Shown: positions 1 to 64,000 of the stretch, one piece after another
Layout of the letters: each line of letters opens with the position of its first letter
Numbering within the stretch: the first letter of the stretch is position 1
Assembly (NCBI RefSeq): GCF_001477495.1
Contig: NZ_LDTF01000048.1
Span: forward strand, 1-64,000
Length of the DNA: 64,000 nt
Direction: 5' to 3'
DNA from: Sphingomonas yabuuchiae
GTDB taxonomy: Bacteria; Pseudomonadota; Alphaproteobacteria; Sphingomonadales; Sphingomonadaceae
Position numbers and translations under genes: made by a program
The notes under the pieces: generated by a model
What the model was told of the DNA's origin: nothing
Databases searched by the model: none
Seen by the model: only the letters and a program-made list of their open reading frames with translations

Positions 1-56
1 TCGTTCGGCTTTGGTTCGCCAGCACCTTCGTAGCGATAGAACTTAGTCTGATGCAT
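1..56 (-). CDS. possible start of a gene running off the left edge
   Basis: Read leftwards from an ATG at 56 the frame stays open to the window edge and gives a short hydrophilic peptide beginning MHQTKFYRYE. Only 18 codons are visible, so no family can be assigned. Position 57 onward up to the next gene shows nothing else I can support. It could equally be a chance open frame. Confidence 0.25.
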   Translation of the reverse strand, partial: MHQTKFYRYEGAGEPKPN

Positions 57-117
57 GCCGCTCTATCGCAACCGCGTTGACTGAGGCCCGCATGTCAGCC
101 GTTTATGGGTTCACGAC

Positions 118-318
118 CTAACCAAGGGCGGTTGTAGTGCTCCGCCTTTTGATCACGCGGCCAGCGAAAAACAGGAGCAAATGGTCGGCAACAACGTGCG
201 CCATAGTTCCGAAGCCGATGCCGTCGAAGCGAGCGGCACTTATAAGCGTTTGCATGTCGCCGACTAAAAGCCAGGAACCGACGACGGCCGCGAAAACGGC
301 AATGCTACGAAGACCCAT
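118..318 (-). CDS. small hydrophobic hypothetical protein
   Basis: This is a 66-residue protein. Residues 5-25 form a hydrophobic segment, residues 44-53 a second short one, and the tail is basic. A purine-rich Shine-Dalgarno-like stretch (AGGTGAGGG) lies directly upstream of the ATG, which is the main reason for accepting it. It is probably membrane-associated and I do not recognise a family. It is transcribed away from the downstream esterase, and the 260 bp between them hold no other gene and presumably contain promoters. Confidence 0.5.
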   Translation of the reverse strand: MGLRSIAVFAAVVGSWLLVGDMQTLISAARFDGIGFGTMAHVVADHLLLFFAGRVIKRRSTTTALG

Positions 319-578
319 CCCTCACCTCATGAATTAGGATCACCATGACGTGATTTCGCCACGTCCGCTATTGGGCGAGAGCAGACGGTTCACTATTGAC
401 CTCGCAGGGTGTTGCTGGCGGCCGTGTACAATGCCTATGCGTATGGCGCTGGGCGGCTCTTCTGCTGAGCGCGCGGCCGAGGCGACGCTGACCATGCCTG
501 GTGATAAGCTCAAAGGCGCAAGGCTGTGCGCCTACTTGTTTTTCTCATCCAGACCTCGCGACCAAGGAGCCCAAGCTC

Positions 579-2240
579 ATGACCATCCATCGCATCGCCT
601 TCGTCGCTGCGCTCGCCGGTGCCTCACCCGTGCTCGCACAGCAGACCGGGCCGACCGTCAAGGTCGAGACCGGAAACCTTCGTGGCCAAACTGCTGACGG
701 TGTGGAGAGCTGGAAGGGTATCCCCTTCGCTGCCCCCCCAGTCGGCCCGCTGCGGTGGCGCGCGCCGCAGCCCGCCGCCAAGTGGACCGGCGTACGCGAG
801 GCGTCGCGATACAGTTCGGACTGCATGCAAAAGCCTTTCCCGAGTGACGCTGCCCCGCTCGGTACCAGGCCCGCCGAGGACTGCCTGTACGCCAATGTCT
901 GGAAGCCTGCAGACGCCAAAGGCAAGCTGCCAGTGCTAGTGTGGATCTATGGCGGCGGCTTCGTCAACGGCGGTGCCTCGCCCCCCACCTACGCAGGCGC
1001 GAACATGGCTAAAAAGGGCATCATGTTCGTCAGCTTCAACTATCGCGTCGGACGCTTCGGCACCTTCGCTCTTCCACAACTGACCCAAGCCAACGCCGAT
1101 GGCGGGCGGCTCGGCAATTACGGGATCATGGACCAGATTGCTGCGCTCCAGTGGGTCAAGCGCAACATCGCCGCATTCGGGGGGGATCCAGCGAACGTGA
1201 CGGTGGCTGGGGAGAGCGCGGGCGGCATCTCAGTCCACGCACTCATCACCTCGCCCGAGGCTGAGGGGCTGTTCCAGCGCGGGGTGGTGATGTCAGGCGG
1301 TGACGCGCGCGCCTTCACCGGCAACACACTCGCCGATGTCGAGACAATCGGCGTCAATTTCGCGCGCTCGAAGGGGATCGATCCCACCGCGCCCGACGCG
1401 CTCCAGAGGCTCCGAGCTCTCTCTGCCGAAGATGTGACCGATGGGCTGAGCATGGCGGGCATGGCCGGAAAGCCAGGCAGCCCACCGACAAATTCCGGCC
1501 CTTTCGCCGACGGCAAGGTCGTGGTCGACGTCCGTAAAGCCTATAACGACAACCGCTTCTCGCGGATGCCAATGATGATTGGCGCGACCAGCGCCGACAT
1601 CGGTGGAAAGAGCGGGTTCATGATCGCAGGCGGGCGCGAGGCCTCAGCGATGCTCGCCGACAAGGGCGTGCCGGTGTGGGGCTACCGATTTTCTTACGTC
1701 GCCGACTCGTTGAAGCAGCCAGGTGCGGGCCACGCCACCGACATTCCATACTTCTTTGGCAACACCCGCATCAAATACGGTGCCGAGACGACTGCCAAGG
1801 ACGAGGCCGTCGGCGAGGCGATGAGCACCTACTTCGCCAATTTCGTAAAGGCGGGTAATCCGAATGGCGGCGGGCAGCCGCTGTGGCCGCGTTACACGCG
1901 TGCGAATGACATTATCGCCGACTTCGCGACGACCGGAAAAACGGTGGTCGCGCGCGATCCTTGGGGCGCGGGGATCGATCGGGCGAGCCAGCGCATGGCG
2001 GCAGCCAAGGCCTCCGGGCACTATACCTCGTTGACGACGCCGATCGGCCAGTTGCTCGACAATCCGCAGACGCGCGCGGTGCTCGAGAAGCACGTCTCCA
2101 CCTTCCTCAAGAGTCCACAGATCGGTATGGCGCGAGGCGTCACGCTCTTTGCCCTGCAATCCTACCTGCCCGACCAGTTCAGCGACGCAACGCTCGCCAA
2201 GATCGACGCTGATCTCGCGACGGTGCCGGTCGCCAAGTAA
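579..2240 (+). CDS. secreted type-B carboxylesterase
   Basis: Alpha/beta-hydrolase of the carboxylesterase/para-nitrobenzyl esterase family (553 aa), expected to hydrolyse carboxylic esters in the periplasm. Residues 1-20 form a signal peptide ending VLA. The oxyanion-hole motif YGGGF is near residues 124-128, and the nucleophile elbow GESAGG carries Ser213. The catalytic His lies in the usual GHATDIPYFFG context. The last 70 or so residues add a leucine-rich helical extension beyond the usual esterase core. The ATG at 579 is preferred over an in-frame start at 501 because AAGGAG precedes it and only this start yields a clean signal peptide. The stretch between the acid loop and the histidine looks short. 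The natural substrate is unknown. Confidence 0.9.
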   Translation: MTIHRIAFVAALAGASPVLAQQTGPTVKVETGNLRGQTADGVESWKGIPFAAPPVGPLRWRAPQPAAKWTGVREASRYSSDCMQKPFPSDAAPLGTRPAEDCLYANVWKPADAKGKLPVLVWIYGGGFVNGGASPPTYAGANMAKKGIMFVSFNYRVGRFGTFALPQLTQANADGGRLGNYGIMDQIAALQWVKRNIAAFGGDPANVTVAGESAGGISVHALITSPEAEGLFQRGVVMSGGDARAFTGNTLADVETIGVNFARSKGIDPTAPDALQRLRALSAEDVTDGLSMAGMAGKPGSPPTNSGPFADGKVVVDVRKAYNDNRFSRMPMMIGATSADIGGKSGFMIAGGREASAMLADKGVPVWGYRFSYVADSLKQPGAGHATDIPYFFGNTRIKYGAETTAKDEAVGEAMSTYFANFVKAGNPNGGGQPLWPRYTRANDIIADFATTGKTVVARDPWGAGIDRASQRMAAAKASGHYTSLTTPIGQLLDNPQTRAVLEKHVSTFLKSPQIGMARGVTLFALQSYLPDQFSDATLAKIDADLATVPVAK

Positions 2241-2310
2241 GATTTGTGATCGTGCTGGCCGCGTGCTTAGACCATCATACCGAGTGCGAGATGGAAGGTA
2301 GCGCCGCAAT

Positions 2311-2370
2311 GACCCACAATCGGTCATTCAGCGCGGCCTTGCCTCTTCCCGGTTTCTGCCGTTCGTTCAC
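2311..2370 (+). repeat. dispersed intergenic repeat, copy A (partial)
   Basis: Partial copy of the repeat family described for 2941-3100. It keeps the GACCCACAA..CGGTCATTC core and the CTTCCCG...GCCGTTCGTTCA end, about 25 bp apart. It lies in the 230-bp gap between the esterase and the next gene. The rest of that gap shows nothing I can name. Confidence 0.55.
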
Positions 2371-2472
2371 CTCGCAACAGGTGCCTCCCTTACAACCCAA
2401 TCGGATGATCGAACGTCTGGCGTTGGGAGGAGAGCGGTCCGTCCGCTTCGAAGCGCGAGACGGCCAAAACCG

Positions 2473-2868
2473 TCAATTCACGACCGGCCTTCTCACTGCC
2501 CAGCCAACCTCCGCACAACGGCGTTGCTCACAAAGGCCGCTGTCAATGACTTGCTTGCGGACCCATTGCACACGAGACTGCAAAGTCCCAGGCTCGAACT
2601 CTACGAAGAGGCGGCCTGCGTTTCGGGGCAGAGCCGCCCATTGGCGGAGGTAGGTCTTGAGCACCACCTGCCCGACCGGTGCACCGTTCCAGAGGAAGTC
2701 ACCGTTGCGCGGAACGCGAAGGGAGTAACCGTTTAGGAAGCCGGTCGAACCGTCGAATGGAAGCCGGGCAGGATCATGTTTTTGGTCTCCCATTCCCGGC
2801 GTAGTGGCGTCGCTAGGCAATGCGAAACCGCACAGCACCGTCGCCGCAGCTATGACAATGCATCTCAT
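2473..2868 (-). CDS. secreted hypothetical protein, ExbD-like periplasmic domain possible
   Basis: This is a 131-residue protein with an N-terminal hydrophobic signal (residues 1-20) and no further membrane segment. The mature part contains a stretch (NGAPVGQVVLKTYL, then LFVEFEPGT) that resembles the periplasmic fold of ExbD-like biopolymer-transport proteins, but the resemblance is by eye only. The start at 2868 (MRCIVIAA) is chosen because it puts the signal at the N-terminus. A longer open frame begins at 2922. Convergent with the upstream esterase. Function unknown. Confidence 0.55.
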   Translation of the reverse strand: MRCIVIAAATVLCGFALPSDATTPGMGDQKHDPARLPFDGSTGFLNGYSLRVPRNGDFLWNGAPVGQVVLKTYLRQWAALPRNAGRLFVEFEPGTLQSRVQWVRKQVIDSGLCEQRRCAEVGWAVRRPVVN

Positions 2869-2940
2869 CGAACCGACCCTATACCAACTGGCCGAACGTC
2901 CACTATCGGAAATGCCGAACAACGCCCTCTATGACCAGCT

Positions 2941-3100
2941 TTGGGCGTAAGCGGTCGCCCTGCCCTCCGATCAGGACGACCCAAACCCGGCCGTTCGCAC
3001 ATGCCTTCTCGCTTCCCGAAAGCTGCCGCTCGTTCATATTAGCGCACCGACTGCTTCAGCGAGTCCGAACGGCCAGGCGGAACGGCGGACATTGGGTGAT
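2941..3100 (+). repeat. dispersed intergenic repeat, copy B (longest intact copy)
   Basis: Reference copy of a repeat family in this window. It begins TTGGGCGTAAGCGGTCGCCC, continues through GACGACCCAAACC..GCCGTTCG, then CTTCCCGAAAGCTGCCGCTC and GTTCATATTAGCG, and ends in GAACGGCCAGGCGGAACGGCGGA. The same blocks in the same order recur at 2311, 3461, 8477 with 11539, 12239, 14250 and 16613. It has no coding potential and no terminal inverted repeats that I can see. Confidence 0.7.
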
Positions 3101-3170
3101 GGGGTGGACGCCCCCCGACGGCATCGATGTGCCAGAGTGGAGGTGTTGATCACCACTGAGGGAGGCGTCC

Positions 3171-3289
3171 GTGTCAGAGGCTACCACGATCGGGCTGGAT
3201 ATCGCTAAGCATGTTTTCCACGCGCATGGCGCTGACGAGCGCGGCGGGCAGGTGTTCAGCCGCAGGTTGAGCGTAAGCGTGGCCGCTAG
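3171..3289 (+). pseudogene. IS110-family transposase, N-terminal remnant
   Basis: A GTG start with a GGGAGG ribosome site opens a frame reading MSEATTIGLDIAKHVFHAHG, the RuvC-like N-terminus of IS110-family (DEDD) transposases. Homology stops after about 37 residues and runs into an unrelated transposase fragment. Roughly 80 bp upstream (from about 3100) look like the non-coding left end of the same element. The remaining 300 or so residues, including the serine-containing C-terminal domain, are missing, so it cannot be active. Confidence 0.7.
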
Positions 3290-3400
3290 GCCGAGCAGGC
3301 CATTGCCCGCTATATCGACGGCTTCTACAACCCCGTCCGGCGCCACTCCGCGCTCAACTACACCAGCCCGGCGCAGTTCGAACAAACCGCGCCACGCTGA
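3290..3400 (+). pseudogene. IS3-family OrfB transposase, C-terminal remnant
   Basis: The frame encodes about 36 residues including YIDGFYNPVRRHSALNYTSP, the C-terminal end of IS3-family OrfB (rve integrase core) transposases, followed by TGA. An in-frame TAG directly precedes it, so there is no start. It abuts the IS110 remnant directly, giving a composite scar of two insertion sequences. Confidence 0.75.
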
Positions 3401-3460
3401 GCAAATGCCTCTCCATTTGAGCGGGGCAAGTCCAGCCAGCATCAACCTGAATGTCGGGTT

Positions 3461-3570
3461 CTGGGCGAGAGCGGCCGCCCTCCCCTTCGCCACGATGACC
3501 CAGAAACGGTCATTCGCGCTATTTTCGTCGCTTCCCAACTTCAGACATTCATTCATGTTCGAAGCGGGAG
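3461..3570 (+). repeat. dispersed intergenic repeat, copy C
   Basis: Contains CTGGGCGAGAGCGGCCGCCC, GACCCAGAAACGGTCATTCG, and then CTTCCCAACTTCAGACATTC followed by ATTCATGTTCGAAGC, in the same order and spacing as copy B. It lies just downstream of the transposase debris and fills most of the gap before the VOC gene. Confidence 0.65.
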
Positions 3571-3637
3571 CCGTGCAGCTAGCATCAGCGCGAGCTGGCC
3601 GTCGTAAGCTGTCTCGTAAACGATGGTGAATTGAGAA

Positions 3638-4036
3638 TCATCGCGCGACGGTGACAGGTTCGATCAAATCCCATCGGTTGCCATAAAGGTCCTCGAAGAC
3701 GGCCACGATGCCATACGGTTCATGGCGAGGCTTCTCGACGAACCGGATGCCCCGCTGGGTATAGGCAAGGTGGTCACGGGCGAAGTCATCGGTTTCGAGG
3801 AATAAGAACACCCGACCGCCACTCTGATCGCCGATCGCTCCACGTTGCCTGTCACCGACAGCCCGCGCCAGTAGCAGTCCGCTCGCCGCGCCATGCGGCG
3901 CGACCAACACCCACCGCTTCCCATCTGTCAGCGCTGTGTCATCGCGTAACTCGAAGCCAAGCTTTCCGACGAAAAAGTCGATGGCAGTGTCATATTCGTC
4001 AACGAGGAGGGCGGTCAGATTCAGGCGCTGCGGCAT
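3638..4036 (-). CDS. VOC-superfamily (glyoxalase/dioxygenase fold) protein
   Basis: A 132-residue single-domain protein of the vicinal oxygen chelate superfamily. It shows the paired beta-alpha-beta-beta-beta pattern: N-terminal LNLTALLVDEYDTAIDFF (one module start), C-terminal FEDLYGNRWDLIEP, which carries the usual metal-binding Glu position of the second module. Relatives include glyoxalases, fosfomycin-type thiol transferases and bleomycin-binding proteins. The substrate cannot be told. The ATG at 4036 is chosen because family proteins begin at this point; the open frame extends to 4264 without domain content. Divergent from the PadR gene. Confidence 0.8.
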   Translation of the reverse strand: MPQRLNLTALLVDEYDTAIDFFVGKLGFELRDDTALTDGKRWVLVAPHGAASGLLLARAVGDRQRGAIGDQSGGRVFLFLETDDFARDHLAYTQRGIRFVEKPRHEPYGIVAVFEDLYGNRWDLIEPVTVAR

Positions 4037-4242
4037 CCGGTGAAGCTGCCCTAATCCGAGCGTCGAGCCAACGCCTGCTTCCCATCGGGATCGAATATCG
4101 GGACCGTTAAGCCGTTCCCGAACGTCAAACCTTTCGGGAAATGGGAGAGCATAGATCATTGAAGCGGCCGCCCCCGGCGAGCTTCCCGAACCTTGGCGTC
4201 GTCGTGGCTTGCAGCGAACGAAAGCCCATTGACTCTTAATTC

Positions 4243-4255
4243 TACATATGTTGTA
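4243..4255. promoter_or_regulatory. possible PadR operator
   Basis: The inverted repeat TACA-N5-TGTA surrounds ACATATGT a few bases upstream of the padR ATG. PadR-type repressors commonly bind ATGT/ACAT inverted repeats at their own promoters. The site would also fit control of the divergent VOC gene. Assignment is by pattern only. Confidence 0.35.
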
Positions 4256-4262
4256 ATTTGGC

Positions 4263-4565
4263 ATGGCACGGAACAGACAGCCCTCAAAACAGATGCGCCT
4301 CCTCTTGGCGGTTCTGTCGACCCAGCGCAGCGAATGGCGACACGGCTATGACCTGCTGAAGGACACGGGGTTGTCGTCGGGCACGCTGTATCCCCTCTTG
4401 ATGCGGATGAGCGACAACGGGCTGGTCGAGGCGGAATGGCGTGAGCCTGCACAGCCAGGGCGCCCGCCCCGCCATGTCTATCGACTGACCGCGAACGGTT
4501 TTGCGTTGGCCATGGAACTGACCAGCGGAGACGGGGCACTTTTCGGCAAGGAGATGCTGGCATGA
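4263..4565 (+). CDS. PadR-family transcriptional regulator
   Basis: A 100-residue winged-helix protein matching PadR family size for the short (PadR-s2) class. The recognition region reads LSSGTLYPLLMRMSDNGLVEAEW, typical of PadR, followed by the wing (RHVYRLTANG). It should act as a dimeric repressor in the cytoplasm. Its stop overlaps the start of the following membrane protein by four bases (ATGA), so the two are translationally coupled, as usual for PadR genes paired with a membrane or transport gene. The ligand is unknown. Confidence 0.88.
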   Translation: MARNRQPSKQMRLLLAVLSTQRSEWRHGYDLLKDTGLSSGTLYPLLMRMSDNGLVEAEWREPAQPGRPPRHVYRLTANGFALAMELTSGDGALFGKEMLA

Positions 4566-5206
4566 GGATGTCATTGTCCCAGGCGATCATGGCGATCGCC
4601 ACCGCGTGCATGGGCGAGGACCGTCAAACCTGGTCCCAGGCGATGAATGCCGAATATCATAGCGCAGCTGCCGAGGGGCAGGGACTATCCTTTGCGGCGG
4701 GCTGTTTCGTTGCGGCGTGGCGGGAAATGTTGGGCAGCGCTGCAGGACGTTTCGTCCTTACCAGCTACGCCATCGCGCTGGGCATCATGGTTCCGATGGC
4801 AACGATCGAGATCGGCTGCGCGGTCTTGGGCTTTCCCTATCTCTATCCCGATCAGCATGGCCTTCCGGGTGCGCTTATCCTTGGCGGTTCCCATGAGGCG
4901 TTGCTGCGCCCCACCTATCTGGGAGCCATTCCGGCAATTGCGTTCATTCAACTCATGGCTGGGGCCGGGCACCTGCGACTCGCATGGTCGCTGCTGGAGC
5001 GCGATTGGTCCAGCGCGCTTCGCTGGTCGCTGTGGACGCTGGCCGGAATGACCACGCTCGTCATCTTCATGGGTGTGTTCTTCCTCGATAGCCGTCAGGC
5101 GCTCATGCAGGGCTGCGTCGTCGGGATCGAGCTGGCCATCCTCCTGGTCATCATGCGTCGGCACGCCGAGCTTCACCGCTTCGCTCCAACCGAGCATCCC
5201 GGCTGA
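4562..5206 (+). CDS. four-helix membrane protein coupled to PadR
   Basis: A 214-residue protein with a cytoplasmic N-terminus of about 50 residues and four predicted membrane segments at roughly 52-85, 108-135, 150-172 and 178-195. No catalytic motif is visible. PadR genes are often followed by such small membrane proteins of unknown function that the regulator controls. I do not recognise the specific family. Co-transcribed with padR through a 4-bp overlap. Confidence 0.7.
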   Translation: MRMSLSQAIMAIATACMGEDRQTWSQAMNAEYHSAAAEGQGLSFAAGCFVAAWREMLGSAAGRFVLTSYAIALGIMVPMATIEIGCAVLGFPYLYPDQHGLPGALILGGSHEALLRPTYLGAIPAIAFIQLMAGAGHLRLAWSLLERDWSSALRWSLWTLAGMTTLVIFMGVFFLDSRQALMQGCVVGIELAILLVIMRRHAELHRFAPTEHPG

Positions 5207-5349
5207 TCCTCTAGCCGACGAACGACGGACGATCGAATGCGAAGCTTCGGGGTCATGATCCCGGAGACGGTGAAGGCACGCCTGCGTGCTGCCCATCACG
5301 GCCATTGCCCACGCTGAGGCGATGCCTCGGCGATCCATGGAGAGGTTGC

Positions 5350-5877
5350 ATGCTGCGTTTGCCTTTACATCGCTCAACTATATTTCTGGCCGCTGCCGCG
5401 ACGATCGCAGGCCTCGCCAGCGAAGCCATCGCCCAACCGGAACGCGTTCGATCAGAGGCAGCAGCGCCATCACCTTTCATGGGGCGATGGGAACTGGACC
5501 TGACGCGCATGCCCAGCACCTACGGACCGCCTCCCAAGCGGGTCATCTACAGCTTTCAGGACATCGGTGAGGGCACGTGGCGGATGGTCGTCGACATTAC
5601 CGGTCAGGACGGCAGCGTCCGGCACATGGCGGCGTCCTATCGTCCAGACGGAAAGATGGCACCCAGCGAGGGAGAAACGAGCGAGGCGGACAGCGTGGCC
5701 GTCATGACGCCGACACCCAATGTGCTCGTGCTGAATATCGCGAAGGCAAAGAGGCTGGGATCCGTGCGCGTCTACATCGTGTCGGCGAACGGCAACGACA
5801 TGACCGAATCCGCAGCGGGCCTCACCGACAAGGGAGAGCCGTTCGTCCGCAACTTCCACTACAGGCGATTGCGCTGA
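5350..5877 (+). CDS. secreted hypothetical protein
   Basis: A 175-residue protein with a signal peptide (residues 1-27, ending AIAQ). The mature part has repeated beta-strand-like segments: GRWELDLTRM, VIYSFQDIGEGTWRMVVDI and PNVLVLNIAK. That composition is reminiscent of lipocalin-like small periplasmic proteins of unknown role. ATG 5350 is preferred over 5305 because GGAGAGG precedes it and the signal starts there. It follows the PadR/membrane pair after a 143-bp gap, so it may or may not belong to that operon. Confidence 0.65.
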   Translation: MLRLPLHRSTIFLAAAATIAGLASEAIAQPERVRSEAAAPSPFMGRWELDLTRMPSTYGPPPKRVIYSFQDIGEGTWRMVVDITGQDGSVRHMAASYRPDGKMAPSEGETSEADSVAVMTPTPNVLVLNIAKAKRLGSVRVYIVSANGNDMTESAAGLTDKGEPFVRNFHYRRLR

Positions 5878-6055
5878 AGCGCTGACCGCTGCTTCCACCT
5901 GACCACCGGATCGCACGGCCAAGTCAGGGTCAGCGTCCAGCCCTTCTGACCGGCACGCCGTTTACCGGAGCGGCATCGCCTCACCAATACAATTGGTCAT
6001 CAGCCGCGTGCGAGCCACGCCACGGAGGTTGGCGGCCATCATAAAAGGCAAAGCC

Positions 6056-6379
6056 ATGAAAAGCTCATTGGTGTTGAACGCGCTTCTGCTGTCTGCCTGT
6101 GCCACGCAACGCACCGTGCCCCATCCGCCCCCAGATATGGTAGTGCACTACGCTGATCTCTCGCTTGAGACCCCGGCTGGACGCGCCAAACTTGTTGAGC
6201 GCCTAGACCAGGCAACGCGATACTTCTGCGCTGCCTATGACCCGCAGGACGAGACAGCGATATTTGACCCGCATCTTGCCAGCGCTCGATATTGCCGGGG
6301 CTATGCGACCATCTTGCTCCTGAACAGAGCGCCTGCTGCCGTGCGCCGCGCATATCGTGAGAGCGTCGGCAACAAGTAG
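6056..6379 (+). CDS. UrcA-family lipoprotein
   Basis: A 107-residue protein. The N-terminal LLLSAC forms a lipobox with Cys at about residue 15, so a membrane-anchored lipoprotein is likely. The region VVHYADLSLETPAGRAKLVERLDQATRYFC is the signature of the UrcA family, abundant in sphingomonads and Caulobacter and of unknown function, usually carrying two conserved cysteines (here in RYFC and ARYC). ATG 6056 gives the proper signal; an earlier in-frame start at 5993 does not. Confidence 0.75.
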   Translation: MKSSLVLNALLLSACATQRTVPHPPPDMVVHYADLSLETPAGRAKLVERLDQATRYFCAAYDPQDETAIFDPHLASARYCRGYATILLLNRAPAAVRRAYRESVGNK

Positions 6380-6438
6380 GTCGGTCTTGGCGCCGGGCTA
6401 TGACGCTTCGGCCCCCGTACGGGCAGCGATGCCGAGGG

Positions 6439-6464
6439 TTCCCGTTGGGATGGTGAAACGGGAA
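6439..6464 (-). terminator. possible hairpin downstream of the FAD monooxygenase
   Basis: TTCCCGTT and AACGGGAA form 8-bp arms around a 10-base loop, 15 bp beyond the stop codon of the leftward monooxygenase gene. There is no T-run after the stem, so an intrinsic terminator is not certain. The right arm is also part of a direct repeat (6448-6466) that recurs at 8401-8419. Confidence 0.35.
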
Positions 6465-6466
6465 TG
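6448..6466 (+). repeat. 19-bp direct repeat, left copy
   Basis: GGATGGTGAAACGGGAATG matches 8401-8419 at 18 of 19 positions in the same orientation. The two copies bracket the marR-monooxygenase pair. Confidence 0.5.
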
Positions 6467-6478
6467 CTGCGGTGAGCT

Positions 6479-7681
6479 TCAGGCGCTCATCTGGTTTGTA
6501 TAATCGGGAAGCTCGATCCGGTTGGAGTCTCGTGCAAAGGCACTCGAGAACGCCTTCTTTACCAGCGGTGTACCGGCAATCCGCATCGCGCCGCGCATGA
6601 GCATCAGCTCTAGCGCGTTATGCGGCCACAGCATGCGCGGCACGATCTTGGGTACGTTCTGCCCCTCCTTCACGAGCGGGCGCATCACCTTTTCATAGCG
6701 ATCCAAGGCCGAGGCAATATCCGCCTGCTTCGCGATCTCGCCGGCGAGGACATAACCTCCCACGATCGCGAGCGACGTCCCGATGCCCGAAAGCGGTGAC
6801 GGAGCCCAGGCGGCGTCGCCGGTGAGGACCACGCGATTGTTGGACCAGCGCGGCATGTGAACCTGCCGCAGGACGTCGAAGTAGAAGTCGTCGACGTCCT
6901 TCATCACCTCGAGGATGCGGGGGAACTCCCAGCCGTCGCCGGCGAACTGGTCGAGCATATACTGCCGCTGCTGCGCGGGGCTCCAATCCTGCTCGCCCTC
7001 TGGCTTCTTGTGGATGCCGACATAGGCCCCAAGCAGGCCGTCTCTCGACGGCTTTAGCGTCGCGCCACGCCCGTCCACCGTGTTGTAGACCCGCGCATAG
7101 TCGGTGTCGTGCGACTGCCGCGGGATGCTGAAATAGGCGATCATGAGATCCATCCAGCGCGGCTGGTTCTCGCCGGGGAACAGCAGCTCGCGGGTGTGTG
7201 ATCCCACGCCCTCGGCGACCACGACCAGGCCGTAACGCGCGATCTCTCCGCCCTTGAAGGTAACCTCGGCACCGACGTCGTCCTGAGACACGGCCGCAAC
7301 GCTGTCGCCGAACCGAAAAGAGGCGCGCTCGCGCGCGGCGTCGTAGATCAGCCGCGCGATGTCTCCGCGTCGGATCTCCAGCTCGGCGGTGGGAGCGTTG
7401 TCGCTTCCAGTGGCGCCGGCTTCGAAGCGCGCGATAGTGTTGTTGTCCTCATCCACCCACTCAGTGCCGAGCTCGGGCGTGCTGCGCTCGAACGCCGCCT
7501 CCTCAAGGCCCATGCGACGCAGCACCTCACGCGCGCTGCCGCGCACGTCTACGTTCTGACCACCTTCCCTGAAGGCAGGTGCCTTCTCGACGACGTCGAC
7601 CTCGAAGCCGAAGCGGGTCAGCCACCATGCGGCAGTACAGCCGGCGACACTGGCGCCGGTCACGAGGATGCGTCGGGACAT
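6479..7681 (-). CDS. FAD-dependent monooxygenase (PheA/TetX-like)
   Basis: A 400-residue single-component flavin hydroxylase of the aromatic hydroxylase type. The N-terminal Rossmann segment reads MSRRILVTGASVAGCTAAWW and the second FAD motif GDAAWAPSPLSGIGTSLA is near residue 285. TetX, PgaE and similar polyketide or antibiotic hydroxylases share this build. The reaction would be NAD(P)H- and O2-dependent hydroxylation of an unknown small molecule. AAGGAG lies just before the ATG. It sits 40 bp downstream of a marR gene on the same strand, suggesting a two-gene unit induced by a compound sensed by that regulator. Confidence 0.88.
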   Translation of the reverse strand: MSRRILVTGASVAGCTAAWWLTRFGFEVDVVEKAPAFREGGQNVDVRGSAREVLRRMGLEEAAFERSTPELGTEWVDEDNNTIARFEAGATGSDNAPTAELEIRRGDIARLIYDAARERASFRFGDSVAAVSQDDVGAEVTFKGGEIARYGLVVVAEGVGSHTRELLFPGENQPRWMDLMIAYFSIPRQSHDTDYARVYNTVDGRGATLKPSRDGLLGAYVGIHKKPEGEQDWSPAQQRQYMLDQFAGDGWEFPRILEVMKDVDDFYFDVLRQVHMPRWSNNRVVLTGDAAWAPSPLSGIGTSLAIVGGYVLAGEIAKQADIASALDRYEKVMRPLVKEGQNVPKIVPRMLWPHNALELMLMRGAMRIAGTPLVKKAFSSAFARDSNRIELPDYTNQMSA

Positions 7682-7708
7682 GGATTAAACTCCTTCCCGG
7701 CAAGAAAC

Positions 7709-7720
7709 ATCACGCGTGAT
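7709..7720. promoter_or_regulatory. perfect palindrome between marR and the monooxygenase gene
   Basis: ATCACGCGTGAT is a perfect 12-bp palindrome in the 40-bp gap between the marR stop (7722) and the monooxygenase start (7681). It is a plausible MarR operator controlling the enzyme gene separately from marR itself. Confidence 0.4.
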
Positions 7721-7721
7721 A

Positions 7722-8207
7722 TTATGTTCCGGTTGGGCTTTCCAGGTTGGCGATCACGCGCGCGAGCAGGTCGACGACCAGCGCCGTCTCCTGCGGCGCA
7801 AAGCCGCTCACCGCCTTGGCGTTCATCTCCAGCAGCGCGGCGCGGCCGATCGCCGCTGCGTCCCGACCGCGGTCCGTCAGGTCCACGGTCGCGGCGCGCT
7901 TGTCCGCTGCGCTCGCTAAGCGCGTAATCATCCCCGCCCCCTCCAGCTTATCGAGCAGCGCCACCATCGCGGGCTGCTTCACGGCAGAGTGTCGCACGAG
8001 ATCTCGCTGGAGCATCGGCCCCTTCCACGAGAGCAGTAGCAAAGGCCCTATCAGCGAGAGCGTGAGGCCATGCTCGCGAAGGCGGCCGTCCACCAGCCTG
8101 TTGAAGACGCGCGCCGCGTGGTTCGCGAGATAGCCGGGAGCTACCGCCGCTTCCGGATGGACAGCTTCAGCATCAGTTTTGATGATATCCTTAGTCGCCT
8201 CTGTCAC
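7722..8207 (-). CDS. MarR-family transcriptional regulator
   Basis: A 161-residue protein when read from a GTG at 8207. The winged helix is recognisable: PMLQRDLVRHSAVKQPAMVALLDKLEGAGMITR (helix-turn-helix) then ASAADKRAATVDLTDRG (wing). Length agrees with the family. The open frame continues to 8348, but those 47 extra residues resemble nothing in MarR proteins. The ribosome site is weak. It likely represses the downstream flavin monooxygenase. Confidence 0.8.
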   Translation of the reverse strand: MTEATKDIIKTDAEAVHPEAAVAPGYLANHAARVFNRLVDGRLREHGLTLSLIGPLLLLSWKGPMLQRDLVRHSAVKQPAMVALLDKLEGAGMITRLASAADKRAATVDLTDRGRDAAAIGRAALLEMNAKAVSGFAPQETALVVDLLARVIANLESPTGT

Positions 8208-8351
8208 GGGGAGACAGTAGGCTGTGCCGTCCTGTTTGAAAATCCATCGGACGACCGGGCAGGCGCTGGCGCAAGGACGGTTTTCCCGATTGGGAACCCG
8301 TAGCGGGAAAGCAGCCTTTCTGACCGTGCCGAGAGGCGTCAGTGGCATCGG

Positions 8352-8450
8352 CTTTCCCGAAATATGTTCCCAATTGCTCTTTCCCGAAATTGGCCTTCGA
8401 GGATGGGGAAACGGGAATGGTCAGGCTGAACCAATGGCCGATTTCGGGAA
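8352..8450. repeat. cluster of TTTCCCGAAAT-type motifs
   Basis: CTTTCCCGAAAT occurs twice as a direct repeat (8352-8363 and 8379-8390) and ATTTCGGGAA follows in inverse orientation at 8441-8450. Further TTCCCG/CGGGAA half-sites lie at 8281-8310 and 8409-8417. The 364-bp region upstream of the IS66 element contains no gene. The arrangement looks like multiple binding sites for one protein, but which is unknown. Confidence 0.4.
8401..8419 (+). repeat. 19-bp direct repeat, right copy
   Basis: GGATGGGGAAACGGGAATG, 18 of 19 identical to 6448-6466, same orientation. Confidence 0.5.
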
Positions 8451-8476
8451 GACAGATTGCCTGCCTGAGCGTCCAG

Positions 8477-8571
8477 GTTGGGCGGATGCAGCCGCACTAC
8501 CCTTCCGTCACGACAGACCCAATTCCAGTCGTTCGAACGTACCTTCTCGCTTCCTGAAAGCTGCCGCTCAT
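8477..8571 (+). repeat. dispersed intergenic repeat, copy D, left part (split by IS66)
   Basis: Contains GTTGGGCGGATGCAGCCGC, CGACAGACCCAATTCCAGTC and CTTCCTGAAAGCTGCCGCTC, then is cut by the IS66 element. Its continuation is at 11539-11625. Joining the two parts and removing one 8-bp duplication restores an order matching copy B. Confidence 0.65.
8564..8571 (+). repeat. IS66 target-site duplication, left
   Basis: CCGCTCAT, identical to 11539-11546. IS66-family elements typically generate 8-bp duplications. Confidence 0.85.
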
Positions 8572-8693
8572 GTAAGCGCGGTCTGGAGACCGCCTTGCGG
8601 TAGCGCCGGTAGCCGGGATGCTTGTCGCCTTTGACGAGGGTGCGGGCGGTGCGGGAAGTTATCGGTTCTACGACCAGTCATACGAGCACTCGT

Positions 8694-9068
8694 ATGACTG
8701 GTCGGATGGAGGTGGTTGGCCGGGTGTCAGGCCGGCGCCGATGGTCGGACACGGAGAAGCTGGAGATCCTGGCGGAGGCGTTCCGACCGGGGGGTCGGGT
8801 CTGCGATGTCATCGCGCATCGCGAGGTATCGAGCAGCCTGATCTACACGTGGCGCAAGCAGCTGCGCGAAGGCAAGTTGGCCGGGGCGATGCCGTCGCTG
8901 CCGGTATTTGCCGAGGTGCAGGTGGCGGAACTGACGCCGCCAGTGCCACAGCCGGCACCATATCCATCGGGGCTCATCCAGATCGAGTTGCCGGGCGGCG
9001 TGCGGGTGAGTGTCGACGCGAGCGTGGATGCGGGGGCGCTGGCACGGGTATTGTCGGTGCTGCGGTGA
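8694..9068 (+). CDS. tnpA: IS66 accessory protein TnpA
   Basis: A 124-residue helix-turn-helix protein of the IS66 Orf1/TnpA (transposase IS3/IS911-like) family: RRRWSDTEKLEILAEAFRPG, then VIAHREVSSSLIYTWRKQL, with the C-terminal IELPGGVRVSVDASVD segment typical of IS66 TnpA. It assists TnpC in transposition. The start at 8694 is one of two nearby ATGs (also 8706). Its stop overlaps the tnpB reading frame (GTGA). Confidence 0.85.
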   Translation: MTGRMEVVGRVSGRRRWSDTEKLEILAEAFRPGGRVCDVIAHREVSSSLIYTWRKQLREGKLAGAMPSLPVFAEVQVAELTPPVPQPAPYPSGLIQIELPGGVRVSVDASVDAGALARVLSVLR

Positions 9069-9307
9069 ACCCGCATTCGGGTGCGCTGTTCGCGTTCCGC
9101 GGCAAGCGGGGGCATCTGGTCAAGCTGCTGTGGTTCGATGGCCAGGGACTTTGCCTGTTTTCCAAGCGGCTCGACCGGGGCCGGTTTGTCTGGCCGGTGA
9201 CGGCGACCGGCACGGTGACGCTGACGCCGGCGCAATTGTCGATGCTGCTAGAGGGCATCGACTGGCGGCGTCCCGAGCCGACGTTCACGCCGACGCTGGC
9301 GGGATGA
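9065..9307 (+). pseudogene. tnpB: IS66 TnpB, N-terminally truncated
   Basis: The frame encodes PHSGALFAFRGKRGHLVKLL, then WFDGQGLCLFSKRLDRGRF and the terminal LEGIDWRRPEPT, clearly IS66 Orf2/TnpB. Family members are about 115 residues and begin with a segment containing ...ATGHTDMRKGF... that is missing here, so about 35 residues are lost. The only start is a GTG overlapping the tnpA stop. The junction is described in the findings. The product may still be made but is probably not functional. Confidence 0.75.
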
Positions 9308-9368
9308 AAACGGCGGTTTTGCGGCACTTTCCCTCGCTCACTGACCTGCAATCTGCTATGGAGACAGC

Positions 9369-10913
9369 GTGTCGGAAGCGCCCGTTTCCCCTGCTGATGC
9401 CACCGCGCGCATCGCCGCGCTGGAGGCTTCGCTCGCCCGGGCCAATGCCGCGCTGGCCGCCCGTGACCTGCTCATCGATACGCTACGCGGACAGATCGCG
9501 CGGCTGCGACGAATGCAGTTCGGCGCGTCGTCCGAAAAGCTGGGCCGCGAGATCGAGCAGCTCGAACTGGCGCTGGAGGAACTCGAGACCGAGCGCGATG
9601 CGCCTGGACCTGAGATGGTTGACCCTGGCGTGGCGGTTCGGCCGGTGCCCGTCCGCAGTCTGCCCGGACATCTGCCGCGCGAGGAGGTCGTCCATGAGCC
9701 GGCGTCCGGTGCCTGCACCTGCCCGGACTGTGGCGGTGCATTGCGCGCGCTCGGCTTGGACGCGCACGAGATGCTCGACATCGTGCCGGTGCGCTGGCGT
9801 GTCGTGCGCAACGTCCGCCCCAAATATAGCTGCCGGTCCTGCGAGAAGATCGTTCAGGCGCCCGCCCCGGTCAGCGCCGTGGCCAGGGGCAAGGCGACCT
9901 TCGCCACGCTGGCGCATATCGTCGTCTCCAAGTTCGACCACCATTTGCCGCTATACCGCCAAGCCGAGATGATGGCCGCGCAAGGGCTCGACATCGACCG
10001 CTCGACGCTGGCGGGTTGGGCCGGACAGGCTGCGGCACTCCTCGACCCCATCGTCAGTCGCATCCGCGACGAGGTGCTCAAGGCCGACAAGATCCATGCC
10101 GACGACACGCCCGTGCCGGTGCTCGACCCCGGCCGGGGCAAGACCGCGACCGGGCGGCTGTGGGTGTACGCGGCCGACGACCAGGCATCCGGTAGCACGG
10201 CGCCGCGTGCGACCTGGTATCGCTTCACGCCAGACCGCACCGCCGCGCACCCAACGTCCCATCTCGCCGGTTTCCGCGGTTTCCTCCAGGCCGATGCGTA
10301 TGCCGGTTATGACGGACTGTATCGTGGTGGCGTGACCGAGGTCGCCTGCTGGGCACATTTCCGGCGCAAGGTCTTCGATCTGCACGAGCGGTCGCCGACG
10401 CCGCTGACCACCGGCATCCTCGAGCGGATCGGCGCGCTTTATGCCGTCGAGGCCGAGGTCCGCGGGCAACCGCCGGATATGCGATGCCGAACCCGTCAGG
10501 AGAAAAGCCGGCCACTGGTCGATGACCTGCGCGCGGTGCTCGACGCCGCCCTGCGCCGTCTGTCACCGAAGTCCGACATGGCCCGGGCCATCGCCTATGG
10601 CACGAAGCGCTGGCCAGCACTGTCGCGCTTTCTCGATGACGGCCGCCTGGAGATCGACAATAACATTGCGGAGCGTGCGCTACGCGGTGTCGCTCTCGGA
10701 CGCCGCAATTGGTTGTTTGCCGGTTCTCGCGCAGGCGGCGAGCGTGCCGCTGCCATCTACACCGTCATCCAGACCTGCAAGGCGAACGGCGTCGACCCAC
10801 CGGCGTATATCGCCGACGTCATCGCCAGGGTCGCAGGTGAGTGGCCTGCCAGCCGATGGGACGAACTCATGCCGTGGAACTGGTCTCCCGAACCTGCCAG
10901 ACTGGCGGCATGA
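9369..10913 (+). CDS. tnpC: IS66-family transposase TnpC
   Basis: Full-length 514-residue DDE transposase. Order: N-terminal coiled coil (15-80) with the LRRMQFGASSEKL motif, zinc-binding segment with CPDCGG (118-123) and CRSC (155-158), then the catalytic core with D245 (HADDTP), D309 (QADAYAGY) and E435 (NNIAERALR). All expected catalytic residues are present. GTG start at 9369. The stop overlaps the next gene by ATGA. Confidence 0.95.
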   Translation: MSEAPVSPADATARIAALEASLARANAALAARDLLIDTLRGQIARLRRMQFGASSEKLGREIEQLELALEELETERDAPGPEMVDPGVAVRPVPVRSLPGHLPREEVVHEPASGACTCPDCGGALRALGLDAHEMLDIVPVRWRVVRNVRPKYSCRSCEKIVQAPAPVSAVARGKATFATLAHIVVSKFDHHLPLYRQAEMMAAQGLDIDRSTLAGWAGQAAALLDPIVSRIRDEVLKADKIHADDTPVPVLDPGRGKTATGRLWVYAADDQASGSTAPRATWYRFTPDRTAAHPTSHLAGFRGFLQADAYAGYDGLYRGGVTEVACWAHFRRKVFDLHERSPTPLTTGILERIGALYAVEAEVRGQPPDMRCRTRQEKSRPLVDDLRAVLDAALRRLSPKSDMARAIAYGTKRWPALSRFLDDGRLEIDNNIAERALRGVALGRRNWLFAGSRAGGERAAAIYTVIQTCKANGVDPPAYIADVIARVAGEWPASRWDELMPWNWSPEPARLAA

Positions 10914-11512
10914 GCGCCGAGACCATCATCCGCCTGCACATCGCCCTGGACGACATCGAACCCGTCATCTGGCGCCGGGTCGACGTGCCGGTCACCGCCA
11001 GCCTCAAGATGCTCCACGACATCGTCCAGGCCGCGATGGGCTGGGAGGACTACCACCTGTGGCATTTCGAGGCCGGCGACCGGCGCTATGGCGTCCCCGA
11101 CCCGACGTGGCCGGAGAGCGGCATGACCGCTGCAAAAAACGTGAAGCTCGCAACGCTCATCGACCGCGGCGTGCGGGAGTTCGTCTACACCTACGACATA
11201 GGTGACGACTGGCGGCACACCATCACCGTCGAGGCGGTCGGCCCCGGCGAACCCAACGTTAAATATCCACGCTTCGTCGATGGCGCCCGGCGCGGCCCGC
11301 CCGAGGATGTCGGCGGCTTGCCCGGGTTCGAGATGTTCCTCGATGCCATGGCCGACCCCAGCCACGAAGAACATGACCGCTTACGTGAATGGTATGGGGG
11401 ACCCTACAACGCCACCGACTTAGACGAACGCTTCACCCGCCGCGCTGTCGCTGCCATCGCCATCCGCCGCCACGCCGGGAAACTCGCCTACCAGAAGAGC
11501 CGCGCTCAATAA
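10910..11512 (+). CDS. plasmid pRiA4b ORF-3 family passenger protein
   Basis: A 200-residue protein of the pRiA4b ORF-3 family (also called IS1096 element passenger TnpR-like). The family signature is visible: LHIALDDIEPVIWRRVDVP, then AMGWEDYHLWHFEAG and FVYTYDIGDDWRHTITVE. It often rides as a passenger on IS66 elements of sphingomonads and rhizobia, and its role is unknown. Translation is coupled to tnpC by a 4-bp overlap. It lies inside the terminal repeat, so it moves with the element. Confidence 0.85.
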   Translation: MSAETIIRLHIALDDIEPVIWRRVDVPVTASLKMLHDIVQAAMGWEDYHLWHFEAGDRRYGVPDPTWPESGMTAAKNVKLATLIDRGVREFVYTYDIGDDWRHTITVEAVGPGEPNVKYPRFVDGARRGPPEDVGGLPGFEMFLDAMADPSHEEHDRLREWYGGPYNATDLDERFTRRAVAAIAIRRHAGKLAYQKSRAQ

Positions 11513-11538
11513 CAAGGCGGTCTAGCGGCCACGCTTAC

Positions 11539-11625
11539 CCGCTCATTCATATCAACGGATTAGCTGATTGAGCGAGCCCGCTCGGCCATTCGGAACGGCG
11601 GAGATTGGTGGGAAGCCGACGTTGC
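11539..11625 (+). repeat. dispersed intergenic repeat, copy D, right part
   Basis: Begins with the second CCGCTCAT duplication (11539-11546) and continues TTCATATCAAC...GAGCGAGCCCGCTCGGCC and GGAACGGCGGAGATTGGTGG, corresponding to the 3' half of copy B (GTTCATATTAGCG...GAACGGCCAGGCGGAACGGCGGA). Confidence 0.65.
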
Positions 11626-11655
11626 ATGATGTCGGGCTGCCACTAAATTCGCGGC

Positions 11656-11898
11656 ATGATCTGCAACATCATCGACAGGCGAACGAGGCCGTATCGCTGG
11701 CGCGAGGTTAACGCCATCATCGAGGCGACTTCGCATGACAATGCCTGCGAGGATGCGGACCAACAACGACCGACCAATTACGATCTGACCTACGACCAGC
11801 GTGAGAATGTCACTGTCGCGGAAGCGATCGCGTGGGCCAACGAAGAGGTGTGTCCGGTGACGCTGTACCTCTACGACAAGGGTACCGGGACTACCTGA
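11656..11898 (+). CDS. hypothetical protein (80 aa)
   Basis: A small acidic soluble protein with segments RPYRWREVNAII, HDNACEDADQ and VAEAIAWANEEVCPVTLYLYD. The last segment, a helix followed by a strand, reads like a folded protein rather than a frame artefact. No family recognised. No strong ribosome site precedes the ATG. It directly follows the repeat remnant. Confidence 0.5.
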   Translation: MICNIIDRRTRPYRWREVNAIIEATSHDNACEDADQQRPTNYDLTYDQRENVTVAEAIAWANEEVCPVTLYLYDKGTGTT

Positions 11899-11939
11899 CC
11901 AATGCCCTTTTCGGGTAAAAAGCGGTCGATTGGCCCCGA

Positions 11940-12182
11940 CTACTTTGATTGGCTCATAGGTCTAGAGAACTGGTGCTCATCAAATAGCTCGACAGTGGCC
12001 AACTTCGGCCCCTCGTTCCAGATTGAGACCCAATTATCTGGGTGAATGTCGATCGAGTGCGGGTAGCCGTTCTGAAGGATCACAAGGGCTTCGCCTTTTG
12101 GCGGAACCTCATACTGGTCGCAAAGTGGCTCGACGAAGATCGTCAACGGTGTTTCGAGATAATTGCGGATAGGCAATCGCAA
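11940..12182 (-). CDS. hypothetical protein (80 aa, TTG start)
   Basis: A soluble protein with LTIFVEPLCDQYEVPPKGEA, VILQNGYPHSIDIHPDNWVSI and LATVELF, which look like strands of a small beta-rich domain. The only usable start is a TTG, with GGAGCAG a few bases upstream and an in-frame stop just before it. Convergent with the preceding small gene. Family unknown. Confidence 0.4.
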   Translation of the reverse strand: MRLPIRNYLETPLTIFVEPLCDQYEVPPKGEALVILQNGYPHSIDIHPDNWVSIWNEGPKLATVELFDEHQFSRPMSQSK

Positions 12183-12238
12183 AGGGCTGCTCCATCATTC
12201 CAATGCCTCATGCTGGATCATCCCAAGAATGTCGGCAA

Positions 12239-12345
12239 GTGGGCGCAAGCGGTCGCCCTTCCCCTCCGCCACGACGACCCACAACCAGACATCGGTAGCG
12301 TTCTACAAGGCATCCTATTTCCGACGTTCGTTCAGGTTCGAAGCA
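12239..12345 (+). repeat. dispersed intergenic repeat, copy E
   Basis: Contains GTGGGCGCAAGCGGTCGCCC, CCACGACGACCCACAACC and TTCCGACGTTCGTTCAGGTT, in the order of copy B. Confidence 0.65.
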
Positions 12346-12568
12346 GCCGCCGATGCCTGATAAACCGCTCTCTGCACGACCGCACAATGCCCGCCCCACA
12401 AGGTTGGCGAAGCCGGAAATCTAATAAGGCAGCACAGGTAGTTCCGCTGCGCGTCTCTGGCATTCCTCGGGGGCGCTTCACGATCATAAGCCCGGGTGCA
12501 TGCTTCGCCCAGGGGCCATCGGCAAGCTGACGATGTTTCAAACGGAACGATCACGTTCACTTCTATTT
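12346..12568. other. gene-free stretch
   Basis: Between repeat copy E and the marR promoter. Short open frames exist on both strands, but none has a ribosome site or a protein-like pattern. I see nothing I can name here. Confidence 0.4.
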
Positions 12569-12586
12569 ATGACAATATGCTGTCAT
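12569..12586. promoter_or_regulatory. probable MarR operator
   Basis: ATGACA-N6-TGTCAT is a perfect 6-bp inverted repeat 20 bp upstream of the marR ATG, of the size and position typical of MarR autoregulatory sites. Confidence 0.5.
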
Positions 12587-12605
12587 TGCTCGGTGCCGAT
12601 ACCAC

Positions 12606-13094
12606 ATGAACGACACTCCTACAGAAGCACGCGAGCTCGCACTTGCCGTTTTTGCTGCCAGCGGGCGCCTGGTGAGTGCCGGCAATACGCTAGTCGAGCA
12701 TCTCGACCTCACCAGTGCTTGGTGGCAGGTGCTCGCGGCGCTGCGCTATTCGCCAACACCGCTGACGGTCGCGTCGATCGCGCGTGCGATGGGGCTTACC
12801 CGGCAGGCGGTGCAACGGATCGTCGATCTTCTCGAGGAGAAGGGTTTGGTGGCGTTCCAGCCCAATCCGCAGCACCTCCGCGCCAAGCTCGTCACGCTGA
12901 CGACGGCCGGGAGCGAGGCGGTGGTAGGTGCCGAGAACGCCGTCGCGCCGATCGATATGGCGATCGTTGATCATATCGGACCGGCCCGCATCCGTGATGC
13001 CATTTCCACGCTTCGGGCAATGGTCGCTGTCATCTCCGAGCGCCTCGACGAGCGGGATGCTCCCTCAACATCTCGGAAAGGACCCTCATCATGA
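12606..13094 (+). CDS. MarR-family transcriptional regulator
   Basis: A 162-residue winged-helix protein. The DNA-binding segment PLTVASIARAMGLTRQAVQRIVDLLEEKGLV is followed by the wing NPQHLRAKLVTLTTAG. The stop overlaps the next gene by ATGA, so regulator and oxidoreductase form one translationally coupled unit. An inverted repeat just upstream is a likely autoregulatory operator. The signal sensed is unknown. Confidence 0.87.
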   Translation: MNDTPTEARELALAVFAASGRLVSAGNTLVEHLDLTSAWWQVLAALRYSPTPLTVASIARAMGLTRQAVQRIVDLLEEKGLVAFQPNPQHLRAKLVTLTTAGSEAVVGAENAVAPIDMAIVDHIGPARIRDAISTLRAMVAVISERLDERDAPSTSRKGPSS

Positions 13095-13996
13095 TCCTCA
13101 TTTCCGGTGCAACCGGTGGCATCGGCAGTGAAATCTGCCGGTTGCTAGGCCAGGCAGGCACGCCGTTCCGCGCGATGGCCCGCCAGCAGGCGCAGGTAGA
13201 CGCCTATCGGAAAAAAGGGACCGACGCGGTGCTCGGCGATTTCGACCGGCCCGATACGTTGCCAGCCGCATTCGAGGGCATCGACACGATGTTCCTCATC
13301 ACGCCGCCCAATCAGCGCCAGTTCGAGCAGGAAATCACTGCGATCGACGTTACCCGCCAAGCTGGCGTCCGCCGCATCGTCAAGCTGTCGGCATCCGACG
13401 CCAATATTCGCTCGACCGTGCCCTGGGCGCAGACCCACGCCCGGATCGACCATCATCTGCGCGCGTCGGGGATCGACTGGACGATCCTGAAGCCCACGGC
13501 GTTCATGCAGAATTTTCTGTGGTTCAAGGATGCTATCGCCAAGGGCTTCCTGCCCCAGGTCGCCGGCAAGGGGTCGGTGTCGTGGGTCGATACGCGCGAC
13601 GTGGCGCGAGTCGCCGCCACGGTCCTGAGCCAGGACGCTCACGTCCGCGCGACGTATTTCCTTACGGGTCCGGAAACGCTCGATATGAACGCGACGGCCG
13701 AGCGCCTCGGCGCGGTCGCGGGGCGCAAGGTGCGCTATCTCGACTTGCCCAATCCGCTGTTAGCCGCGCTGCTGCGCGTCACCGGTAATTCGCGGTGGAT
13801 GACCAAGGGGCTCGTAAACCAGTTCGCCGACGTGGTTGCCGGTCATCACGACATCGACCCTACCTTTGAGATCGAACGGCTGACCGGCACCCCGCCGCAC
13901 GACCTCACCGCCTTCGTGCGCGATCACCGCGATCAGTTTATCAGCTCGCCGAGGCAGCGCGCGGATGCCGCTCAATTTCGTCCAACCGCAGTGTAA
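13091..13996 (+). CDS. NmrA-like NAD(P)-binding oxidoreductase
   Basis: A 301-residue atypical short-chain reductase of the NmrA/HSCARG type. The cofactor motif is ILISGATGGIGSEICRLL at residues 2-19. The catalytic YxxxK of classical SDRs is not in place (the region reads WAQTHARIDHHLRASGIDWTIL), as usual for quinone-reductase or redox-sensing members such as QorB relatives. It probably binds NADPH and reduces a quinone-like compound, or senses redox state. Coupled to the upstream marR by a 4-bp overlap. Confidence 0.85.
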   Translation: MILISGATGGIGSEICRLLGQAGTPFRAMARQQAQVDAYRKKGTDAVLGDFDRPDTLPAAFEGIDTMFLITPPNQRQFEQEITAIDVTRQAGVRRIVKLSASDANIRSTVPWAQTHARIDHHLRASGIDWTILKPTAFMQNFLWFKDAIAKGFLPQVAGKGSVSWVDTRDVARVAATVLSQDAHVRATYFLTGPETLDMNATAERLGAVAGRKVRYLDLPNPLLAALLRVTGNSRWMTKGLVNQFADVVAGHHDIDPTFEIERLTGTPPHDLTAFVRDHRDQFISSPRQRADAAQFRPTAV

Positions 13997-14216
13997 TCGC
14001 CTTGCTAGGCAGATGGATGGTTAGCCTCTGCCGTTCCTGTTCGTTGAAACGAGCGGCCTTGATCAACAGGTCACGGATGGCCGCGCGACCAACGACCCTG
14101 TCACCTCCTAGCCATCCACTACCGAGGGCGATCTCAGGTGCTAGAATGAGGAGGCCATAGGCGTCAGGGGAAACATGCTCATTTATGACGGTGATGCCCT
14201 TTCGCTCTAAATTCAT
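13941..14216 (-). CDS. hypothetical protein (91 aa)
   Basis: A soluble 91-residue protein with VINEHVSPDAYGLLILAPEIALGSGWLG and LTIHLPSKAITLRLDEIERH. AAGAGG precedes the ATG at 14216. Its 3' end overlaps the 3' end of the NmrA gene by 56 bp on the opposite strand, which is unusual but possible for convergent genes. No family recognised. Confidence 0.45.
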   Translation of the reverse strand: MNLERKGITVINEHVSPDAYGLLILAPEIALGSGWLGGDRVVGRAAIRDLLIKAARFNEQERQRLTIHLPSKAITLRLDEIERHPRAASAS

Positions 14217-14249
14217 GTTCCTCTTAACCTGAGAATCTCGGCTTGGCGA

Positions 14250-14325
14250 CCGGTGGGCTTTCGACCCATATTCAGACATTCGCGGCTAGTTCCTTGCCGC
14301 CCGACTTCAGTCATTCATTCAGGTG
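14250..14325 (+). repeat. dispersed intergenic repeat, copy F (diverged)
   Basis: GTGGGCTTTCGACCCATATT, CAGACATTCGCGG and then CCCGACTTCAGTCATTCATT: the same blocks as copy C but more diverged and with shorter spacing. Confidence 0.45.
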
Positions 14326-14450
14326 TGCGAGCCGTTCTTCCCCCAAGCGTTTTTCGGGTAGATCGGCCAAAAGCGCTGCCTGCTGAAGACGCACGACGCT
14401 AATCGCGCGGTCTCGCCGATCCGTGCGTCAGGCACTGCCCGTTCATGTGG

Positions 14451-14642
14451 CTACACCTGTCGCATGCCTCCATCGACGCAGAGTTTGGCGCCGGTGATAA
14501 AGCTGGCTTCGGTGCTGAGGAGGAAGACGGCAGCGGCGGCAACCTCGTCGGGGCGCGCCATGTGGCCTAGCTGGATTGGCGCGACGCCATTGACGCGGAT
14601 GCGTCGCGAGGCCTGCTCGGAAACCCCGCTGCGCCCCTGATG
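14451..14642 (-). pseudogene. SDR-family oxidoreductase, C-terminal remnant
   Basis: Read leftwards the frame encodes RRIRVNGVAPIQLGHMARPD, then EVAAAAVFLLSTEASFITGA and a terminal VDGGMRQV, the C-terminal 55 or so residues of a classical short-chain dehydrogenase. Homology ends abruptly near 14642, and no start or cofactor motif is present. It was probably truncated by the rearrangement that placed the chemoreceptor gene next to it. Confidence 0.75.
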
Positions 14643-14696
14643 TAAAATCGTGATTACTTAATACATTATATATGATTAACATGGTTTAGCTTCGGC

Positions 14697-16541
14697 ATGA
14701 ACGTTCGTGCCAAATTATTCGCCTCACTCGCCGCCCTTGGGCTGACGATCGCCTTGATCTCTGGCCTCTCTTTCTGGAGCATGGACCGCAACAGGATCGC
14801 AATCGACGCTATCATCAAGGATCGCGTCGCGCCGATGCGCGATCTGAAAATCGTTGCCGACAAATATGCAGTCGATATCGTCGACGCCTCGCATAAAGCT
14901 CGAAACGGCAACATCACATTCGCACAGGCGGCGGATAAGGTTCGTCGGGGATCGAACACGTTGCACGATCGGTGGAAGGCGTATTTGCTGACCGAGATCG
15001 ACGGCAGTGAAAAAGTGCTCGCCCAGAAGGCTGCAGCCGATATGCGCATCGCGGACCAGCGCGTCGCCCAACTTCAGGCAATCCTCGACCGCGGCGATGA
15101 GGTAGCACTCAACGACTTCGTGCGCACAAAGCTATATCAGAGCATCGACCCAGTCTCGGAATCAATCGCAAATCTGGTCGACCTTCAGCTCAAGATTGCT
15201 GAGCAGACCGGCAATGATGCCAGCGTTGAGGCACATACCAAACGTGCAATGATGATCGCGTTGATAATTGCGGCGCTCGCGGTACTTGGCGTGTCGCTCT
15301 ACACGATTTCTGGCAAAGTGGTCATGCCGCTCCGTCGGCTGGCATCCGCGTTACCAACGCTGGTGACGCAAGGCGGCACCGTCGAGATGCCGCATCTCGC
15401 GCAACAGGACGAGATTGGTGAGATTGCGCGCGCGGTTGACGATTTCCGGCGCGCGGTAATCGCCAACGAGCAGGAAAAAACTCTCGTGGTTACGCGTGTC
15501 ACCGATGCCCTGGCAGTCGGGCTCGCTGCGCTCGCGCAGGGTGACCTTACCTCGCGGATCGACGGCGATTTCCCCGATAGCTACGCTGCTGTGCGTGCCG
15601 ATTTTAATAAGGCAGCACTCTCGTTGCACGACGCGTTTGCGCAGATCGCACAAGCGGCGGCTGGCATCGACAGTGGCACCCGCGATATCCGGCAGGCGTC
15701 GGATGACCTGTCCCAGCGGACCGAGCAACAGGCCGCCTCGCTGGAGGAGACCGCAGCAGCGATGGACGAGATTACATCGACAGTGCGCAGCACCGCTGGA
15801 CACGCCACCAAGGCCAATGATGCAGTGCGTGGCGCCACCTTCGAGGCCGAGCGCTCCGGCGACGTGGTACGCCGTGCAGTTGAGGCCATGAGCGGGATCG
15901 AGCGTAGCTCCAGTGAGATTTCGGAAATCATCTCGGTGATCGATGGCATTGCCTTCCAGACCAATTTGCTCGCGCTGAACGCCGGGGTCGAGGCTGCACG
16001 CGCTGGCGATGCCGGCAAGGGATTTGCCGTCGTCGCATCTGAAGTGCGTGCGTTGGCGCAACGCTCGGCCGAGGCTGCAAAAGACGTGAAGACGCGTATC
16101 AATAGCTCATCAGTGCAAGTAACGGCAGGCGTCGAGCTGGTCGCCGAGGCGGGGGCGGCGCTTGGCCGCATTGTGGGGAATATCAATGAAATTAGCGGAC
16201 TGGTGTCGACTATCGCCGCATCAGCCGCGCAACAATCCACTGGATTACAGCAGATCAACACCGCAGTGTCGGAGATGGATGGGGTCACCCAGCAGAATGC
16301 CGCCATGGTCGAACAGGCTACCGCAGCGGCACGCAGTCTAGCACACGAAGTAAATGATATGATGCGGCAGATCGGACACTTTCGCCTGCGCACAACAGCG
16401 ACAGGTGCGCCGGTTTCCTACCTCGACCCGCCTCAGGAGCGCCTCGTGAGTGGAAGCAACCGTCGAGGAATGGACGCCAAACTCAATACGGCCGGCAACA
16501 CGGCGCTCGCTGTCCAAGACGAGGACTGGTCCAGCTTCTAG
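14697..16541 (+). CDS. methyl-accepting chemotaxis protein
   Basis: A 614-residue chemoreceptor. Membrane helix 1 is at residues 10-30 and helix 2 at about 182-204. They enclose a four-helix-bundle-type periplasmic sensor of about 150 residues. HAMP follows at about 205-258 and a second HAMP-like segment (LAALAQGDLTSRI) at about 275-310. The signalling domain has the hairpin tip IDGIAFQTNLLALNAGVEAA around residue 415. The C-terminus ends DWSSF, matching the xWxxF pentapeptide that tethers CheR/CheB, so it is probably a high-abundance, adaptation-assisting receptor. No che genes are nearby. An AT-rich stretch with TATATA lies just upstream. Confidence 0.92.
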   Translation: MNVRAKLFASLAALGLTIALISGLSFWSMDRNRIAIDAIIKDRVAPMRDLKIVADKYAVDIVDASHKARNGNITFAQAADKVRRGSNTLHDRWKAYLLTEIDGSEKVLAQKAAADMRIADQRVAQLQAILDRGDEVALNDFVRTKLYQSIDPVSESIANLVDLQLKIAEQTGNDASVEAHTKRAMMIALIIAALAVLGVSLYTISGKVVMPLRRLASALPTLVTQGGTVEMPHLAQQDEIGEIARAVDDFRRAVIANEQEKTLVVTRVTDALAVGLAALAQGDLTSRIDGDFPDSYAAVRADFNKAALSLHDAFAQIAQAAAGIDSGTRDIRQASDDLSQRTEQQAASLEETAAAMDEITSTVRSTAGHATKANDAVRGATFEAERSGDVVRRAVEAMSGIERSSSEISEIISVIDGIAFQTNLLALNAGVEAARAGDAGKGFAVVASEVRALAQRSAEAAKDVKTRINSSSVQVTAGVELVAEAGAALGRIVGNINEISGLVSTIAASAAQQSTGLQQINTAVSEMDGVTQQNAAMVEQATAAARSLAHEVNDMMRQIGHFRLRTTATGAPVSYLDPPQERLVSGSNRRGMDAKLNTAGNTALAVQDEDWSSF

Positions 16542-16612
16542 GTGTTCAGTCCCCACATCTGGCGGATTGGATCGACGCCAAAGAGGTCGGTCCTTTTCAA
16601 ATATACCTCAAA

Positions 16613-16682
16613 TTGACCCACATCCGGACACGCAACCGGCACATCTTGCTTCCGAACTCCCGCCATTCGTTCATGTCAGCGA
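16613..16682 (+). repeat. dispersed intergenic repeat, copy G (diverged)
   Basis: TTGACCCACATCCGGACACG and CTTCCGAACTCCCGCCATTC then GTTCATGTCAGCGAAAG, matching the core and 3' block of the family. It lies between the chemoreceptor and the alcohol dehydrogenase gene. Confidence 0.5.
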
Positions 16683-16707
16683 AAGCCGGGTATGTGACTC
16701 AGTCTCT

Positions 16708-17760
16708 TCAGACTGTCAGGCCGACGAAGATAGCGCCTGTCCGGCCACGATCCTGTGCCACCTCGAACGCCTCGTTGATTTGGTCGAGCGGGAAGCGGTG
16801 GGTGATCAGCGCCTGCGTCTGCAGCACGCCACGCGCCACCAGATCGAGCACCTCGACCTGTTCGGCATGGATGTCGTGAAAGGCGAAGCTGGCGCTGGGG
16901 ATCAAGGTGATCTCGGACATCTGGATGCGCTGCCATTCCAGCGGGATGGCGATGTCGCCGGCATCGAAGCCACCGACGATGACGACCTTGCCGCCGCGCC
17001 GCACCAGCCGCGTGGCGAGCGGCAACGTCTCGGGCATGGACTCGCCGCCCGCGCATTCGAACACGATGTCGGCGCCCCGATCGTCGGTCAGCGCGCGGAT
17101 CCCGGCCTCGGGGTCCTCGTCATCCGAATGGATGGTGCGGTCCGCGCCCAGCCGCGCTGCCGATGCGAGGGCGTGCGGCATCCTGTCGATGATCGTCACG
17201 GTCGCGCCGCTGGCCTTGGCGAGCATCAGCTGGCCGAGCCCGATCGGCCCGGCCCCGATGATCGCCACGCGCGTCCCGATGGTCAGGCCGGACAGATGCT
17301 GGGCATGCAGCGCCACCGCATAGGTGTCGAGCAGCGCGGCGTCATCGAACCCCACACTGTCGGGCAGGCGGTGGAACTTGTGCTGCGGACCGACGACATA
17401 TTCGGCATAGGCGCGCGAGACGCTGGCGCGGCGGGTGGGATAGAGATCGGGGCAGCGATTATATTGCTGCACCCGGCACCATTCGCAGTGACCGCAGCCC
17501 AGCACGGATTCGACCAGCACCCGGTCGCCGACCGCGACGCGGGTGACCGCCGGACCGACCTCGACCACCTTGCCCGCCAGCTCATGGCCCATGATGCAGC
17601 AGTGCAGTTCCTCCTCCGCCTTTTCCCAGTGACGCAGGTCGGTGCCGCAAATACCCGCCATCCGCACCCGCGCCTTGACCCAGTCGTCGGCGGGCAGGCG
17701 CGGCTCCTCGACCTCGGCGATCTCAAAACGGCCATCGGCGGTCTTGCGGGCGGCTTTCAT
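16708..17760 (-). CDS. zinc-dependent alcohol/polyol dehydrogenase (MDR family)
   Basis: A 350-residue medium-chain dehydrogenase. Catalytic zinc ligands sit in GICGTDLRHWE (Cys near residue 35) and MGHELAGKV (His-Glu near 58-59). The structural zinc site is CGHCEWCRVQQYNRC (about 88-102), and the NAD(P) Rossmann motif is IGAGPIGLGQ near 166. The closest types are threonine, sorbitol or 2,3-butanediol dehydrogenases. The substrate is open. Start at 17760 (MKAARK); the gene overlaps the upstream lipase gene by ATGA. Confidence 0.9.
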   Translation of the reverse strand: MKAARKTADGRFEIAEVEEPRLPADDWVKARVRMAGICGTDLRHWEKAEEELHCCIMGHELAGKVVEVGPAVTRVAVGDRVLVESVLGCGHCEWCRVQQYNRCPDLYPTRRASVSRAYAEYVVGPQHKFHRLPDSVGFDDAALLDTYAVALHAQHLSGLTIGTRVAIIGAGPIGLGQLMLAKASGATVTIIDRMPHALASAARLGADRTIHSDDEDPEAGIRALTDDRGADIVFECAGGESMPETLPLATRLVRRGGKVVIVGGFDAGDIAIPLEWQRIQMSEITLIPSASFAFHDIHAEQVEVLDLVARGVLQTQALITHRFPLDQINEAFEVAQDRGRTGAIFVGLTV

Positions 17761-18815
17761 GGCGTGGCTCCCGTATGGGCGGCGGGTAGCTCCTGCCCCG
17801 CCGCTATGGTGGTGGATGTCAGCCCCCTCCTCCCAAACGGGATGTCGCCGTCCGCCAGAGCAGCGACCAGCGCCCGCCCGTCGCGCAGCCCCGCATCCCA
17901 CCGCGCCCGCACGGTGCGGGGCGAGAAATCCAGCGCCTTGCCCGCGACTTCATCCTGCTGGTCGGCATAGCGCAGCTGCACCAACATGACCGATGCCGCC
18001 GCCTTGTCTTGAGCGGTGGCATAATGCTCCTGCCAGCGCACCATGGTCCGGCGCGACTGGGCGGCGAAGACCAGGTCCTGCGTTCGACTGATCAGACCGC
18101 CAAGAGTCGGCGCGCGCGGGCCAGCCAATGGCAACAGGTCGACGGCAATGCACAGCAGCGGTGCGTCACCGGGATCGGCCAGCACGGCATCAAGCGGTAG
18201 ATTGGCCGACAACCCGCCATCGACATACGGCACGCCGTCGATCGCAACCGGAGGAAAGGCAGGCGGCATGGCGCAGCTTGCGCGGACATGGTCGGGGGCA
18301 ATCCTGTCGCGCCTGTTATCGAAGACGATCTCAGCGCCGGTATCGAGCGCCACCGCCTGCGCCATGTAGCGGATCGCGCCGTCATTCAGCCGGTCGAAAT
18401 CGACGAGCCGGGCCAGCGTGTGCACCAGCGGTGTCGTGTCATAGAGCGCGGGCGCGGGGCGTTCAGCCAGGGCGGTGCCCAGCGGCGCGAACAGCCCGCG
18501 CCGCCCGCCAAGCAGCGTCGCGATCACCTCGGAGCTGCGCCGCCAGCTGTCGATCATATCATCCCATGCCGAGACGGCGATGGCGCCGGTCCCTTCGGGC
18601 CGCCACAGATCGGTCAGCCGCGACAGGCGATCGGCCGGGGCGCTCCCCGCAATGATGGCACCATTGATCGCGCCCGCCGAGGTGCCGACGATCCAGTCGA
18701 GGGAGATACCGGCCCCATGCAGGGCCTCAAAGACCCCGGCCTGATAGGCCCCCAGCGCATTGCCCCCGGCCAGGACCATGGCGATGCGCAGATCGGGCGG
18801 CAGGAGCAGCGTCAT
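17757..18815 (-). CDS. patatin-like phospholipase
   Basis: A 352-residue patatin-domain acyl hydrolase. The oxyanion segment is VLAGGNALGAYQAGV, the nucleophile elbow GTSAG and the catalytic Asp lies in VDGGLSANLP, giving the Ser-Asp dyad of the family. No signal peptide, so probably cytoplasmic or membrane-peripheral. An in-frame start at 18881 adds 22 residues without domain content; 18815 (MTLLLPP) is preferred. Forms a two-gene unit with the alcohol dehydrogenase and is divergent from the MFS gene. Confidence 0.88.
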   Translation of the reverse strand: MTLLLPPDLRIAMVLAGGNALGAYQAGVFEALHGAGISLDWIVGTSAGAINGAIIAGSAPADRLSRLTDLWRPEGTGAIAVSAWDDMIDSWRRSSEVIATLLGGRRGLFAPLGTALAERPAPALYDTTPLVHTLARLVDFDRLNDGAIRYMAQAVALDTGAEIVFDNRRDRIAPDHVRASCAMPPAFPPVAIDGVPYVDGGLSANLPLDAVLADPGDAPLLCIAVDLLPLAGPRAPTLGGLISRTQDLVFAAQSRRTMVRWQEHYATAQDKAAASVMLVQLRYADQQDEVAGKALDFSPRTVRARWDAGLRDGRALVAALADGDIPFGRRGLTSTTIAAGQELPAAHTGATP

Positions 18816-18949
18816 GGACCGACAAACCCGCGAACGCCGGGATGGTGGCGTGGCAGGCGCAGTAATATCGTGAAAACTCAATGATATGGATCAGTCCCCG
18901 CAGACATTGATGGCAACCCCGGCCGCAAGCGGGGCGTTGCCCGACACCC

Positions 18950-20458
18950 ATGCCCCTGGACCCGCAAGCCGAGCTGACCACCGCCGATCGCGAGCGCGGC
19001 TTGCGGCTGCTTGTCGTCGAGGCGGGGTTTTCGGGCGGCGCGGCCGCGCTGACCAGCGGGGTGATCCTGACCGCCTTCGCGCTGCATCTGGGGGCGTCGA
19101 ACGTGATGGTCGGCATTCTCGCCGCGATGCCGTTCCTCGCGCAGTTGCTTCAGCTTCCCGCCATCCAGCTGGTCGAGCGATGGCGGCGGCGCAAGCGGAT
19201 CGCGGTCCTGTCCAGCCTGGTCGGGCGCACCATGTTGGCGGTGATGGCGGTACTTGCCTTTTTCAGCGGGACGACCGCGCTGCTGATCTTCCTGGGCGCG
19301 CAGATGCTGCTCTGCGGATTGAGCGCGGTCGGCGGATGCGCCTGGAATAGCTGGATGCGCGATCTCGCGCCCGATAATCGGTTGGGCGACGTCTTTGCCC
19401 GGCGGACGGTATGGCTGACGGCGATCAGCCTGATCCTGGGGCTGGTCGCCGCGCTGGCACTCGATTGGACGCGCACGGGATCACCCGCGCGAGACATGGT
19501 GTTCGCCGCGATGTTCGCCAGTGGCTGCGTCACCGGGCTGATCAGCGCACGGATCGTCGCAATGATGCCGGAACCGCTAATGCCGCACGCCCCCGGCCCC
19601 ATCAAACTGCGAGCCCTGCTGGCCCAGCCGCTCCATGACCCCAATTTCCGCCGATTGCTGGTCTTCGTGGCCAGCTGGCAGTTCGCGATCAACCTCGCGA
19701 CGCCCTTCTTCACCGTCTTCATCGTCCGCCAGCTGCATTTCGCGGTCAGCTTCGTACTGCTGCTCAGCGTCGCCAGTCAGCTCGCCAATATCCTTGCGCT
19801 GCGCCTTTGGGGGCGGCTCAGCGACCGGTTCGCCAACAAGTCGGTGCTGGCGGTGTGCGCCCCGGCCTATATCCTGGCGATCGTCGCGATGATCGGCGCG
19901 TCGCAACTGGGCGACCGGGGCGCGGTGAAACTGTGGCTCATCGGGCTTCACCTCGTCATGGGCGCGACGATCGCGGGCGTGACGCTGGCCAGCACCAATA
20001 TCGCGCTGAAACTGTCGCCCAAGGGGTCCGCTACCGCCTATGTCGCGGCCAATGCGATGACCACCGCCATCGCGGCCGGGATCGCACCGATCCTGGGCGG
20101 GTTGCTGGCGCAGTTCTTCGCCGCCCGCCAGTTCGAGCTGGTGGCGCGCTGGCGCAGCCCCAACGGCATCTTCTCCCTGCCGATCACCCTCACCGCCTGG
20201 GACTTTTATTTCCTGCTGGCCGGGCTGATCGGCCTCTATGCGATCCACCGCCTGTCGCTGGTGCGCGAGCAGGGTGAGATCGAGCGGCGGGCCATGGTCG
20301 GGCAGGTGCTGAACGAGACGCGGCGCAGTATCCGCAACATATCCTCGGTCGCGGGGCTGCGTGCCGCGACCGATCTGCCCGGCGCACTCCTGCGCGATGC
20401 CCGCACCCGCATCCGGTTGAAGCGCGCGCAGGCGGCGCGGGCGGGACGAATGCACTGA
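18950..20458 (+). CDS. MFS transporter
   Basis: A 502-residue major facilitator with about twelve membrane segments between residues 25 and 430. The cytoplasmic loop 2-3 motif is shortened (VERWRRRKRIAVLSS) but recognisable, and a second signature occurs in loop 8-9 (WGRLSDRFANKSVL). The last 70 residues form a basic cytoplasmic tail. The substrate is unknown. It is followed within 90 bp by the large unknown protein and an SDR on the same strand, suggesting uptake plus processing of one compound class. Confidence 0.87.
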   Translation: MPLDPQAELTTADRERGLRLLVVEAGFSGGAAALTSGVILTAFALHLGASNVMVGILAAMPFLAQLLQLPAIQLVERWRRRKRIAVLSSLVGRTMLAVMAVLAFFSGTTALLIFLGAQMLLCGLSAVGGCAWNSWMRDLAPDNRLGDVFARRTVWLTAISLILGLVAALALDWTRTGSPARDMVFAAMFASGCVTGLISARIVAMMPEPLMPHAPGPIKLRALLAQPLHDPNFRRLLVFVASWQFAINLATPFFTVFIVRQLHFAVSFVLLLSVASQLANILALRLWGRLSDRFANKSVLAVCAPAYILAIVAMIGASQLGDRGAVKLWLIGLHLVMGATIAGVTLASTNIALKLSPKGSATAYVAANAMTTAIAAGIAPILGGLLAQFFAARQFELVARWRSPNGIFSLPITLTAWDFYFLLAGLIGLYAIHRLSLVREQGEIERRAMVGQVLNETRRSIRNISSVAGLRAATDLPGALLRDARTRIRLKRAQAARAGRMH

Positions 20459-20545
20459 CCCAGTTTAGCGGAACGCCATTTGCCCGGAACTCCGTTCTTT
20501 CTGAGGGGGTTGGCGATCATCCCGTCCCCCTTTCGGAGTTGTGCC

Positions 20546-22771
20546 ATGCCCCGAACAGCGACGGCCGAAGCGCCGCCCGCGATCAGCCCCCATCTGCTGG
20601 ATCTGCGCGAGCTGCTGCGCGACGAACCCGCGCCCCTGGTCGATTTCATCGTCGGCGACCTGACGATCCGGCTGCATAGAACCGCGACATCGGTGTTCGC
20701 GATCGTGCGGCGCCAAGGCAGCACCGGCGGGCTGGCGGTGCGCGCCGCCTTTGTGCCGACCAGCTTCGATTGCGCGGTGCTGCCGCCCGAGGGTGATGAG
20801 CTCGCCCGCCTTCGTCTGACCAGCGCCATGGGCGAGCATGTCATCTCATGCCTTGCCGACCGGCTGGCGATCGAGCGGCTGCGCATCACGACGCGATTTA
20901 CCCCCGCCCGGCCGATGGTCATGCCCCCCGCCCCGCGCGATCTCTATCCCTTTGGCGCAGGCGACGATCCCCTGCGCGCGCAAGGGGTGGTGGAAGCGTC
21001 GCAGCGCGGGCTGAACACCGGACTCCTTTATTTCCGTATCGACGCACCGACCTTTGGGAACGTCCTCTACATCCAGAATTTCACCGCCTTGAACGACTAT
21101 TTCCGCGCCACCGGCACGAACCCGCGCGAGGCGGTGGCGGGTAGCTGGCCCGAACTGGGCTATGCGCTGCCCATCCCCGAGGCCGACGCCGATCCCGCCG
21201 AGGTCGCGCTGCCGGCGGGAGAGCGCGTCACGCTGTCCGACACCATCCTGGTCTTTCGCCATCGCGCGCCCCCGCATGAACGCGAATCCGCCCGCCAGTT
21301 CGTGCAGATGCTGGGCAGCGCCTATGACCTGCTCGAGCCGCCACCGGTCGCCTATCGCGACTGGATCGACCGTGCCGAGCGAGCCGCACGCGATCTGGAC
21401 GAAGCCCCCGCCGCCACGATCCGCCATTACGGCCATCGCTATGTCCATCCCTATACCGGTGCCGAATATCCCGACATCATGGTGCAGATGTCGGTCATCG
21501 CCGCACTGCACCGATGGGGCAATTGGTGCGGCGAGCCGCATCCGCTGGAAGCGGCGCTCAAGGCGGGGCTGCCGCGCTTCTTCGACGAAAAGCTCGGCAC
21601 ATTCCGCCGCTATCTGCCCAATGTCGGCAAGGACAAGAACGCCGATGCGGTCGACAGCTGGTATCTGTATCACCCGCTGCTCAACCTCGGCACGCTGGCG
21701 TTGGATGGCGATGACGAGGCGCGGGCGCTGTTCCTGAAGGCGATCGACTACGGCGTGCGGGTCGCGCGGCATTTCGACTATCGCTGGCCGATCGAATATG
21801 ACGTCACCGACTTCTCGATCATCACTGGGCAGGCCCCCGTCGACGGGCGCGGGCAGACCGATGTGGGCGGCATCTATGCCTGGGTCATGCTCCAGGCGTT
21901 CGAGCTGACCGACGACAAGACCTATCTCGACGAAGCGCGCGCCGCGATCGACGCCGCCATCGGTCTGCGTTTCGACATCAATTATCAGGCCAATCTGACC
22001 GCTTGGGGGGCGGCGGCCTGTATGCGGCTATGGCGGATCACCAATCGCGACGTCTATCGCGAGCAGAGCTATGTCTATCTCGCCAGCTTCCTGCACAATG
22101 CGGTGATCTGGGACAGCCGGATCGGCCACGCCGCGCATTACGAGACGTTGCTGGCGGTCACCTGTCTTCAGGACGCGCCGTACATGGCGATGTACGAATG
22201 TTTCGACAGCTATGTCGCGTTCGAACGCTATCTGGACGATGGCGGCCCCGACCTCGACCCCGAGGCGCGGATGCTGATCGGCGAATATTGCCGCCATGCC
22301 CTGTCGCGCGCCTGGTATTATTATCCCGACGCGCTGCCCCCCGACGCCATCGCCGAGGAACAGCGCGAGGCGAACGGTCATATCGACAAGACCCTCTCCT
22401 TTCCGCTGGAAGATCTCTATCCCGATGGTCAGCCCGCCGGGCAGGTGGGACAGGAAGTGTACGGCGCGGGCGCGGCGTTTATCTTCGCGACCAGCGCCTT
22501 CCATTCGGTCGAAGGCGCGCCCTTCCGCCTCTATTGCGACATGCTGGTCCGTGCGGTCGAACAGATTAGCGACCATGCGCTGTCGATCCTGCTCGACGGG
22601 GGCGAGACGCGCACCGCCTGGCTGCGCCTCGTCCGGTTGAAGCGGTGCACGCTGACCGACAGCCGCGTCACCACCGCCAGCGGCGAGACCATCGAACCCG
22701 ATACGGTCAGCGCCGACCGCATCGATTATTGCGTGCCCGCCCATGGCCGCCTGATCCTGACCTGGGAATAA
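20546..22771 (+). CDS. uncharacterised 741-aa protein, probable alpha-helical toroid
   Basis: No signal peptide and no transmembrane segment, so cytoplasmic. The N-terminal 270 residues are beta-rich. Residues from about 330 to 640 carry repeating helical hairpins rich in Trp and Tyr: MVQMSVIAALHRWGNWCGE, DSWYLYHPLLNLGTLALDG, YAWVMLQAFELTDDKTYLDE and ANLTAWGAAACMRLWRITN. This is the pattern of (alpha/alpha)6 barrels in glycoside hydrolases, lyases and epimerases. A beta tail follows. I cannot name the family. ATG 20546 follows GGAG; an earlier in-frame start at 20480 lacks a ribosome site. Lies between an MFS transporter and an SDR gene, which ends up 3 bp downstream. Confidence 0.8.
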   Translation: MPRTATAEAPPAISPHLLDLRELLRDEPAPLVDFIVGDLTIRLHRTATSVFAIVRRQGSTGGLAVRAAFVPTSFDCAVLPPEGDELARLRLTSAMGEHVISCLADRLAIERLRITTRFTPARPMVMPPAPRDLYPFGAGDDPLRAQGVVEASQRGLNTGLLYFRIDAPTFGNVLYIQNFTALNDYFRATGTNPREAVAGSWPELGYALPIPEADADPAEVALPAGERVTLSDTILVFRHRAPPHERESARQFVQMLGSAYDLLEPPPVAYRDWIDRAERAARDLDEAPAATIRHYGHRYVHPYTGAEYPDIMVQMSVIAALHRWGNWCGEPHPLEAALKAGLPRFFDEKLGTFRRYLPNVGKDKNADAVDSWYLYHPLLNLGTLALDGDDEARALFLKAIDYGVRVARHFDYRWPIEYDVTDFSIITGQAPVDGRGQTDVGGIYAWVMLQAFELTDDKTYLDEARAAIDAAIGLRFDINYQANLTAWGAAACMRLWRITNRDVYREQSYVYLASFLHNAVIWDSRIGHAAHYETLLAVTCLQDAPYMAMYECFDSYVAFERYLDDGGPDLDPEARMLIGEYCRHALSRAWYYYPDALPPDAIAEEQREANGHIDKTLSFPLEDLYPDGQPAGQVGQEVYGAGAAFIFATSAFHSVEGAPFRLYCDMLVRAVEQISDHALSILLDGGETRTAWLRLVRLKRCTLTDSRVTTASGETIEPDTVSADRIDYCVPAHGRLILTWE

Positions 22772-22774
22772 CGC

Positions 22775-23509
22775 ATGACCAAGAATCCCACCATGTTGTC
22801 CGGCCGCCGCATCCTGCTGACCGGGGGCACCACCGGCATCGGCCGCGCCGCGCTGAAGGCGCTGGCGAACGAGGGCGCGCGCGTCCTGACCTTCGGACGG
22901 CATCAGGAAGCGCTCGACGCGGCGCTGTCCGAGATCGATGGCGAGGTGATCGGGATCGTCGAGGACGCCGCGACGCGCGACGGCATCGACCGGGTCTTCG
23001 CCGCCGTCGACGACCGGCTGGGGGGCATCGACATGCTGGTCGCCTGTGCCGCACTCGGCGCGCAGCCGATCCATGAGATGGCCGAGGAGGACTGGCGCTA
23101 TGTGATCGACGCCAACCTGACCGGCTATCTCGCCTGCGCCCGCGCCGCGATCCTGCGCATGCAGGACCAGGGGGGCGGCCATCTGCTGTTCGTCGGTTCG
23201 ATCAGCACCGAGATCAAGGCGGCGGGCGAAAGCGTCTATGCCGCGACCAAGGCGGGTATCCAGGCCTTTGCCGAGACACTGCGCAAGGAGGTCGCCGACA
23301 AACGCATCCGGGTCAGCGTAATCCAGCCCGGATCGGTCGACACCGAGATGCAGGAATGTAGCGAAGAGGAGAAGCAGGCCGCCGTCGCAGAAGGCCGGAT
23401 GCTACCCGCCGAGGATGTCGCCGACGCGATCCTGTTCGTCCTCAGCCGCTCGGCCACTTGCGACATCGTCAATCTGCGCATCGAGCCGCTGATTCAGAAG
23501 ACCGCCTGA
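22775..23509 (+). CDS. SDR-family oxidoreductase
   Basis: A 244-residue classical short-chain dehydrogenase. The cofactor motif is LLTGGTTGIGRAALKAL (about residues 14-30), the catalytic Ser lies in FVGSIS and the active-site YAATKAG gives Tyr and Lys. QPGSVDTEM is the usual post-catalytic loop. It starts three bases after the stop of the 741-residue protein, so the two are surely co-transcribed and probably act on the same substrate. Ends 9 bp from the convergent methyltransferase gene. Confidence 0.92.
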   Translation: MTKNPTMLSGRRILLTGGTTGIGRAALKALANEGARVLTFGRHQEALDAALSEIDGEVIGIVEDAATRDGIDRVFAAVDDRLGGIDMLVACAALGAQPIHEMAEEDWRYVIDANLTGYLACARAAILRMQDQGGGHLLFVGSISTEIKAAGESVYAATKAGIQAFAETLRKEVADKRIRVSVIQPGSVDTEMQECSEEEKQAAVAEGRMLPAEDVADAILFVLSRSATCDIVNLRIEPLIQKTA

Positions 23510-23518
23510 GGCGGGCCG

Positions 23519-24499
23519 TCACAGTCCCACCCGCCGTATGACCAACCCCACCGCCGCGATCCGCTCGACATCGGCATAGGTCGGCTTTTCCAGTTCGTCG
23601 CCGAAAATGTCGGGGTCGAGTTCGGAATAATCGATCTCAAAGCCGATGGCGGGCAGATGCTCGGCCAGTGCCGTACGTAGCACGTCCTGCCCATCGACGA
23701 CCGAGGCTCCCGTATGCAGGATCAGCCGCCCCTTGGGCTTGAGCAATGCCAGGGCCTGTAGCGTCCAGTCGAGCGAAAGCTGGCCGCCATACAGGTCGCC
23801 GCCATCACGATAAGCCCGGCGATCCGCATCGATCATGAACGGCGGATGGGTGACGATCTGGTCGAAGGAGTCGGTCAGCTCTTTCGGTGCGGACACCTGC
23901 TCGACGCTGTGCGCGACACCGGCATGTTCGGCGTTGATCGACGCCAGGAACAGCGCGCGCGGATTGATGTCGGCCAGCGTCAGATGCGAGCCGCGAGCGA
24001 CCCGCGCCGCGACGATCCCGCCCACCCCGGCGCCCGCACCATAGTCGAGGATGTGCCGCGCACCGGTGTCCATCCGCCCGATAATGAGCTTGGCGAACCG
24101 ATAGCTGTCCGGTCCGAGAAACACGGAGTCCGCCGCCGTGGTCGGATAGGCGGAATGGAGAAACAGCGTCCCCTCGACGCGCGACACGCGCAACGTGGCT
24201 TGCAACAAGCCGTCATCACGTTGGACCAGCATCTCCGCCGCGGCCAAGGCTGCGCGCAGTTCTGCATCCAATACCGACGGCGAGAAGGGCAGGCTCCAGC
24301 CTAGAATGTCGCGCAAATCGGTCGCAGGCCGACCCCCACGATTGACGAGGACCCGCGCATGGGTGGCAGGCGTCGGCGTCACGAACGTATAATGGCGTGC
24401 CTCCAGCAATTGCAGGAGATGGAACAGGCCCTCGCGCTGCTTTGCCGATCCGATCGGAGCCCGGATCGCCGCCGAGCCCTGGTTCTTTTCCTCTATCAC
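23519..24499 (-). CDS. class I SAM-dependent methyltransferase (MTS domain)
   Basis: A 326-residue protein. Residues 1-120 form an N-terminal domain seen in RlmG/RsmC-like and HemK-related enzymes. The SAM site is ILDYGAGAGVGGIVAARVA near 150, and the catalytic-loop motif is THPPFM, an NPPF-type motif with Thr-His in place of Asn, typical of N-methyltransferases acting on amide or amino groups. A target in RNA or protein is possible. GTG start at 24499 with AAGGA upstream. Confidence 0.82.
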   Translation of the reverse strand: MIEEKNQGSAAIRAPIGSAKQREGLFHLLQLLEARHYTFVTPTPATHARVLVNRGGRPATDLRDILGWSLPFSPSVLDAELRAALAAAEMLVQRDDGLLQATLRVSRVEGTLFLHSAYPTTAADSVFLGPDSYRFAKLIIGRMDTGARHILDYGAGAGVGGIVAARVARGSHLTLADINPRALFLASINAEHAGVAHSVEQVSAPKELTDSFDQIVTHPPFMIDADRRAYRDGGDLYGGQLSLDWTLQALALLKPKGRLILHTGASVVDGQDVLRTALAEHLPAIGFEIDYSELDPDIFGDELEKPTYADVERIAAVGLVIRRVGL

Positions 24500-24565
24500 A
24501 TTATTATCCTTATATTTTCTCCTTCAATAATAGAGGTCGAGCGCAGTTCCCGCGTTCAATATGGA

Positions 24566-24832
24566 TCAGTCTGTTCGCTGGCCCGGCTGCGCTTGTTCGA
24601 CTGCTCCCTGCCGTCCGCGTCTGGTTCCGAAAACCAGCATGACCAAGGCACCCGCCGCTCCCGCGACCAGCACCGACGGACGGACCCCGAGGCGGACCGC
24701 CGAACGGTCGAGCATTACCTCTCCTCGACCGATGACGTTGACCAGTCGCGGGACAAGCTGTGTGTCGATGAAAAATTTGGAGGCCGAAGGACCCGAGGTC
24801 TTTTTCAGCATATAGTCGCGACCGACCGTCAT
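24566..24832 (-). CDS. small membrane-anchored hypothetical protein
   Basis: An 88-residue protein with a soluble N-terminal half (SKFFIDTQLVPRLVNVIGRG) and one membrane helix (about 53-69, VLVAGAAGALVMLVF). A strong AGGAGA ribosome site precedes the ATG. It lies upstream of the methyltransferase on the same strand with 67 bp between. No family recognised. Confidence 0.65.
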   Translation of the reverse strand: MTVGRDYMLKKTSGPSASKFFIDTQLVPRLVNVIGRGEVMLDRSAVRLGVRPSVLVAGAAGALVMLVFGTRRGRQGAVEQAQPGQRTD

Positions 24833-24960
24833 GGCATTTCTCCTTTTTAAATCCGTATCTTAGATCAGATTTGGGATAGCCACCGCCGCCACAGGGTTAA
24901 CGACAGGACCCGGCGAATGTTTCGTACGGAAACGCCCGCCGCCCCGGCAGGAGATGCCCG

Positions 24961-27291
24961 ATGAAAGCCACGTACAAGCCGTATCGCCTCCCCTCCGGCG
25001 GCTGGGGCTCTGCGCGCTCGGTCGGCAATATCCTGCGCCGGGAGAGCGTGCTTGGCAGCGCCAGCGTCGCGCTGTCGCGGCATAACAAGGTCGATGGCTA
25101 TCAGTGCAACAGCTGCGCCTGGGTCAAACCCGCCACGCCGCTTCCCTTCGAATTCTGCGAGAACGGCGTGAAGGCGGTGGCGTGGGAATTGACCGCGCAT
25201 CGCTGCACACCCGCCTTCTTCGCCGAACATACGGTCAGCGAGTTGCTGACGTGGGATGACTATCATCTGGAACAGCCAGGCCGCCTGACCCATCCGCTGC
25301 GCTATGATCCCGCGACCGACAAATATGTCCCGGTATCCTGGGGCCATGCCATCGCGGAGATCGCCCACGAACTTCGCGCCGTGGAAGACAAGCAACACGG
25401 CACCGTCTTCTACAGCTCCGGCCGGTTGTCGAATGAAGGCAGCTATCTTTATCAGCTGTTCGCCCGGCTTTACGGCAACAACAACCTGCCCGACAGTTCG
25501 AACATGTGCCACGAGACGACCTCGGTCGCCCTGCCCGCCAGCATCGGCCAGGGCGTCGGCACGGTTGATCTGGGGGACTTTGCGACCACCGACTGCCTTA
25601 TGTTCTTCGGCCAGAATCCGGGCAGCAACTCGCCGCGCATGCTCCACCCGCTGCAGGAGGCCAGCCAGCGCGGGGTGCCGATCATCACCTTCAATCCGCT
25701 TCGCGAACGCGGGTTGGAGCGGTTCCTGAACCCCCAGTCGCCAACCGAGATGCTGACAGGCAAGGATACGCGGATCAGCTCGGACTATCATCAGGTCAAG
25801 AATGGCGGCGATCTGGCCGCGATCGCAGGGATCTGCAAGGCGGTGCTGACGCTGCACGACGACGCGCTGGCGGCGGGTGAGCCACCGATCCTCGACCTCG
25901 CCTTTATCGACGAGCACACCCACGGGTTTGAGCGTTTCGCCGACTGGCTACGGGTACAGGATTGGGACGAGCTGGAACGGCGGTCGGGTCTCCATCGTGC
26001 CGATCTCGAAGCGACCGCGCTCATCTATGCCCGCGCGCAGTCGACCATCGGCATTTATGGCATGGGCCTGACGCAGCACCGTGCGGGGGTCGAGACGGTG
26101 CAGATGCTGGTCAACCTGCTCCTGATGCGCGGCAATATCGGGCGTCCCGGCGCGGGCATCTGTCCGGTCCGCGGCCACAGCAATGTCCAGGGCCAACGGA
26201 CGGTCGGGATTACCGAAAAGCCCGAGCTATTCCCCCTCGACCGGCTGGGCGAGCAATTCGGTTTCGAGCCGCCGCGCGAGGCGGGATACAACACGGTCGA
26301 GGCGTGCGAGGCGATCCTCGAAGGCCGGGTGAAGGCGTTCTTCATGCTGGGCGGCAACTTCGCCCGCGCCATCCCCGACCAGGGCCGAATGGAGCCCGCC
26401 TGGCGCCGGATGCGGCTGACCGTCAATGTCCTGACCAAGCTCAACCGTACGGCGCTGCTCCCCGGCGAGATCAGCTATATCCTGCCCGTCATCGGGCGGC
26501 TGGAGATAGACGAGACTGCAGCCGGGCAGCAGGTGCTGTCGATGGAGGACACCTCCGGCTGCGTCCACGGCAATCGCGGAATCCGCACACCGGCCTCTCC
26601 GCATCTCATCAGCGAGATACGGCTGTTGTGCGAACTTGCCAAACAGGTCTTCGAGCCCAACCCCAAGGTACGGTGGGACGATTATATGACCGACTATGCT
26701 GAGATCCGGCGGGAGATCGCTCACACCCTGCCTGACAATTTCCACGACTATGAAACGCGCATGTGGGAGCCCGGCGGCTTCCAGCGCGATCTGCCCGCCA
26801 AACGGCGCGAATGGCAAACCGATACCGGCCGCGCCAATTTCGTCACACCGGAGGCACTCGACGAGGATCTCGACATGCCGGACGTCGGGCATGACGCGCT
26901 GCGGCTGATGACCCTGCGCAGCAACGATCAGTTCAATACGACCGTCTATGGCTATAACGATCGCTTCCGGGGTATCGACGGCATCCGCAACGTCGTGCTG
27001 ATGAACCGATCCGACATAGAACGCCGGGGGCTGAAGGTGGGACAGGCGGTGACGTTGCGCACCGTCGCCGATGACGGGGTCGACCGGCATCTGTCGGGGA
27101 TGATCGTCGTCGCCTACGACATCCCGGTCGGGTGCATCGGCGGCTATTATCCCGAGTGCAACGTCCTGATGCCGGTCTGGCATTATGCCGTGGGCAGCAA
27201 GACGCCCGCCGCCAAGTCGATCCCTGTGAAGGTGACGAGCGACGGCGACGCGATCCTGGAGCCGGGAATGGAGGATCATTCGATGGCATGA
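24961..27291 (+). CDS. FdhF/YdeP-family molybdopterin oxidoreductase
   Basis: A 776-residue relative of formate dehydrogenase H that binds a bis-molybdopterin guanine dinucleotide. YdeP-type proteins are characterised by a reduced N-terminal cluster region, here CNSCAW near residue 51 rather than the four-cysteine Fe-S motif. The molybdopterin core shows SSGRLSNEGSYLYQLFARLYG, FGQNPGSNSPRML and the C-terminal cofactor-binding domain (LRSNDQFNTTVYGYNDRFRG). E. coli YdeP has been linked to acid tolerance, but the true substrate is not established. CAGGAGA precedes the ATG. A monocistronic-looking gene. Confidence 0.9.
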   Translation: MKATYKPYRLPSGGWGSARSVGNILRRESVLGSASVALSRHNKVDGYQCNSCAWVKPATPLPFEFCENGVKAVAWELTAHRCTPAFFAEHTVSELLTWDDYHLEQPGRLTHPLRYDPATDKYVPVSWGHAIAEIAHELRAVEDKQHGTVFYSSGRLSNEGSYLYQLFARLYGNNNLPDSSNMCHETTSVALPASIGQGVGTVDLGDFATTDCLMFFGQNPGSNSPRMLHPLQEASQRGVPIITFNPLRERGLERFLNPQSPTEMLTGKDTRISSDYHQVKNGGDLAAIAGICKAVLTLHDDALAAGEPPILDLAFIDEHTHGFERFADWLRVQDWDELERRSGLHRADLEATALIYARAQSTIGIYGMGLTQHRAGVETVQMLVNLLLMRGNIGRPGAGICPVRGHSNVQGQRTVGITEKPELFPLDRLGEQFGFEPPREAGYNTVEACEAILEGRVKAFFMLGGNFARAIPDQGRMEPAWRRMRLTVNVLTKLNRTALLPGEISYILPVIGRLEIDETAAGQQVLSMEDTSGCVHGNRGIRTPASPHLISEIRLLCELAKQVFEPNPKVRWDDYMTDYAEIRREIAHTLPDNFHDYETRMWEPGGFQRDLPAKRREWQTDTGRANFVTPEALDEDLDMPDVGHDALRLMTLRSNDQFNTTVYGYNDRFRGIDGIRNVVLMNRSDIERRGLKVGQAVTLRTVADDGVDRHLSGMIVVAYDIPVGCIGGYYPECNVLMPVWHYAVGSKTPAAKSIPVKVTSDGDAILEPGMEDHSMA

Positions 27292-27322
27292 CCGGCGCGA
27301 ACCGGCTTTCGACGATCGGCGG

Positions 27323-27745
27323 TCAATCCAGGGTATAGAGATAGGCCGCGATCGCGCGCGCTTCCGCCTCGCTCAGCCCTTGTTCCGGCATACCGGTGCC
27401 GGGACGCATCTTCTGGGGATGCATCAGCCAGCGCGTCATCGTGTCGGGATCGTTGGGGAAAGCGCCCGCAATATGCGCACGGGTGGCGATCTTGGACAAA
27501 GATGGCCCTACGCTGCCGGACGCGCCTGTGATTCCGGGAATATCATGACAGCCGCCGCAGCCGCGCTGCACGATGGCGGCACGCCCGCAATCGACCCGTC
27601 CACCGGTGATCGCCTCGGCACGCGTGCGTGTCTTCGCGCGTGTCTCGGCATAAAGGGTTATCCCTGCGATGACCGCCGCGAGCATCGCGAGCCCGAACAA
27701 GGCGGCAAGCCACATCAGTGTCGCAGGCACCGGACGCCTAGGCAT
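27323..27745 (-). CDS. membrane-anchored c-type cytochrome
   Basis: A 140-residue protein with an N-terminal membrane anchor (residues 9-32) and one class I cytochrome c domain: CGGCH haem site near residue 63, distal Met in GTGMPEQGLS near 118. It is the last gene of the oxidase operon, overlapping the CtaG-like gene by 8 bp. It could deliver electrons to the CuA site of the encoded oxidase. Confidence 0.88.
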   Translation of the reverse strand: MPRRPVPATLMWLAALFGLAMLAAVIAGITLYAETRAKTRTRAEAITGGRVDCGRAAIVQRGCGGCHDIPGITGASGSVGPSLSKIATRAHIAGAFPNDPDTMTRWLMHPQKMRPGTGMPEQGLSEAEARAIAAYLYTLD

Positions 27746-28610
27746 GCGCGATCCTCAGCAGACGCCGCATGACGATCAACGCGGCCGCCGCATGGACGAC
27801 ACCGCCCGGCACCCACATCAGCAGGCCCGCCAGTTGCTGATCCTCGGCGGGCGTCAGGCCGAAGGGCGCAAGGCCCAGCCGGGCATAACCGACATACCAG
27901 GGGCTCGTTGCGAAGGCCATCAACGCTCCCAGCGCGCCCGAGACGATCGAGGTCGCGACCAGGCACAGGGCGGCGGTTCCGGCCGCGACGTGGCGGCCGA
28001 GCATCGCATTCCAGAAGAACAGCGCACTGACGAGGAATGACAGGTGCTGCGCCGCGTGCCAGCCTTCATGGGCAAGCGCCAGGTCGAACAGGACGGGCGC
28101 ATGCCACAACCACAAGGCCGTCGCCTGAACGAGCGTCGCCGTCACGGGTGCCGAAACCATGCGCCACGGCACCGCGATGACGGGCGCCATGACCAGCGAT
28201 CCGATGGCGCGCCGCCCAGCCGCCGGGAAAGCCCACAGCATCACGGGTAAAGGCTCGGCCAGCACCAGCAACGGCGCGGCGACCAGCATGATCAGCTCAT
28301 GCTCGAACATATGCGCCGCGAAGGATCGCTCCCCCGCTTCATGGAGCGGCGAGACGAGCGCGATGCCGAGGATCAACCACCCCGTCGCGAACAGCCGTGC
28401 CCGCCGCCCCCATCGCGCCCTGCCCTGCCCCGAACGCCGCGCCAGCCGCCGCCACCCGACGGCGAACAGCAGTAGCGCGAACAGCAGTGGTACGATGATC
28501 CAGGGATCGAGGGTCCAGCCGGGCGGCTCGTCATGGGGCTGCCCGGTGTCATGCGCCCAGGCCGGGGCGGCCAGAAACGCCAGCGCGACCATGGCTTTCA
28601 CGCGACGCAT
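27738..28610 (-). CDS. CtaG-like (caa3-type) oxidase assembly membrane protein
   Basis: A 290-residue protein with an N-terminal signal-like segment and seven or so membrane helices. Conserved histidines and methionines of the Caa3_CtaG family are seen in AAHMFEHELIMLVAAPLLVL, ALWLWHAPVLFDLAL and HAAQHLSFLVSALFFW. Family members take part in copper-centre assembly of cytochrome c oxidases. The open frame extends upstream into the neighbouring gene, but 28610 gives the natural N-terminus. Overlaps the preceding gene by 13 bp. Confidence 0.85.
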   Translation of the reverse strand: MRRVKAMVALAFLAAPAWAHDTGQPHDEPPGWTLDPWIIVPLLFALLLFAVGWRRLARRSGQGRARWGRRARLFATGWLILGIALVSPLHEAGERSFAAHMFEHELIMLVAAPLLVLAEPLPVMLWAFPAAGRRAIGSLVMAPVIAVPWRMVSAPVTATLVQATALWLWHAPVLFDLALAHEGWHAAQHLSFLVSALFFWNAMLGRHVAAGTAALCLVATSIVSGALGALMAFATSPWYVGYARLGLAPFGLTPAEDQQLAGLLMWVPGGVVHAAAALIVMRRLLRIAHA

Positions 28611-28906
28611 GGCGGAATCGATAGAATGGCGAGCGTCTGGAAGAGGATTGCGAGCGCGAAGAAGCCCGCTACCAGCATAGCGGACCGTGCCAGCCAGACG
28701 TCCGAAAGCGGGCTCCGCCGCGCCCGATACGGCCAACCGAACCACAGGGCGCCAAGGCACAGGGCAAGGCTGATGACACCCCAAGCGATCCCCAGGCCCG
28801 AGCGCGTGCAATCGCCGTGTAGCACCGCCGACAGCCCCTGCTCGAAGGCGAACCAGATGATCGGCGGCACGACGAGCCCCACCCAGGCGCGGGCACGGAT
28901 CCTCAT
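28598..28906 (-). CDS. small membrane protein of the oxidase operon
   Basis: A 102-residue protein with three predicted membrane helices (about 10-28, 41-60, 72-95). No metal ligands. Its position between subunit III and the CtaG-like gene, with overlaps on both sides, suggests a small fourth oxidase subunit or assembly helper. I do not recognise the family. Confidence 0.7.
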   Translation of the reverse strand: MRIRARAWVGLVVPPIIWFAFEQGLSAVLHGDCTRSGLGIAWGVISLALCLGALWFGWPYRARRSPLSDVWLARSAMLVAGFFALAILFQTLAILSIPPCVA

Positions 28907-29526
28907 AGCGCCCGCGGCGCCCAATAGATCAATGCATAGAGCGGCAGCCAGGTCAGGACGACGAAGGACCAGTAATTGGCATTGTCCTCCACGTCGGAGA
29001 ACTGGTCGTCGCCGATCTCATGTGTGAACAGCCAGACCGCCTGGACCGCGCATTCGGCCCATTCGGTGACGATATGCGTCGTATGGAGCACCAGTAGCAG
29101 CCACAGGACCGAGCCATAGCCGTCCCGGTCCCACCGCACCCCCAAATGGGCGAACTCCGCCCCGCGCAAAGCCATCAGGACCAGGCCGATCAGCACCAAC
29201 CCCGCCATGCCCCAGCGCACCGCCGCCGCCTTTTTGGCGCGGGCGCAGCACAGCACCCAGAGGTTCGGCACCGTGCTGAGCACCAGCGCGGCGGTGAAGA
29301 TCCCGCTCCACAACAGGCCGGGCAGCGCATCACCGGCTGGTGGCCAGACGGCACTCTGCGTCATCAGATAGAGATAGGCCGCCGCCGCCAGCGCGAAGCC
29401 TGTCCCTTCGATGACCATGAAACCGATATTGCCCCACCAGACCAGGTGCCGCGCGCCGATCGCACCGGACGGCAGGCTCGACAGGTCGGCGACGACCTCG
29501 AACGGGCGTGGGGGTGACGTGGTCAT
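28903..29526 (-). CDS. cytochrome c oxidase subunit III
   Basis: A 207-residue, five-helix form of COX3, shorter than the seven-helix version. Family hallmarks are WWGNIGFMVIEGTGFALAAA, LHTTHIVTEWAECAVQAVWL and the C-terminal ANYWSFVVLTWLPLYALIYW. Starts at 29526, overlapping subunit I by ATGA. The open frame continues far upstream in antiphase to subunit I and is not coding there. Confidence 0.88.
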   Translation of the reverse strand: MTTSPPRPFEVVADLSSLPSGAIGARHLVWWGNIGFMVIEGTGFALAAAAYLYLMTQSAVWPPAGDALPGLLWSGIFTAALVLSTVPNLWVLCCARAKKAAAVRWGMAGLVLIGLVLMALRGAEFAHLGVRWDRDGYGSVLWLLLVLHTTHIVTEWAECAVQAVWLFTHEIGDDQFSDVEDNANYWSFVVLTWLPLYALIYWAPRAL

Positions 29527-31397
29527 CCGCGGTTCCTTCGTGGGCGCTGCGGCCAGAACCAGCCGGTCAGCGCCGCGCCGATCGGCACCGCACCGACCAC
29601 GATCGCCCACGGGGTGAAGATGCTGGCGATGAACATCACGCTGACCGCCAGCGCGGACAGAAGCGGCCAGATCGAGGGCGATGCGCTTTTCTGGCGATAA
29701 AGCGGATCGGCATCGGTGACGGAGGTGATGAGTACCTCGCGTCGCTCGATCGCCACCCCGTCCGCGACGCGCAACGGAGCAGCGCCGTTCCACATCGGCG
29801 TCAGGCTGTCGACCATCGGGGTATAGGCGAGGTTCCAGGACGGTGCGGGCGCCTCGCCCGCCCATTCCAGCGTCGAGCCGCCCCATGGGTCCGGCCCGGA
29901 CGGCGCCCCCCGCCAGTAACAGACCAGCGCATTGGCGACGAACACCAGACCGCCCGCCACCGCAATCACGCTGCCCAGGGTGGCGACCTGGTTCAGCCTT
30001 TCCCACCCCATGCCCGCAGGATAGGTATAGACCCGGCGCGGCATTCCCAGCAGGCCGAGCAGGTGCATCGGGAAGAAGCCCAGATTGAACCCGCCGACGA
30101 TCAGCGCGAAGGCGATCCGCCCCCAGCGCTCCGACATCATCCGACCCGTCGCCTTGGGATACCAGTAGCAGAACGCCCCGAAGAGCGGGAACATCGCGCC
30201 GCCGACCAGGACATAATGGAAATGCGCGACGATGAAGTAGCTGTCGGTCAATTGCAGGTCGAGCGCCGCCGACGCGGTCATTACCCCCGATAGCCCGCCG
30301 ATCACGAAGGTCGTGACGAAGCCGATCACCCACAGCATCGGCGTCGCCAGCCAGGGCCGTCCGCTCCATATCGTGGCGATCCAGCAAAAGATCTGCAGTC
30401 CGGCGGGCAGAGCGATCGCCATGCTGGCGGCGGTGTAGAAATTGTTGCCGAGACGCGGGAGCCCGACCGCGAACATGTGGTGCACCCACAGACCAAAAGC
30501 GAGCGCGCCGATCGACAGGATTGCCAGCACGATTACCGAATGCCCAAAGAGCGGGCGGCGCGAAAACGTCTCGACGATCGCCGAGACGAAGCCGGTTGCG
30601 GGCACGAAGATGATGTACACCTCCGGATGGCCGAAGAACCAGAAGAGGTGCTGGAACAGCAGCACGTCCCCGCCCCCGGCGGGCGAGAAGAAATGGGTCG
30701 AGACCAGACGGTCGGCGATCAGCATCGACGTCACCAGCATGATCGCGGGCATCGACAGGATCGTCATGATCGACGCGACGAGCATCGCCCACAAAAAGAC
30801 CGGCATCCGCGCCAGCGTCATGCCGGGCGGTCGCATCTTCAGGATCGTCGCCGCGACATTGACCGAGGCGGCGAGAGCCGCGACCTCGGTAAAGGTGATC
30901 ATCTGCGCCCAGATATCGGCGCGGTGGCCGGGGGCATAGGCAGGGCCGCTGAGCGGGGGATATTCGAACCAGCCCAGATCGGGGGTGATGTCCAGGGCAT
31001 GGCTGATCCACAGCGTCAGCACACCACCGAGATACAGCCAATAGCTGAACGCCCCCAACCGGGGAAACGCCATGTTGCGCTGTCCCAGCATCAGGGGAAC
31101 CAGCCAGAAGGCCATGGCCTCCATGACCGGCACCGAGACGAGGAACAGCATCGTCGACCCGTGCAGCGAGAAGCTCTCATTATAGAGTTGCGGACCCATG
31201 CGGACATTTTCGGGCGTCGACAGCTGCCAGCGCATGTCGAGCGCCAACATGCCCGCCAGGAACATCAGGAGCAGCGCGGTGACGATATAGCGTGCCGCGA
31301 TCCGCTTGTGATCGACGGTGGTCAGGAACCCCCACAACCCCGGCGGGTCGCGCCACGTCAGCGACAGCCGGTCCAGCCGCGTCTGTTCGGGCCTCAT
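29523..31397 (-). CDS. haem-copper oxidase subunit I lacking canonical proton-channel residues
   Basis: A 624-residue, 12-helix catalytic subunit. All metal ligands are present: H79 and H394 (low-spin haem), H257 with cross-linked Y261 in FGHPEVY, H306-H307 (CuB), H392 (haem a3). E259 of the HPEVY motif is kept. The D-channel entry Asp of A1-type enzymes (D124 of Paracoccus) is Asn here (N108 in LGQRNMAFPR), the following Asn pair is Gly-Ala, and the K-channel Lys (K354) is Gln (Q335 in PAGLQIF). A C-terminal extension of about 130 residues contains two further helices. Gene order recalls the alternative coxMNOP-type oxidases. Overlaps both neighbours by 4 bp. Confidence 0.93.
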   Translation of the reverse strand: MRPEQTRLDRLSLTWRDPPGLWGFLTTVDHKRIAARYIVTALLLMFLAGMLALDMRWQLSTPENVRMGPQLYNESFSLHGSTMLFLVSVPVMEAMAFWLVPLMLGQRNMAFPRLGAFSYWLYLGGVLTLWISHALDITPDLGWFEYPPLSGPAYAPGHRADIWAQMITFTEVAALAASVNVAATILKMRPPGMTLARMPVFLWAMLVASIMTILSMPAIMLVTSMLIADRLVSTHFFSPAGGGDVLLFQHLFWFFGHPEVYIIFVPATGFVSAIVETFSRRPLFGHSVIVLAILSIGALAFGLWVHHMFAVGLPRLGNNFYTAASMAIALPAGLQIFCWIATIWSGRPWLATPMLWVIGFVTTFVIGGLSGVMTASAALDLQLTDSYFIVAHFHYVLVGGAMFPLFGAFCYWYPKATGRMMSERWGRIAFALIVGGFNLGFFPMHLLGLLGMPRRVYTYPAGMGWERLNQVATLGSVIAVAGGLVFVANALVCYWRGAPSGPDPWGGSTLEWAGEAPAPSWNLAYTPMVDSLTPMWNGAAPLRVADGVAIERREVLITSVTDADPLYRQKSASPSIWPLLSALAVSVMFIASIFTPWAIVVGAVPIGAALTGWFWPQRPRRNRG

Positions 31398-32356
31398 CGC
31401 AGGCGCTCCAGATAGGTGGCGAGCGCATCGGCATCGGGCCCCGACAATGGCACGCTCGGCATCGCGGTGCCGGGCTTCAAGGCCTGGGGCTGCGCGATCC
31501 AACCCTGAAGATTACCCCGCGTCATGGTCAGCGTGCCCGCCGCGATCGAGCGCCGCGCCGCAAGATGCGTCAGATCCGGCCCCGCCCGCCCCGACGCGCC
31601 TGTTCCGCGTATGGTGTGACAGGCGGCACACGGCCCCGCGAAGACCGCCGCCCCGCGCGACGCGACGGCGGCGGCCGGTCGCGCCTGCGTCGCCAGCCAG
31701 GCATCGAACGCGGCTGCGCTCTCCACCTTCACGTCGAGCGCCATATGAGCGTGCTGGGTTCCACAGAATTCGGCGCACTGGCCGCGAAACCAGCCGATCC
31801 GGCGCGGCGTCAGGTCCAGGATATTGCGGCGCCCGGGAATCATGTCGAGCTTGCCCGCGACATTGGGCACCCAGAAGCTGTGGATCACATCCGCCGAGCC
31901 CAGCGCAAGCCGCGTCGTTCGGTCGCGTGGCAGGTGCAGCTCGTTGGCGGTCTCGATCCATCGGCCGGTGGCGGGATCGCGATATTCGATCCGCCACCAC
32001 CATTGGTGTCCGGTCACGCGCACGATCATCGCGCCGTGCGCCCGTGAGGCGAACACCGCGCGGTCCGCGACGAAGCTGCCGATGATGAGGACGGTGAGGC
32101 CGACGACGATCACGATGGCCACCGCCCACAGGCCCCGCTCGGGGACCACCGCCGCATCGCTTGCGGAACGGGCGCGCCACAGGCTCCAGCCCAATCCGCC
32201 GAGAACCAGCATATAGATGACGCCGCATACGCCCATCATCAGGAGGAAGAGGCTGTGCAACGCCGCCGCCTGATCACCACCTGGTGCCAGCGGCGACTGA
32301 ATGCCCTGACACCCGGCCAGCGACAGCAACGCGCCGGTCACGATGATCCGCATCAT
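31394..32356 (-). CDS. cytochrome c oxidase subunit II fused to cytochrome c
   Basis: A 320-residue lipoprotein (lipobox LSLAGC, Cys16) with two membrane helices (about 36-60, 74-98), a cupredoxin domain with the CuA ligands (HSFWVPN, then CAEFCGTQHAHM) and a C-terminal cytochrome c domain (CAACH, Met in GTAMPSVPL). This is the caa3-type build in which the electron donor is fused to subunit II. The aromatic electron-entry patch GHQWWWRIEY is intact. ATG 32356 overlaps the stop of the upstream cytochrome gene. Confidence 0.93.
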   Translation of the reverse strand: MMRIIVTGALLSLAGCQGIQSPLAPGGDQAAALHSLFLLMMGVCGVIYMLVLGGLGWSLWRARSASDAAVVPERGLWAVAIVIVVGLTVLIIGSFVADRAVFASRAHGAMIVRVTGHQWWWRIEYRDPATGRWIETANELHLPRDRTTRLALGSADVIHSFWVPNVAGKLDMIPGRRNILDLTPRRIGWFRGQCAEFCGTQHAHMALDVKVESAAAFDAWLATQARPAAAVASRGAAVFAGPCAACHTIRGTGASGRAGPDLTHLAARRSIAAGTLTMTRGNLQGWIAQPQALKPGTAMPSVPLSGPDADALATYLERLR

Positions 32357-32805
32357 TGCGGTCCCCACCATGCCGCCCCCCGGGGTTCGGCCTGCTGGTC
32401 GAGTGCCTGTCGCCGTCGCTTCTCGGGCATGTGGCGCTGCAGATCACGGGCATAGGCGGTCAACTGCCAAAGCGGCTCGACCGGAATGCGCGTCGCATAG
32501 GCCCGGTCGCCATGACCATGGGCGATCGATGTAAAGACCGCGGCAAAGCCCCCGCCCCGCTTCCATCGCCCATCGGTCAGGTCGCGCGCACCCTGCGCAC
32601 CGTCGCCATGGCATCCGGCGCAACCGTAATAGAGGAAATACCGGCCGCCCTGCGCGACCTGCCCAAAATTGTCCTGATAATAGGCGATGCGTGGGTCCTG
32701 CTCACCGATCGGTGCGGTTTGCGGTACGGTCGGACCGACCTCCCGCGCCTCGCTGCTGCACCCGCAAAGCAACATCGCGAGTACGGCCGCCCGCGCCCGT
32801 CGCAT
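32353..32805 (-). CDS. cytochrome c lipoprotein
   Basis: A 150-residue protein with a signal and lipobox (LLCGC, Cys at about 15) and one haem site CAGCHGDG near residue 65. The C-terminal half is variable and the distal ligand is not obvious (Met in RHMPEKRR is a candidate). First gene of the seven-gene oxidase operon; 32820 is an alternative start. Probably an outer- or inner-membrane-bound electron carrier feeding the oxidase. Confidence 0.82.
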   Translation of the reverse strand: MRRARAAVLAMLLCGCSSEAREVGPTVPQTAPIGEQDPRIAYYQDNFGQVAQGGRYFLYYGCAGCHGDGAQGARDLTDGRWKRGGGFAAVFTSIAHGHGDRAYATRIPVEPLWQLTAYARDLQRHMPEKRRRQALDQQAEPRGAAWWGPQ

Positions 32806-33141
32806 ATCAGCCGCGGGCATGGTTCGATGCGCACCGGATCAGGCTGGCATCGCTCCCCTGATTTCGCCTCTCCGCCACACAGCACTCCGCCAACATTGAC
32901 GGATAGCTTTAGCCAAAAATACGAAGTGTTCGATGATCCACGTCAATATGCCACATCCGCTACCCACATGGATCAATGATCGACTTATGACTTCATATCT
33001 TTTTCTGACACGCGAGAATTACGATCGCCACCGACCAGCGGTTAAAATCTATATCACAGATGCACAAAAAACCTTTTAACCGAGCTGAATTCGGAACGCC
33101 GTCCTTCTGCCTCCGTTATCCCATTACGAAGCGGAGAGCGC
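32806..33141. other. AT-richer intergenic promoter region
   Basis: The 336 bp between the oxidase operon and the chimeric pseudogene contain no supported gene. Composition is clearly more AT-rich than the surroundings between about 32900 and 33080. It must hold the oxidase operon promoter. I looked for an FNR/FixK-type TTGAT-N4-ATCAA box and found no convincing one. Confidence 0.5.
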
Positions 33142-33709
33142 GTGATGAAAGCAGTCGCCTGGCACGGTATCGGCGATATCCGGATCGACGCGGTGCCCGA
33201 CCCCCATATTCAGGAACCAGCCGACCGCCTTGTTCGCCTGACCATATCGGCAGTTTGCGGCACCGATCTTCGTCTCGTGCGCGGCACATTTGCGCGGATG
33301 CGGGTCGGCACGATCCTCGGCCACGCAGGCGCCGGCGCGGTCGAGGCATTAGGCGATCTGGTGCGCGGGTTTAGCGTGGCACTGCGCGGCGAACTGTTGG
33401 AGCACCCGCGCATCCACATCCGCGACGTCTATCCGACCTTCGTCGATATGCCCGGCGTGGATCACACCGGGAATTACACGGGTGTGAAGCGGTCGCCACC
33501 CGGTTCGCTGACGCCCGAAACCGTGACAAAGGCGATCGTCCTGATTGCCGATCACCCCCGCGATCATCCTGAAGCTGGACCAGTTGCTGATCCCCAATCT
33601 GGCGGTCGGCGCCGCCTCCGAACGGCGACGGAAGGCCTGCGTCATGGGCGTCGGTACCGTGTTCGGCGGTCTCGCCGCGATCAGCGCATTGGCGATGCGA
33701 CGCGAATAG
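33142..33709 (+). pseudogene. chimeric remnant: alcohol dehydrogenase N-terminus joined to SDR C-terminus
   Basis: Residues 1-75 of the frame are the N-terminal part of a zinc alcohol dehydrogenase (MKAVAWHGIGDIRIDAVPDP, ISAVCGTDLRLVRGT, GTILGHAGAGAVEALGD). From about 33375 it continues in frame as the C-terminal part of a short-chain dehydrogenase (HPRIHIRDVYPTFVDMPGV then TGNYTG). After IVLIADHPRD the coding continues in another frame (33563-33709, ending ASERRRKACV...SALAMRRE). It lacks both complete active sites and is non-functional as any enzyme. Confidence 0.75.
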
Positions 33710-33782
33710 CCTCGTCCTATCGATGCCCGCCGCTGTCGGCATATGGGACGACCGAAATTCGAGGCGCTATCGATCTGAAATA

Positions 33783-33789
33783 AGGAGGA
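33783..33789 (+). promoter_or_regulatory. strong Shine-Dalgarno deciding the DUF3606 start
   Basis: AAGGAGG ends 4 bases before the second of two adjacent ATGs (33794) and only one base before the first (33791), so translation should begin at 33794. Confidence 0.6.
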
Positions 33790-33793
33790 AATG

Positions 33794-33994
33794 ATGACCG
33801 ACGACAAAAACAAGCAAGGCCGACAAGATCGTAGCAGGGTCGCTGGCGAGGAACCCTATGAAGTCGCGTATTTCGCATCAAAGCATGGGCTATCGCAGGG
33901 GCAGGCTCGCGAATTGATCGCGCGTATCGGCAATGATCGCGCCGAGCTGGACGCCGCGGCGCAAAAACTGACGGGTCGACGCGGCGACGGATAA
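33794..33994 (+). CDS. DUF3606 protein
   Basis: A 66-residue protein. The C-terminal half EVAYFASKHGLSQGQARELIARIGNDRAELDAAA is the DUF3606 signature, a short helical domain (SAP/HeH-like helix-turn) common in sphingomonads and rhizobia and of unknown function, often stress-induced. It has a near-consensus ribosome site. Stands alone between a pseudogene and the ATP-grasp gene. Confidence 0.82.
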   Translation: MTDDKNKQGRQDRSRVAGEEPYEVAYFASKHGLSQGQARELIARIGNDRAELDAAAQKLTGRRGDG

Positions 33995-34119
33995 AGCCTC
34001 GGCTAATCCTGGCGGTCGCCGCCGCTGTTGGACGCGTATCGGCTGATCGCCAAAAACATCTGGTCCCTTGCGCTGCTCGCCACCTTCAGCCCGTCCGCCC
34101 TCAACCGGAATTCGTGAGT

Positions 34120-35085
34120 ATGGCCACCACGCCGTCACCCTTGAATGATAATCCGAACCGAGACGGGGACGACGGTTGGTCCGCTTCCATGACGAGAGCG
34201 GCCAATCATCGGGCGGCTTCCGTGCCATTTGCGCGCAAGTTCGGCCGCGCACCGCTGCCACCACACCATCCCGATGCGCTGATCAACGACGTCGTTTACG
34301 ACCGGATGATCGATCCGAATTGGTCGGCCTTGCAGCGGACCTTCGTCGACAAGGAAACGGCCAAGGCCGAGGCACAGCGACGCTTCCCCGCCCTTCACAT
34401 CCCGAACACGCTGGCCGTCATGCCGGTCGAGACGCTGGCGTCGCCCGAGCAGCTCTTCGACCGGCTTCGTCCGTATATCGGTACGGACGCCGTCGCGAAG
34501 CCGACCCATGCCAGTGGCGGCGTCGCGTTCCTGCGCGATCTCGTCGATCCTGCGGCTTTGCGTGGACTATATGACCTGGCTTCGATCGATTACGCGGCGA
34601 TCCTGCACGAAATGCAATATTGGCGACTGCCGCGAAAGATCATCGTCGAAACGCTGATACCGGCGCATCGCTTGGGACCGCCCGACGATTACAAGTTCCA
34701 TTGCATCCATGGCGAGCCGCTATTGTGCCAGATCGACCATGGGCGGTTCGCACAGCCGTGGAGCCGATTGCTCCGTGTACCGCAATTCGATGCGATGGAT
34801 GAAAGAGATGGCCTGACCGTGCCAAACGGTTTCGCCATGGCGACGCGCGACCGGCTGGATATGATGATCGCCGCTGCGGGCGCGCTTTCGGCGCCGTTCG
34901 AGTTCGTCCGCGTCGACCTGTACGATGGTCGCGGCGGCATCTATTTCGGAGAACTTACCTTCACGCCCGCCGCGTCGCTGGGCATCGCGCCATCCAGCGC
35001 CGGTGTTCATCGCGAAACGGCGACGCACCATATCTACAGCCGCACCCTCATGGACGCACTCCGCAACGCGTGGAAGGCGATCTAG
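34120..35085 (+). CDS. TupA-like ATP-grasp protein
   Basis: A 321-residue protein matching the TupA-like ATPgrasp family. The core shows AVAKPTHASGGVAFLRD (nucleotide-binding strand), DDYKFHCIHGEPLLCQIDHG and the metal-binding end FEFVRVDLYDGRGGIYFGEL followed by TFTPAAS. Family members are found in polysaccharide clusters, and TupA itself attaches glutamate in teichuronopeptide synthesis. Here it is near the glycosyltransferase-Glf and GH1-like genes but oriented away from them. A GTG at 34114 is an alternative start. Convergent with the histidine kinase, overlapping by 4 bp. Confidence 0.8.
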   Translation: MATTPSPLNDNPNRDGDDGWSASMTRAANHRAASVPFARKFGRAPLPPHHPDALINDVVYDRMIDPNWSALQRTFVDKETAKAEAQRRFPALHIPNTLAVMPVETLASPEQLFDRLRPYIGTDAVAKPTHASGGVAFLRDLVDPAALRGLYDLASIDYAAILHEMQYWRLPRKIIVETLIPAHRLGPPDDYKFHCIHGEPLLCQIDHGRFAQPWSRLLRVPQFDAMDERDGLTVPNGFAMATRDRLDMMIAAAGALSAPFEFVRVDLYDGRGGIYFGELTFTPAASLGIAPSSAGVHRETATHHIYSRTLMDALRNAWKAI

Positions 35086-37373
35086 CGCCCTTCGATCAGT
35101 GCCTTGATCCGCGTCGCCATGGCTTCCATGGCAAAGGGCTTGGTCATGACATGCATACCCGGTTCGAGCTGCCCGTTACCGACCGCGGCATTCTGCGCAA
35201 AGCCAGTGATGAACAGGACTTTCAAATCGGGTCGGGTCACCCGGGCGGCATCGGCCATCTGACGCCCATTCATCCCACCCGGCAAACCGACATCCGAAAC
35301 CAGAAGATCGATCCGCACATCGGATTGCAGAACGCTCAGCCCCGCCGCTCCGTCGGCCGCCTCGATCGCGGTATAACCAAGTTCTTCCAGCACGTCGGTG
35401 ACCAGCATTCGCACTGATGGCTCATCATCGACGATCAGCACCGTTTCGCCCGACCTGGCGCGGGGGGCATCGGCCAGGTCGGCGACATCGTCTTCCGCCT
35501 CGGCGCGGCCGATATGCGCGGGCAGATAGATACAGACGGTCGTGCCCTCTCCGGGATGGGAATGGATGCGAACGCTGCCGCCCGACTGGCGGGCAAAGCC
35601 ATAGATCATCGACAGGCCATGGCCGGTGCCGACGCCGATCGGCTTGGTGGTGAAGAACGGGTCGAACGCCTTGGCGACGACATCGGGCGTCATCCCGGTC
35701 CCCGTATCGGACACGCACACGGCGACATAGCGCCCCGGCTCCATTTCGTGAAAGCGTGCCATGCGTTCGTCCAGTGTCCGGTTGGACGTTTCGATGGTCA
35801 GCCTTCCCCCATCCGGCATCGCGTCCCGTGCGTTGATGCAGAGATTGAGCAGGGCATTTTCCAACTGATTGGGATCCACCAACGTGGCCCATAGCTCCGC
35901 CTGTGCGACATAGCGGGTATCCACGTCCGGGCCCACCGAGCGCATGATCAGCTCGAGCATTCCATCGATCAGCCGATTGGGGTCGATCAGCTTGGGGTCC
36001 AGCGTCTGGCGTCGGGAAAAGGCGAGCAGGCGGTGGGTCAAGGCGGCAGCGCGCTTGGCCGCACCTTGCGCCGCCGCATTATATTTCTCGACATCGCCGA
36101 TCCGACCCTGTCCGATACGGATCGCCATCATCTCCAGGCTGCCCGTGATGCCCGTCAGCAGATTGTTGAAGTCATGCGCCAGCCCGCCGGTCAACTGTCC
36201 GACCGCTTCCATCTTCTGGCTCTGGCGCAACTGTTCTTCGACGCGGCGATGATCCGTCATGTCGCGGCCGATCGAGTAGAACAAGTCGGCCTCGGGCGCC
36301 GTGGCCCAGGAGATGACATGATAGCAGCCGTCCCGTCCGCGAAACCTGTTCTCGAAATGCGCCGCCTCTTCCCCCTTGGCGAGGCGTGCGAACTCGGCGG
36401 CCGTCGCCTCGCGGTCCTCCGGGTGGATCAGGTCGAAGAAATTGGCGCGGAGCAGTTCGTCTTCGGTCCAGCCCAGCATGGCCGTCCACGCGGCATTGAC
36501 GGTGTGGAGGCGGCCATCGGCGCTGCATACGTCCATCAGGTCGCCGGACAGCTGCCAGATCCGGTCGCGTTCGCGGGTGCGTTCGGCGATCTCCTCGGCC
36601 AGCGTGTCGTTCTGTGCCCTCAACGCGATCTCCGCCGCCTTTCTTAGGCTGGCATCCTTGAAATAGACGGCCAGCCCGCCGGTCGTGATCGGATGAATAT
36701 CGATGTCGACCCATTTGCCCAAAATCGGTGATTTCGCTTCGAGGCGGACGGCGATGCGCTCGGCCATTGCGCGTTGATGAGCGTGATAGGGTTCGCTGCC
36801 GCCCGCCTGGGGAAACTCATCCCAGCAGATTTTGCCGATCAAGTCCTGGGGCGCCCGCCCCCAAAGCTCGCCCGCCTTACGGTTGACGTAGGTGAAGCGC
36901 CACTGCGCATCCACGGCATAAAATGGGTCCTGAAGCGACTCGGTCAGCTCGGCGAGCATCGCGTTGGCACCGCTTGTCTCTTTGCGACTATCCTCCAGAT
37001 CCTGAACGGCGCGACGCTGATCGGTACGGTCGCGCAGGATCTTGACGTAGCCCCCTTCCTCCAGCCGCAGCGGCATCAGCTCGCCCAGCGCGAAGAACAG
37101 GCTGCCGTCGCGCCGTACGTGCCAGCGTTCATCGGCGGCACGTCCCGCTTCATCGGCATGCCGCATTTCCCGACACGGCACGCCGTCCGCGCGATCGTCC
37201 GCCGTGAAGATGATCTCGCCAGACTGGCCCAGCGCTTCGTCAGCGGACCAGCCGAGCACATGTTCGGCCCCACTATTCCAGCTTGTAATGAGACCGGCGG
37301 AATCGAGGGAAATGATCGCGTAATCCATCGCGCTTTCGATGATGGCATTCGCAATGGCGGCTTTACGCTTCAT
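35082..37373 (-). CDS. PAS-PAS-PAS hybrid histidine kinase
   Basis: A 763-residue soluble sensor kinase. PAS1 is at 10-117, PAS2 at 140-243, a coiled coil at 245-272 and PAS3 at 273-378. The dimerisation domain has H400 in [11 protein letters not shown], then the ATPase domain ([30 protein letters not shown]). A C-terminal receiver spans about 643-760 with the phospho-acceptor in [11 protein letters not shown] and Lys in MTKPF. No membrane segment, so the signal is cytoplasmic, perhaps redox, light or a ligand. PAS2 and PAS3 lack the LOV cysteine motif. No separate response regulator lies adjacent. Confidence 0.93.
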
Positions 37374-37428
37374 CGTCTGTCAAACCCGTTGGAGTATGTC
37401 GCTCATCAATCGGCCTTGGCTTGGCCGA

Positions 37429-37767
37429 TCATGTCAGCGCAGCGACCCAGTCCGCCACCTGATAGGCGGCAAATGGTGGGAACAGCGCGGCGCCATCTTC
37501 GTCCTGTTCGGCTTGCACGCCGCTCCTGACCGTCAGATAGGGCAGCGCTTGGCGGACCAGAATGTCGACCAGCCGCTCGCGATCCTCGGTGCGAAAGGGA
37601 CCGATGATGACCGCGCCCCGCAGATCCTCCGTCAACAGGACCCGGATCGCCTGCGACAGGTCGTCCATGGGGCCGATCACCCAACTATCCCCTTGCTTCA
37701 GCACGCTCGCGACATAATCGACGGCGAAATTGATCCGGGCCGCCAGCAGGAGGACCGGCTTGGCCAT
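37429..37767 (-). CDS. hypothetical protein, receiver-like fold possible
   Basis: A 112-residue protein with alternating hydrophobic strands and helices (KPVLLLAARINFAVDYVAS, DLRGAVIIGPF, RLVDILVRQALPYLTV) that suggests an alpha/beta fold like a degenerate response-regulator receiver, without the acidic pocket. GGAGAAGGGGG precedes ATG 37767. An in-frame ATG at 37791 is instead coupled to the upstream fusion gene. Transcribed with the glycosyltransferase-Glf gene and followed by the kinase. Confidence 0.6.
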   Translation of the reverse strand: MAKPVLLLAARINFAVDYVASVLKQGDSWVIGPMDDLSQAIRVLLTEDLRGAVIIGPFRTEDRERLVDILVRQALPYLTVRSGVQAEQDEDGAALFPPFAAYQVADWVAALT

Positions 37768-37787
37768 GCCGCCCCCTTCTCCGTGGG

Positions 37788-40151
37788 TCATGCGGCGCTG
37801 CGTCCCCCCGCCAGGGCGGCCAAACCCGTTATCTCGGCTTCCTCAAGCATCGGCTTCAACCGGCGATAGGTCGCCAGCGCCTGCCCGACGACCTGGTCCA
37901 TATTGTAATAGCGATAGGTTGCCAGCCGCCCGACGAAACTGACATGCGGTTCGGCCAGGGCCAGCGCCTCATAGCGTTTGTACAGCGCCTGGTTCTCGTC
38001 GCGCGGGATCGGGTAATAGGGGTCGCCCGTCGCGCTGGGATATTCATAGGTCACGCTGGTCTGCGGCGCGGTCTGGCCGGTCAGATGCTTGTATTCGGTA
38101 ATGCGCGTATGGGGGACGGCCTCGTTGGGATAGTTGACGACGGCGACGGGCTGATGCCGTTCCTCGTTCAGCGTCCGATGCTCGAAACGCAGCGAGCGAT
38201 AGGGCAAGCGGCCGTAACGATAGCTGAAATATTCGTCGATCGGCCCGGTGAAGACCAGATGGTCGTGCGGATAGGCATCACGGACATCGGCATAATCGAC
38301 TCCCAGCAGCAGATCGATATTGGGATGGCTGAGCATCGCCTCGAACATGCGGGTGAAACCTTGCGCGGGCATCGCCTGATGGCGATCGCCGAAATAGCGG
38401 TCGTCGGTGCAGGTCCGGGTCGGCACCCGCGCGGTGACCGACTTATCGAGTTCCGATGGGTCCATGCCCCATTGCTTGCGGGTATAGCCTTGGAAGAACG
38501 TCTCGTAGAGTTCGCGCCCGACCTTTGAGATGACCACATCCGCCGATGTGCGGATCGGGTCGACCGGCTCGGCGCGCGACGCCAGAAACGCCTCGACCTC
38601 CGCATCGCTCGACAGGTCCAGACCATATAGCGCGTTCAGCGTCGTGCGGTTGATCGGCATCGGCACCAGCGTGCCATCGACATCGGCCAGCACACGATGC
38701 TCATAGGGCCGCCAATCGGTGAAGCGTGACAGATACTCGAAAATGTCGTCCGAATTGGTGTGGAAGATGTGCGGACCATAGCGATGGACCAAGATGCCCG
38801 CCGCATCGTGATGGTCATAGGCATTGCCCGCGATATGCGGTCGCCGGTCGACGACCAGCACGCGCTTACCCCCATCGGACGCCAGCCGCTCGGCCATCAC
38901 CGCTCCTGCGAACCCCGCGCCGACGACCATCACGTCATAGCGGTCCTGTAGCGGCGGCCAGGTGACGGGGGACACGATGGGCTCGTGCCGGTTGCGCCCG
39001 GCGATCTCCGCCTCGATCAGCGCGGTCATCTCCAGTGCCGTGCTGCTCCACGAACCGCGTGACAATTGCCTGTCCGCCTCGTCGCGCCAGTCGTTTCCGG
39101 CGGCGCGCAAGGCCATCGCCGCTTCGCACGCGGCCACGAAGGCGGCGGGCGTGTCGGCGATGGTCACCCCCGCCAGGGCACCATAATGGCGAACGACATC
39201 GGTGATCGGCGTCGAGACGACCGGGCAGCCCGCCGCCAGATATTCGGGGGTCTTGGTCGGGCTGATGAACCGCGTCGCCTCGTTGATCGCAAAAGGCATC
39301 AGCGCAACATCCCAGCCCGCCATATAGTCCGGCAGCGCCGGGTAAGGCCGCCCACCGAGATAATGGATATTGGCGCGACGTGGCAGATCGGCCTCGTCGA
39401 TCTTTACGACGGGGCCGATGATGACCAGCGACCATTCGGGATGGGCGTCGGCCAGGGTTGCCAGCAGTTCCAGGTCCATCCGCTCGTCGACGACCCCCGC
39501 GAAACCGAGCCGTGGGTACGGCAACGGCGCCTGATCCGCCGGTTCCTCGCTCCCCGAACGTGCGCGGCCGAAATGCGCGGCGTCGATGCTGGACGGAAAG
39601 ACGTGGACATTGGAATGGCGGCTACGTTTCGCCTCGTACAGACTGGTCCCGCCGGTGAAGACCAGATCGGCCCGCTCGATCAGCCGCTGCTCCCGCTCCA
39701 GCAACTCGGGCGGCGCGCCCTTGAACGCGGACAGTTCGTCCATGCAGTCATAGACGATGCACGCCGCCCGGACATGGTCCGAAAAGGGCAGCATCATCGG
39801 CGTGTAATACCAGCGAAGGACCGGGCCGGTCACCGCCTCCAACACGGTGTCGAGCAAGGTCGCCAGCGCCTCCTCCTCCCGCCCGCGCAAGGCGTCGTCG
39901 AGTTGCGGGGTCAGGACGACCACACCGCTGTCGGGGCAGGTCCGGCGATACAGTTCGGACGGTCCGGGGCGATATTCCGGTTCCTCCCAGAACAGCACAT
40001 CCTGCGTCGCGGCAAAGCGGGTCATCAGATGCTGTGGCCGTTGAAAGACGAAGGCCCAGCGAAGGTGACTGAAGCAGATCAGCGTCGATCGCGGACGGCG
40101 GTGGTAAAGACCATGGGAGCTATGGGCGGCGCTCGACAGCTGGGCGGTCAC
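37788..40151 (-). CDS. glf: glycosyltransferase fused to UDP-galactopyranose mutase
   Basis: A 787-residue two-domain protein. Residues 20-385 form a GT-B glycosyltransferase domain with LICFSHLRWAFVFQRPQHLM at its start and the donor-site region FISPTKTPEYLAAGCPVV. Residues 405-770 are a flavoprotein UDP-galactopyranose mutase: VVGAGFAGAVMAERLA (FAD), RYGPHIFHT, YTRKQWGMDP, FEHRTLNEE. Together they would make UDP-galactofuranose and perhaps transfer sugar into a surface glycan. The GTG at 40151 is chosen because GAGGAG lies six bases upstream; the frame extends to 40190. Divergent from the GH1-like gene. Confidence 0.9.
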   Translation of the reverse strand: MTAQLSSAAHSSHGLYHRRPRSTLICFSHLRWAFVFQRPQHLMTRFAATQDVLFWEEPEYRPGPSELYRRTCPDSGVVVLTPQLDDALRGREEEALATLLDTVLEAVTGPVLRWYYTPMMLPFSDHVRAACIVYDCMDELSAFKGAPPELLEREQRLIERADLVFTGGTSLYEAKRSRHSNVHVFPSSIDAAHFGRARSGSEEPADQAPLPYPRLGFAGVVDERMDLELLATLADAHPEWSLVIIGPVVKIDEADLPRRANIHYLGGRPYPALPDYMAGWDVALMPFAINEATRFISPTKTPEYLAAGCPVVSTPITDVVRHYGALAGVTIADTPAAFVAACEAAMALRAAGNDWRDEADRQLSRGSWSSTALEMTALIEAEIAGRNRHEPIVSPVTWPPLQDRYDVMVVGAGFAGAVMAERLASDGGKRVLVVDRRPHIAGNAYDHHDAAGILVHRYGPHIFHTNSDDIFEYLSRFTDWRPYEHRVLADVDGTLVPMPINRTTLNALYGLDLSSDAEVEAFLASRAEPVDPIRTSADVVISKVGRELYETFFQGYTRKQWGMDPSELDKSVTARVPTRTCTDDRYFGDRHQAMPAQGFTRMFEAMLSHPNIDLLLGVDYADVRDAYPHDHLVFTGPIDEYFSYRYGRLPYRSLRFEHRTLNEERHQPVAVVNYPNEAVPHTRITEYKHLTGQTAPQTSVTYEYPSATGDPYYPIPRDENQALYKRYEALALAEPHVSFVGRLATYRYYNMDQVVGQALATYRRLKPMLEEAEITGLAALAGGRSAA

Positions 40152-40296
40152 GGAAGCTCCTCTTCTATCTCTGTTACAGAACAGAAACATCCCGCCGCTT
40201 CGCCAAGTTCCTGATAACTTATTGATTATAGATGCAAATCAGTCAGTTTCCTGGAACGTCGCCAACCCCGATCCGTTGGGGCCGGGGGAGACGCTC

Positions 40297-42231
40297 ATGG
40301 ACAGCCTGGAACTTTGGGGTGGTGTGGAATGCACCGTCAATCGCACCGCCACAGGCTATAGCGATCAGGTCCGCTTGAGCGGGCATCACGATCGGATCGC
40401 CGATCTCGACCTGTTTGCCGGACTGGGTCTGAGCGCAATCCGCTACCCCGTCTTGTGGGAACGTGTGATGCGGGAGGGACGGGTAGCGGATTGGTCATGG
40501 ACCGACGAACGGCTTGGGCGACTGCGCAAGCTGGGTATCCGTCCAATCGCCGGGCTGGTCCATCATGGCAGCGGGCCGACCCATACCCATCTGCTCGACG
40601 ATGGATTCGCCGCCGGGCTGGGCGACTATGCGCGACAGGTCGCCGAGCGCTATCCGTGGATCGAGGACTGGACTCCGGTCAACGAACCTGTGACCACGGC
40701 GCGCTTCTCCGCGCTCTACGGCCATTGGTATCCCCATGCTCGGGACGAAGGGGCCTTCTGGCTGGCGCTGTTCAACCAGATCGACGGCACAAGAGCCGCG
40801 ATGCGGGCCATCCGCCGGATCAATCCGGCGGCGAGGCTGATCCAGACCGATGATCTCGGCCGCACCTATGCGACCCTCATCTTGGGCGAGCAGGCAGCGT
40901 TCGATAACCTACGACGCTGGGCCGGATGGGACCTGTTGTTCGGACGCATCACGCCGGACCACCCACTTTGGGCGCGGATCGGGAGCTTCGGGTTTTCCGA
41001 CCGCCTGCGTCGCATCGCCGACGATCCTTGCCCGCCCGACATGGTCGGGGTGAACCATTATCTGACCAGCGACCGCTTTCTCGACCATCGGTTGCAACGC
41101 TATCCGCCGCGCAGCCATGGCGGCAATGCGTGCCGCGCCTATGCCGATGTCGAGGCGATACGCGTCCTCGATCCGCCACCCCCCGGCCTGGTCGGAGCCC
41201 TCCGCGAAGCCTGGGACCGTTACGGCACGCCCATCGCGGTGACGGAGGTGCATAATGGCTGCACCCGCGAGGAGCAGTTGCGCTGGGCGGCCGAGGCGTG
41301 GGACGGCTGTGTGACGCTTCGTCAGGCAGGGGTCGACATCAGGGCCGTCACGGCTTGGTCGCTGCTGGGTTCGCAAGGATGGGACACCCTGCTGACCCGC
41401 CCCGGCACCTATGAACCGGGGGTATTCGACATATCCCATGGCGTGCCCCGGCCGACCGCCCTTGCATCCTTGTGGAAGGGGTTGCCGACCGGCGCCGAAC
41501 GCCATCCGGTCGTTCATGCCCCGGGCTGGTGGCGGCGTCAGGAGCGGCTTGTCTATCCCGCGATCCCCTATCCGATCAAAACACCGCCATTGCGCGACGC
41601 GCGCTCGGATCCGGTTCTGCTGATCTGGAGTAATAACGACGCTCTGGCCCAAGCGTGGTCGGAACTGTGCCGGAATCGAGGAATCGCCCATTGTGTAGCC
41701 GCATGCGAAACGCGGGATGGAAACCGTCCGCCCGATATGGCCGCCATGCTGGATTCTATCGAGCCATGGGCTCTGGCTCATCTCGATGCCGAAAATGTCG
41801 CCGATGCGATCGGGCTGGCGCGTGTCTGTCAGGACAGGCGGGTCGCGGGCCTCCACCTCATCGCCGGACGCGCCTGTCTCGCCCCGAATGACATGTCCCC
41901 ACCCGTGCAGGAGGGCGCTCGGTCGCCGATACCCCCCGGCGCCTTGATCATTCCTTTGGGACGAGAAGGCGGATTTGCAGACCGCCGATCCGATCCTGCC
42001 GTTATGAATGCTGCGCTAGACCTGCTGATCGATGGTCAGGATGGATTGCATGAGACCGCCCGATCATTGGTAGGGAGCAGCAGCACCATAGATGGTTTCG
42101 GAGCGACCACCCTCCAGTTTGACGACGCCATGACTGCGCACGGGCGACAGGCAGCCATTACTGCGGCCGTCGGCGATGCTGCTCAAACCTGGAAAACGGC
42201 CGTTCTCAGCCGCCCCCTTCAAATTCTATAG
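40297..42231 (+). CDS. GH1-like glycosidase with C-terminal degenerate Rossmann-type domain
   Basis: A 644-residue protein. Residues 1-430 follow glycoside hydrolase family 1: LELWGGVECTVNR at the start, acid/base E130 in WTPVNEP and nucleophile E317 in TEVHNG (the family consensus TENG). From about 450 a second domain resembles the RmlD/NAD(P)-dependent sugar reductase fold (PVLLIWSNNDALAQAWSEL, LDAENVADAIGLARVCQDRR) but without the GxxGxxG cofactor loop. ATG 40297 is preferred since GGGGGAG precedes it and GH1 homology starts there. Divergent from the glycosyltransferase-Glf fusion; a role in surface glycan metabolism is inferred. Confidence 0.82.
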   Translation: MDSLELWGGVECTVNRTATGYSDQVRLSGHHDRIADLDLFAGLGLSAIRYPVLWERVMREGRVADWSWTDERLGRLRKLGIRPIAGLVHHGSGPTHTHLLDDGFAAGLGDYARQVAERYPWIEDWTPVNEPVTTARFSALYGHWYPHARDEGAFWLALFNQIDGTRAAMRAIRRINPAARLIQTDDLGRTYATLILGEQAAFDNLRRWAGWDLLFGRITPDHPLWARIGSFGFSDRLRRIADDPCPPDMVGVNHYLTSDRFLDHRLQRYPPRSHGGNACRAYADVEAIRVLDPPPPGLVGALREAWDRYGTPIAVTEVHNGCTREEQLRWAAEAWDGCVTLRQAGVDIRAVTAWSLLGSQGWDTLLTRPGTYEPGVFDISHGVPRPTALASLWKGLPTGAERHPVVHAPGWWRRQERLVYPAIPYPIKTPPLRDARSDPVLLIWSNNDALAQAWSELCRNRGIAHCVAACETRDGNRPPDMAAMLDSIEPWALAHLDAENVADAIGLARVCQDRRVAGLHLIAGRACLAPNDMSPPVQEGARSPIPPGALIIPLGREGGFADRRSDPAVMNAALDLLIDGQDGLHETARSLVGSSSTIDGFGATTLQFDDAMTAHGRQAAITAAVGDAAQTWKTAVLSRPLQIL

Positions 42232-42397
42232 CCGCTCTCAAGCGTGCCGACTTTCCGCCAGTTTGCGACCCCAGCGCATCGCCGAGCTACCAGGGAGCGG
42301 CCGATCGTACTCTTGGGGCTGTAGTGCGAGCAACGAGGAAAACGGCCGCTTTTGGTATCAGCTGGCGGCAAGCTATCAGCCATTTTCAAGGCGCTTT

Positions 42398-42480
42398 GCT
42401 ACCGTCCGGCTACGGATGAACGAACGTCTGCTTCCTCATGATCCTCGCCCGAAAGCGGCCAATCCGCTTCCCACCACAAA
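42398..42480 (-). repeat. possible dispersed repeat copy H (reverse orientation)
   Basis: On the minus strand it reads GTGGTGGGAAGCGGATTGGC, CGCTTTCGGGCGAGGATCA and CAGACGTTCGTTCATCCGTA, resembling the 3' block of the repeat family. It is the only candidate copy outside the first 17 kb. It lies in the 293-bp gap between the GH1-like gene and alkB, where nothing else is recognised. Confidence 0.35.
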
Positions 42481-42524
42481 AGTCCAGGTGCATCCCATCC
42501 GGCGAAGGTTCGGCACAGGAGGTA

Positions 42525-43100
42525 TTAGGAAAGGCTGGACGCGTGTGCTGCTAAGCTTCGGAATGTAATCGACCAGCGCGGGCGCGTCAGCGGAGCAATG
42601 CTGTGTTCCCAGTCATACCGGGCAGGTCCGCTCATGTGATAGGCCGCGCGCGGATCGAGCGGCACCGAGACGCGATCGAACCCACCCGCATGCCGCTTCC
42701 GAAAACGCATGACGGCCGGTTCGCCAAGCGAAATGCCAAGGACATGACCGTAGATCGGACGGTCGCGGTGCCAGCCGATCCCGGCACCTGGATCGTAGCG
42801 GATCAAAAGCGCCTGGATCAGGGTGGCGGGCTCGAGCCCTGAAAATTTGGCCGCCCGGTCACGAAAAGGCCGCAACCAGTCCGGGATCGGCGGGGCGTCC
42901 TTGGGCCGCCCCACTTCGAAATCGTAGCTCCATCCGAAGGATGTGGTCAGCCGCTTCCCAGTCCAGCCCTGGAACCGAAACGGCGTCAGAGCGGTGGCAT
43001 CGATACGATCAATCAGCATCCGCTCGTCCGCAGGATCAATCAGATCATGGCGGGTGATGAGGCCCGGCAAAGCGGGCATATCGAACAGGTCGAGCATCAC
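42525..43100 (-). CDS. alkB: AlkB-like Fe(II)/2-oxoglutarate dioxygenase
   Basis: A 191-residue dealkylase of the AlkB family, expected to remove alkyl lesions from DNA or RNA by oxidative demethylation. The iron ligands are His and Asp in GWHRDRP and the distal His in WEHSIAP. The 2-oxoglutarate arginines are in RWSITFR. The start overlaps the dinB stop by ATGA, so it is co-translated with the translesion polymerase and presumably under the same LexA control. Confidence 0.88.
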   Translation of the reverse strand: MMLDLFDMPALPGLITRHDLIDPADERMLIDRIDATALTPFRFQGWTGKRLTTSFGWSYDFEVGRPKDAPPIPDWLRPFRDRAAKFSGLEPATLIQALLIRYDPGAGIGWHRDRPIYGHVLGISLGEPAVMRFRKRHAGGFDRVSVPLDPRAAYHMSGPARYDWEHSIAPLTRPRWSITFRSLAAHASSLS

Positions 43101-44179
43101 GCTGCCGCCTCTACGAAGATGGGGAGTTCGTCGGCCGCCTCGGTCTGTGCCTGGACAAAGTTGGATACCGTCACGCCGACCAGACGAATGCCCTTCTGGG
43201 TCGGCAGGACCGATCGGATCAGGTCGAGCGCCGTCCGGTGCAGCGCCTCACGAGTGGCAACGACCATCGGCTGGCTGCGTCTGCGCGTGATCTGGTGGAA
43301 GTCACCATATTTGACCTTCACCGTCACCGTGCGGCCGAACGCCTGGCGGCTTTCGCACCATGCCCAGACATCATCCGCCATCTTAAGCAAACCGGCCTCG
43401 ATCTCAGCGGGTTCGGTTAGGTCGCGGTTGAACGTCGTTTCCGACCCCGACGATTTTCGCACGCGGTTCGGGTTAACCGGCCGGTCATCTTCCCCGCGCG
43501 CGATGGCGTGATACCATTCGGCGGAACTGCCGAAATGCTGCTGAAGGAATGCCAGCGACTTGGCCTTGAGGTCAGCCCCCGTCTCGATGCCGAGTCGCTT
43601 CATTTTCGCGGCCGTGACCGGTCCGACGCCGTGGAAACGGTCAACTGGCAGCGTCTCGACCCACGCCCCGCCCATCTCAGGCGTTACTGCGAACTGGCCA
43701 TTGGGCTTGCGGTGGTCGGAAGCGATCTTGGCGAGGAACTTGTTGTACGAAATGCCCGCAGACGCGGTCAGCCCTGTCTCTGCCAGAATGTCGGCGCGGA
43801 TCGCCTTGGCCGTCCGCCATGCCGTTTCCAGCCCCTGTTTGTCGGCGGTCACGTCGAGATAGGCCTCGTCGAGCGACAGCGGCTGGATCAGGTCTGTGTA
43901 GCGCGCGAAGACCGCATGGATTTGGCGGGAGACATCGCGATAGACCTCGAATCGGGGCCGCACAAAGATCAGGTCGGGACAGCGGCGCAGTGCCGTCACC
44001 GACGGCAGGGCCGACCGCACGCCGAACGTGCGCGCCTCATAGCTCGCCGCGGCCACCACGCCTCGCGCCGCGGCGGAGCCAACCGCGACCGGCTTGCCGC
44101 GAAGCGTCGGATCATCGCGCTGCTCAACCGACGCGAAGAAGGCGTCCATATCGACGTGAATGATCTTGCGCGTGACCAT
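43097..44179 (-). CDS. dinB: DNA polymerase IV (Y family)
   Basis: A 360-residue translesion polymerase. Catalytic carboxylates are in HVDMDAFFASVEQ (residues about 7-20) and SLDEAYLDVT. The thumb helix-hairpin-helix DRFHGVGPVTAAKMKRLGIETG and the little-finger domain follow. It copies past minor-groove adducts without proofreading. The ATG at 44179 fits the family; the longer frame to 44347 crosses the operator. A LexA box lies 22 bp upstream. First gene of a dinB-alkB operon. Confidence 0.95.
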   Translation of the reverse strand: MVTRKIIHVDMDAFFASVEQRDDPTLRGKPVAVGSAAARGVVAAASYEARTFGVRSALPSVTALRRCPDLIFVRPRFEVYRDVSRQIHAVFARYTDLIQPLSLDEAYLDVTADKQGLETAWRTAKAIRADILAETGLTASAGISYNKFLAKIASDHRKPNGQFAVTPEMGGAWVETLPVDRFHGVGPVTAAKMKRLGIETGADLKAKSLAFLQQHFGSSAEWYHAIARGEDDRPVNPNRVRKSSGSETTFNRDLTEPAEIEAGLLKMADDVWAWCESRQAFGRTVTVKVKYGDFHQITRRRSQPMVVATREALHRTALDLIRSVLPTQKGIRLVGVTVSNFVQAQTEAADELPIFVEAAA

Positions 44180-44201
44180 GCCGCAGAGCCTATCGCATTT
44201 G

Positions 44202-44216
44202 GAACGAATTGGGAAC
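44202..44216 (-). promoter_or_regulatory. LexA box (SOS operator) of dinB-alkB
   Basis: On the minus strand it reads GTTCCCAATTCGTTC, exactly the alphaproteobacterial GTTC-N7-GTTC direct-repeat operator. It lies 22 bp upstream of the dinB start and about 80 bp from the divergent aldo/keto reductase gene, which may share it. Confidence 0.85.
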
Positions 44217-44296
44217 ATATGCCGGTCCGACAAACGAGACTGACGCGCAACCGTCTGGTGATGGCTCCGAAATTCCGTCGGCACGTTTAGGGTGCC

Positions 44297-45127
44297 ATGA
44301 AGACGATCCGCTTGCCCGACGGCACAACTGTCCCCGCGCTTGGCCAAGGCACCTGGATGATGGCTGAGGATCGGCGAGTTCGATCAGAAGAAATCGCCGC
44401 CCTGCGCGGAGGTATCGATCTCGGTCTGACGCTGATCGATACGGCCGAAATGTATGCTGATGGCGAGTCCGAACGGCTCGTCGGAGAGGCGATTCAGGGC
44501 AAGCGGGATCAGGTCTTTCTTGTCAGCAAGGCCTATCCGCAAAATGCGTCGCACGATCGCCTGCCCCACGCCTGCGAGGCCAGTCTCGCGCGGCTCGGCA
44601 CCGACCGGCTAGACCTTTATCTGCTGCATTGGCGGGGCAGCGTGCCACTGGCTGAGACCGTCGAAGCGATGGAGCGACTGGTCGACGCGGGCAAGATTCT
44701 CCGTTGGGGCGTCAGCAATCTTGATGCCGATGATATGGAAGAGCTGGTCGCCAGCGGTGGCGAGGCATGCGCAACCGACCAGATTCTCTACAATCTGACC
44801 CGGCGCGGTCCCGAGCACGACTTGCTGCCCTGGCTTGCCGAACATGCAATCCCGACGATGGCGTACAGCCCCGTCGAGCAGGGCCGCCTCGTCGGCCATG
44901 CCGGGTTATGCTCCCTCGCAGACGAAATCGGTGCGACACCCGCCCAGCTAGCGTTGGCTTGGCTGTTGGCGCGCGACAACGTCATCGCCATTCCGAAGGC
45001 TGGCCGAGTTGCGCATGTGCGCGACAATCGAGCTGCGGCTGACCTGACCCTCGATGCAGCCACCCTCGATCGTTTGGACGAGCTGTTCCCCCGCCCCAGG
45101 GGCCGGGTGCCGTTGGAGATGCTCTAG
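44297..45127 (+). CDS. aldo/keto reductase
   Basis: A 276-residue TIM-barrel NADPH reductase. The catalytic tetrad is recognisable: Asp in LIDTAEMYADG (with Tyr), Lys in FLVSKAYPQN and His in LYLLHWRGSVP. The cofactor-binding end is IAIPKAGRVAHVRDN. The closest match is the YeaE/methylglyoxal-type bacterial AKR group. The substrate is probably a reactive aldehyde. Divergent from dinB across a LexA box, so SOS co-induction is possible but unproven. Confidence 0.9.
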   Translation: MKTIRLPDGTTVPALGQGTWMMAEDRRVRSEEIAALRGGIDLGLTLIDTAEMYADGESERLVGEAIQGKRDQVFLVSKAYPQNASHDRLPHACEASLARLGTDRLDLYLLHWRGSVPLAETVEAMERLVDAGKILRWGVSNLDADDMEELVASGGEACATDQILYNLTRRGPEHDLLPWLAEHAIPTMAYSPVEQGRLVGHAGLCSLADEIGATPAQLALAWLLARDNVIAIPKAGRVAHVRDNRAAADLTLDAATLDRLDELFPRPRGRVPLEML

Positions 45128-46104
45128 GCGAAGCGGTAAACACCGCCCGCTTCGGCCGCGACGAAGCGTTCGGGGGCGATACTCGCAGCACGCAATGCCG
45201 TGGCCAATTCCCCAACGGGCTCTTCGCGTGCCTCATCGGTCAGCTGGAACGTGCCCCAATGGATGCCGAGCGCTCGCCCCACCCCTACATCGTTGAGGAT
45301 CCTCACGGCGTCGGCCGGGTCGACATGCTGGTCGGCCATGAACCACCGCGGCGCATAGGCACCGATCGGGATGAGGGCGAGGTCGGGAGGGCCCAGGCGA
45401 TCGCGCACGTCGCCGAAGATGCGCCCATCGCCATAGCCGGTGTCGCCGACGAACCAGATCGAGCCCGCCCGGGTTTCCAGATAATGCCCGCTCCAAAGCG
45501 TCATGCGCGTGTCGCTCGGCCAGCGGTTCGACCAGTGATTAGCCGGGGTCAGCGTCGTCACGATGCCGCCGCCGAGGTCGAGCCGATCCCACCAGTCGCC
45601 GGTCATACACCGTGCTGCCGGTACCGCCGCCCGGACGACCGCGTCGTTGCCGAGCGGCATCGCCATCAGCGGATCGTGCGCGGCGTGGAGGCGCCGCAGC
45701 GTGTCGACATCGAGATGGTCGTAATGGGCGTGGCTCAGCAGCACGACATCGATCGGCGGCAGATCGTCGAACGCGATCCCCGGCGCGGTCACCCGCTTTG
45801 GCCCGACGCGGCGGAACGGGCTGGCGCGCTCCGACCAGACCGGGTCGGTAAGGATGTTCACCCCCGCCGCCTGGATCAGCAGCGAAGCATGGCCGACCAT
45901 TGTCACACACAGGCCATCGATGCGCGCCTCAGGCTTGGCGGGCGTCACCGGCAGCGACTTCGGCCATTTGGCAGCAGCCCCCGCCAGCTTCCAGCGCAGG
46001 ATGGCGCTCAAGCCTCGATCGGTACTGGGCTGCCCCGGATTGAAGAAGCGCGTACCGTCGAAGTGATCGCTCGGCGGACCGTCATAATAGCGGTTGCGGG
46101 CCAT
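45124..46104 (-). CDS. metallo-beta-lactamase-fold hydrolase (NAPE-PLD-like)
   Basis: A 326-residue zinc hydrolase. The HxHxDH motif is LLSHAHYDHLD, further ligands are in ANHWSNRW and FVGDTGYGDG, and the C-terminal HWGTFQL supplies the last His. This group includes N-acyl-phosphatidylethanolamine phospholipase D and UlaG-type enzymes. The start is 2 bp after the SRAP stop, so it is in the same operon as the SRAP and zinc-ribbon genes, downstream of a LexA box. Confidence 0.87.
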   Translation of the reverse strand: MARNRYYDGPPSDHFDGTRFFNPGQPSTDRGLSAILRWKLAGAAAKWPKSLPVTPAKPEARIDGLCVTMVGHASLLIQAAGVNILTDPVWSERASPFRRVGPKRVTAPGIAFDDLPPIDVVLLSHAHYDHLDVDTLRRLHAAHDPLMAMPLGNDAVVRAAVPAARCMTGDWWDRLDLGGGIVTTLTPANHWSNRWPSDTRMTLWSGHYLETRAGSIWFVGDTGYGDGRIFGDVRDRLGPPDLALIPIGAYAPRWFMADQHVDPADAVRILNDVGVGRALGIHWGTFQLTDEAREEPVGELATALRAASIAPERFVAAEAGGVYRFA

Positions 46105-46106
46105 GG

Positions 46107-46733
46107 TCAGGCAACGCTCATCAGCTGCGAGGGATAGGCTGTCAGCAAGCTGAGCGCGTCCTCCACCGGGGCGGTCAGCCAGCGTTCCTGATCTTCGGCC
46201 AGCACGATGACCGGCATCGCCTTGGGGTGCCTGGGCGCCACCAGCGGATTGGGTTCAGTGGTGCAGAAGGCATAGACCCGGTCATGATCCTGGTCGACCT
46301 TCCAAAGCCCGGCGAAGCACGGCACCGCCTGATCCTCGACGGAGAACCACCAGTTGGTGTCGCTTGGCGCCTTCCGATCGGATGCTGCCTTGGGTTCGGA
46401 GAAGCGGGTGAATGGCACGAGACAACGATGTTCGGCCTTCATCAGCCAAGGCTTCCACATATTGCTCTGCATGTTCCGGGCGTTGGTCCACCATTCGTAG
46501 AGAAAGGGCAATTCCCCCTCGCGCGCCGGGCGCTTGCGCGGTTTGCGGGTCGGGAAGCCCCAACGCATTGTGCTGAGCACCCGTCGGCCCTCCTCGACAC
46601 GAACGACATAGCCGGGTTTGCCGGGCGCCGCGTAATCCTTCTCGACCTCCAGCGTGTTGCTCGCATCGTCGACTGCAGCAAGCGCGTCGAAATAGGTCCG
46701 CGGATCGACCTTGATATTGTAAAGATTACACAT
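46107..46733 (-). CDS. SRAP-domain abasic-site protein (YedK/HMCES)
   Basis: A 208-residue SOS-response-associated peptidase domain protein. Cys2 (MCNLYN, usually MCGR) is the nucleophile that forms the thiazolidine link to abasic sites in single-stranded DNA. The DNA-binding Asn-Ala-Arg is in WTNARNMQS, the active-site Glu in VPFTRFSEP and the His in PRHPKAMPVIV. It shields AP sites and would counter strand breaks while error-prone polymerases work. Encoded between the zinc-ribbon and metallo-hydrolase genes, leftwards from a LexA box. Confidence 0.92.
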   Translation of the reverse strand: MCNLYNIKVDPRTYFDALAAVDDASNTLEVEKDYAAPGKPGYVVRVEEGRRVLSTMRWGFPTRKPRKRPAREGELPFLYEWWTNARNMQSNMWKPWLMKAEHRCLVPFTRFSEPKAASDRKAPSDTNWWFSVEDQAVPCFAGLWKVDQDHDRVYAFCTTEPNPLVAPRHPKAMPVIVLAEDQERWLTAPVEDALSLLTAYPSQLMSVA

Positions 46734-46745
46734 TCGCTTGTTCGA

Positions 46746-47114
46746 TCACGACCGGTAGCGCGAGACAAGCTTCTTCCACGTCGCGGCATCTGGATAGGGC
46801 AGAGCAGCGCCAGTGGGCGGGTCCCGCCCGATCACCACATGGGGACGCTGGGTGCGTCCTTCCGCCTGACATGTCGAGCAGCATAGCCGCCGCCCCACCA
46901 ATCCGAGCGTGCCGTCCCAGCCTCGGCGGCAGAACAGCCACCATAGCGCAACGGCATCGAAGACGCGGACGTGACCGCATTTTGGACAGCTGAGGCGCAG
47001 CGTGCGCTTGTGCAGGGCACACTCCTCCAACGTGCGCAGACGCCGCCCGATATGATCGTGATCGGCCCCTGCCCCGCCTTCCTGGCTGCCCCTTTCACGA
47101 CCCTCATCTGCCAC
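46746..47114 (-). CDS. zinc-ribbon hypothetical protein of the SOS block
   Basis: A 122-residue protein (GTG start; later starts are possible) with two cysteine pairs, CPKCGH near residue 43 and CCSTC near residue 78, enclosing VFDAVALWWLFCRRGWDG. This should form one treble-clef or ribbon zinc site, suggesting nucleic-acid or protein binding. Family unknown. It is the first gene leftwards of the LexA box at 47180 and is followed 12 bp later by the SRAP gene. Confidence 0.72.
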   Translation of the reverse strand: MADEGRERGSQEGGAGADHDHIGRRLRTLEECALHKRTLRLSCPKCGHVRVFDAVALWWLFCRRGWDGTLGLVGRRLCCSTCQAEGRTQRPHVVIGRDPPTGAALPYPDAATWKKLVSRYRS

Positions 47115-47179
47115 GACCCTGTCCCGTTCCGATTATCGATCCGCTTCCGCAACGCCTTGACCCGGCTGCGGAATCAACG

Positions 47180-47194
47180 GAACATATAGCGAAC
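47180..47194. promoter_or_regulatory. LexA box shared by imuA-imuB-dnaE2 and the divergent SRAP operon
   Basis: GAAC-N7-GAAC on the plus strand (GTTC-N7-GTTC on the minus), a perfect alphaproteobacterial LexA site. It ends 15 bp before the imuA ATG and lies 65 bp upstream of the first gene of the opposite operon, so one operator can repress both. Confidence 0.87.
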
Positions 47195-47209
47195 ATATGA
47201 GTCGCAGCA

Positions 47210-47974
47210 ATGATGTCTTCTACCGCCCCACCCCTCGAAACATTGGCCCGCCTGCGGGGCGCCATAGGCGCTGTAGGCGGCGGTGAGGGTGCGGTCCTGC
47301 CTTTCGGCATCGAAGCGGTAGACACGCGATTGACGGGCGGCGGCCTGGCGCTCGGCGGTCTGCACGAGACGTCTTCGGCGACACCGACCCTTACGGATGA
47401 TGCGGCTGCCACGCTGTTCGCGGTCGGGATTGCCGCGCGCGCAGCAGCGCTGAGCGGTCGCCGGGTGCTCTGGGCGCTCACCCGGTTCGATCTCTATGCG
47501 CCGGGTCTCGAACAGGCCGGCCTCAGCCCTGCCACGCTGTTCTTCGCCGAGGTACGTGAGGACAAGGACGTTCTGGCCGTCATGGAGGATGGCCTGCGCC
47601 ATGGCGGGCTTGCAGCGGTGGTTGGCGAGGTAAAGCGCGCCGATATGGTCGCGACCCGGCGACTGCAGCTGGCGGCGATGACGGGAAATACCCCTGCCCT
47701 GCTTTCGCGCCGCTGGCGCCGACAGGGCACCTGCCCACTGACCGAGCTGTCGGCGGCGATGACACGGTGGCGGATCGCCTGCGCGCCCTCCGCGCCGCTC
47801 CCCGCCCCCGGGGTCGGCCGCCCGCGCTGGATGGTCGAGCTGGCACGCCAACGGGGTGGCCCGGGCTTCACGATGGAATTGGAGGCATGTGATGACACGG
47901 GTCGCCTCGCTCTACCTGCCGCATCTCGCGATCGAGCGACTGCGGCGGCTGGAGCGGCCGCGCGCGCTGCCTGA
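47210..47974 (+). CDS. imuA: ImuA-like protein of the mutasome
   Basis: A 254-residue RecA-like/SulA-like protein. LPFGIEAVDTRLTGGGLALGGLHE is typical of the ImuA N-terminus, and LSRRWRRQGTCPLTELSAAMTRWRI of its C-terminal region. ImuA is required with ImuB and DnaE2 for SOS mutagenesis in Caulobacter-type bacteria. The first gene after the LexA box. The 3' end overlaps imuB by 83 bp. Confidence 0.88.
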   Translation: MMSSTAPPLETLARLRGAIGAVGGGEGAVLPFGIEAVDTRLTGGGLALGGLHETSSATPTLTDDAAATLFAVGIAARAAALSGRRVLWALTRFDLYAPGLEQAGLSPATLFFAEVREDKDVLAVMEDGLRHGGLAAVVGEVKRADMVATRRLQLAAMTGNTPALLSRRWRRQGTCPLTELSAAMTRWRIACAPSAPLPAPGVGRPRWMVELARQRGGPGFTMELEACDDTGRLALPAASRDRATAAAGAAARAA

Positions 47975-49673
47975 GCCGAGGCCCGCGCCCATACTGCCGG
48001 TCGACGACGACCCCGGTGCCTGCTCGGTGCCACGGGGCGGCGGCTGGCGTCCCGGTGCGCGCTGGGCGCAGCAAGGCGCTGCGCGTGGGGCGGTCGAGGA
48101 GCAGGTAGCGGCGCTGCCGCTGCATCAGCGACCGCCGATGCGCGAGTTGGGCCGCCGGTCCGAGGCAGCGGATCACCCCTTCAAGCGACTGGTCGCAACG
48201 GACCAGCGTCAACCCACGGCGGCGTCTGTGACGCACCTCGTGCCGATGGTGCTGGCCGAGCAGCTCGGGCAGCGACAGGTCATCGCCGCCGCTTGCCCGT
48301 CGGCGATGACGCTCGGACTGACCCCGGGCATGGCAGTGACGCAGGCACGGGCGCTGATCCCGGATCTCGACATCCGACCCGCCGACCGGGCGGCAGATGC
48401 CGCGTTGCTGGCGGATCTGGCACTGCATGCCGTGCGTCACTGGACCCCGACCGCCGCGGTCAGCGGATCGGACGGGCTTTGGCTGGACCTGAGTGGCGTC
48501 GCGCATCTGCATGGCGGCGAGGCGCGCTTCTGCCAGCGACTGGTCCGGTTCTGCCGACGTTTCGGCCTGACCGCACGGGTCACGATCGCCTCCACGCCGG
48601 GCGCAGCTCATGCGCTCGCCCGTTTCGGTCGCGATGCCATCCTGCTGGTTCCCGGCGGACAAGAGGCGCAGGCTCTAGCCCCCTTACCTCCTGCCGCACT
48701 CCGCCTGACCCCGGAAGCAACAGTGGCGGCGAACCGGTTTGGGCTCGACCGGATCGCCGATCTCCTGCCGCTGCCACGCGGGCCGCTCGCCCGGCGGCTA
48801 GGCGTGGCGAGTGTCCGCCGCCTCGACGAGGCACTGGGGCGTGTCCCCGAACCGATCGTGCCGGTCGTGCCCGAGGAGACGCCGGTCGCAAAGCGCCGGC
48901 TGCTCGAGCCGATCGGCACCGCTGAGGCGATCGAGCAGGTGATCGCCGACCTGCTCGCCGACATGATGCTGGTGTTGCAGGCGCGCGGGCGCGGTGTGCG
49001 CACATTGGTGCTGCTGCTCGACCGGATCGACGGCAGCGTGCAGCGGCTCGCGATCGGCACCGCGCGCGCGACCCGCGATGTCGTGCATCTCGCCCGCCTC
49101 TTCCACCTGCGCATCGAGCGGATCGATCCGGGTGACGGGATCGAGACGATGCGCCTCGCCGCGACGCGGATCGATCCGCTGGGTGCTACCGCGGTAGCGG
49201 GCGACCTGACCGGCGAGGCGGCGGTGCCCGACGTCGCGACGCTTGTCGACCAGATCGCCGGCCGGGTGGGCGAGGCGGCGCTGTTCACCGCCGCGCCAGT
49301 CGAGAGCGACGTGCCCGAACGCGCGGTACGCCGCGCGCCGCCGCTCGCCGCGCCGACTGGCTGGCCGACCTGGCGCCGGCCGGTACGGCTGCTCAGCCGG
49401 CCCGAGCCGCTGACCGGCGTGCTCGCCCTCCTCCCCGACGCACCGCCGCGCCGCTTCATCTGGCGCGGGCAGGTCCATGCGGTGGTGGCCGGAGATGGTC
49501 CGGAGCGCATCCATGGCGAATGGTGGCGGCGCGACGGCGAGGTCTGGGCGGTGCGCGACTATTTCCGGGTCGAGGACGACACGGGCGCACGCTTCTGGTT
49601 GTTTCGCCGCGGCGACGGGGTCGATGCCGCAACCGGCGATCTCAGCTGGTACCTCCACGGGCTATTCGGCTGA
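47892..49673 (+). CDS. imuB: ImuB, catalytically inactive Y-family polymerase homologue
   Basis: A 593-residue mutasome hub. The Y-family fold is visible ([71 protein letters not shown]), but the catalytic carboxylates at the first and second motifs are absent, as expected for ImuB, which recruits DnaE2 and the beta clamp rather than polymerising. Start at ATG 47892 after GGAGG. The stop overlaps the dnaE2 start (TGATG). Confidence 0.93.
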
Positions 49674-52600
49674 TGGCGGCCCCCACCACGACCTATGTCG
49701 AGCTTCAGGTGACGAGCCATTTCTCGTTCCTGCGCGGTGCTTCGTCGCCCGACGAGCTGTTCGCCGCTGCCGGGCTGCAAGGCCATACCGCGCTCGGCAT
49801 CGTCGACCGGGGCAGCGTCGCCGGTCTGGTGCGCGCCTGGGAGGCCCAGAAGGCCACGGCCGTGCGAATGATCGCCGGTGCGCGCGTCGATCTCGACGAT
49901 GGGCGGGCGCTGCTGCTCTATCCGACCGACAAGACAGCATGGTCGCGGCTGACCCGGCTACTGACGTTGGGCAAGTCGCGTGCTGGCAAGGGCGGTTGCA
50001 CGCTCGGCTGGAGCGATGTCGTTGCGTGGAACAAGGGGCTGATTGCGGTTCTGCTGCCAGGCGAGGCGGATGCGGCGACCGCTGCGTATCTAGAAGAGCT
50101 GCGCACAACCTTCGGCGCGCGCGGTTATTGCGGCCTCGCCTTCCGCCGCCGACCCGACGATGCATTGCGGCTGCACGACCTCGCCGCGCTCGCCGGCGAG
50201 GCAGGCGTCCGCGCCGTCGCACTCGGCGACATCCTCTACCATACCCCGCAGGCTCGGTTGTTGCAGGACGTCGTCACCGCGATCCGCGAGAAGTGCACGG
50301 TCGACACGCTCGGCTACCGGCGCGAGCGGCATGCCGACAGGCACCTTAAATCGCCAGCCGAGATGGAGCGGCGCTTTGCCGCCTTCCCAGATGCGATCGC
50401 CGCCACCGCCGCGATCGCGCGCGCCTGCACCTTCGACCTTGGCGAACTCAGCTACCAATATCCGCAGGAGCGGGTAGTCGAGGGGCTGACCGCGCAGGAT
50501 GCGCTCGAACAATTGACCGAGACCGCCGCGGCGCGGATGTTCCCCGACGGACTTCCGAAAGCCTATCGCGACCAGATCGCGCACGAGCTCAGGCTGATCG
50601 GCGAACTGGGTTACGCGCCCTATTTCCTCACCGTAAACAGCATCGTCGCGGAGAGCCGCAGGCGCGGTATCCTCTGTCAGGGGCGCGGCTCCGCCGCCAA
50701 CAGCTGCGTCTGCTTCGTGCTCGGCATCACCAGCATCGACCCCATCAAGCACGAGCTGCTCTTCGAGCGCTTCGTCTCAGGCGAACGCCGCGAACCGCCC
50801 GACATCGACGTCGACTTCGAGCATAAGCGGCGCGAAGAGATCATCCAATGGATTTATGACACCTATGGGCGCAACCATGCCGCGCTGACCGCCGTCGTCA
50901 CCCGCTACCGCGCGCGCGGCGCGGTGCGCGAGGTCGGCAAGGCCCTGGGCCTGCCCGAGGATCTGACCAAGGCGCTCGCCGGCCTCATCTGGGGGTGGAG
51001 CCAGGAAGGCGTCGGCGAGAAACAAGTCACCCAGCTCGGCCTCAACATGAACGACCGGCGATTGCGCCTCGCGCTGGAACTGTCGCGCCAGCTCATCGGC
51101 GTGCCGCGTCACCTGTCACAACATCCCGGCGGCTTCGTCCTCACCCATGACCGGCTCGATGATCTTGTGCCCATCGAGCCCGCCGCGATGGTCGACCGGC
51201 AGGTGATCGAATGGGACAAGGACGATATCGACGCGCTGAAGTTCATGAAGGTCGATGTGCTCGGCCTCGGGATGCTCGGCTGCATGAACCGCGCCTTCAA
51301 CCTGCTCGAGGAGGCCAAAGGCGTCCGCGTCGGCATGGCCGACCTGCAGGACGATGACCCGGACGTCTATGCGATGATCCAGAAGGCCGACACGCTCGGC
51401 ACCTTCCAGATCGAGTCCAGAGCGCAGATGAGCATGCTGCCGCGCATGAAGCCGGCGCGTTTCTACGACCTCGTCATCGAGGTCGCGATTGTGCGGCCGG
51501 GGCCGATCCAGGGCGACATGGTCCACCCCTATCTGCGCCGCCGCGAGGGGCGTGAGAAGCCCGACTATCCACGCCCCGAATTACGCGCGGTGCTGGAGAA
51601 GACGCTGGGCGTGCCGCTGTTCCAGGAACAGGCGATGAAGGTCGCGATCGTCGGTGCAGGCTTCACTGCGGTCGAGGCGGACCAGCTCCGCCGCGCCATG
51701 GCGACGTTCAAGTTCACCGGCGGGGTCAGCCACTTCTACGACAAGCTGGTCGAGGGCATGGTGTCGCGCGGCTACCCCCGCGACTTCGCCGAACGGACCT
51801 TCAAGCAGATCGAGGGTTTCGGCTCCTACGGTTTCCCCGAGAGCCACGCCGCCAGCTTCGCCAAGATCGCCTATGCCAGTTGCTGGATGAAGCATCATCA
51901 TCCCGACGTGTTTTGCGCGGCGCTGCTCAACGCCCAGCCGATGGGCTTCTACGCGCCCGCCCAGGTCGTCCGCGACGCGCGTGAGCACGGCGTCGAGGTA
52001 AGGCCGGCCTGCATCAACGCCAGCCGTTGGGACTGTACGCTAGAACCGACACGCGGCCGCTATCTCGCCGTGCGGCTCGGACTGCGCCAGGTGCGCGGCC
52101 TTGCCAATGCGCATGGTGCGGCGATCGTCGCGGCGCGGGGGGACGCACCTTTCCAGTCGGTCGAAGAGGTGTGGCGGCGTGCGGGCGTGCCCCGTGCAGC
52201 GGTCGAGCGACTGGCCGAAGCGGATGCCTTCCATGCGCTGCGCGAGGATCGCCGTCAGGGGTTATGGAAGGTGAAGGGCTTGGGCGAGGCCCCCCTCCCC
52301 CTGTTCGCCGCCGCCGATGCGCGCGAAGCCTCGTTCAGCCCGGAGGGGCTGGAGCCGGACGTACCCTTACGCCCACTGACCGAGGGCCGAGAGGTAGTGG
52401 AGGATTACCGCGCGCTGCAATTGTCGCTGCGCGCCCACCCCCTAGCCTTCCTGCGGCAGGATCTCACCCGCCGCGGCATCGTCCGCTGCGCCGACCTTGC
52501 CCACATCAAGGACGGCCGCCACGTCGAGGTCGCCGGGATCATCCTCGTCCGCCAGAAACCCGGCAGCGCCAAGGGCGTGCTATTCATCACGATCGAGGAC

Positions 52601-52948
52601 GAGACCGGCATCGCCAACGGCATCCTCTGGCCCGATCGGTTCGAGGCGCAGCGCCGCACCGTCATGTCGGCGGCGATGATCGGGATGAAGGGCCGGGTCC
52701 AGCGCGAAGGGCTTGTCATCCATGTCATCTGTGACCGGATCATCGACCATGGCGGGCTGCTCGCCCAAGTCGGACAGATGGACTTCCCTCATGCGACCGG
52801 CCGGGGAGACGGTGCGCGCCATGCCGGGTCGCCCGACCGGGGCGATGCCGGCTGGCGACCGGGCCCGCGCGACAGCTACTGGCCACCGCACGCTAATGGC
52901 CAGGATCCCGAGCAGGTGGTGCGGATCAAGTCGCGCGACTTCCACTGA
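49673..52948 (+). CDS. dnaE2: error-prone DNA polymerase III alpha subunit
   Basis: A 1,091-residue C-family polymerase. The N-terminal PHP domain ([20 protein letters not shown]) is followed by the polymerase core with catalytic acidic residues in [15 protein letters not shown] and [12 protein letters not shown], the helix-hairpin-helix and a C-terminal OB domain ([19 protein letters not shown]). It performs SOS translesion synthesis together with ImuA and ImuB. It starts at 49673; the frame upstream is antiphase to imuB. Confidence 0.95.
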
Positions 52949-52954
52949 CCCACC

Positions 52955-53221
52955 ATGTCGCGCCATCAGCGGATCATCATAGACTTGTCGCTCCACATCC
53001 TGCGCGGGGCCGCCGCGCGGTCGGGCAAGGGCAAGGTCGACACCATAGAGGTGCGGCTCGCGCTTCGCTGCCTGATCGCGCATTGTCCGGAGCGCTGGCC
53101 GCTCGACATGTTCTGGAACTCCGCCGGAACCGATCACGACATTGGACGCGCCCAGGGCTGCACCGCGGCGCTGAATGGGATCGTGAGACAACTTGGATTG
53201 AGTGGGTCAGACCAGCTTTGA
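52955..53221 (+). CDS. hypothetical protein downstream of dnaE2
   Basis: An 88-residue soluble protein with ALRCLIAHCPERWPLDMFWN and HDIGRAQGCTAALNGIVRQLG, starting 6 bp after dnaE2 and so presumably in its operon. Family unknown. The last codons coincide with a possible attachment-site repeat (53189-53200), so the C-terminus may have been altered by insertion of the adjacent element. Confidence 0.6.
   Translation: MSRHQRIIIDLSLHILRGAAARSGKGKVDTIEVRLALRCLIAHCPERWPLDMFWNSAGTDHDIGRAQGCTAALNGIVRQLGLSGSDQL
53189..53200 (+). repeat. candidate element attachment repeat, right side
   Basis: CAACTTGGATTG, 11 of 12 identical to 57360-57371 on the other side of the integrase-bearing element. This short match could be chance. 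Confidence 0.2.
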
Positions 53222-53390
53222 GTCAGCAAATAAGCCTGACGCGGCAAATTCTACAGAATTTAGGCTGCATTTAAATATATTTGTCGCATCTATATTCGGC
53301 TGTAATATCTAGCTCACAAAATCAAAAAGTACATCCGCATTTCCCTCAGAAAAGGAAGAACTCTTCTCGATATTTTTTATGTCATATTTG

Positions 53391-53420
53391 GGCGGTGAGG
53401 GTGTATTAACCCCCACCGCC
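53391..53420 (-). terminator. hairpin downstream of the HUH-like gene
   Basis: GGCGGTG and CACCGCC form a stem, extended by G/C pairs, around an AT-rich loop, 8 bp past the stop of the leftward gene. An AT-rich but not pure-T stretch follows. The sequence from about 53265 to 53390 is strikingly AT-rich compared with the flanks and contains no gene. Confidence 0.6.
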
Positions 53421-53428
53421 ACAAAACA

Positions 53429-54841
53429 TCAGCGCCTCCGCCGGCCATTACCGCCTCGACTGCTGCCATATCGACTGCTGGGACCTGTTACATCGCCGCG
53501 GCGTCCGCGCCCGGAACGACGTTCACTGGACCTGCTGCTGCCCGTACCGCGCGTTGACGCCGGTTTTGCAGATTTACGACGGCGCGGCTGCTCAACCTCC
53601 TCTTCATTATCAGGTTCGTCGTCCGTCACATCTTCAAATTCGGTGTTCTCCGCCATTAGCTCGAGAAAACCGTCAAGGTTGTCGGCCACGTCTTCCGAAC
53701 TGAGGGGACTGCTGACAGCCGGGACGGCGTCAGCTGGCGTCGCCGTCGACACATCGCCGTGCGACGGTGCAACAGGCGTGGAAGCCACAGCAGTTGGCTC
53801 AACCCTGGTTTTGCGCAAAGCGCGGCAGTCGATTTGCCAGGGGCCATACCGACGGGTGCCATGGACTGCCCGCACATCCGACCAAAAACCGGCAAAGTCG
53901 AAGCCGGCCGGCAACGCCGCTGCTTGGGCTCGGCTGCGGTGGTACAGCGCCAAGTCGCGCAATAGGTCATTCTTGATGGCACATGCCCCGCCAATGGCCA
54001 CCAAGGTGTCTTTGAAAGGCACCTGGCTGAGGCCTTCGAGCATGCGCAAGGCGAGCTCGGGGGTGTAATCCCGCTGAATGTCGCGCTGGTCCACCCTACC
54101 GTTCTTAAGCTTAATGCGGTTTTTGGCGCTGTTGGGCTGCTTGATGAGATAGTGCAATGCTCGCGAAATACTCTCCTCATGAAGGAGTGGGAGAATGTGC
54201 ACCGGCTTACCTCCCAGTGACGAATGCCATGCGCCAGAGCTATTGTGTTCTGCCATCAATGTGCGGGGACAGAAGTCGTTATGATCGGTCCAGCCAAAGC
54301 CATGCACGTGGGGCATGATGAGACGGGAGCGCCGAACAGACCCGGCGGGGAGCTCCGTGGAAGCCAAGTGGGTGCCGTGTTCCAGCAACTGCATTTGCCA
54401 GGACGGGCTGATGCACGAATTGTCCTCGTAGTTGGAGACAGGTTGCATCTCCAGGCGTAGAATGGCCGACACGCCATCCCATTTGCGGATCATGTTGGTG
54501 GCTTTCAGCATGATGGCTTTGGAACGCAGGTCAGGTTTGGCGTCAGTTGTGAGAAAAGTGTCATCAAAGCCGGTGACGAAAAAGAAATGTCGATGGGGAT
54601 GCTGTAGGCGTTCGGATTGAATACGCGCTTCAAGGTACAGGGCGGTATGACGAGTGATTCGCAGGTCGCTGGCTAGCATGTTTTCAGCGCGAGCCTCGAT
54701 GCCCAGCGCAGCCTTCATCACTAGCTTCTGGAGGTCAGTGCCGTTCATACCTTCAATAGCGGCGTTGCATTTGTCGCGCATGACCTTCAAACGGTTCATT
54801 CCGCGCACCTCAGGGAGTATGTCTGACGAATAATTACGCAT
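53429..54841 (-). CDS. putative HUH-endonuclease replication initiator
   Basis: A 470-residue protein. Three blocks resemble HUH replication initiators in the right order: a strand motif HRHFFFVTGFDDTF (about 85-98), the two-histidine motif MPHVHGFGW (H178, H180) and YLIK in ALHYLIKQPN (Y231, K234). Residues 360-470 are low-complexity, first acidic then a basic RG/SR-rich tail. It may nick DNA to start rolling-circle replication of the excised element. The frame starts at a TTG (54910); ATG 54841 is preferred though the ribosome site is weak. I could not place it in a named family, so this rests on motifs only. Confidence 0.6.
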   Translation of the reverse strand: MRNYSSDILPEVRGMNRLKVMRDKCNAAIEGMNGTDLQKLVMKAALGIEARAENMLASDLRITRHTALYLEARIQSERLQHPHRHFFFVTGFDDTFLTTDAKPDLRSKAIMLKATNMIRKWDGVSAILRLEMQPVSNYEDNSCISPSWQMQLLEHGTHLASTELPAGSVRRSRLIMPHVHGFGWTDHNDFCPRTLMAEHNSSGAWHSSLGGKPVHILPLLHEESISRALHYLIKQPNSAKNRIKLKNGRVDQRDIQRDYTPELALRMLEGLSQVPFKDTLVAIGGACAIKNDLLRDLALYHRSRAQAAALPAGFDFAGFWSDVRAVHGTRRYGPWQIDCRALRKTRVEPTAVASTPVAPSHGDVSTATPADAVPAVSSPLSSEDVADNLDGFLELMAENTEFEDVTDDEPDNEEEVEQPRRRKSAKPASTRGTGSSRSSERRSGRGRRGDVTGPSSRYGSSRGGNGRRRR

Positions 54842-55031
54842 GGCGAATTCTTTCGTGAAAGCGCACAGATCCGCTAACGGAGGCGCATAACGCTCCGCTG
54901 GATGGCGCAAACTGTGCTTTTTGATTTTCTACCTTACCTATAGAAAAGGCATTTCAAGGCCTGCTCTGCGTAAGGCGGTATTATTTTACGGACGTGCAGC
55001 GGCGCGTCCGCCAACTGCATCGTTGTAAATA

Positions 55032-55289
55032 TTAATGGTGGTGATTGGCTCGCACGGCCGATGCATCATGCGGTTGAGCCATTGATTGCGGCTGATCGCA
55101 CAGTTCTTGGATGCTTCGCGTCAGGATCAATCGCCGACGTCCCACCCTGATGGTGCGCAGAGTGCCATCCCCGATCAGTTTGTAGACGGTGGTGCGGCCA
55201 ATGCTTAGCGCCTTGGCCGCATCCGAGATGCGCATGACGAGCGTGTCGTGTGTAACGCTGCTGGCTTTCGCCTCGTATGATGCATTCAT
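55032..55289 (-). CDS. excisionase-type helix-turn-helix protein
   Basis: An 85-residue DNA-binding protein of the MerR/Xis-like HTH_17 type: LVMRISDAAKALSIGRTTVYKLIGDGTLRTIRVGRR is the characteristic winged HTH. The AGGAGGT ribosome site fixes the ATG at 55289. Probably a recombination directionality factor or regulator for the adjacent integrase. Confidence 0.82.
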   Translation of the reverse strand: MNASYEAKASSVTHDTLVMRISDAAKALSIGRTTVYKLIGDGTLRTIRVGRRRLILTRSIQELCDQPQSMAQPHDASAVRANHHH

Positions 55290-55380
55290 TCGTACCTCCT
55301 CACCCGCCTCCCTGGCGGGTAAGAAGTCTTTTATGCCGACTCTAGAAACCGGCGTTAATCGCAACTTTGCGCAATTATCG

Positions 55381-55395
55381 ACATAATAATTATGT
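55381..55395. promoter_or_regulatory. inverted repeat upstream of the HTH gene
   Basis: ACATAA-TAA-TTATGT is a perfect 6-bp inverted repeat overlapping the stop of the 218-residue gene and 92 bp upstream of the HTH gene. It is a possible operator or Xis/Int site; pattern only. Confidence 0.3.
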
Positions 55396-56046
55396 AAGTG
55401 ATTGAATAATCTGCAAGACATTTTCGCTTGGGTCGTCCCGCATAATATCATTCCATACGTTATCAAACTTTCGACATAAAGTAGTAGAAGTTAGTCCTAC
55501 TTTTGCGTCTAAATTTTTCGCTAGGCTATGCATCGTCGGGAAATTGCTCACGTTGAGTTTCCCTGCCTTCGCCAGTCCGATCAAAATAATCCACAGCTTG
55601 TCCCACTCATCGGTTTTGGGCTTTCTCCCGGCGTTTGACCGGGGGGCAAGAGCAGGCGGCTCAGACTGAGACGCAAATTCGGCATCGATCTCCGCTTTGA
55701 GAAAACGGACGCCAGAAAATAATCTATATGTCTTTGGCTTTGCGTTGCTGATTACGACGAAGTCACCCCTATTCCATTTCCAGGCGTTCATCATTCCACG
55801 CGTGCGGTGGCCGGCATATCGCCACAGCGCCTTAGAAACCGGCACGAATTCCTCTTTGTTGATTTCAGCGGGGCGCAGTTCCCATGCCTCATTTGGTGTC
55901 GCGCCCCGCGCATTGAAAGTCACATTGGCTTCTGCCGTGATGAAACCATCGCGTAAGAGTTGCGCTATGTCCCGCTTCAAACTATCCGCGCCACGAATTT
56001 TTCGATATTTTTCAAGAACTTCGTAAGCGGTATAGTAGTCTGTCAT
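55390..56046 (-). CDS. hypothetical protein of the integrative element (218 aa)
   Basis: A soluble protein. Residues 1-60 look like a winged-helix segment (YTAYEVLEKYRKIRGADSLKRDIAQLLRDG). A basic linker (APRSNAGRKPKTDEWDKLW) separates it from a helical C-terminal part (FPTMHSLAKNLDAKVGLTSTTLCRKFDNVWNDIM). Codon usage is clearly more AT-rich than that of the housekeeping neighbours. GGAGA precedes the ATG. Perhaps a regulator of the element; family unknown. Confidence 0.72.
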   Translation of the reverse strand: MTDYYTAYEVLEKYRKIRGADSLKRDIAQLLRDGFITAEANVTFNARGATPNEAWELRPAEINKEEFVPVSKALWRYAGHRTRGMMNAWKWNRGDFVVISNAKPKTYRLFSGVRFLKAEIDAEFASQSEPPALAPRSNAGRKPKTDEWDKLWIILIGLAKAGKLNVSNFPTMHSLAKNLDAKVGLTSTTLCRKFDNVWNDIMRDDPSENVLQIIQSLT

Positions 56047-56092
56047 TATTTATCTCCCCGTGAGCGGCAGTACCTCGGGGTGACTTCGTGAA

Positions 56093-57292
56093 TTATGCAG
56101 AATTGTGCAAGTAAGTTGACCAAGCGGCCATCAAATGCCGCCTTCGATCCACTGCAGATCCGCGCCGATACGCCCGTTCTGCTTTGTTTTGAATGGTATG
56201 CGCCAGTGCTTGCTCGATGATTTCGCGTGGAAAGTCGGTGCGATCGCCCGCCCAATCGCGGAAGGTTGAGCGAAAGCCATGGGTGGTGATGTCGCCGTGC
56301 CCCATGCGCCGCAGCAGCATCGCCATCGCCATGTTGCTGCGCGCTGCACCCGCTACGCCAAACACAGGGTCGGTGCGCTTTCGATTGCCGGCGGGTAACC
56401 GGTCCAGCACCGCCATGGCGGCGTCGCTTAAGGGAACAATGTGTTCGGCCCCGGCCTTCATGCGTTCGCCCGGCACCACCCACAGCTTGTTTTCGATGTC
56501 GATCTCGCCCCAGGTTGCGCCCAGGGCCTCGCCGCTGCGGGCTGCAGTCAGGATGGTGAACTCCAGACACCGCGCCGCCAATGCCGTGCGATTGCGCAGT
56601 TGTGCCATAAAGGCGGGGGCGTCGTGATAGGCCAGCGCCGCATGGTGATGGCGGGCAACCTTGGCCTGTGACGGCAGCAGCACCTGTAGATGGCCGCGCC
56701 AAGCGGCTGGGTTGGTGGCATCTCGTGGACGTAGCTTGCGCGCCATGGCCGCTGCTAGGACCTTCTCGATCCGACCTCGCACCCGCTTGGCGGTTTCCGC
56801 CTTGGTCAGCCAGATGGGTTCGAGTACCGCCAGCACGTCATCGGTCGAGATGTCGGCTAGGGGTTTAGCCAATAGCGAGGCTGCGTGATCGCGAAGGCTG
56901 CTGCGCCACTGCTGCCGGTGAATGGGGCTTTTCCAGCCATCCTCGACGCTGGCGATATACTGATCGGCAAACTCGCCGAACGTGAGGGGCGTGGGGGCGG
57001 GTTCAGCAGGCTGAGCGGGCAGGGCGTCTGCCAGCACGGAGCGGGGGTCTTTGCCCTCGGCCATGGCTTCGCGCATCTGCTGCGCCAGTTGGCGGGCGGC
57101 GGCCAGGGGCCGGTCGATGACCCGGCCCAGGCCAATCTCGATGCGCTTGCCCCCTTGCGTCACCATAAACACCCAGGACTTCGATCCGGCATTGGTGATC
57201 CGGAAATACAGCCCGCCGCCGTCGGCGTATCGGCCGGGCTTCTTGATGGATGCGACCTGTCTAGCGGTCAGCTTATTCAACGCGTGAGCCAT
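56093..57292 (-). CDS. tyrosine recombinase / integrase (P4 type)
   Basis: A 399-residue integrase. The N-terminal DUF4102 arm-binding domain (LNKLTARQVASIKKPGRYADGGGLYFRI), core-binding domain and catalytic domain follow in order. Catalytic residues are visible: Arg in TAARSGEALG, His-x-x-Arg in THGFRSTFRDW, His in ALAH and Tyr in ERAYRRG. P4-type integrases usually insert in tRNA or other gene 3' ends, but none is visible here. It is at the upstream end of the element, the usual place next to attL. Confidence 0.93.
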   Translation of the reverse strand: MAHALNKLTARQVASIKKPGRYADGGGLYFRITNAGSKSWVFMVTQGGKRIEIGLGRVIDRPLAAARQLAQQMREAMAEGKDPRSVLADALPAQPAEPAPTPLTFGEFADQYIASVEDGWKSPIHRQQWRSSLRDHAASLLAKPLADISTDDVLAVLEPIWLTKAETAKRVRGRIEKVLAAAMARKLRPRDATNPAAWRGHLQVLLPSQAKVARHHHAALAYHDAPAFMAQLRNRTALAARCLEFTILTAARSGEALGATWGEIDIENKLWVVPGERMKAGAEHIVPLSDAAMAVLDRLPAGNRKRTDPVFGVAGAARSNMAMAMLLRRMGHGDITTHGFRSTFRDWAGDRTDFPREIIEQALAHTIQNKAERAYRRGSAVDRRRHLMAAWSTYLHNSA

Positions 57293-57581
57293 GTCGTCCG
57301 TCGAACCTCTATGATGCCCAAAGTCATGCCCACTTTGTGCCCATATTGGTGCCCATTTTCAACTTGGCTTGCCGCGAAACTCGACGAACGGTGGCGAACA
57401 AGGCGGACGTCTGAGGGGGGGGCTACAATGCTGTATAAAGACGGAAAAATGGAACCTCTTTGGGCATTGGCGAACACCAGACGATGACGCAGTTCTGCGG
57501 ACACCTCTTCCGCCATATACCATTTTTTTACTGCATTATTTTTAGAAGATCGGCCCATTCTGATAGGGTTTTCGGCGGCCG
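57293..57581. other. integrase upstream region
   Basis: Contains two TTGGTGCCCAT/TTTGTGCCCAT-like motifs just upstream of the integrase (57334-57358), of the kind seen as integrase arm sites next to P4-type integrases. A candidate attachment repeat is at 57360-57371. No gene is supported. Confidence 0.35.
57360..57371 (+). repeat. candidate element attachment repeat, left side
   Basis: CAACTTGGCTTG; partner of 53189-53200. It lies about 70 bp upstream of the integrase start. Confidence 0.2.
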
Positions 57582-57929
57582 TTGACGGTCGTCGATGAAC
57601 CAGAGCATGTGAGCCAATACGGTGCCGCTGCATCTGAACATGACCTGCGGGAGGTATTCAGCGGGCTGCTTTACAAGACCGAATCCAGTTCCATCCACAC
57701 GGCGGTGGACACGCTGCGGCACTCCCTCGCGGTGCGTGTTATCTCTGCCAGCGCGGAGAATCCCGGCGAGGTCGAACGGCTCGCCCGCACCATGCAGGCC
57801 GTCGCGCACAGTCATGTGGACATAGCCTGGATATACCAGGGCTATACCCGCGAACGCTTCGCTGGCGCCGCAGCCGGCCAGGGCGACGGGGATTTCTCAT
57901 TATCGAACATGGCGCTGAACCCAGAGTAA
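57582..57929 (+). CDS. possible hypothetical protein (115 aa)
   Basis: An open frame with a protein-like pattern ([53 protein letters not shown]) and GC-rich third positions. It overlaps the end of the cysteine synthase-like gene on the other strand by 88 bp. The start is uncertain and no good ribosome site is seen. It could be a fragment of a longer gene interrupted by the element, or a shadow frame. Confidence 0.35.
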
Positions 57930-58972
57930 TGCGCTCGCCAGTCCAATCCGCGTGCGTCGAGCCATGAATCGTCGTAATAGGTGCAGCCGTAACGCTCGCC
58001 GCCATCGCACAGGATGGTGACGATTGAGCCGGTCTCCCGGCGCTTGGCCATCTCCTCCACCAGTTGGGCTACGGCCACGAGATTGGTGCCGGTCGACCCG
58101 CCGACCCGTCGTCCCAGTCGCGCCGACAGGGCCCGCATCGCACCGATGCTGGCGGCATCCTCGACCGCAATCATCCGGTCGATCACCGAGGGGATGAAGC
58201 TGGGCTCGACACGCGGACGCCCGATCCCCTCGATACAACTGCCGCACCCCTCGGGCAGTGACAGCGCCTGGCGGTCGGCAAAGTGCCGGTGGAAGACCGA
58301 ATGGACCGGGTCCGCGACGCAGAGCCGGGTGCCGTGCCGCTGATAGGCGATGTACCGCCCGATCGTCGCGGAGGTGCCGCCGGTTCCCGCGCCGCAGACG
58401 ATCCAGGCGGGCACGGGATATTCCTCCGCCGACATCTGCGCGAAGATGCTCTCGGCGATATTGTTGTTGCCGCGCCAGTCGGTCGCCCGCTCGGCATAGG
58501 TGAACTGGTCGAGATAGTGACCGCCCGTTTCCGCGGCCAGCCGGTGCGAAACGTCATAGACGGTGCGCGGATCGTCGACCGCGTGGATTTCGCCGCCATG
58601 GAAACGGATCGCATCCAGCTTGGGCGCGGCGGTCGAGGCGGGCACCACCGCGATGAAGCGCAGGCCCAGCATCTTGGCGAAATAGGCTTCGCTCACCGCC
58701 GTCGAGCCGGAGGACGACTCGATCACGCAGGTATCCGGCCCGATCCAGCCATTGGACAACGCATAGAGGAACAAGGATCGCGCCAGCCGGTGCTTCAGGC
58801 TGCCGGTCGGGTGGCTGCTCTCGTCCTTCAGGTACAGCGTGATCCCCGGATAGCGCGGCAGATCGACCCGGATCAGATGCGTGTCGGCCGAGCGGTTATA
58901 GTCCGCCTCGATCCGGTGGACCGCCTCGGCCCGCCAGGCGCGCAAGGTGCCCTCGTCGCGCTTAGCAAGCAT
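57842..58972 (-). CDS. PLP-dependent cysteine synthase-family enzyme
   Basis: A 376-residue fold-type II enzyme. The PLP lysine is in [11 protein letters not shown] (Lys about 60), the phosphate loop is [12 protein letters not shown] and [18 protein letters not shown] gives the Asn/Ser loop with the substrate. It resembles CysK/CysM-like synthases and more closely the longer group sometimes called L-cysteine desulfhydrase Cds1. The C-terminal 25 residues ([24 protein letters not shown]) look atypical and may have been replaced when DNA was inserted nearby. Overlaps the M3 peptidase gene by 11 bp. Confidence 0.85.
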
Positions 58973-60998
58973 CGGCGGTCAGCCCGTGGCGCACCAGCAT
59001 CGCCCGCCGATCGGCGTCGCGCCCGCGAAAGGCGCGGAAGCTTTCGGCCGCCGGGCGGCTGGCACCGCGCGACAAGACCTCGGTGCAGAACCGTGCGGCC
59101 ACGCTCCGGTCGACGAGCCCCGCTTCGGCGAAACGCTGGAACCCGTCGGCGGCCAGCACCTCGGCCCACAGATAGCTGTAATAGCCCGATGCATAGCCGC
59201 CCGCAAAAATATGCGTGAAGGCGTGTGGAAAGCGATGCCAGGCGGGCGGGTGGACCACGGCCACCTCATCACGCACCGCCTCGATCACCTCGATGGGATC
59301 GCGGCCCAACGTACCCATGTGCAGGATCAGATCGAAAAGGGCGAACTCGACCTGTCGGACGATGAACATACCCGAAAGGAAATGCCGCGCGGAAACCAGC
59401 CGGTCGAACAATTCATCCGATAGCGGCGCGCCGGTTTCGTGATGACCCGACATGTCGCGCAATATGGTGTGGTCCCAGGCGAAATCCTCCATCAGCTGGC
59501 TGGGCAGCTCGATCGCATCCCATTCGAAGCCGTTGGTCCCCGCAATGTTGGGACGGTCGACCTGGGTGAACAGATGATGCAGGCAGTGCCCGGTCTCGTG
59601 GAGGAACGTCACCACTTCCTTATGGCTGAGCAGCGACGGGCTGCCAGGCATCTTCGGCGCGAAGTTGCAGACCAGATAGGCGACCGGCACCCGCTGGACA
59701 TTGCCATCGTTCAGCCGAGGCCGCGCCTGCGCCATCCAAGCCCCGCCGCGCTTGCCCGCGCGGGCGTGCAGGTCGACATAGACGCCTGCGAACACTTGTC
59801 CTTGGTCGTCCGCCACGTCGTAATAGCAGGCATCGGGGTGATAGACCGCGACATCGGGACGCACGATCAGGGTGATGCCGAACAGCCGGTCGAGCAGGTT
59901 CTTCCAGCCCGCGATCACATTCTCGACCGGGAAATGCGCGCGCAACGCCTGCTCGTCGACCGCGAATTGCGCCTCGCGCAGCCGCTCCGCGACGTACGCG
60001 ACGTCCCAGGGCTGGAGGTCCTCTATGCCCAGATGCTCGGCGGCATAGCTGGCGAGCGCGGCGAATTCGAGTTCGGCCGCTGGTTTCGCCCGACGCGCCA
60101 GATCGCGCAAAAAGGCCAGCACCTCGCCCGCATTCGGCGCCATCTTGGTCGCCAGCGACCATTCGACCGGATCGGGAAAGCCGAGGAGCCGAGCCCCCTC
60201 TTGCCGCCGATCGAGGATTGCGGCGATCCGCGCCGAATTGTCGAACCGGCCAGCATAAGGCCCCTGATCGGAGGCACGCGTGCCGGATGCCGCATAGACC
60301 CGTTCGCGTAGGCCCCGATCCGCCGCGAAGCTCATGACCGCGTTGACGTGCGGCATCTGAAGCGTGATGACCCAGCCCGGCGAGTTCCTGGCCTTTGCCG
60401 CTGCCGCAAACATCGCCTTGTCCGCATCCGACAATCCGGCGAGCAGACGTTCGTTCTCGACATGCTCGAACCAGGCATCGGTCGCATCCAGCATGGCATT
60501 GCCGAAATCGGTCGACAGCTGCGACAGCTCCACCGACAGCGCGGCGAAGCGGGCCCGGTCCTCGGCCTCCAAGGCGACGCCGGACAGGCGGAAGTCGCGG
60601 ATCATATGCTTGACCGCCGCACGATCCGCCTCGTGTCGCGTGGCAAAGTCGGGCGTCGAGGTCAGCGCGACGAGGACATCGTAGAGCGCGCGGTTCTGCA
60701 TCACCTGAAGATGGTTCTCGACCAGCCGCTTCTGCCCGGCAGCATAGGCGTCGCGCAGGTCCGGCGTGTCGGCGACCGCCTGCAGATGGGAAACGGCCGA
60801 CCAGACCGCCGCAAGGGCGGTGTCCGCACGCTCCAGCGGCATCCACGCATCGGCAAAGTCGGTCGGACGCCCCTCGACGATCCGCGCCACCACTGCACGG
60901 TGTTCGGCCAGCACCTGATCCAGCGCGGGGGCGATCTGGTCGGGGCGGATTTCATCGAAACGCGGCAAGGCCAGGGTGTCGAGCAACGGGTTCATCAT
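58962..60998 (-). CDS. M3-family oligopeptidase
   Basis: A 678-residue zinc metallopeptidase (oligopeptidase A/Dcp type). The zinc motif [11 protein letters not shown] carries both histidines and the catalytic Glu, and the third ligand Glu is downstream in [17 protein letters not shown]. It degrades short peptides in the cytoplasm, including signal-peptide remnants in E. coli. Three adjacent ATGs (61001, 60998, 60995) occur; the middle is taken for ribosome-site spacing (AAAAGG). The upstream part of the long frame is antiphase to trxB. Confidence 0.9.
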
Positions 60999-61011
60999 CA
61001 TGCCTTTTCTC

Positions 61012-62022
61012 TCAAACCAGCGTGCCGGATTCCGCGCCCTCGGCCGCGATCGCATGCGTATTGTGGCCGGCCAGATATCGCTCGGCCTCCAGCGCTGCCA
61101 TGCAGCCCATGCCCGCCGAGGTAACGGCCTGGCGGAACAGCTTGTCCTGCACGTCACCCGCCGCGAACACGCCCGGTACGCTGGTCGCGGTCGAGCCGGG
61201 AGTGACGAGGATATAGCCCTCGTCATCCATATGAAGCTGTCCCTTGAACAGCGACGTCGCCGGGTCATGACCGATCGCGACGAACAGGCCGTGAACTGCT
61301 AGTTCCGATGCCGTGCCGTCACGGGTGTCGCGCAGCGCGACGCCGGTCACCCCCATGTCATCGCCCAGCACCTCTGCGACCTCGGCGTTCCAGATCATTT
61401 CAATTTTGGGATTGGCGTGAAGCCGCGCCTGGTTGGTGCGGTCGGCACGCAGGGTGTCGCGGCGATGGATCAGATAGACCTTCTCAGCGAAATTGGTGAG
61501 GTACAGTGCTTCCTCGACCGCCGTATTGCCACCACCGACCACCGCGCAGACCCGTCCGCGATAGAAGAAGCCGTCACAGGTCGCGCAGGCCGATACGCCG
61601 CGCCCGCGAAACCGGGTTTCGCTTTCCAGACCCAGCCAGCGCGCCGATGCCCCCGTCGTCACCACGATCGTATCGGCCGTATAGCGGGTGCCGCCATCGC
61701 CGATCGCGAGAAACGGGGTGCGGGTCAGGTCGACCTCGACGATCAGGTCACTGACGACATCGACGCCCGCCTTGCGGACCTGTTCGCCCATCCGTGCCAT
61801 CAGGTCGGGGCCGAGCACGCTTTCGTCGCCGGGCCAATTCTCGACCTCGGTGGTGATGGTCAATTGCCCGCCCGGCTGTGGCCCCTCGATCAGCCTGGGC
61901 GACAGCGCCGCGCGGGCGGCATAGACTCCGGCGGTGTAACCTGCCGGGCCCGAGCCGATAATCAGGACCTTGCTGTGCCGAATGTCCGACGCGCTATCGT
62001 CGTTCACCTCAGGCATCCGCAT
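61012..62022 (-). CDS. trxB: thioredoxin-disulfide reductase
   Basis: A 336-residue flavoprotein. FAD motif [16 protein letters not shown] near residue 22, active-site CATC (about 145-148), NADPH motif [13 protein letters not shown] and a second FAD motif [20 protein letters not shown]. Reduces thioredoxin with NADPH. The start overlaps the end of the unknown gene that separates it from trxA, so trxA, the unknown gene and trxB look like one operon. Confidence 0.95.
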
Positions 62023-62914
62023 TCGTGGGCATTGGGCTCAGTGCGACGATGGGGGCCTGCTCCATCAGTTCGACGGCCTGCCAGGCCAGCGCACGGCACC
62101 GCGCCGAAGTGCCTTCCATCTGCTGCAAACGCGCACGAAAGCCGCCCGCCAGCGCAGGATGATCGGCGTTGAGGATGGCGAACAAACGGTCCAGACCCGA
62201 GAACTCGGCCTTATACCCGTCCTTTTCGGCCTGCTCGCGAATGTGGAAGACCCGACTTTCATCCTCCATAGTCCAGCCGATCGCCACCAGTGAACGCCTG
62301 AGATGGAAAGAGCCGCTCGCGCTCAACGTATCGCGCAGGACCGTTCGCATGGTGCCGGGCCAGGCCGCCGCTTCCACGACATTGCCCGCCAGCCGATCCA
62401 GCTCCGCGTCCCCCAGCCCGTCGGTCGCCGCGACCGCCGCCAGACGGTGCGTCTTCCAGGCCTTGCGATCCGGTGTCTCGCCACCGACGACACGCCGGTG
62501 CAGGTCCAGGATACCCAGGCGGCAATGTTCGAGCTCGGGATGGCGACCCGTGATCGCCGCGAGGTCCGCGTCGTCGAGCAACGCGAGCACGAGTTGCGAC
62601 ACGATCCGCGACAGATCGGCACCGACCGGCGTACGCTCCAGCCAGGCCTCGGCAAAGGCGGCCGCAGCATCCTGCGGGCGAAAACCGTCATTGATGAATT
62701 TCGGCAGCGTTTCGGCCAGGGCGATGGGATACCCCAACATCTCGGCATAGCGCGGCGTGTCGTCCGCCTCGACGATCGCGCCGATCACATTGGCCTTGCC
62801 GTCTTCCCATGCCGGGAAATAAACGAACGTTCCCGCCGCGATATGCTGCCGCAGCTTTGCCAGCGCCTGCACCTTGACCGCCGGATCGCCATGGAACGCG
62901 ATACCGTCGGTCAT
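62009..62914 (-). CDS. uncharacterised protein between trxA and trxB
   Basis: A 301-residue soluble, mostly helical protein. The first 60 residues include [25 protein letters not shown] (a strand-rich segment). The rest is helical and ends [10 protein letters not shown]-like. No cysteine pair or cofactor motif is visible. It shares a TGATG overlap with trxA and overlaps trxB by 14 bp, so its production is tied to both. A role in thioredoxin biology is inferred from position only. Confidence 0.75.
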
Positions 62915-63237
62915 CACGCCCCCCCCACATTCGCATCGACGAACGCGTCGAGGCGGCTGCGCGACATGGTGCCGAAAGCGCGCGCGGTTTCGGCACCTTC
63001 CTTGACGATCAGCAGCAATGGGATGCCGCGCACCGCAAATCGTTCGGCGAGCTTGGGATTCTCATCGATATTGACCTTCACGATATCCATCTCGTCGGCA
63101 TATTCCTCGGCGAGCTCTTCCAGCGTGGGAGCCAGAGCCTTGCACGGCCCGCACCAGGGCGCCCAGAAATCGACCAGCACCGGCTTGGCGTTCTTCATGA
63201 CGATCTCGTCGAAATCCTGCTCGGTTGCGTTACGCAT
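62914..63237 (-). CDS. trxA: thioredoxin
   Basis: A 107-residue classical thioredoxin. Active site WCGPC (about 27-31), the cis-proline is in RGIPLLLIVKEG. It has the expected length and a start at 63237. The frame upstream overlaps tldD in another phase and is not coding. Confidence 0.94.
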   Translation of the reverse strand: MRNATEQDFDEIVMKNAKPVLVDFWAPWCGPCKALAPTLEELAEEYADEMDIVKVNIDENPKLAERFAVRGIPLLLIVKEGAETARAFGTMSRSRLDAFVDANVGGA

Positions 63238-63263
63238 AGTCACTGTCCTTAAGGGAATGGGGA

Positions 63264-64000
63264 TCAGCCGGCCTGCCCGCCGACCATCATCCGGTCGATG
63301 CGGAGCGTAGGCTGGCCGACGCTGACGTGGAGCGACTGGCCCTGCTTGCCGCAGGTCGCCATGCCGGTGTCGTAATCCAGATCGTTGCCGATCATCGAGA
63401 CGTGGCGCAGCGCCTCGTGCCCGACACCGATCAGCGTCGCGCCGCGCACGGGTGCGACCAGCTTGCCCTTTTCGACCAGCCACGCCTCGATCGTGGTGAA
63501 GTTGAAGCGGCCGGTGACGATGTCGACCTGCCCGCCATCGAATTCGGTGGCATAGATGCCGCGATCGATCGAGGCGATGATATCGGCCGGATCGGCCGTG
63601 CCGTTCGCCAGGAAGGTATTGGTCATGCGCGGCATCGGCAGATGCGCATAGGATTGGCGACGCCCATTGCCGGTCGAACGCGCGTTCATCAGCCCGGCAT
63701 TCAGTCGGTCCTGCATCAGCCCGGTCAGAACGCCGTCCTCGACCAGCACGGTGCGGTCGGGCGGCGTGCCCTCGTCATCGATGCCCAGCGACCCGAGCCG
63801 TCCTTCCAGGCCGCCATCGTCGATCACCGTCACGCCGGACGCCGCGATCCGCTCGCCCATCTTGCCGTCAAAGGCGGACAAATGCTTGCGGTGATGATCG
63901 CCCTCCAACCCGTGACCGACCGCTTCGTGGAACAGCACACCGGGATAGCCCGGCCCCAGGACCACCGGCATCTCGCCAACGGGGGCGGGAATGGCGTCGA
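63264..64000 (-). CDS. tldD: TldD metalloprotease subunit, C-terminal part
   Basis: Runs off the right edge; about 245 residues are visible. The zinc motif is FHEAVGHGLEGD, followed by the family segments IDDEGTPPDRTVLVEDGVLTG, NARSTGNGRRQSYAH and the C-terminal ATCGKQGQSLHVSVGQPTLRI. TldD pairs with TldE/PmbA to cleave peptides such as CcdA antitoxin and microcin precursors. TldE is not in the window. Downstream of it, 26 bp away, is trxA on the same strand. Confidence 0.94.
   Translation of the reverse strand, partial: DAIPAPVGEMPVVLGPGYPGVLFHEAVGHGLEGDHHRKHLSAFDGKMGERIAASGVTVIDDGGLEGRLGSLGIDDEGTPPDRTVLVEDGVLTGLMQDRLNAGLMNARSTGNGRRQSYAHLPMPRMTNTFLANGTADPADIIASIDRGIYATEFDGGQVDIVTGRFNFTTIEAWLVEKGKLVAPVRGATLIGVGHEALRHVSMIGNDLDYDTGMATCGKQGQSLHVSVGQPTLRIDRMMVGGQAG

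Follow-up and report, generated by a model that had tools for sequence, protein, structure and literature searches.

D- and K-channel residues underlie both the classification of haem-copper oxidases and the models of how these enzymes pump protons, and their roles have been derived largely by mutating one residue at a time, which leaves the oxidase crippled or decoupled. A subunit I gene in the 64,000-nucleotide stretch of Sphingomonas yabuuchiae DNA analyzed here (the window) raises the question of how protons reach the oxygen-reducing centre, and whether they are pumped, when residues of both channels are replaced in the same protein.

Identity and integrity of the subunit I gene

The gene lies at 29523..31397, the coordinates given by the first-pass annotation, on the minus strand (complement), and encodes an A-family haem-copper oxidase subunit I of 624 residues (PF00115, 460 bits). 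Six histidines, H79, H257, H306, H307, H392 and H394, occupy the haem and CuB ligand positions; the cross-link tyrosine, Y261 (codon TAC, 30615-30617, minus strand), falls within the HPEVY motif, on a helix that spans residues 258-279 in the structure model; and the HPEVY glutamate is E259 (codon GAG, 30621-30623, minus strand), the counterpart of R. sphaeroides E286. The ligands, the tyrosine and the glutamate had all been noticed at first pass and are indeed present. The AF2 model has a pLDDT of 84, and a fold comparison with 2gsm gives Z 45.5 and 1.8 Å.

Membership of type B was rejected, since subunit I is closer to aa3-600, at 417 bits, than to ba3, at 33 bits. Type A2 oxidases carry YS before HP, a place taken by FG here; their other mark, replacement of the D-channel Glu by Tyr (PMC3084760), is absent too, the HPEVY Glu being kept, and this type was likewise rejected. 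That survey places the cross-link Tyr of type C oxidases and NOR in helix VII, or reports none, and the position of Tyr261 speaks against both. With six His ligands and the cross-link Tyr in helix VI, the subunit belongs, judged by its sequence, to family A.

The gene is under purifying selection: dN/dS is 0.03-0.13 against eight relatives at 83-99% identity and climbs to 0.21-0.37 against four more distant members. The source genome encodes four further A-family oxidases, and among genomes with a gene of this clade a further COX1-family match occurs in 29/29 and a near-canonical scorer in 28/29.

Replacement of channel residues

The codons verify the three replacements first read from the translation. 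N108 (AAC, 31074-31076, minus strand) takes the place of the D-channel Asp (R. sphaeroides D132, Paracoccus D124), G115-A116 (31050-31055, minus strand) that of the Asn pair N139-N140, and Q335 (CAG, 30393-30395, minus strand) that of the K-channel Lys (K362, Paracoccus K354). The alignment with a solved A-family oxidase is ungapped across both motifs (GARDVAFP/GQRNMAFP and IPTGVKIF/LPAGLQIF). By inspection of subunit I, there is neither an Asp or Glu between E93 and D136 nor a Lys or Arg between residues 325 and 346; therefore no local shift restores the sites, and the realignment that the first-pass annotation had named as a way of recovering them was rejected, a candidate residue being absent nearby.

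PMC3084760, in the part that defines type A1, gives the D-channel set as Asp124, Asn199, Asn113, Asn131, Tyr35, Ser134, Ser193 and Glu278; subunit I has replaced Asp124, Asn113, Asn131 and Ser193 and retains Asn199 (N180), Tyr35 (Y37), Ser134 (S118) and Glu278 (E259). From the corresponding K-channel set (Lys354, Thr351, Ser291, Tyr280), Lys has become Q335 and Thr A332, and Ser (S272) and Tyr (Y261) remain. By either set, subunit I falls outside type A1. Compared with canonical A1 aa3 oxidases (R. sphaeroides, Paracoccus and the organism's own copy, L001), the fold, ligands, Tyr and HPEVY Glu are the same, whereas other residues stand in place of D132, N121, N139, N140, S200, S201, T359, K362 and the Glu of subunit II, and two acids, E171 and E93, are gained.

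The first-pass annotation was correct about the lost D and K residues but overlooked the invariant E171, a Glu in TM4 where R. sphaeroides has G198 (codon 30885..30887, minus strand). Helix-face reasoning would set it between V194, an O2 channel residue according to part of PMC4256069, and S201 of the D-channel. E93 (codon 31119..31121, minus strand) is an acidic TM2 residue near the N121 position, and its helix face is ambiguous owing to an indel in TM2. Either E171 or E93 may perhaps lie on the path to E259.

Conservation across the clade

We compared 44 distinct clade relatives, 62 canonical subunits and 17 fused I+III oxidases; near-copies are among them, 34/44 clade and 44/62 canonical members being left at <90% identity. 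The clade occurs in sphingomonads, rhizobia and some relatives. Gln fills the K362 position in 44/44 clade members vs Lys in 62/62 canonical subunits. The D132 position is D/E in 4/44 vs 62/62, and the remaining clade members carry N, A, T, S, Q or H. The full Asn gate (R. sphaeroides N121, N139, N207) is found in 0/44 vs 62/62: N121 is kept in 0/44, and N139 and N207 are both Asn in 0/44 (canonical controls 62/62 each). In the core sphingomonad subclade (27 rows, including the window gene), N121, D132, N139, S200 and S201 have given way to less polar or smaller residues. E171, by contrast, is present in 44/44 clade members and 17/17 fused oxidases and in 0/62 canonical subunits, a distribution that matches that of the Lys-to-Gln replacement and is accounted for by a single change on the tree; at E93, 35/44 have Glu and 9/44 Gln. 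At the D position the acid/non-acid states need three changes, and non-acid rows are confined to the clade. On these alignments, the loss of channel residues is a clade trait and not chance.

The ligand, R481/R482 and E286 positions are intact in all 44 members, E259 being Glu throughout. Two draft-genome relatives lack the cross-link Tyr, L046 having Cys and L048 Asn. These two, and the free variation of the D-entry residue, are what a decaying or inactive paralogue would offer in its favour; such a state is very improbable given the low dN/dS in close kin, metal ligands kept in 44/44, an operon mostly kept in the named loci and a wide distribution.

Residues of a possible K-type path are also well kept: Q335 in 44/44, S325 in 44/44, Ser at S272 in 43/44 and the cross-link Tyr in 42/44. 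They invite the reading that every proton travels along one Lys-free path through Q335, S325, S272 and Y261, the D-side being only a relic, and B- and C-type enzymes do have a Lys-free K-analogue (PMC3084760). Against this, the subunit II K-channel Glu that would form the entry is not conserved in the clade (alignment judged by eye), the T359 position is mostly Ala or Ser, and E259, needless for a dead D-side, is invariant; we regard this arrangement as distinctly unlikely.

The fused I+III oxidases of Sphingomonadales (L012-L028, clade F) share the Lys-to-Gln replacement, E171, E93 and the N121/N139 loss in 17/17; they differ in that the D-entry Asp/Glu is kept in 17/17 and subunit III is fused. 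At the N207 position, too, all 17 are acidic. In the tree, clade F groups with X and W, with support of 100 for the grouping of three.

The operon and its relation to known oxidases

The operon begins with a c-type cytochrome (32353..32820, minus strand) that has a CxxCH motif, a Pfam score of 24.8 bits, below the cut-off of 27, and by eye a lipoprotein-like signal. It is followed by subunit II (31394..32371, minus strand; profile match), in which a CuA motif is joined to a fused c-type cytochrome domain, the third c-type domain of the operon beside two separate cytochromes. Downstream of subunit I lie a short subunit III of 207 aa (28903..29526, minus strand), a small predicted membrane protein of 108 aa (28598..28924, minus strand) that is found in six sphingomonad loci too and has no match in NCBIfam, a Caa3_CtaG-type copper assembly protein (27738..28610, minus strand; the start is inferred from a signal peptide, and the open ORF extends to 28811), and finally a c-type cytochrome (27323..27745, minus strand; profile match). 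The two extra cytochromes reported earlier are therefore real. The operon is retained in most named loci.

The first-pass annotation took a C-terminal extension of about 130 residues as fitting a specialised enzyme. The extension is nearer ~93 residues and ordinary: in the structure alignment most solved mitochondrial chains end near model residue 531, but for E. coli bo3 and Thermus caa3 the alignment with the window subunit I runs on to residues 617-618, the extension matching C-terminal parts of both that lie outside the common core. Both of these enzymes pump protons and have the canonical channel residues, bo3 using quinol. An extension is also published for COX operon type a-II, and it was rejected as a sign of novelty, as was the operon layout, which is likewise already published. 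Type a-II is described, in the part of PMC4013037 (Degli Esposti et al. 2014) that treats it, by a COX1 of 630-670 aa with a C-terminal extension, a short five-helix COX3 and frequent PQQ dehydrogenase, and is reported in Rhizobium, Sinorhizobium and Mesorhizobium. The window operon has the extension mark, and its COX1 of 624 residues, with plasmid copies of 637, 623 and 629, stands at the lower edge of the length range. Type a-III is marked by a COX3 gene doublet; the window operon has one COX3, the adjoining small gene being the one without an NCBIfam match.

With the window protein, the copies on plasmids of R. etli, M. japonicum and Sphingobium yanoikuyae share 59%, 61% and 84% identity, respectively, and all three carry E171, E259 and Q335. 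The earlier hint at rhizobial coxMNOP-type proteins did not hold, as R. etli coxMNOP, likewise an alternative oxidase found in rhizobia, is a separate operon, and the R. etli member of the clade resides on p42b; from a locus-tag match, it is probably the 'putative' RHE_PB00063-66 mentioned in part of PMC4274787.

To the type a-II description we add the D, Asn-gate and K losses, the TM4 Glu and an FdhF/YdeP neighbour; the word 'channel' is absent from the available main text of PMC4013037. No report of a D and K double loss in this clade was found in the accessible literature. Within it, PMC8239418 refers its readers to Degli Esposti et al. 2020 and, for K-channel variants, to one of its supplementary figures, and the PMC3084760 survey counts 4/1216 sequences without the expected channel residues, all nearest B-type, a figure hard to square with the clade unless its members were then rarely sequenced or the check was loose.

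Convergent with the operon is a gene for an FdhF/YdeP-family molybdopterin oxidoreductase (24961..27291, plus strand; TIGR01701, 915.6 bits, cut-off 582.15). Such genes adjoin the operon at 8/19 named clade loci and PQQ dehydrogenase genes at 5/19, vs 0/61 canonical loci in each case. Among ten sphingomonads the figures are 3/10 and 1/10, against 0/10 for the canonical locus of the same genomes, and in 6/10 neither dehydrogenase lies within ~8 kb; a PQQ dehydrogenase was not found among the ten window proteins profiled. FdhF/YdeP proteins are described as soluble, and an electron path to periplasmic cytochrome c is therefore not evident.

Possible proton routes and function

Mutation of D132 or K362 in R. 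sphaeroides leaves an almost inactive oxidase; the clade must therefore have compensated for the losses, possibly including pumping. In the family A fold, the HPEVY Glu is fed from the cytoplasmic side. The reading that we tentatively favour, at somewhat less than an even chance, is an active accessory cytochrome c oxidase of the type a-II kind, serving as an electron sink with re-routed protons and weak or absent pumping. Electrons would reach CuA via the operon's c-type cytochromes, part of them supplied by the PQQ or FdhF/YdeP dehydrogenase systems encoded nearby. The protons used as substrate would be drawn from the cytoplasm and meet at E259, by an altered route via E171 and perhaps also E93, D29/H30 and water; with coupling weak or absent, the main role of the enzyme would be that of an electron sink, alongside the cell's pumping oxidases.

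The mutational literature bears on this reading and on its closest competitor, a true pump in which one rebuilt, D-like channel, with E171 and E93 standing in for the lost Asp and Asn elements, carries all substrate and pumped protons. N139D (given as Asn98Asp) stops pumping while O2 reduction stays normal, N139T/S are termed decoupled (PMC10194837), and N207D uncouples (PMC6934443), although equivalent Asn mutants of the mammalian enzyme left pumping unaffected (PMC6934443). The rebuilt channel would explain why E171 is invariant in both groups and distributed as the Lys-to-Gln replacement, why E259 is retained throughout X and F, and why the D-entry acid, E93, E171 and the N207-position acid of the fused clade resemble a working acidic chain. 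But an acid at N207 or a replaced N139 decouples the bacterial enzymes, and the core sphingomonad subclade has lost polarity or size along the channel, so we consider such a pump unlikely.

A third course, resembling cNOR, would draw protons for water from the periplasm, non-electrogenically, and only remove electrons or oxygen. The canonical cytoplasmic entry residues are all gone from the window protein, and cNOR, which has no channels of this kind, is likewise non-electrogenic (PMC3084760); with E259 kept in a family A fold and no periplasmic path identified, this course is quite improbable.

For the decoupled accessory oxidase, the first-pass proposal that protons take another path or are not pumped, with a possible role as electron sink, fits the lost gate, the unconserved subunit II Glu, the decoupling by single mutations at two gate positions, the four further oxidases and the dehydrogenases next to the operon in part of the relatives. 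It is not proven, because B- and C-family oxidases function without the D-channel or the K-channel Lys (PMC3084760); as these families conserve energy, residue loss alone is not proof of lost pumping. A historical version, rather unlikely in its full detail, is that, on the most parsimonious count, the Lys-to-Gln replacement and the TM4 Glu each arose a single time, in a common ancestor of this clade and the fused I+III oxidases, and that the D entry was lost afterwards together with the Asn gate, giving a widespread lineage of decoupled yet selected oxidases with E286 fed by a route undescribed in the superfamily.

Upstream sequences

An FNR/FixK-like box with one mismatch, TTGACGTGGATCAT, lies at 32933..32946 on the minus strand, ~112 bases upstream of the operon's first gene. 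Perfect TTGA-N6-TCAA occurs within ~320 bases before the first gene in 3/26 regions, two of the three seemingly being one strain, and a one-mismatch form in 10 more of the 26, several of them near-copies; the background is 0.008 perfect and 0.221 one-mismatch sites per kb. FNR/FixK control of the operon is suggestive only.

Ku/LigD, Hsp20 and SpoVR genes adjoin the M. japonicum copy and prompted the idea of control by the general stress response (EcfG). The EcfG motif, GGAAC-N15-18-CGTT, does not occur ahead of the window operon over a span of 600 bases, and the single GGAAC-type site in the upstream gap (33093, plus strand) points away from it. EcfG control was dropped for the window operon only, in the absence of a properly oriented site; in the MAG loci L066 and L067, an EcfG-type site lies ~100 bases before subunit II, the first operon gene found there.

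Significance

The clade is a natural multiple mutant held under selection. It also forms part of a graded series, from the fused clade, with K lost and D kept, through the four members with an acid at the D position, to those with N, A, T, S, Q or H, and H+/e− ratios along this series would show which residues are needed for pumping. A gene annotated as 'ctaD' need not encode an aa3 oxidase that pumps, and a COX type that has been placed, as a proposal, near mitochondrial ancestors may be bioenergetically divergent. With its O2-reducing centre kept, its channel residues lost and a new membrane acid gained, the clade oxidase is a natural test of how protons are supplied to an oxidase.

Gene and operon organization

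The haem-copper oxidase subunit I described in the first-pass annotation as lacking the D- and K-channel residues is indeed encoded by a single gene at 29523-31397, but on the minus strand, and comprises 624 amino acids. Its ATG overlaps the stop codon of subunit II, and the protein belongs to family A (PF00115, 460 bits), scoring just under the cut-off for NCBIfam CtaD (646.9 vs 670.75 bits). The operon, all on the minus strand, runs from a cytochrome c (32820-32353) through subunit II with a fused cytochrome c, subunit I, a short subunit III, a small membrane protein and CtaG to a last cytochrome c (27745-27323), and is convergent with a gene for an FdhF/YdeP-family molybdopterin enzyme (24961-27291). 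This kind of operon has been described as COX operon type a-II (PMC4013037). At 33093-33117 on the plus strand lies a perfect EcfG-like promoter motif, just 5' of a short ORF (33142-33783) for an alcohol dehydrogenase, in which ADH_N is the sole domain matched.

Channel residues and fold

Alignment to a solved A-family enzyme is gap-free through both channel motifs and bears out the replacement of the D-channel Asp by N108 and of the K-channel Lys by Q335. The six metal-ligand His residues, Tyr261 and Glu259 are retained. Judged by its channel residues, the protein falls outside every definition tested (A1, A2, B and C); sequence and fold together put it in family A. The genome holds five COX1-family genes, all of family A by their motifs, including a canonical copy with D, Asn pair and K present (L001), two bo3-like copies (L002, L003) and a fused I+III copy in which D is kept and K is replaced by Q (L028).

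An AF2 model of the subunit (32 sequences, mean pLDDT 84) matches R. sphaeroides aa3 (2gsm; Z 45.5, 1.8 Å, 497 residues), E. coli bo3 (Z 47.2, 2.3 Å, 583 residues, model 17-618) and Thermus caa3 (Z 44.8, 2.1 Å, 579 residues, to 617). Because the model aligns with bo3 to 618 and with Thermus caa3 to 617, the C-terminal extension, as modelled, corresponds to parts known from those enzymes.

Distribution and phylogeny

Homologues were sought in the order (22 of 196 genomes with a match at E <= 1e-120, clades X, F and W together), the genus (26 of 295 at E <= 1e-178) and the class (4 of 385 at E <= 1e-170), the last two counting the genome itself, and in named genomes (the best 80 among the matches listed). 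Among the matches listed, the named set added Novosphingobium, Mesorhizobium, Rhizobium, Pseudoroseomonas, Siccirubricoccus and one Caballeronia. In a tree of 75 rows, obtained by a quick method with the trait columns blanked, a branch with support 93 separates the 44 rows of X, which include the gene under study, from all others, and the fused I+III oxidases (F) and the small clade W have support of 99 and 100, respectively. The three form one group (support 100) within which their order is unsupported, and the program flagged W and the canonical rows as adjoining long branches, and L055 as a further long one. One X member, L070 from Caballeronia arvi, is betaproteobacterial, which suggests horizontal transfer. 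Rhizobial plasmids carry many close matches, and the X subunit I of Sphingobium yanoikuyae pKN1 (L138) carries the misleading annotation 'cbb3-type cytochrome c oxidase subunit I'.

Residues were counted over distinct rows (44 X, 17 F, 4 W and 62 canonical; 34 X, 15 F and 44 canonical rows are left at 90% identity). In R. sphaeroides numbering, Asp or Glu occupies the D132 position in only 4/44 X rows vs 17/17 F, 4/4 W and 62/62 canonical. N121 is kept in 0/44 X, 0/17 F, 4/4 W and 62/62 canonical rows, as are N139 and N207 jointly, and every X member has lost N121 and at least one of N139/N207. The K362 position is Gln in X (44/44) and F (17/17), Ala, Ser or Thr in W, and Lys in all 62 canonical rows. 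Position 198 (E171) is Glu throughout X (44/44) and F (17/17) and Gly in W (4/4) and canonical rows (62/62), and E286 is found in X (44/44), F (17/17) and canonical rows (62/62), with Trp in W (4/4). In the core sphingomonad subclade of X (27 rows, including the gene under study), the D position is filled by Asn, Ala or Thr, and S200 and S201 are both replaced by Ala; in the remaining 17 rows the D position is N in 9, E in 3, S in 3, Q in 1 and D in 1. At this position the plasmid copies of R. etli and Sphingobium carry Asn, and the M. japonicum copy (L137, on pMLb, a plasmid typed as conjugative) carries His; E171, E259 and Q335 are shared by all three. On the tree, E171 is explained by one change, the acid/non-acid state of the D position by three (the non-acid rows all lying in X) and the K position by four, and ten changes each are needed for residue identity at E93 and the D position.

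The His ligands are complete in every group and the cross-link Tyr is present in 42/44 X rows. In two draft genomes, the Tyr of HPEVY is replaced by Cys (TGT; L046 in G463) or Asn (AAC; L048 in G420), which may reflect sequencing artefacts or genuine losses. Read by eye, the subunit II K-channel Glu is unconserved in X, F and W, and the CuA motif is conserved. The W proteins (L008, L009, L010 and L011, from four genomes of the order) are a separate family A clade of about 650 residues with HPWVY, Trp standing at the Glu286 position; they have Ala/Ser/Thr at the K position, yet retain D132, N121, N139 and N207, the mirror image of the pattern in X. The divergent X member L055 (genome G570) keeps the D-entry Asp together with E93, E171 and E180, and may represent the ancestral state of X, though its branch is long.

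In the literature searched (passages of mostly open-access main texts), we found no report of the combined D/K-channel residue loss and new Glu in X. PMC8239418 discusses loss of the K-channel in archaeal sequences of family A, and the R. etli plasmid copy is probably, by a presumed locus tag match, among the 'putative' oxidases left unstudied in PMC4274787.

Gene neighbourhood

Most of the 19 named X loci share one gene order (cytochrome c, II, I, III, CtaG, cytochrome c); among the 19, CtaG is absent from its expected position in L071, the first cytochrome was not found in L066 and L067, and L070 has no subunit II upstream. FdhF/YdeP occurs at 8/19 of these loci vs 0/61 canonical loci, and a PQQ dehydrogenase at 5/19 vs 0/61, the two together at one of the 19; L065 would be a ninth FdhF/YdeP-like locus by a weak match only. 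Since the 61 controls were unmatched by taxon, the X locus was compared with the same genome's canonical locus in ten sphingomonad genomes (about 8 kb each side), giving 3/10 vs 0/10 for FdhF/YdeP and 1/10 vs 0/10 for PQQ dehydrogenase. The link between dehydrogenases and the X locus is thus real in part of the clade, not general. P. putida FdhF/YdeP proteins are formate-induced and share 59% identity with Fdh4A, a formate oxidation enzyme of M. extorquens (PMC10308882). A tie to C1 or alcohol oxidation is plausible.

The L137 operon is flanked by SpoVR/YeaH/PrkA genes on one side and by Hsp20, LigD and two Ku genes on the other. In L066 and L067, two related MAG loci, an EcfG-like promoter motif lies about 100 bases 5' of subunit II (about 1.1 kb before subunit I).

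Selection, proton path and pumping

For this gene dN/dS is 0.03-0.05 against its two nearest relatives and 0.12-0.13 against six relatives that are 83-87% identical, rising to 0.21-0.37 for four more distant members. Decay is one rival explanation of the altered channels, and the low values among close kin count against it. Another COX1-family match was present in 29/29 searched genomes carrying an X gene. In 28/29 the best such match reaches at least 523 bits, a score like that of L001, the canonical copy of the present genome; the remaining genome, a draft, has a single other match, a partial one containing a stop. The oxidase combines an intact ligand set, a gene under selection, absence of the canonical channel residues and a new invariant Glu.

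By helix numbering, E171 falls between V194, a residue of the O2 channel lining (PMC4256069), and the D-channel S201. Because E259 never varies, the cytoplasm is most likely still the source of the substrate protons that reach it, along a path that would include E171; a K-type single path and a supply of periplasmic protons are the rivals here. In bacterial enzymes, N139D leaves O2 reduction normal but abolishes pumping, N139T/S are termed decoupled, a simulation being offered as explanation (PMC10194837), N207D uncouples (PMC6934443), and a K-pathway Lys-to-Met mutation blocks the reductive phase (PMC10194837). Because N121 and at least one of N139/N207 are absent from each X member, the simplest forecast is that X enzymes would pump weakly or not at all. 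Counting against loss of pumping, mutants of the equivalent Asn in the mammalian enzyme are reported with pumping unaffected (PMC6934443), and a rebuilt pump is the rival on this point. Our best reading is of an accessory oxidase with a re-routed proton path and weak or no pumping.
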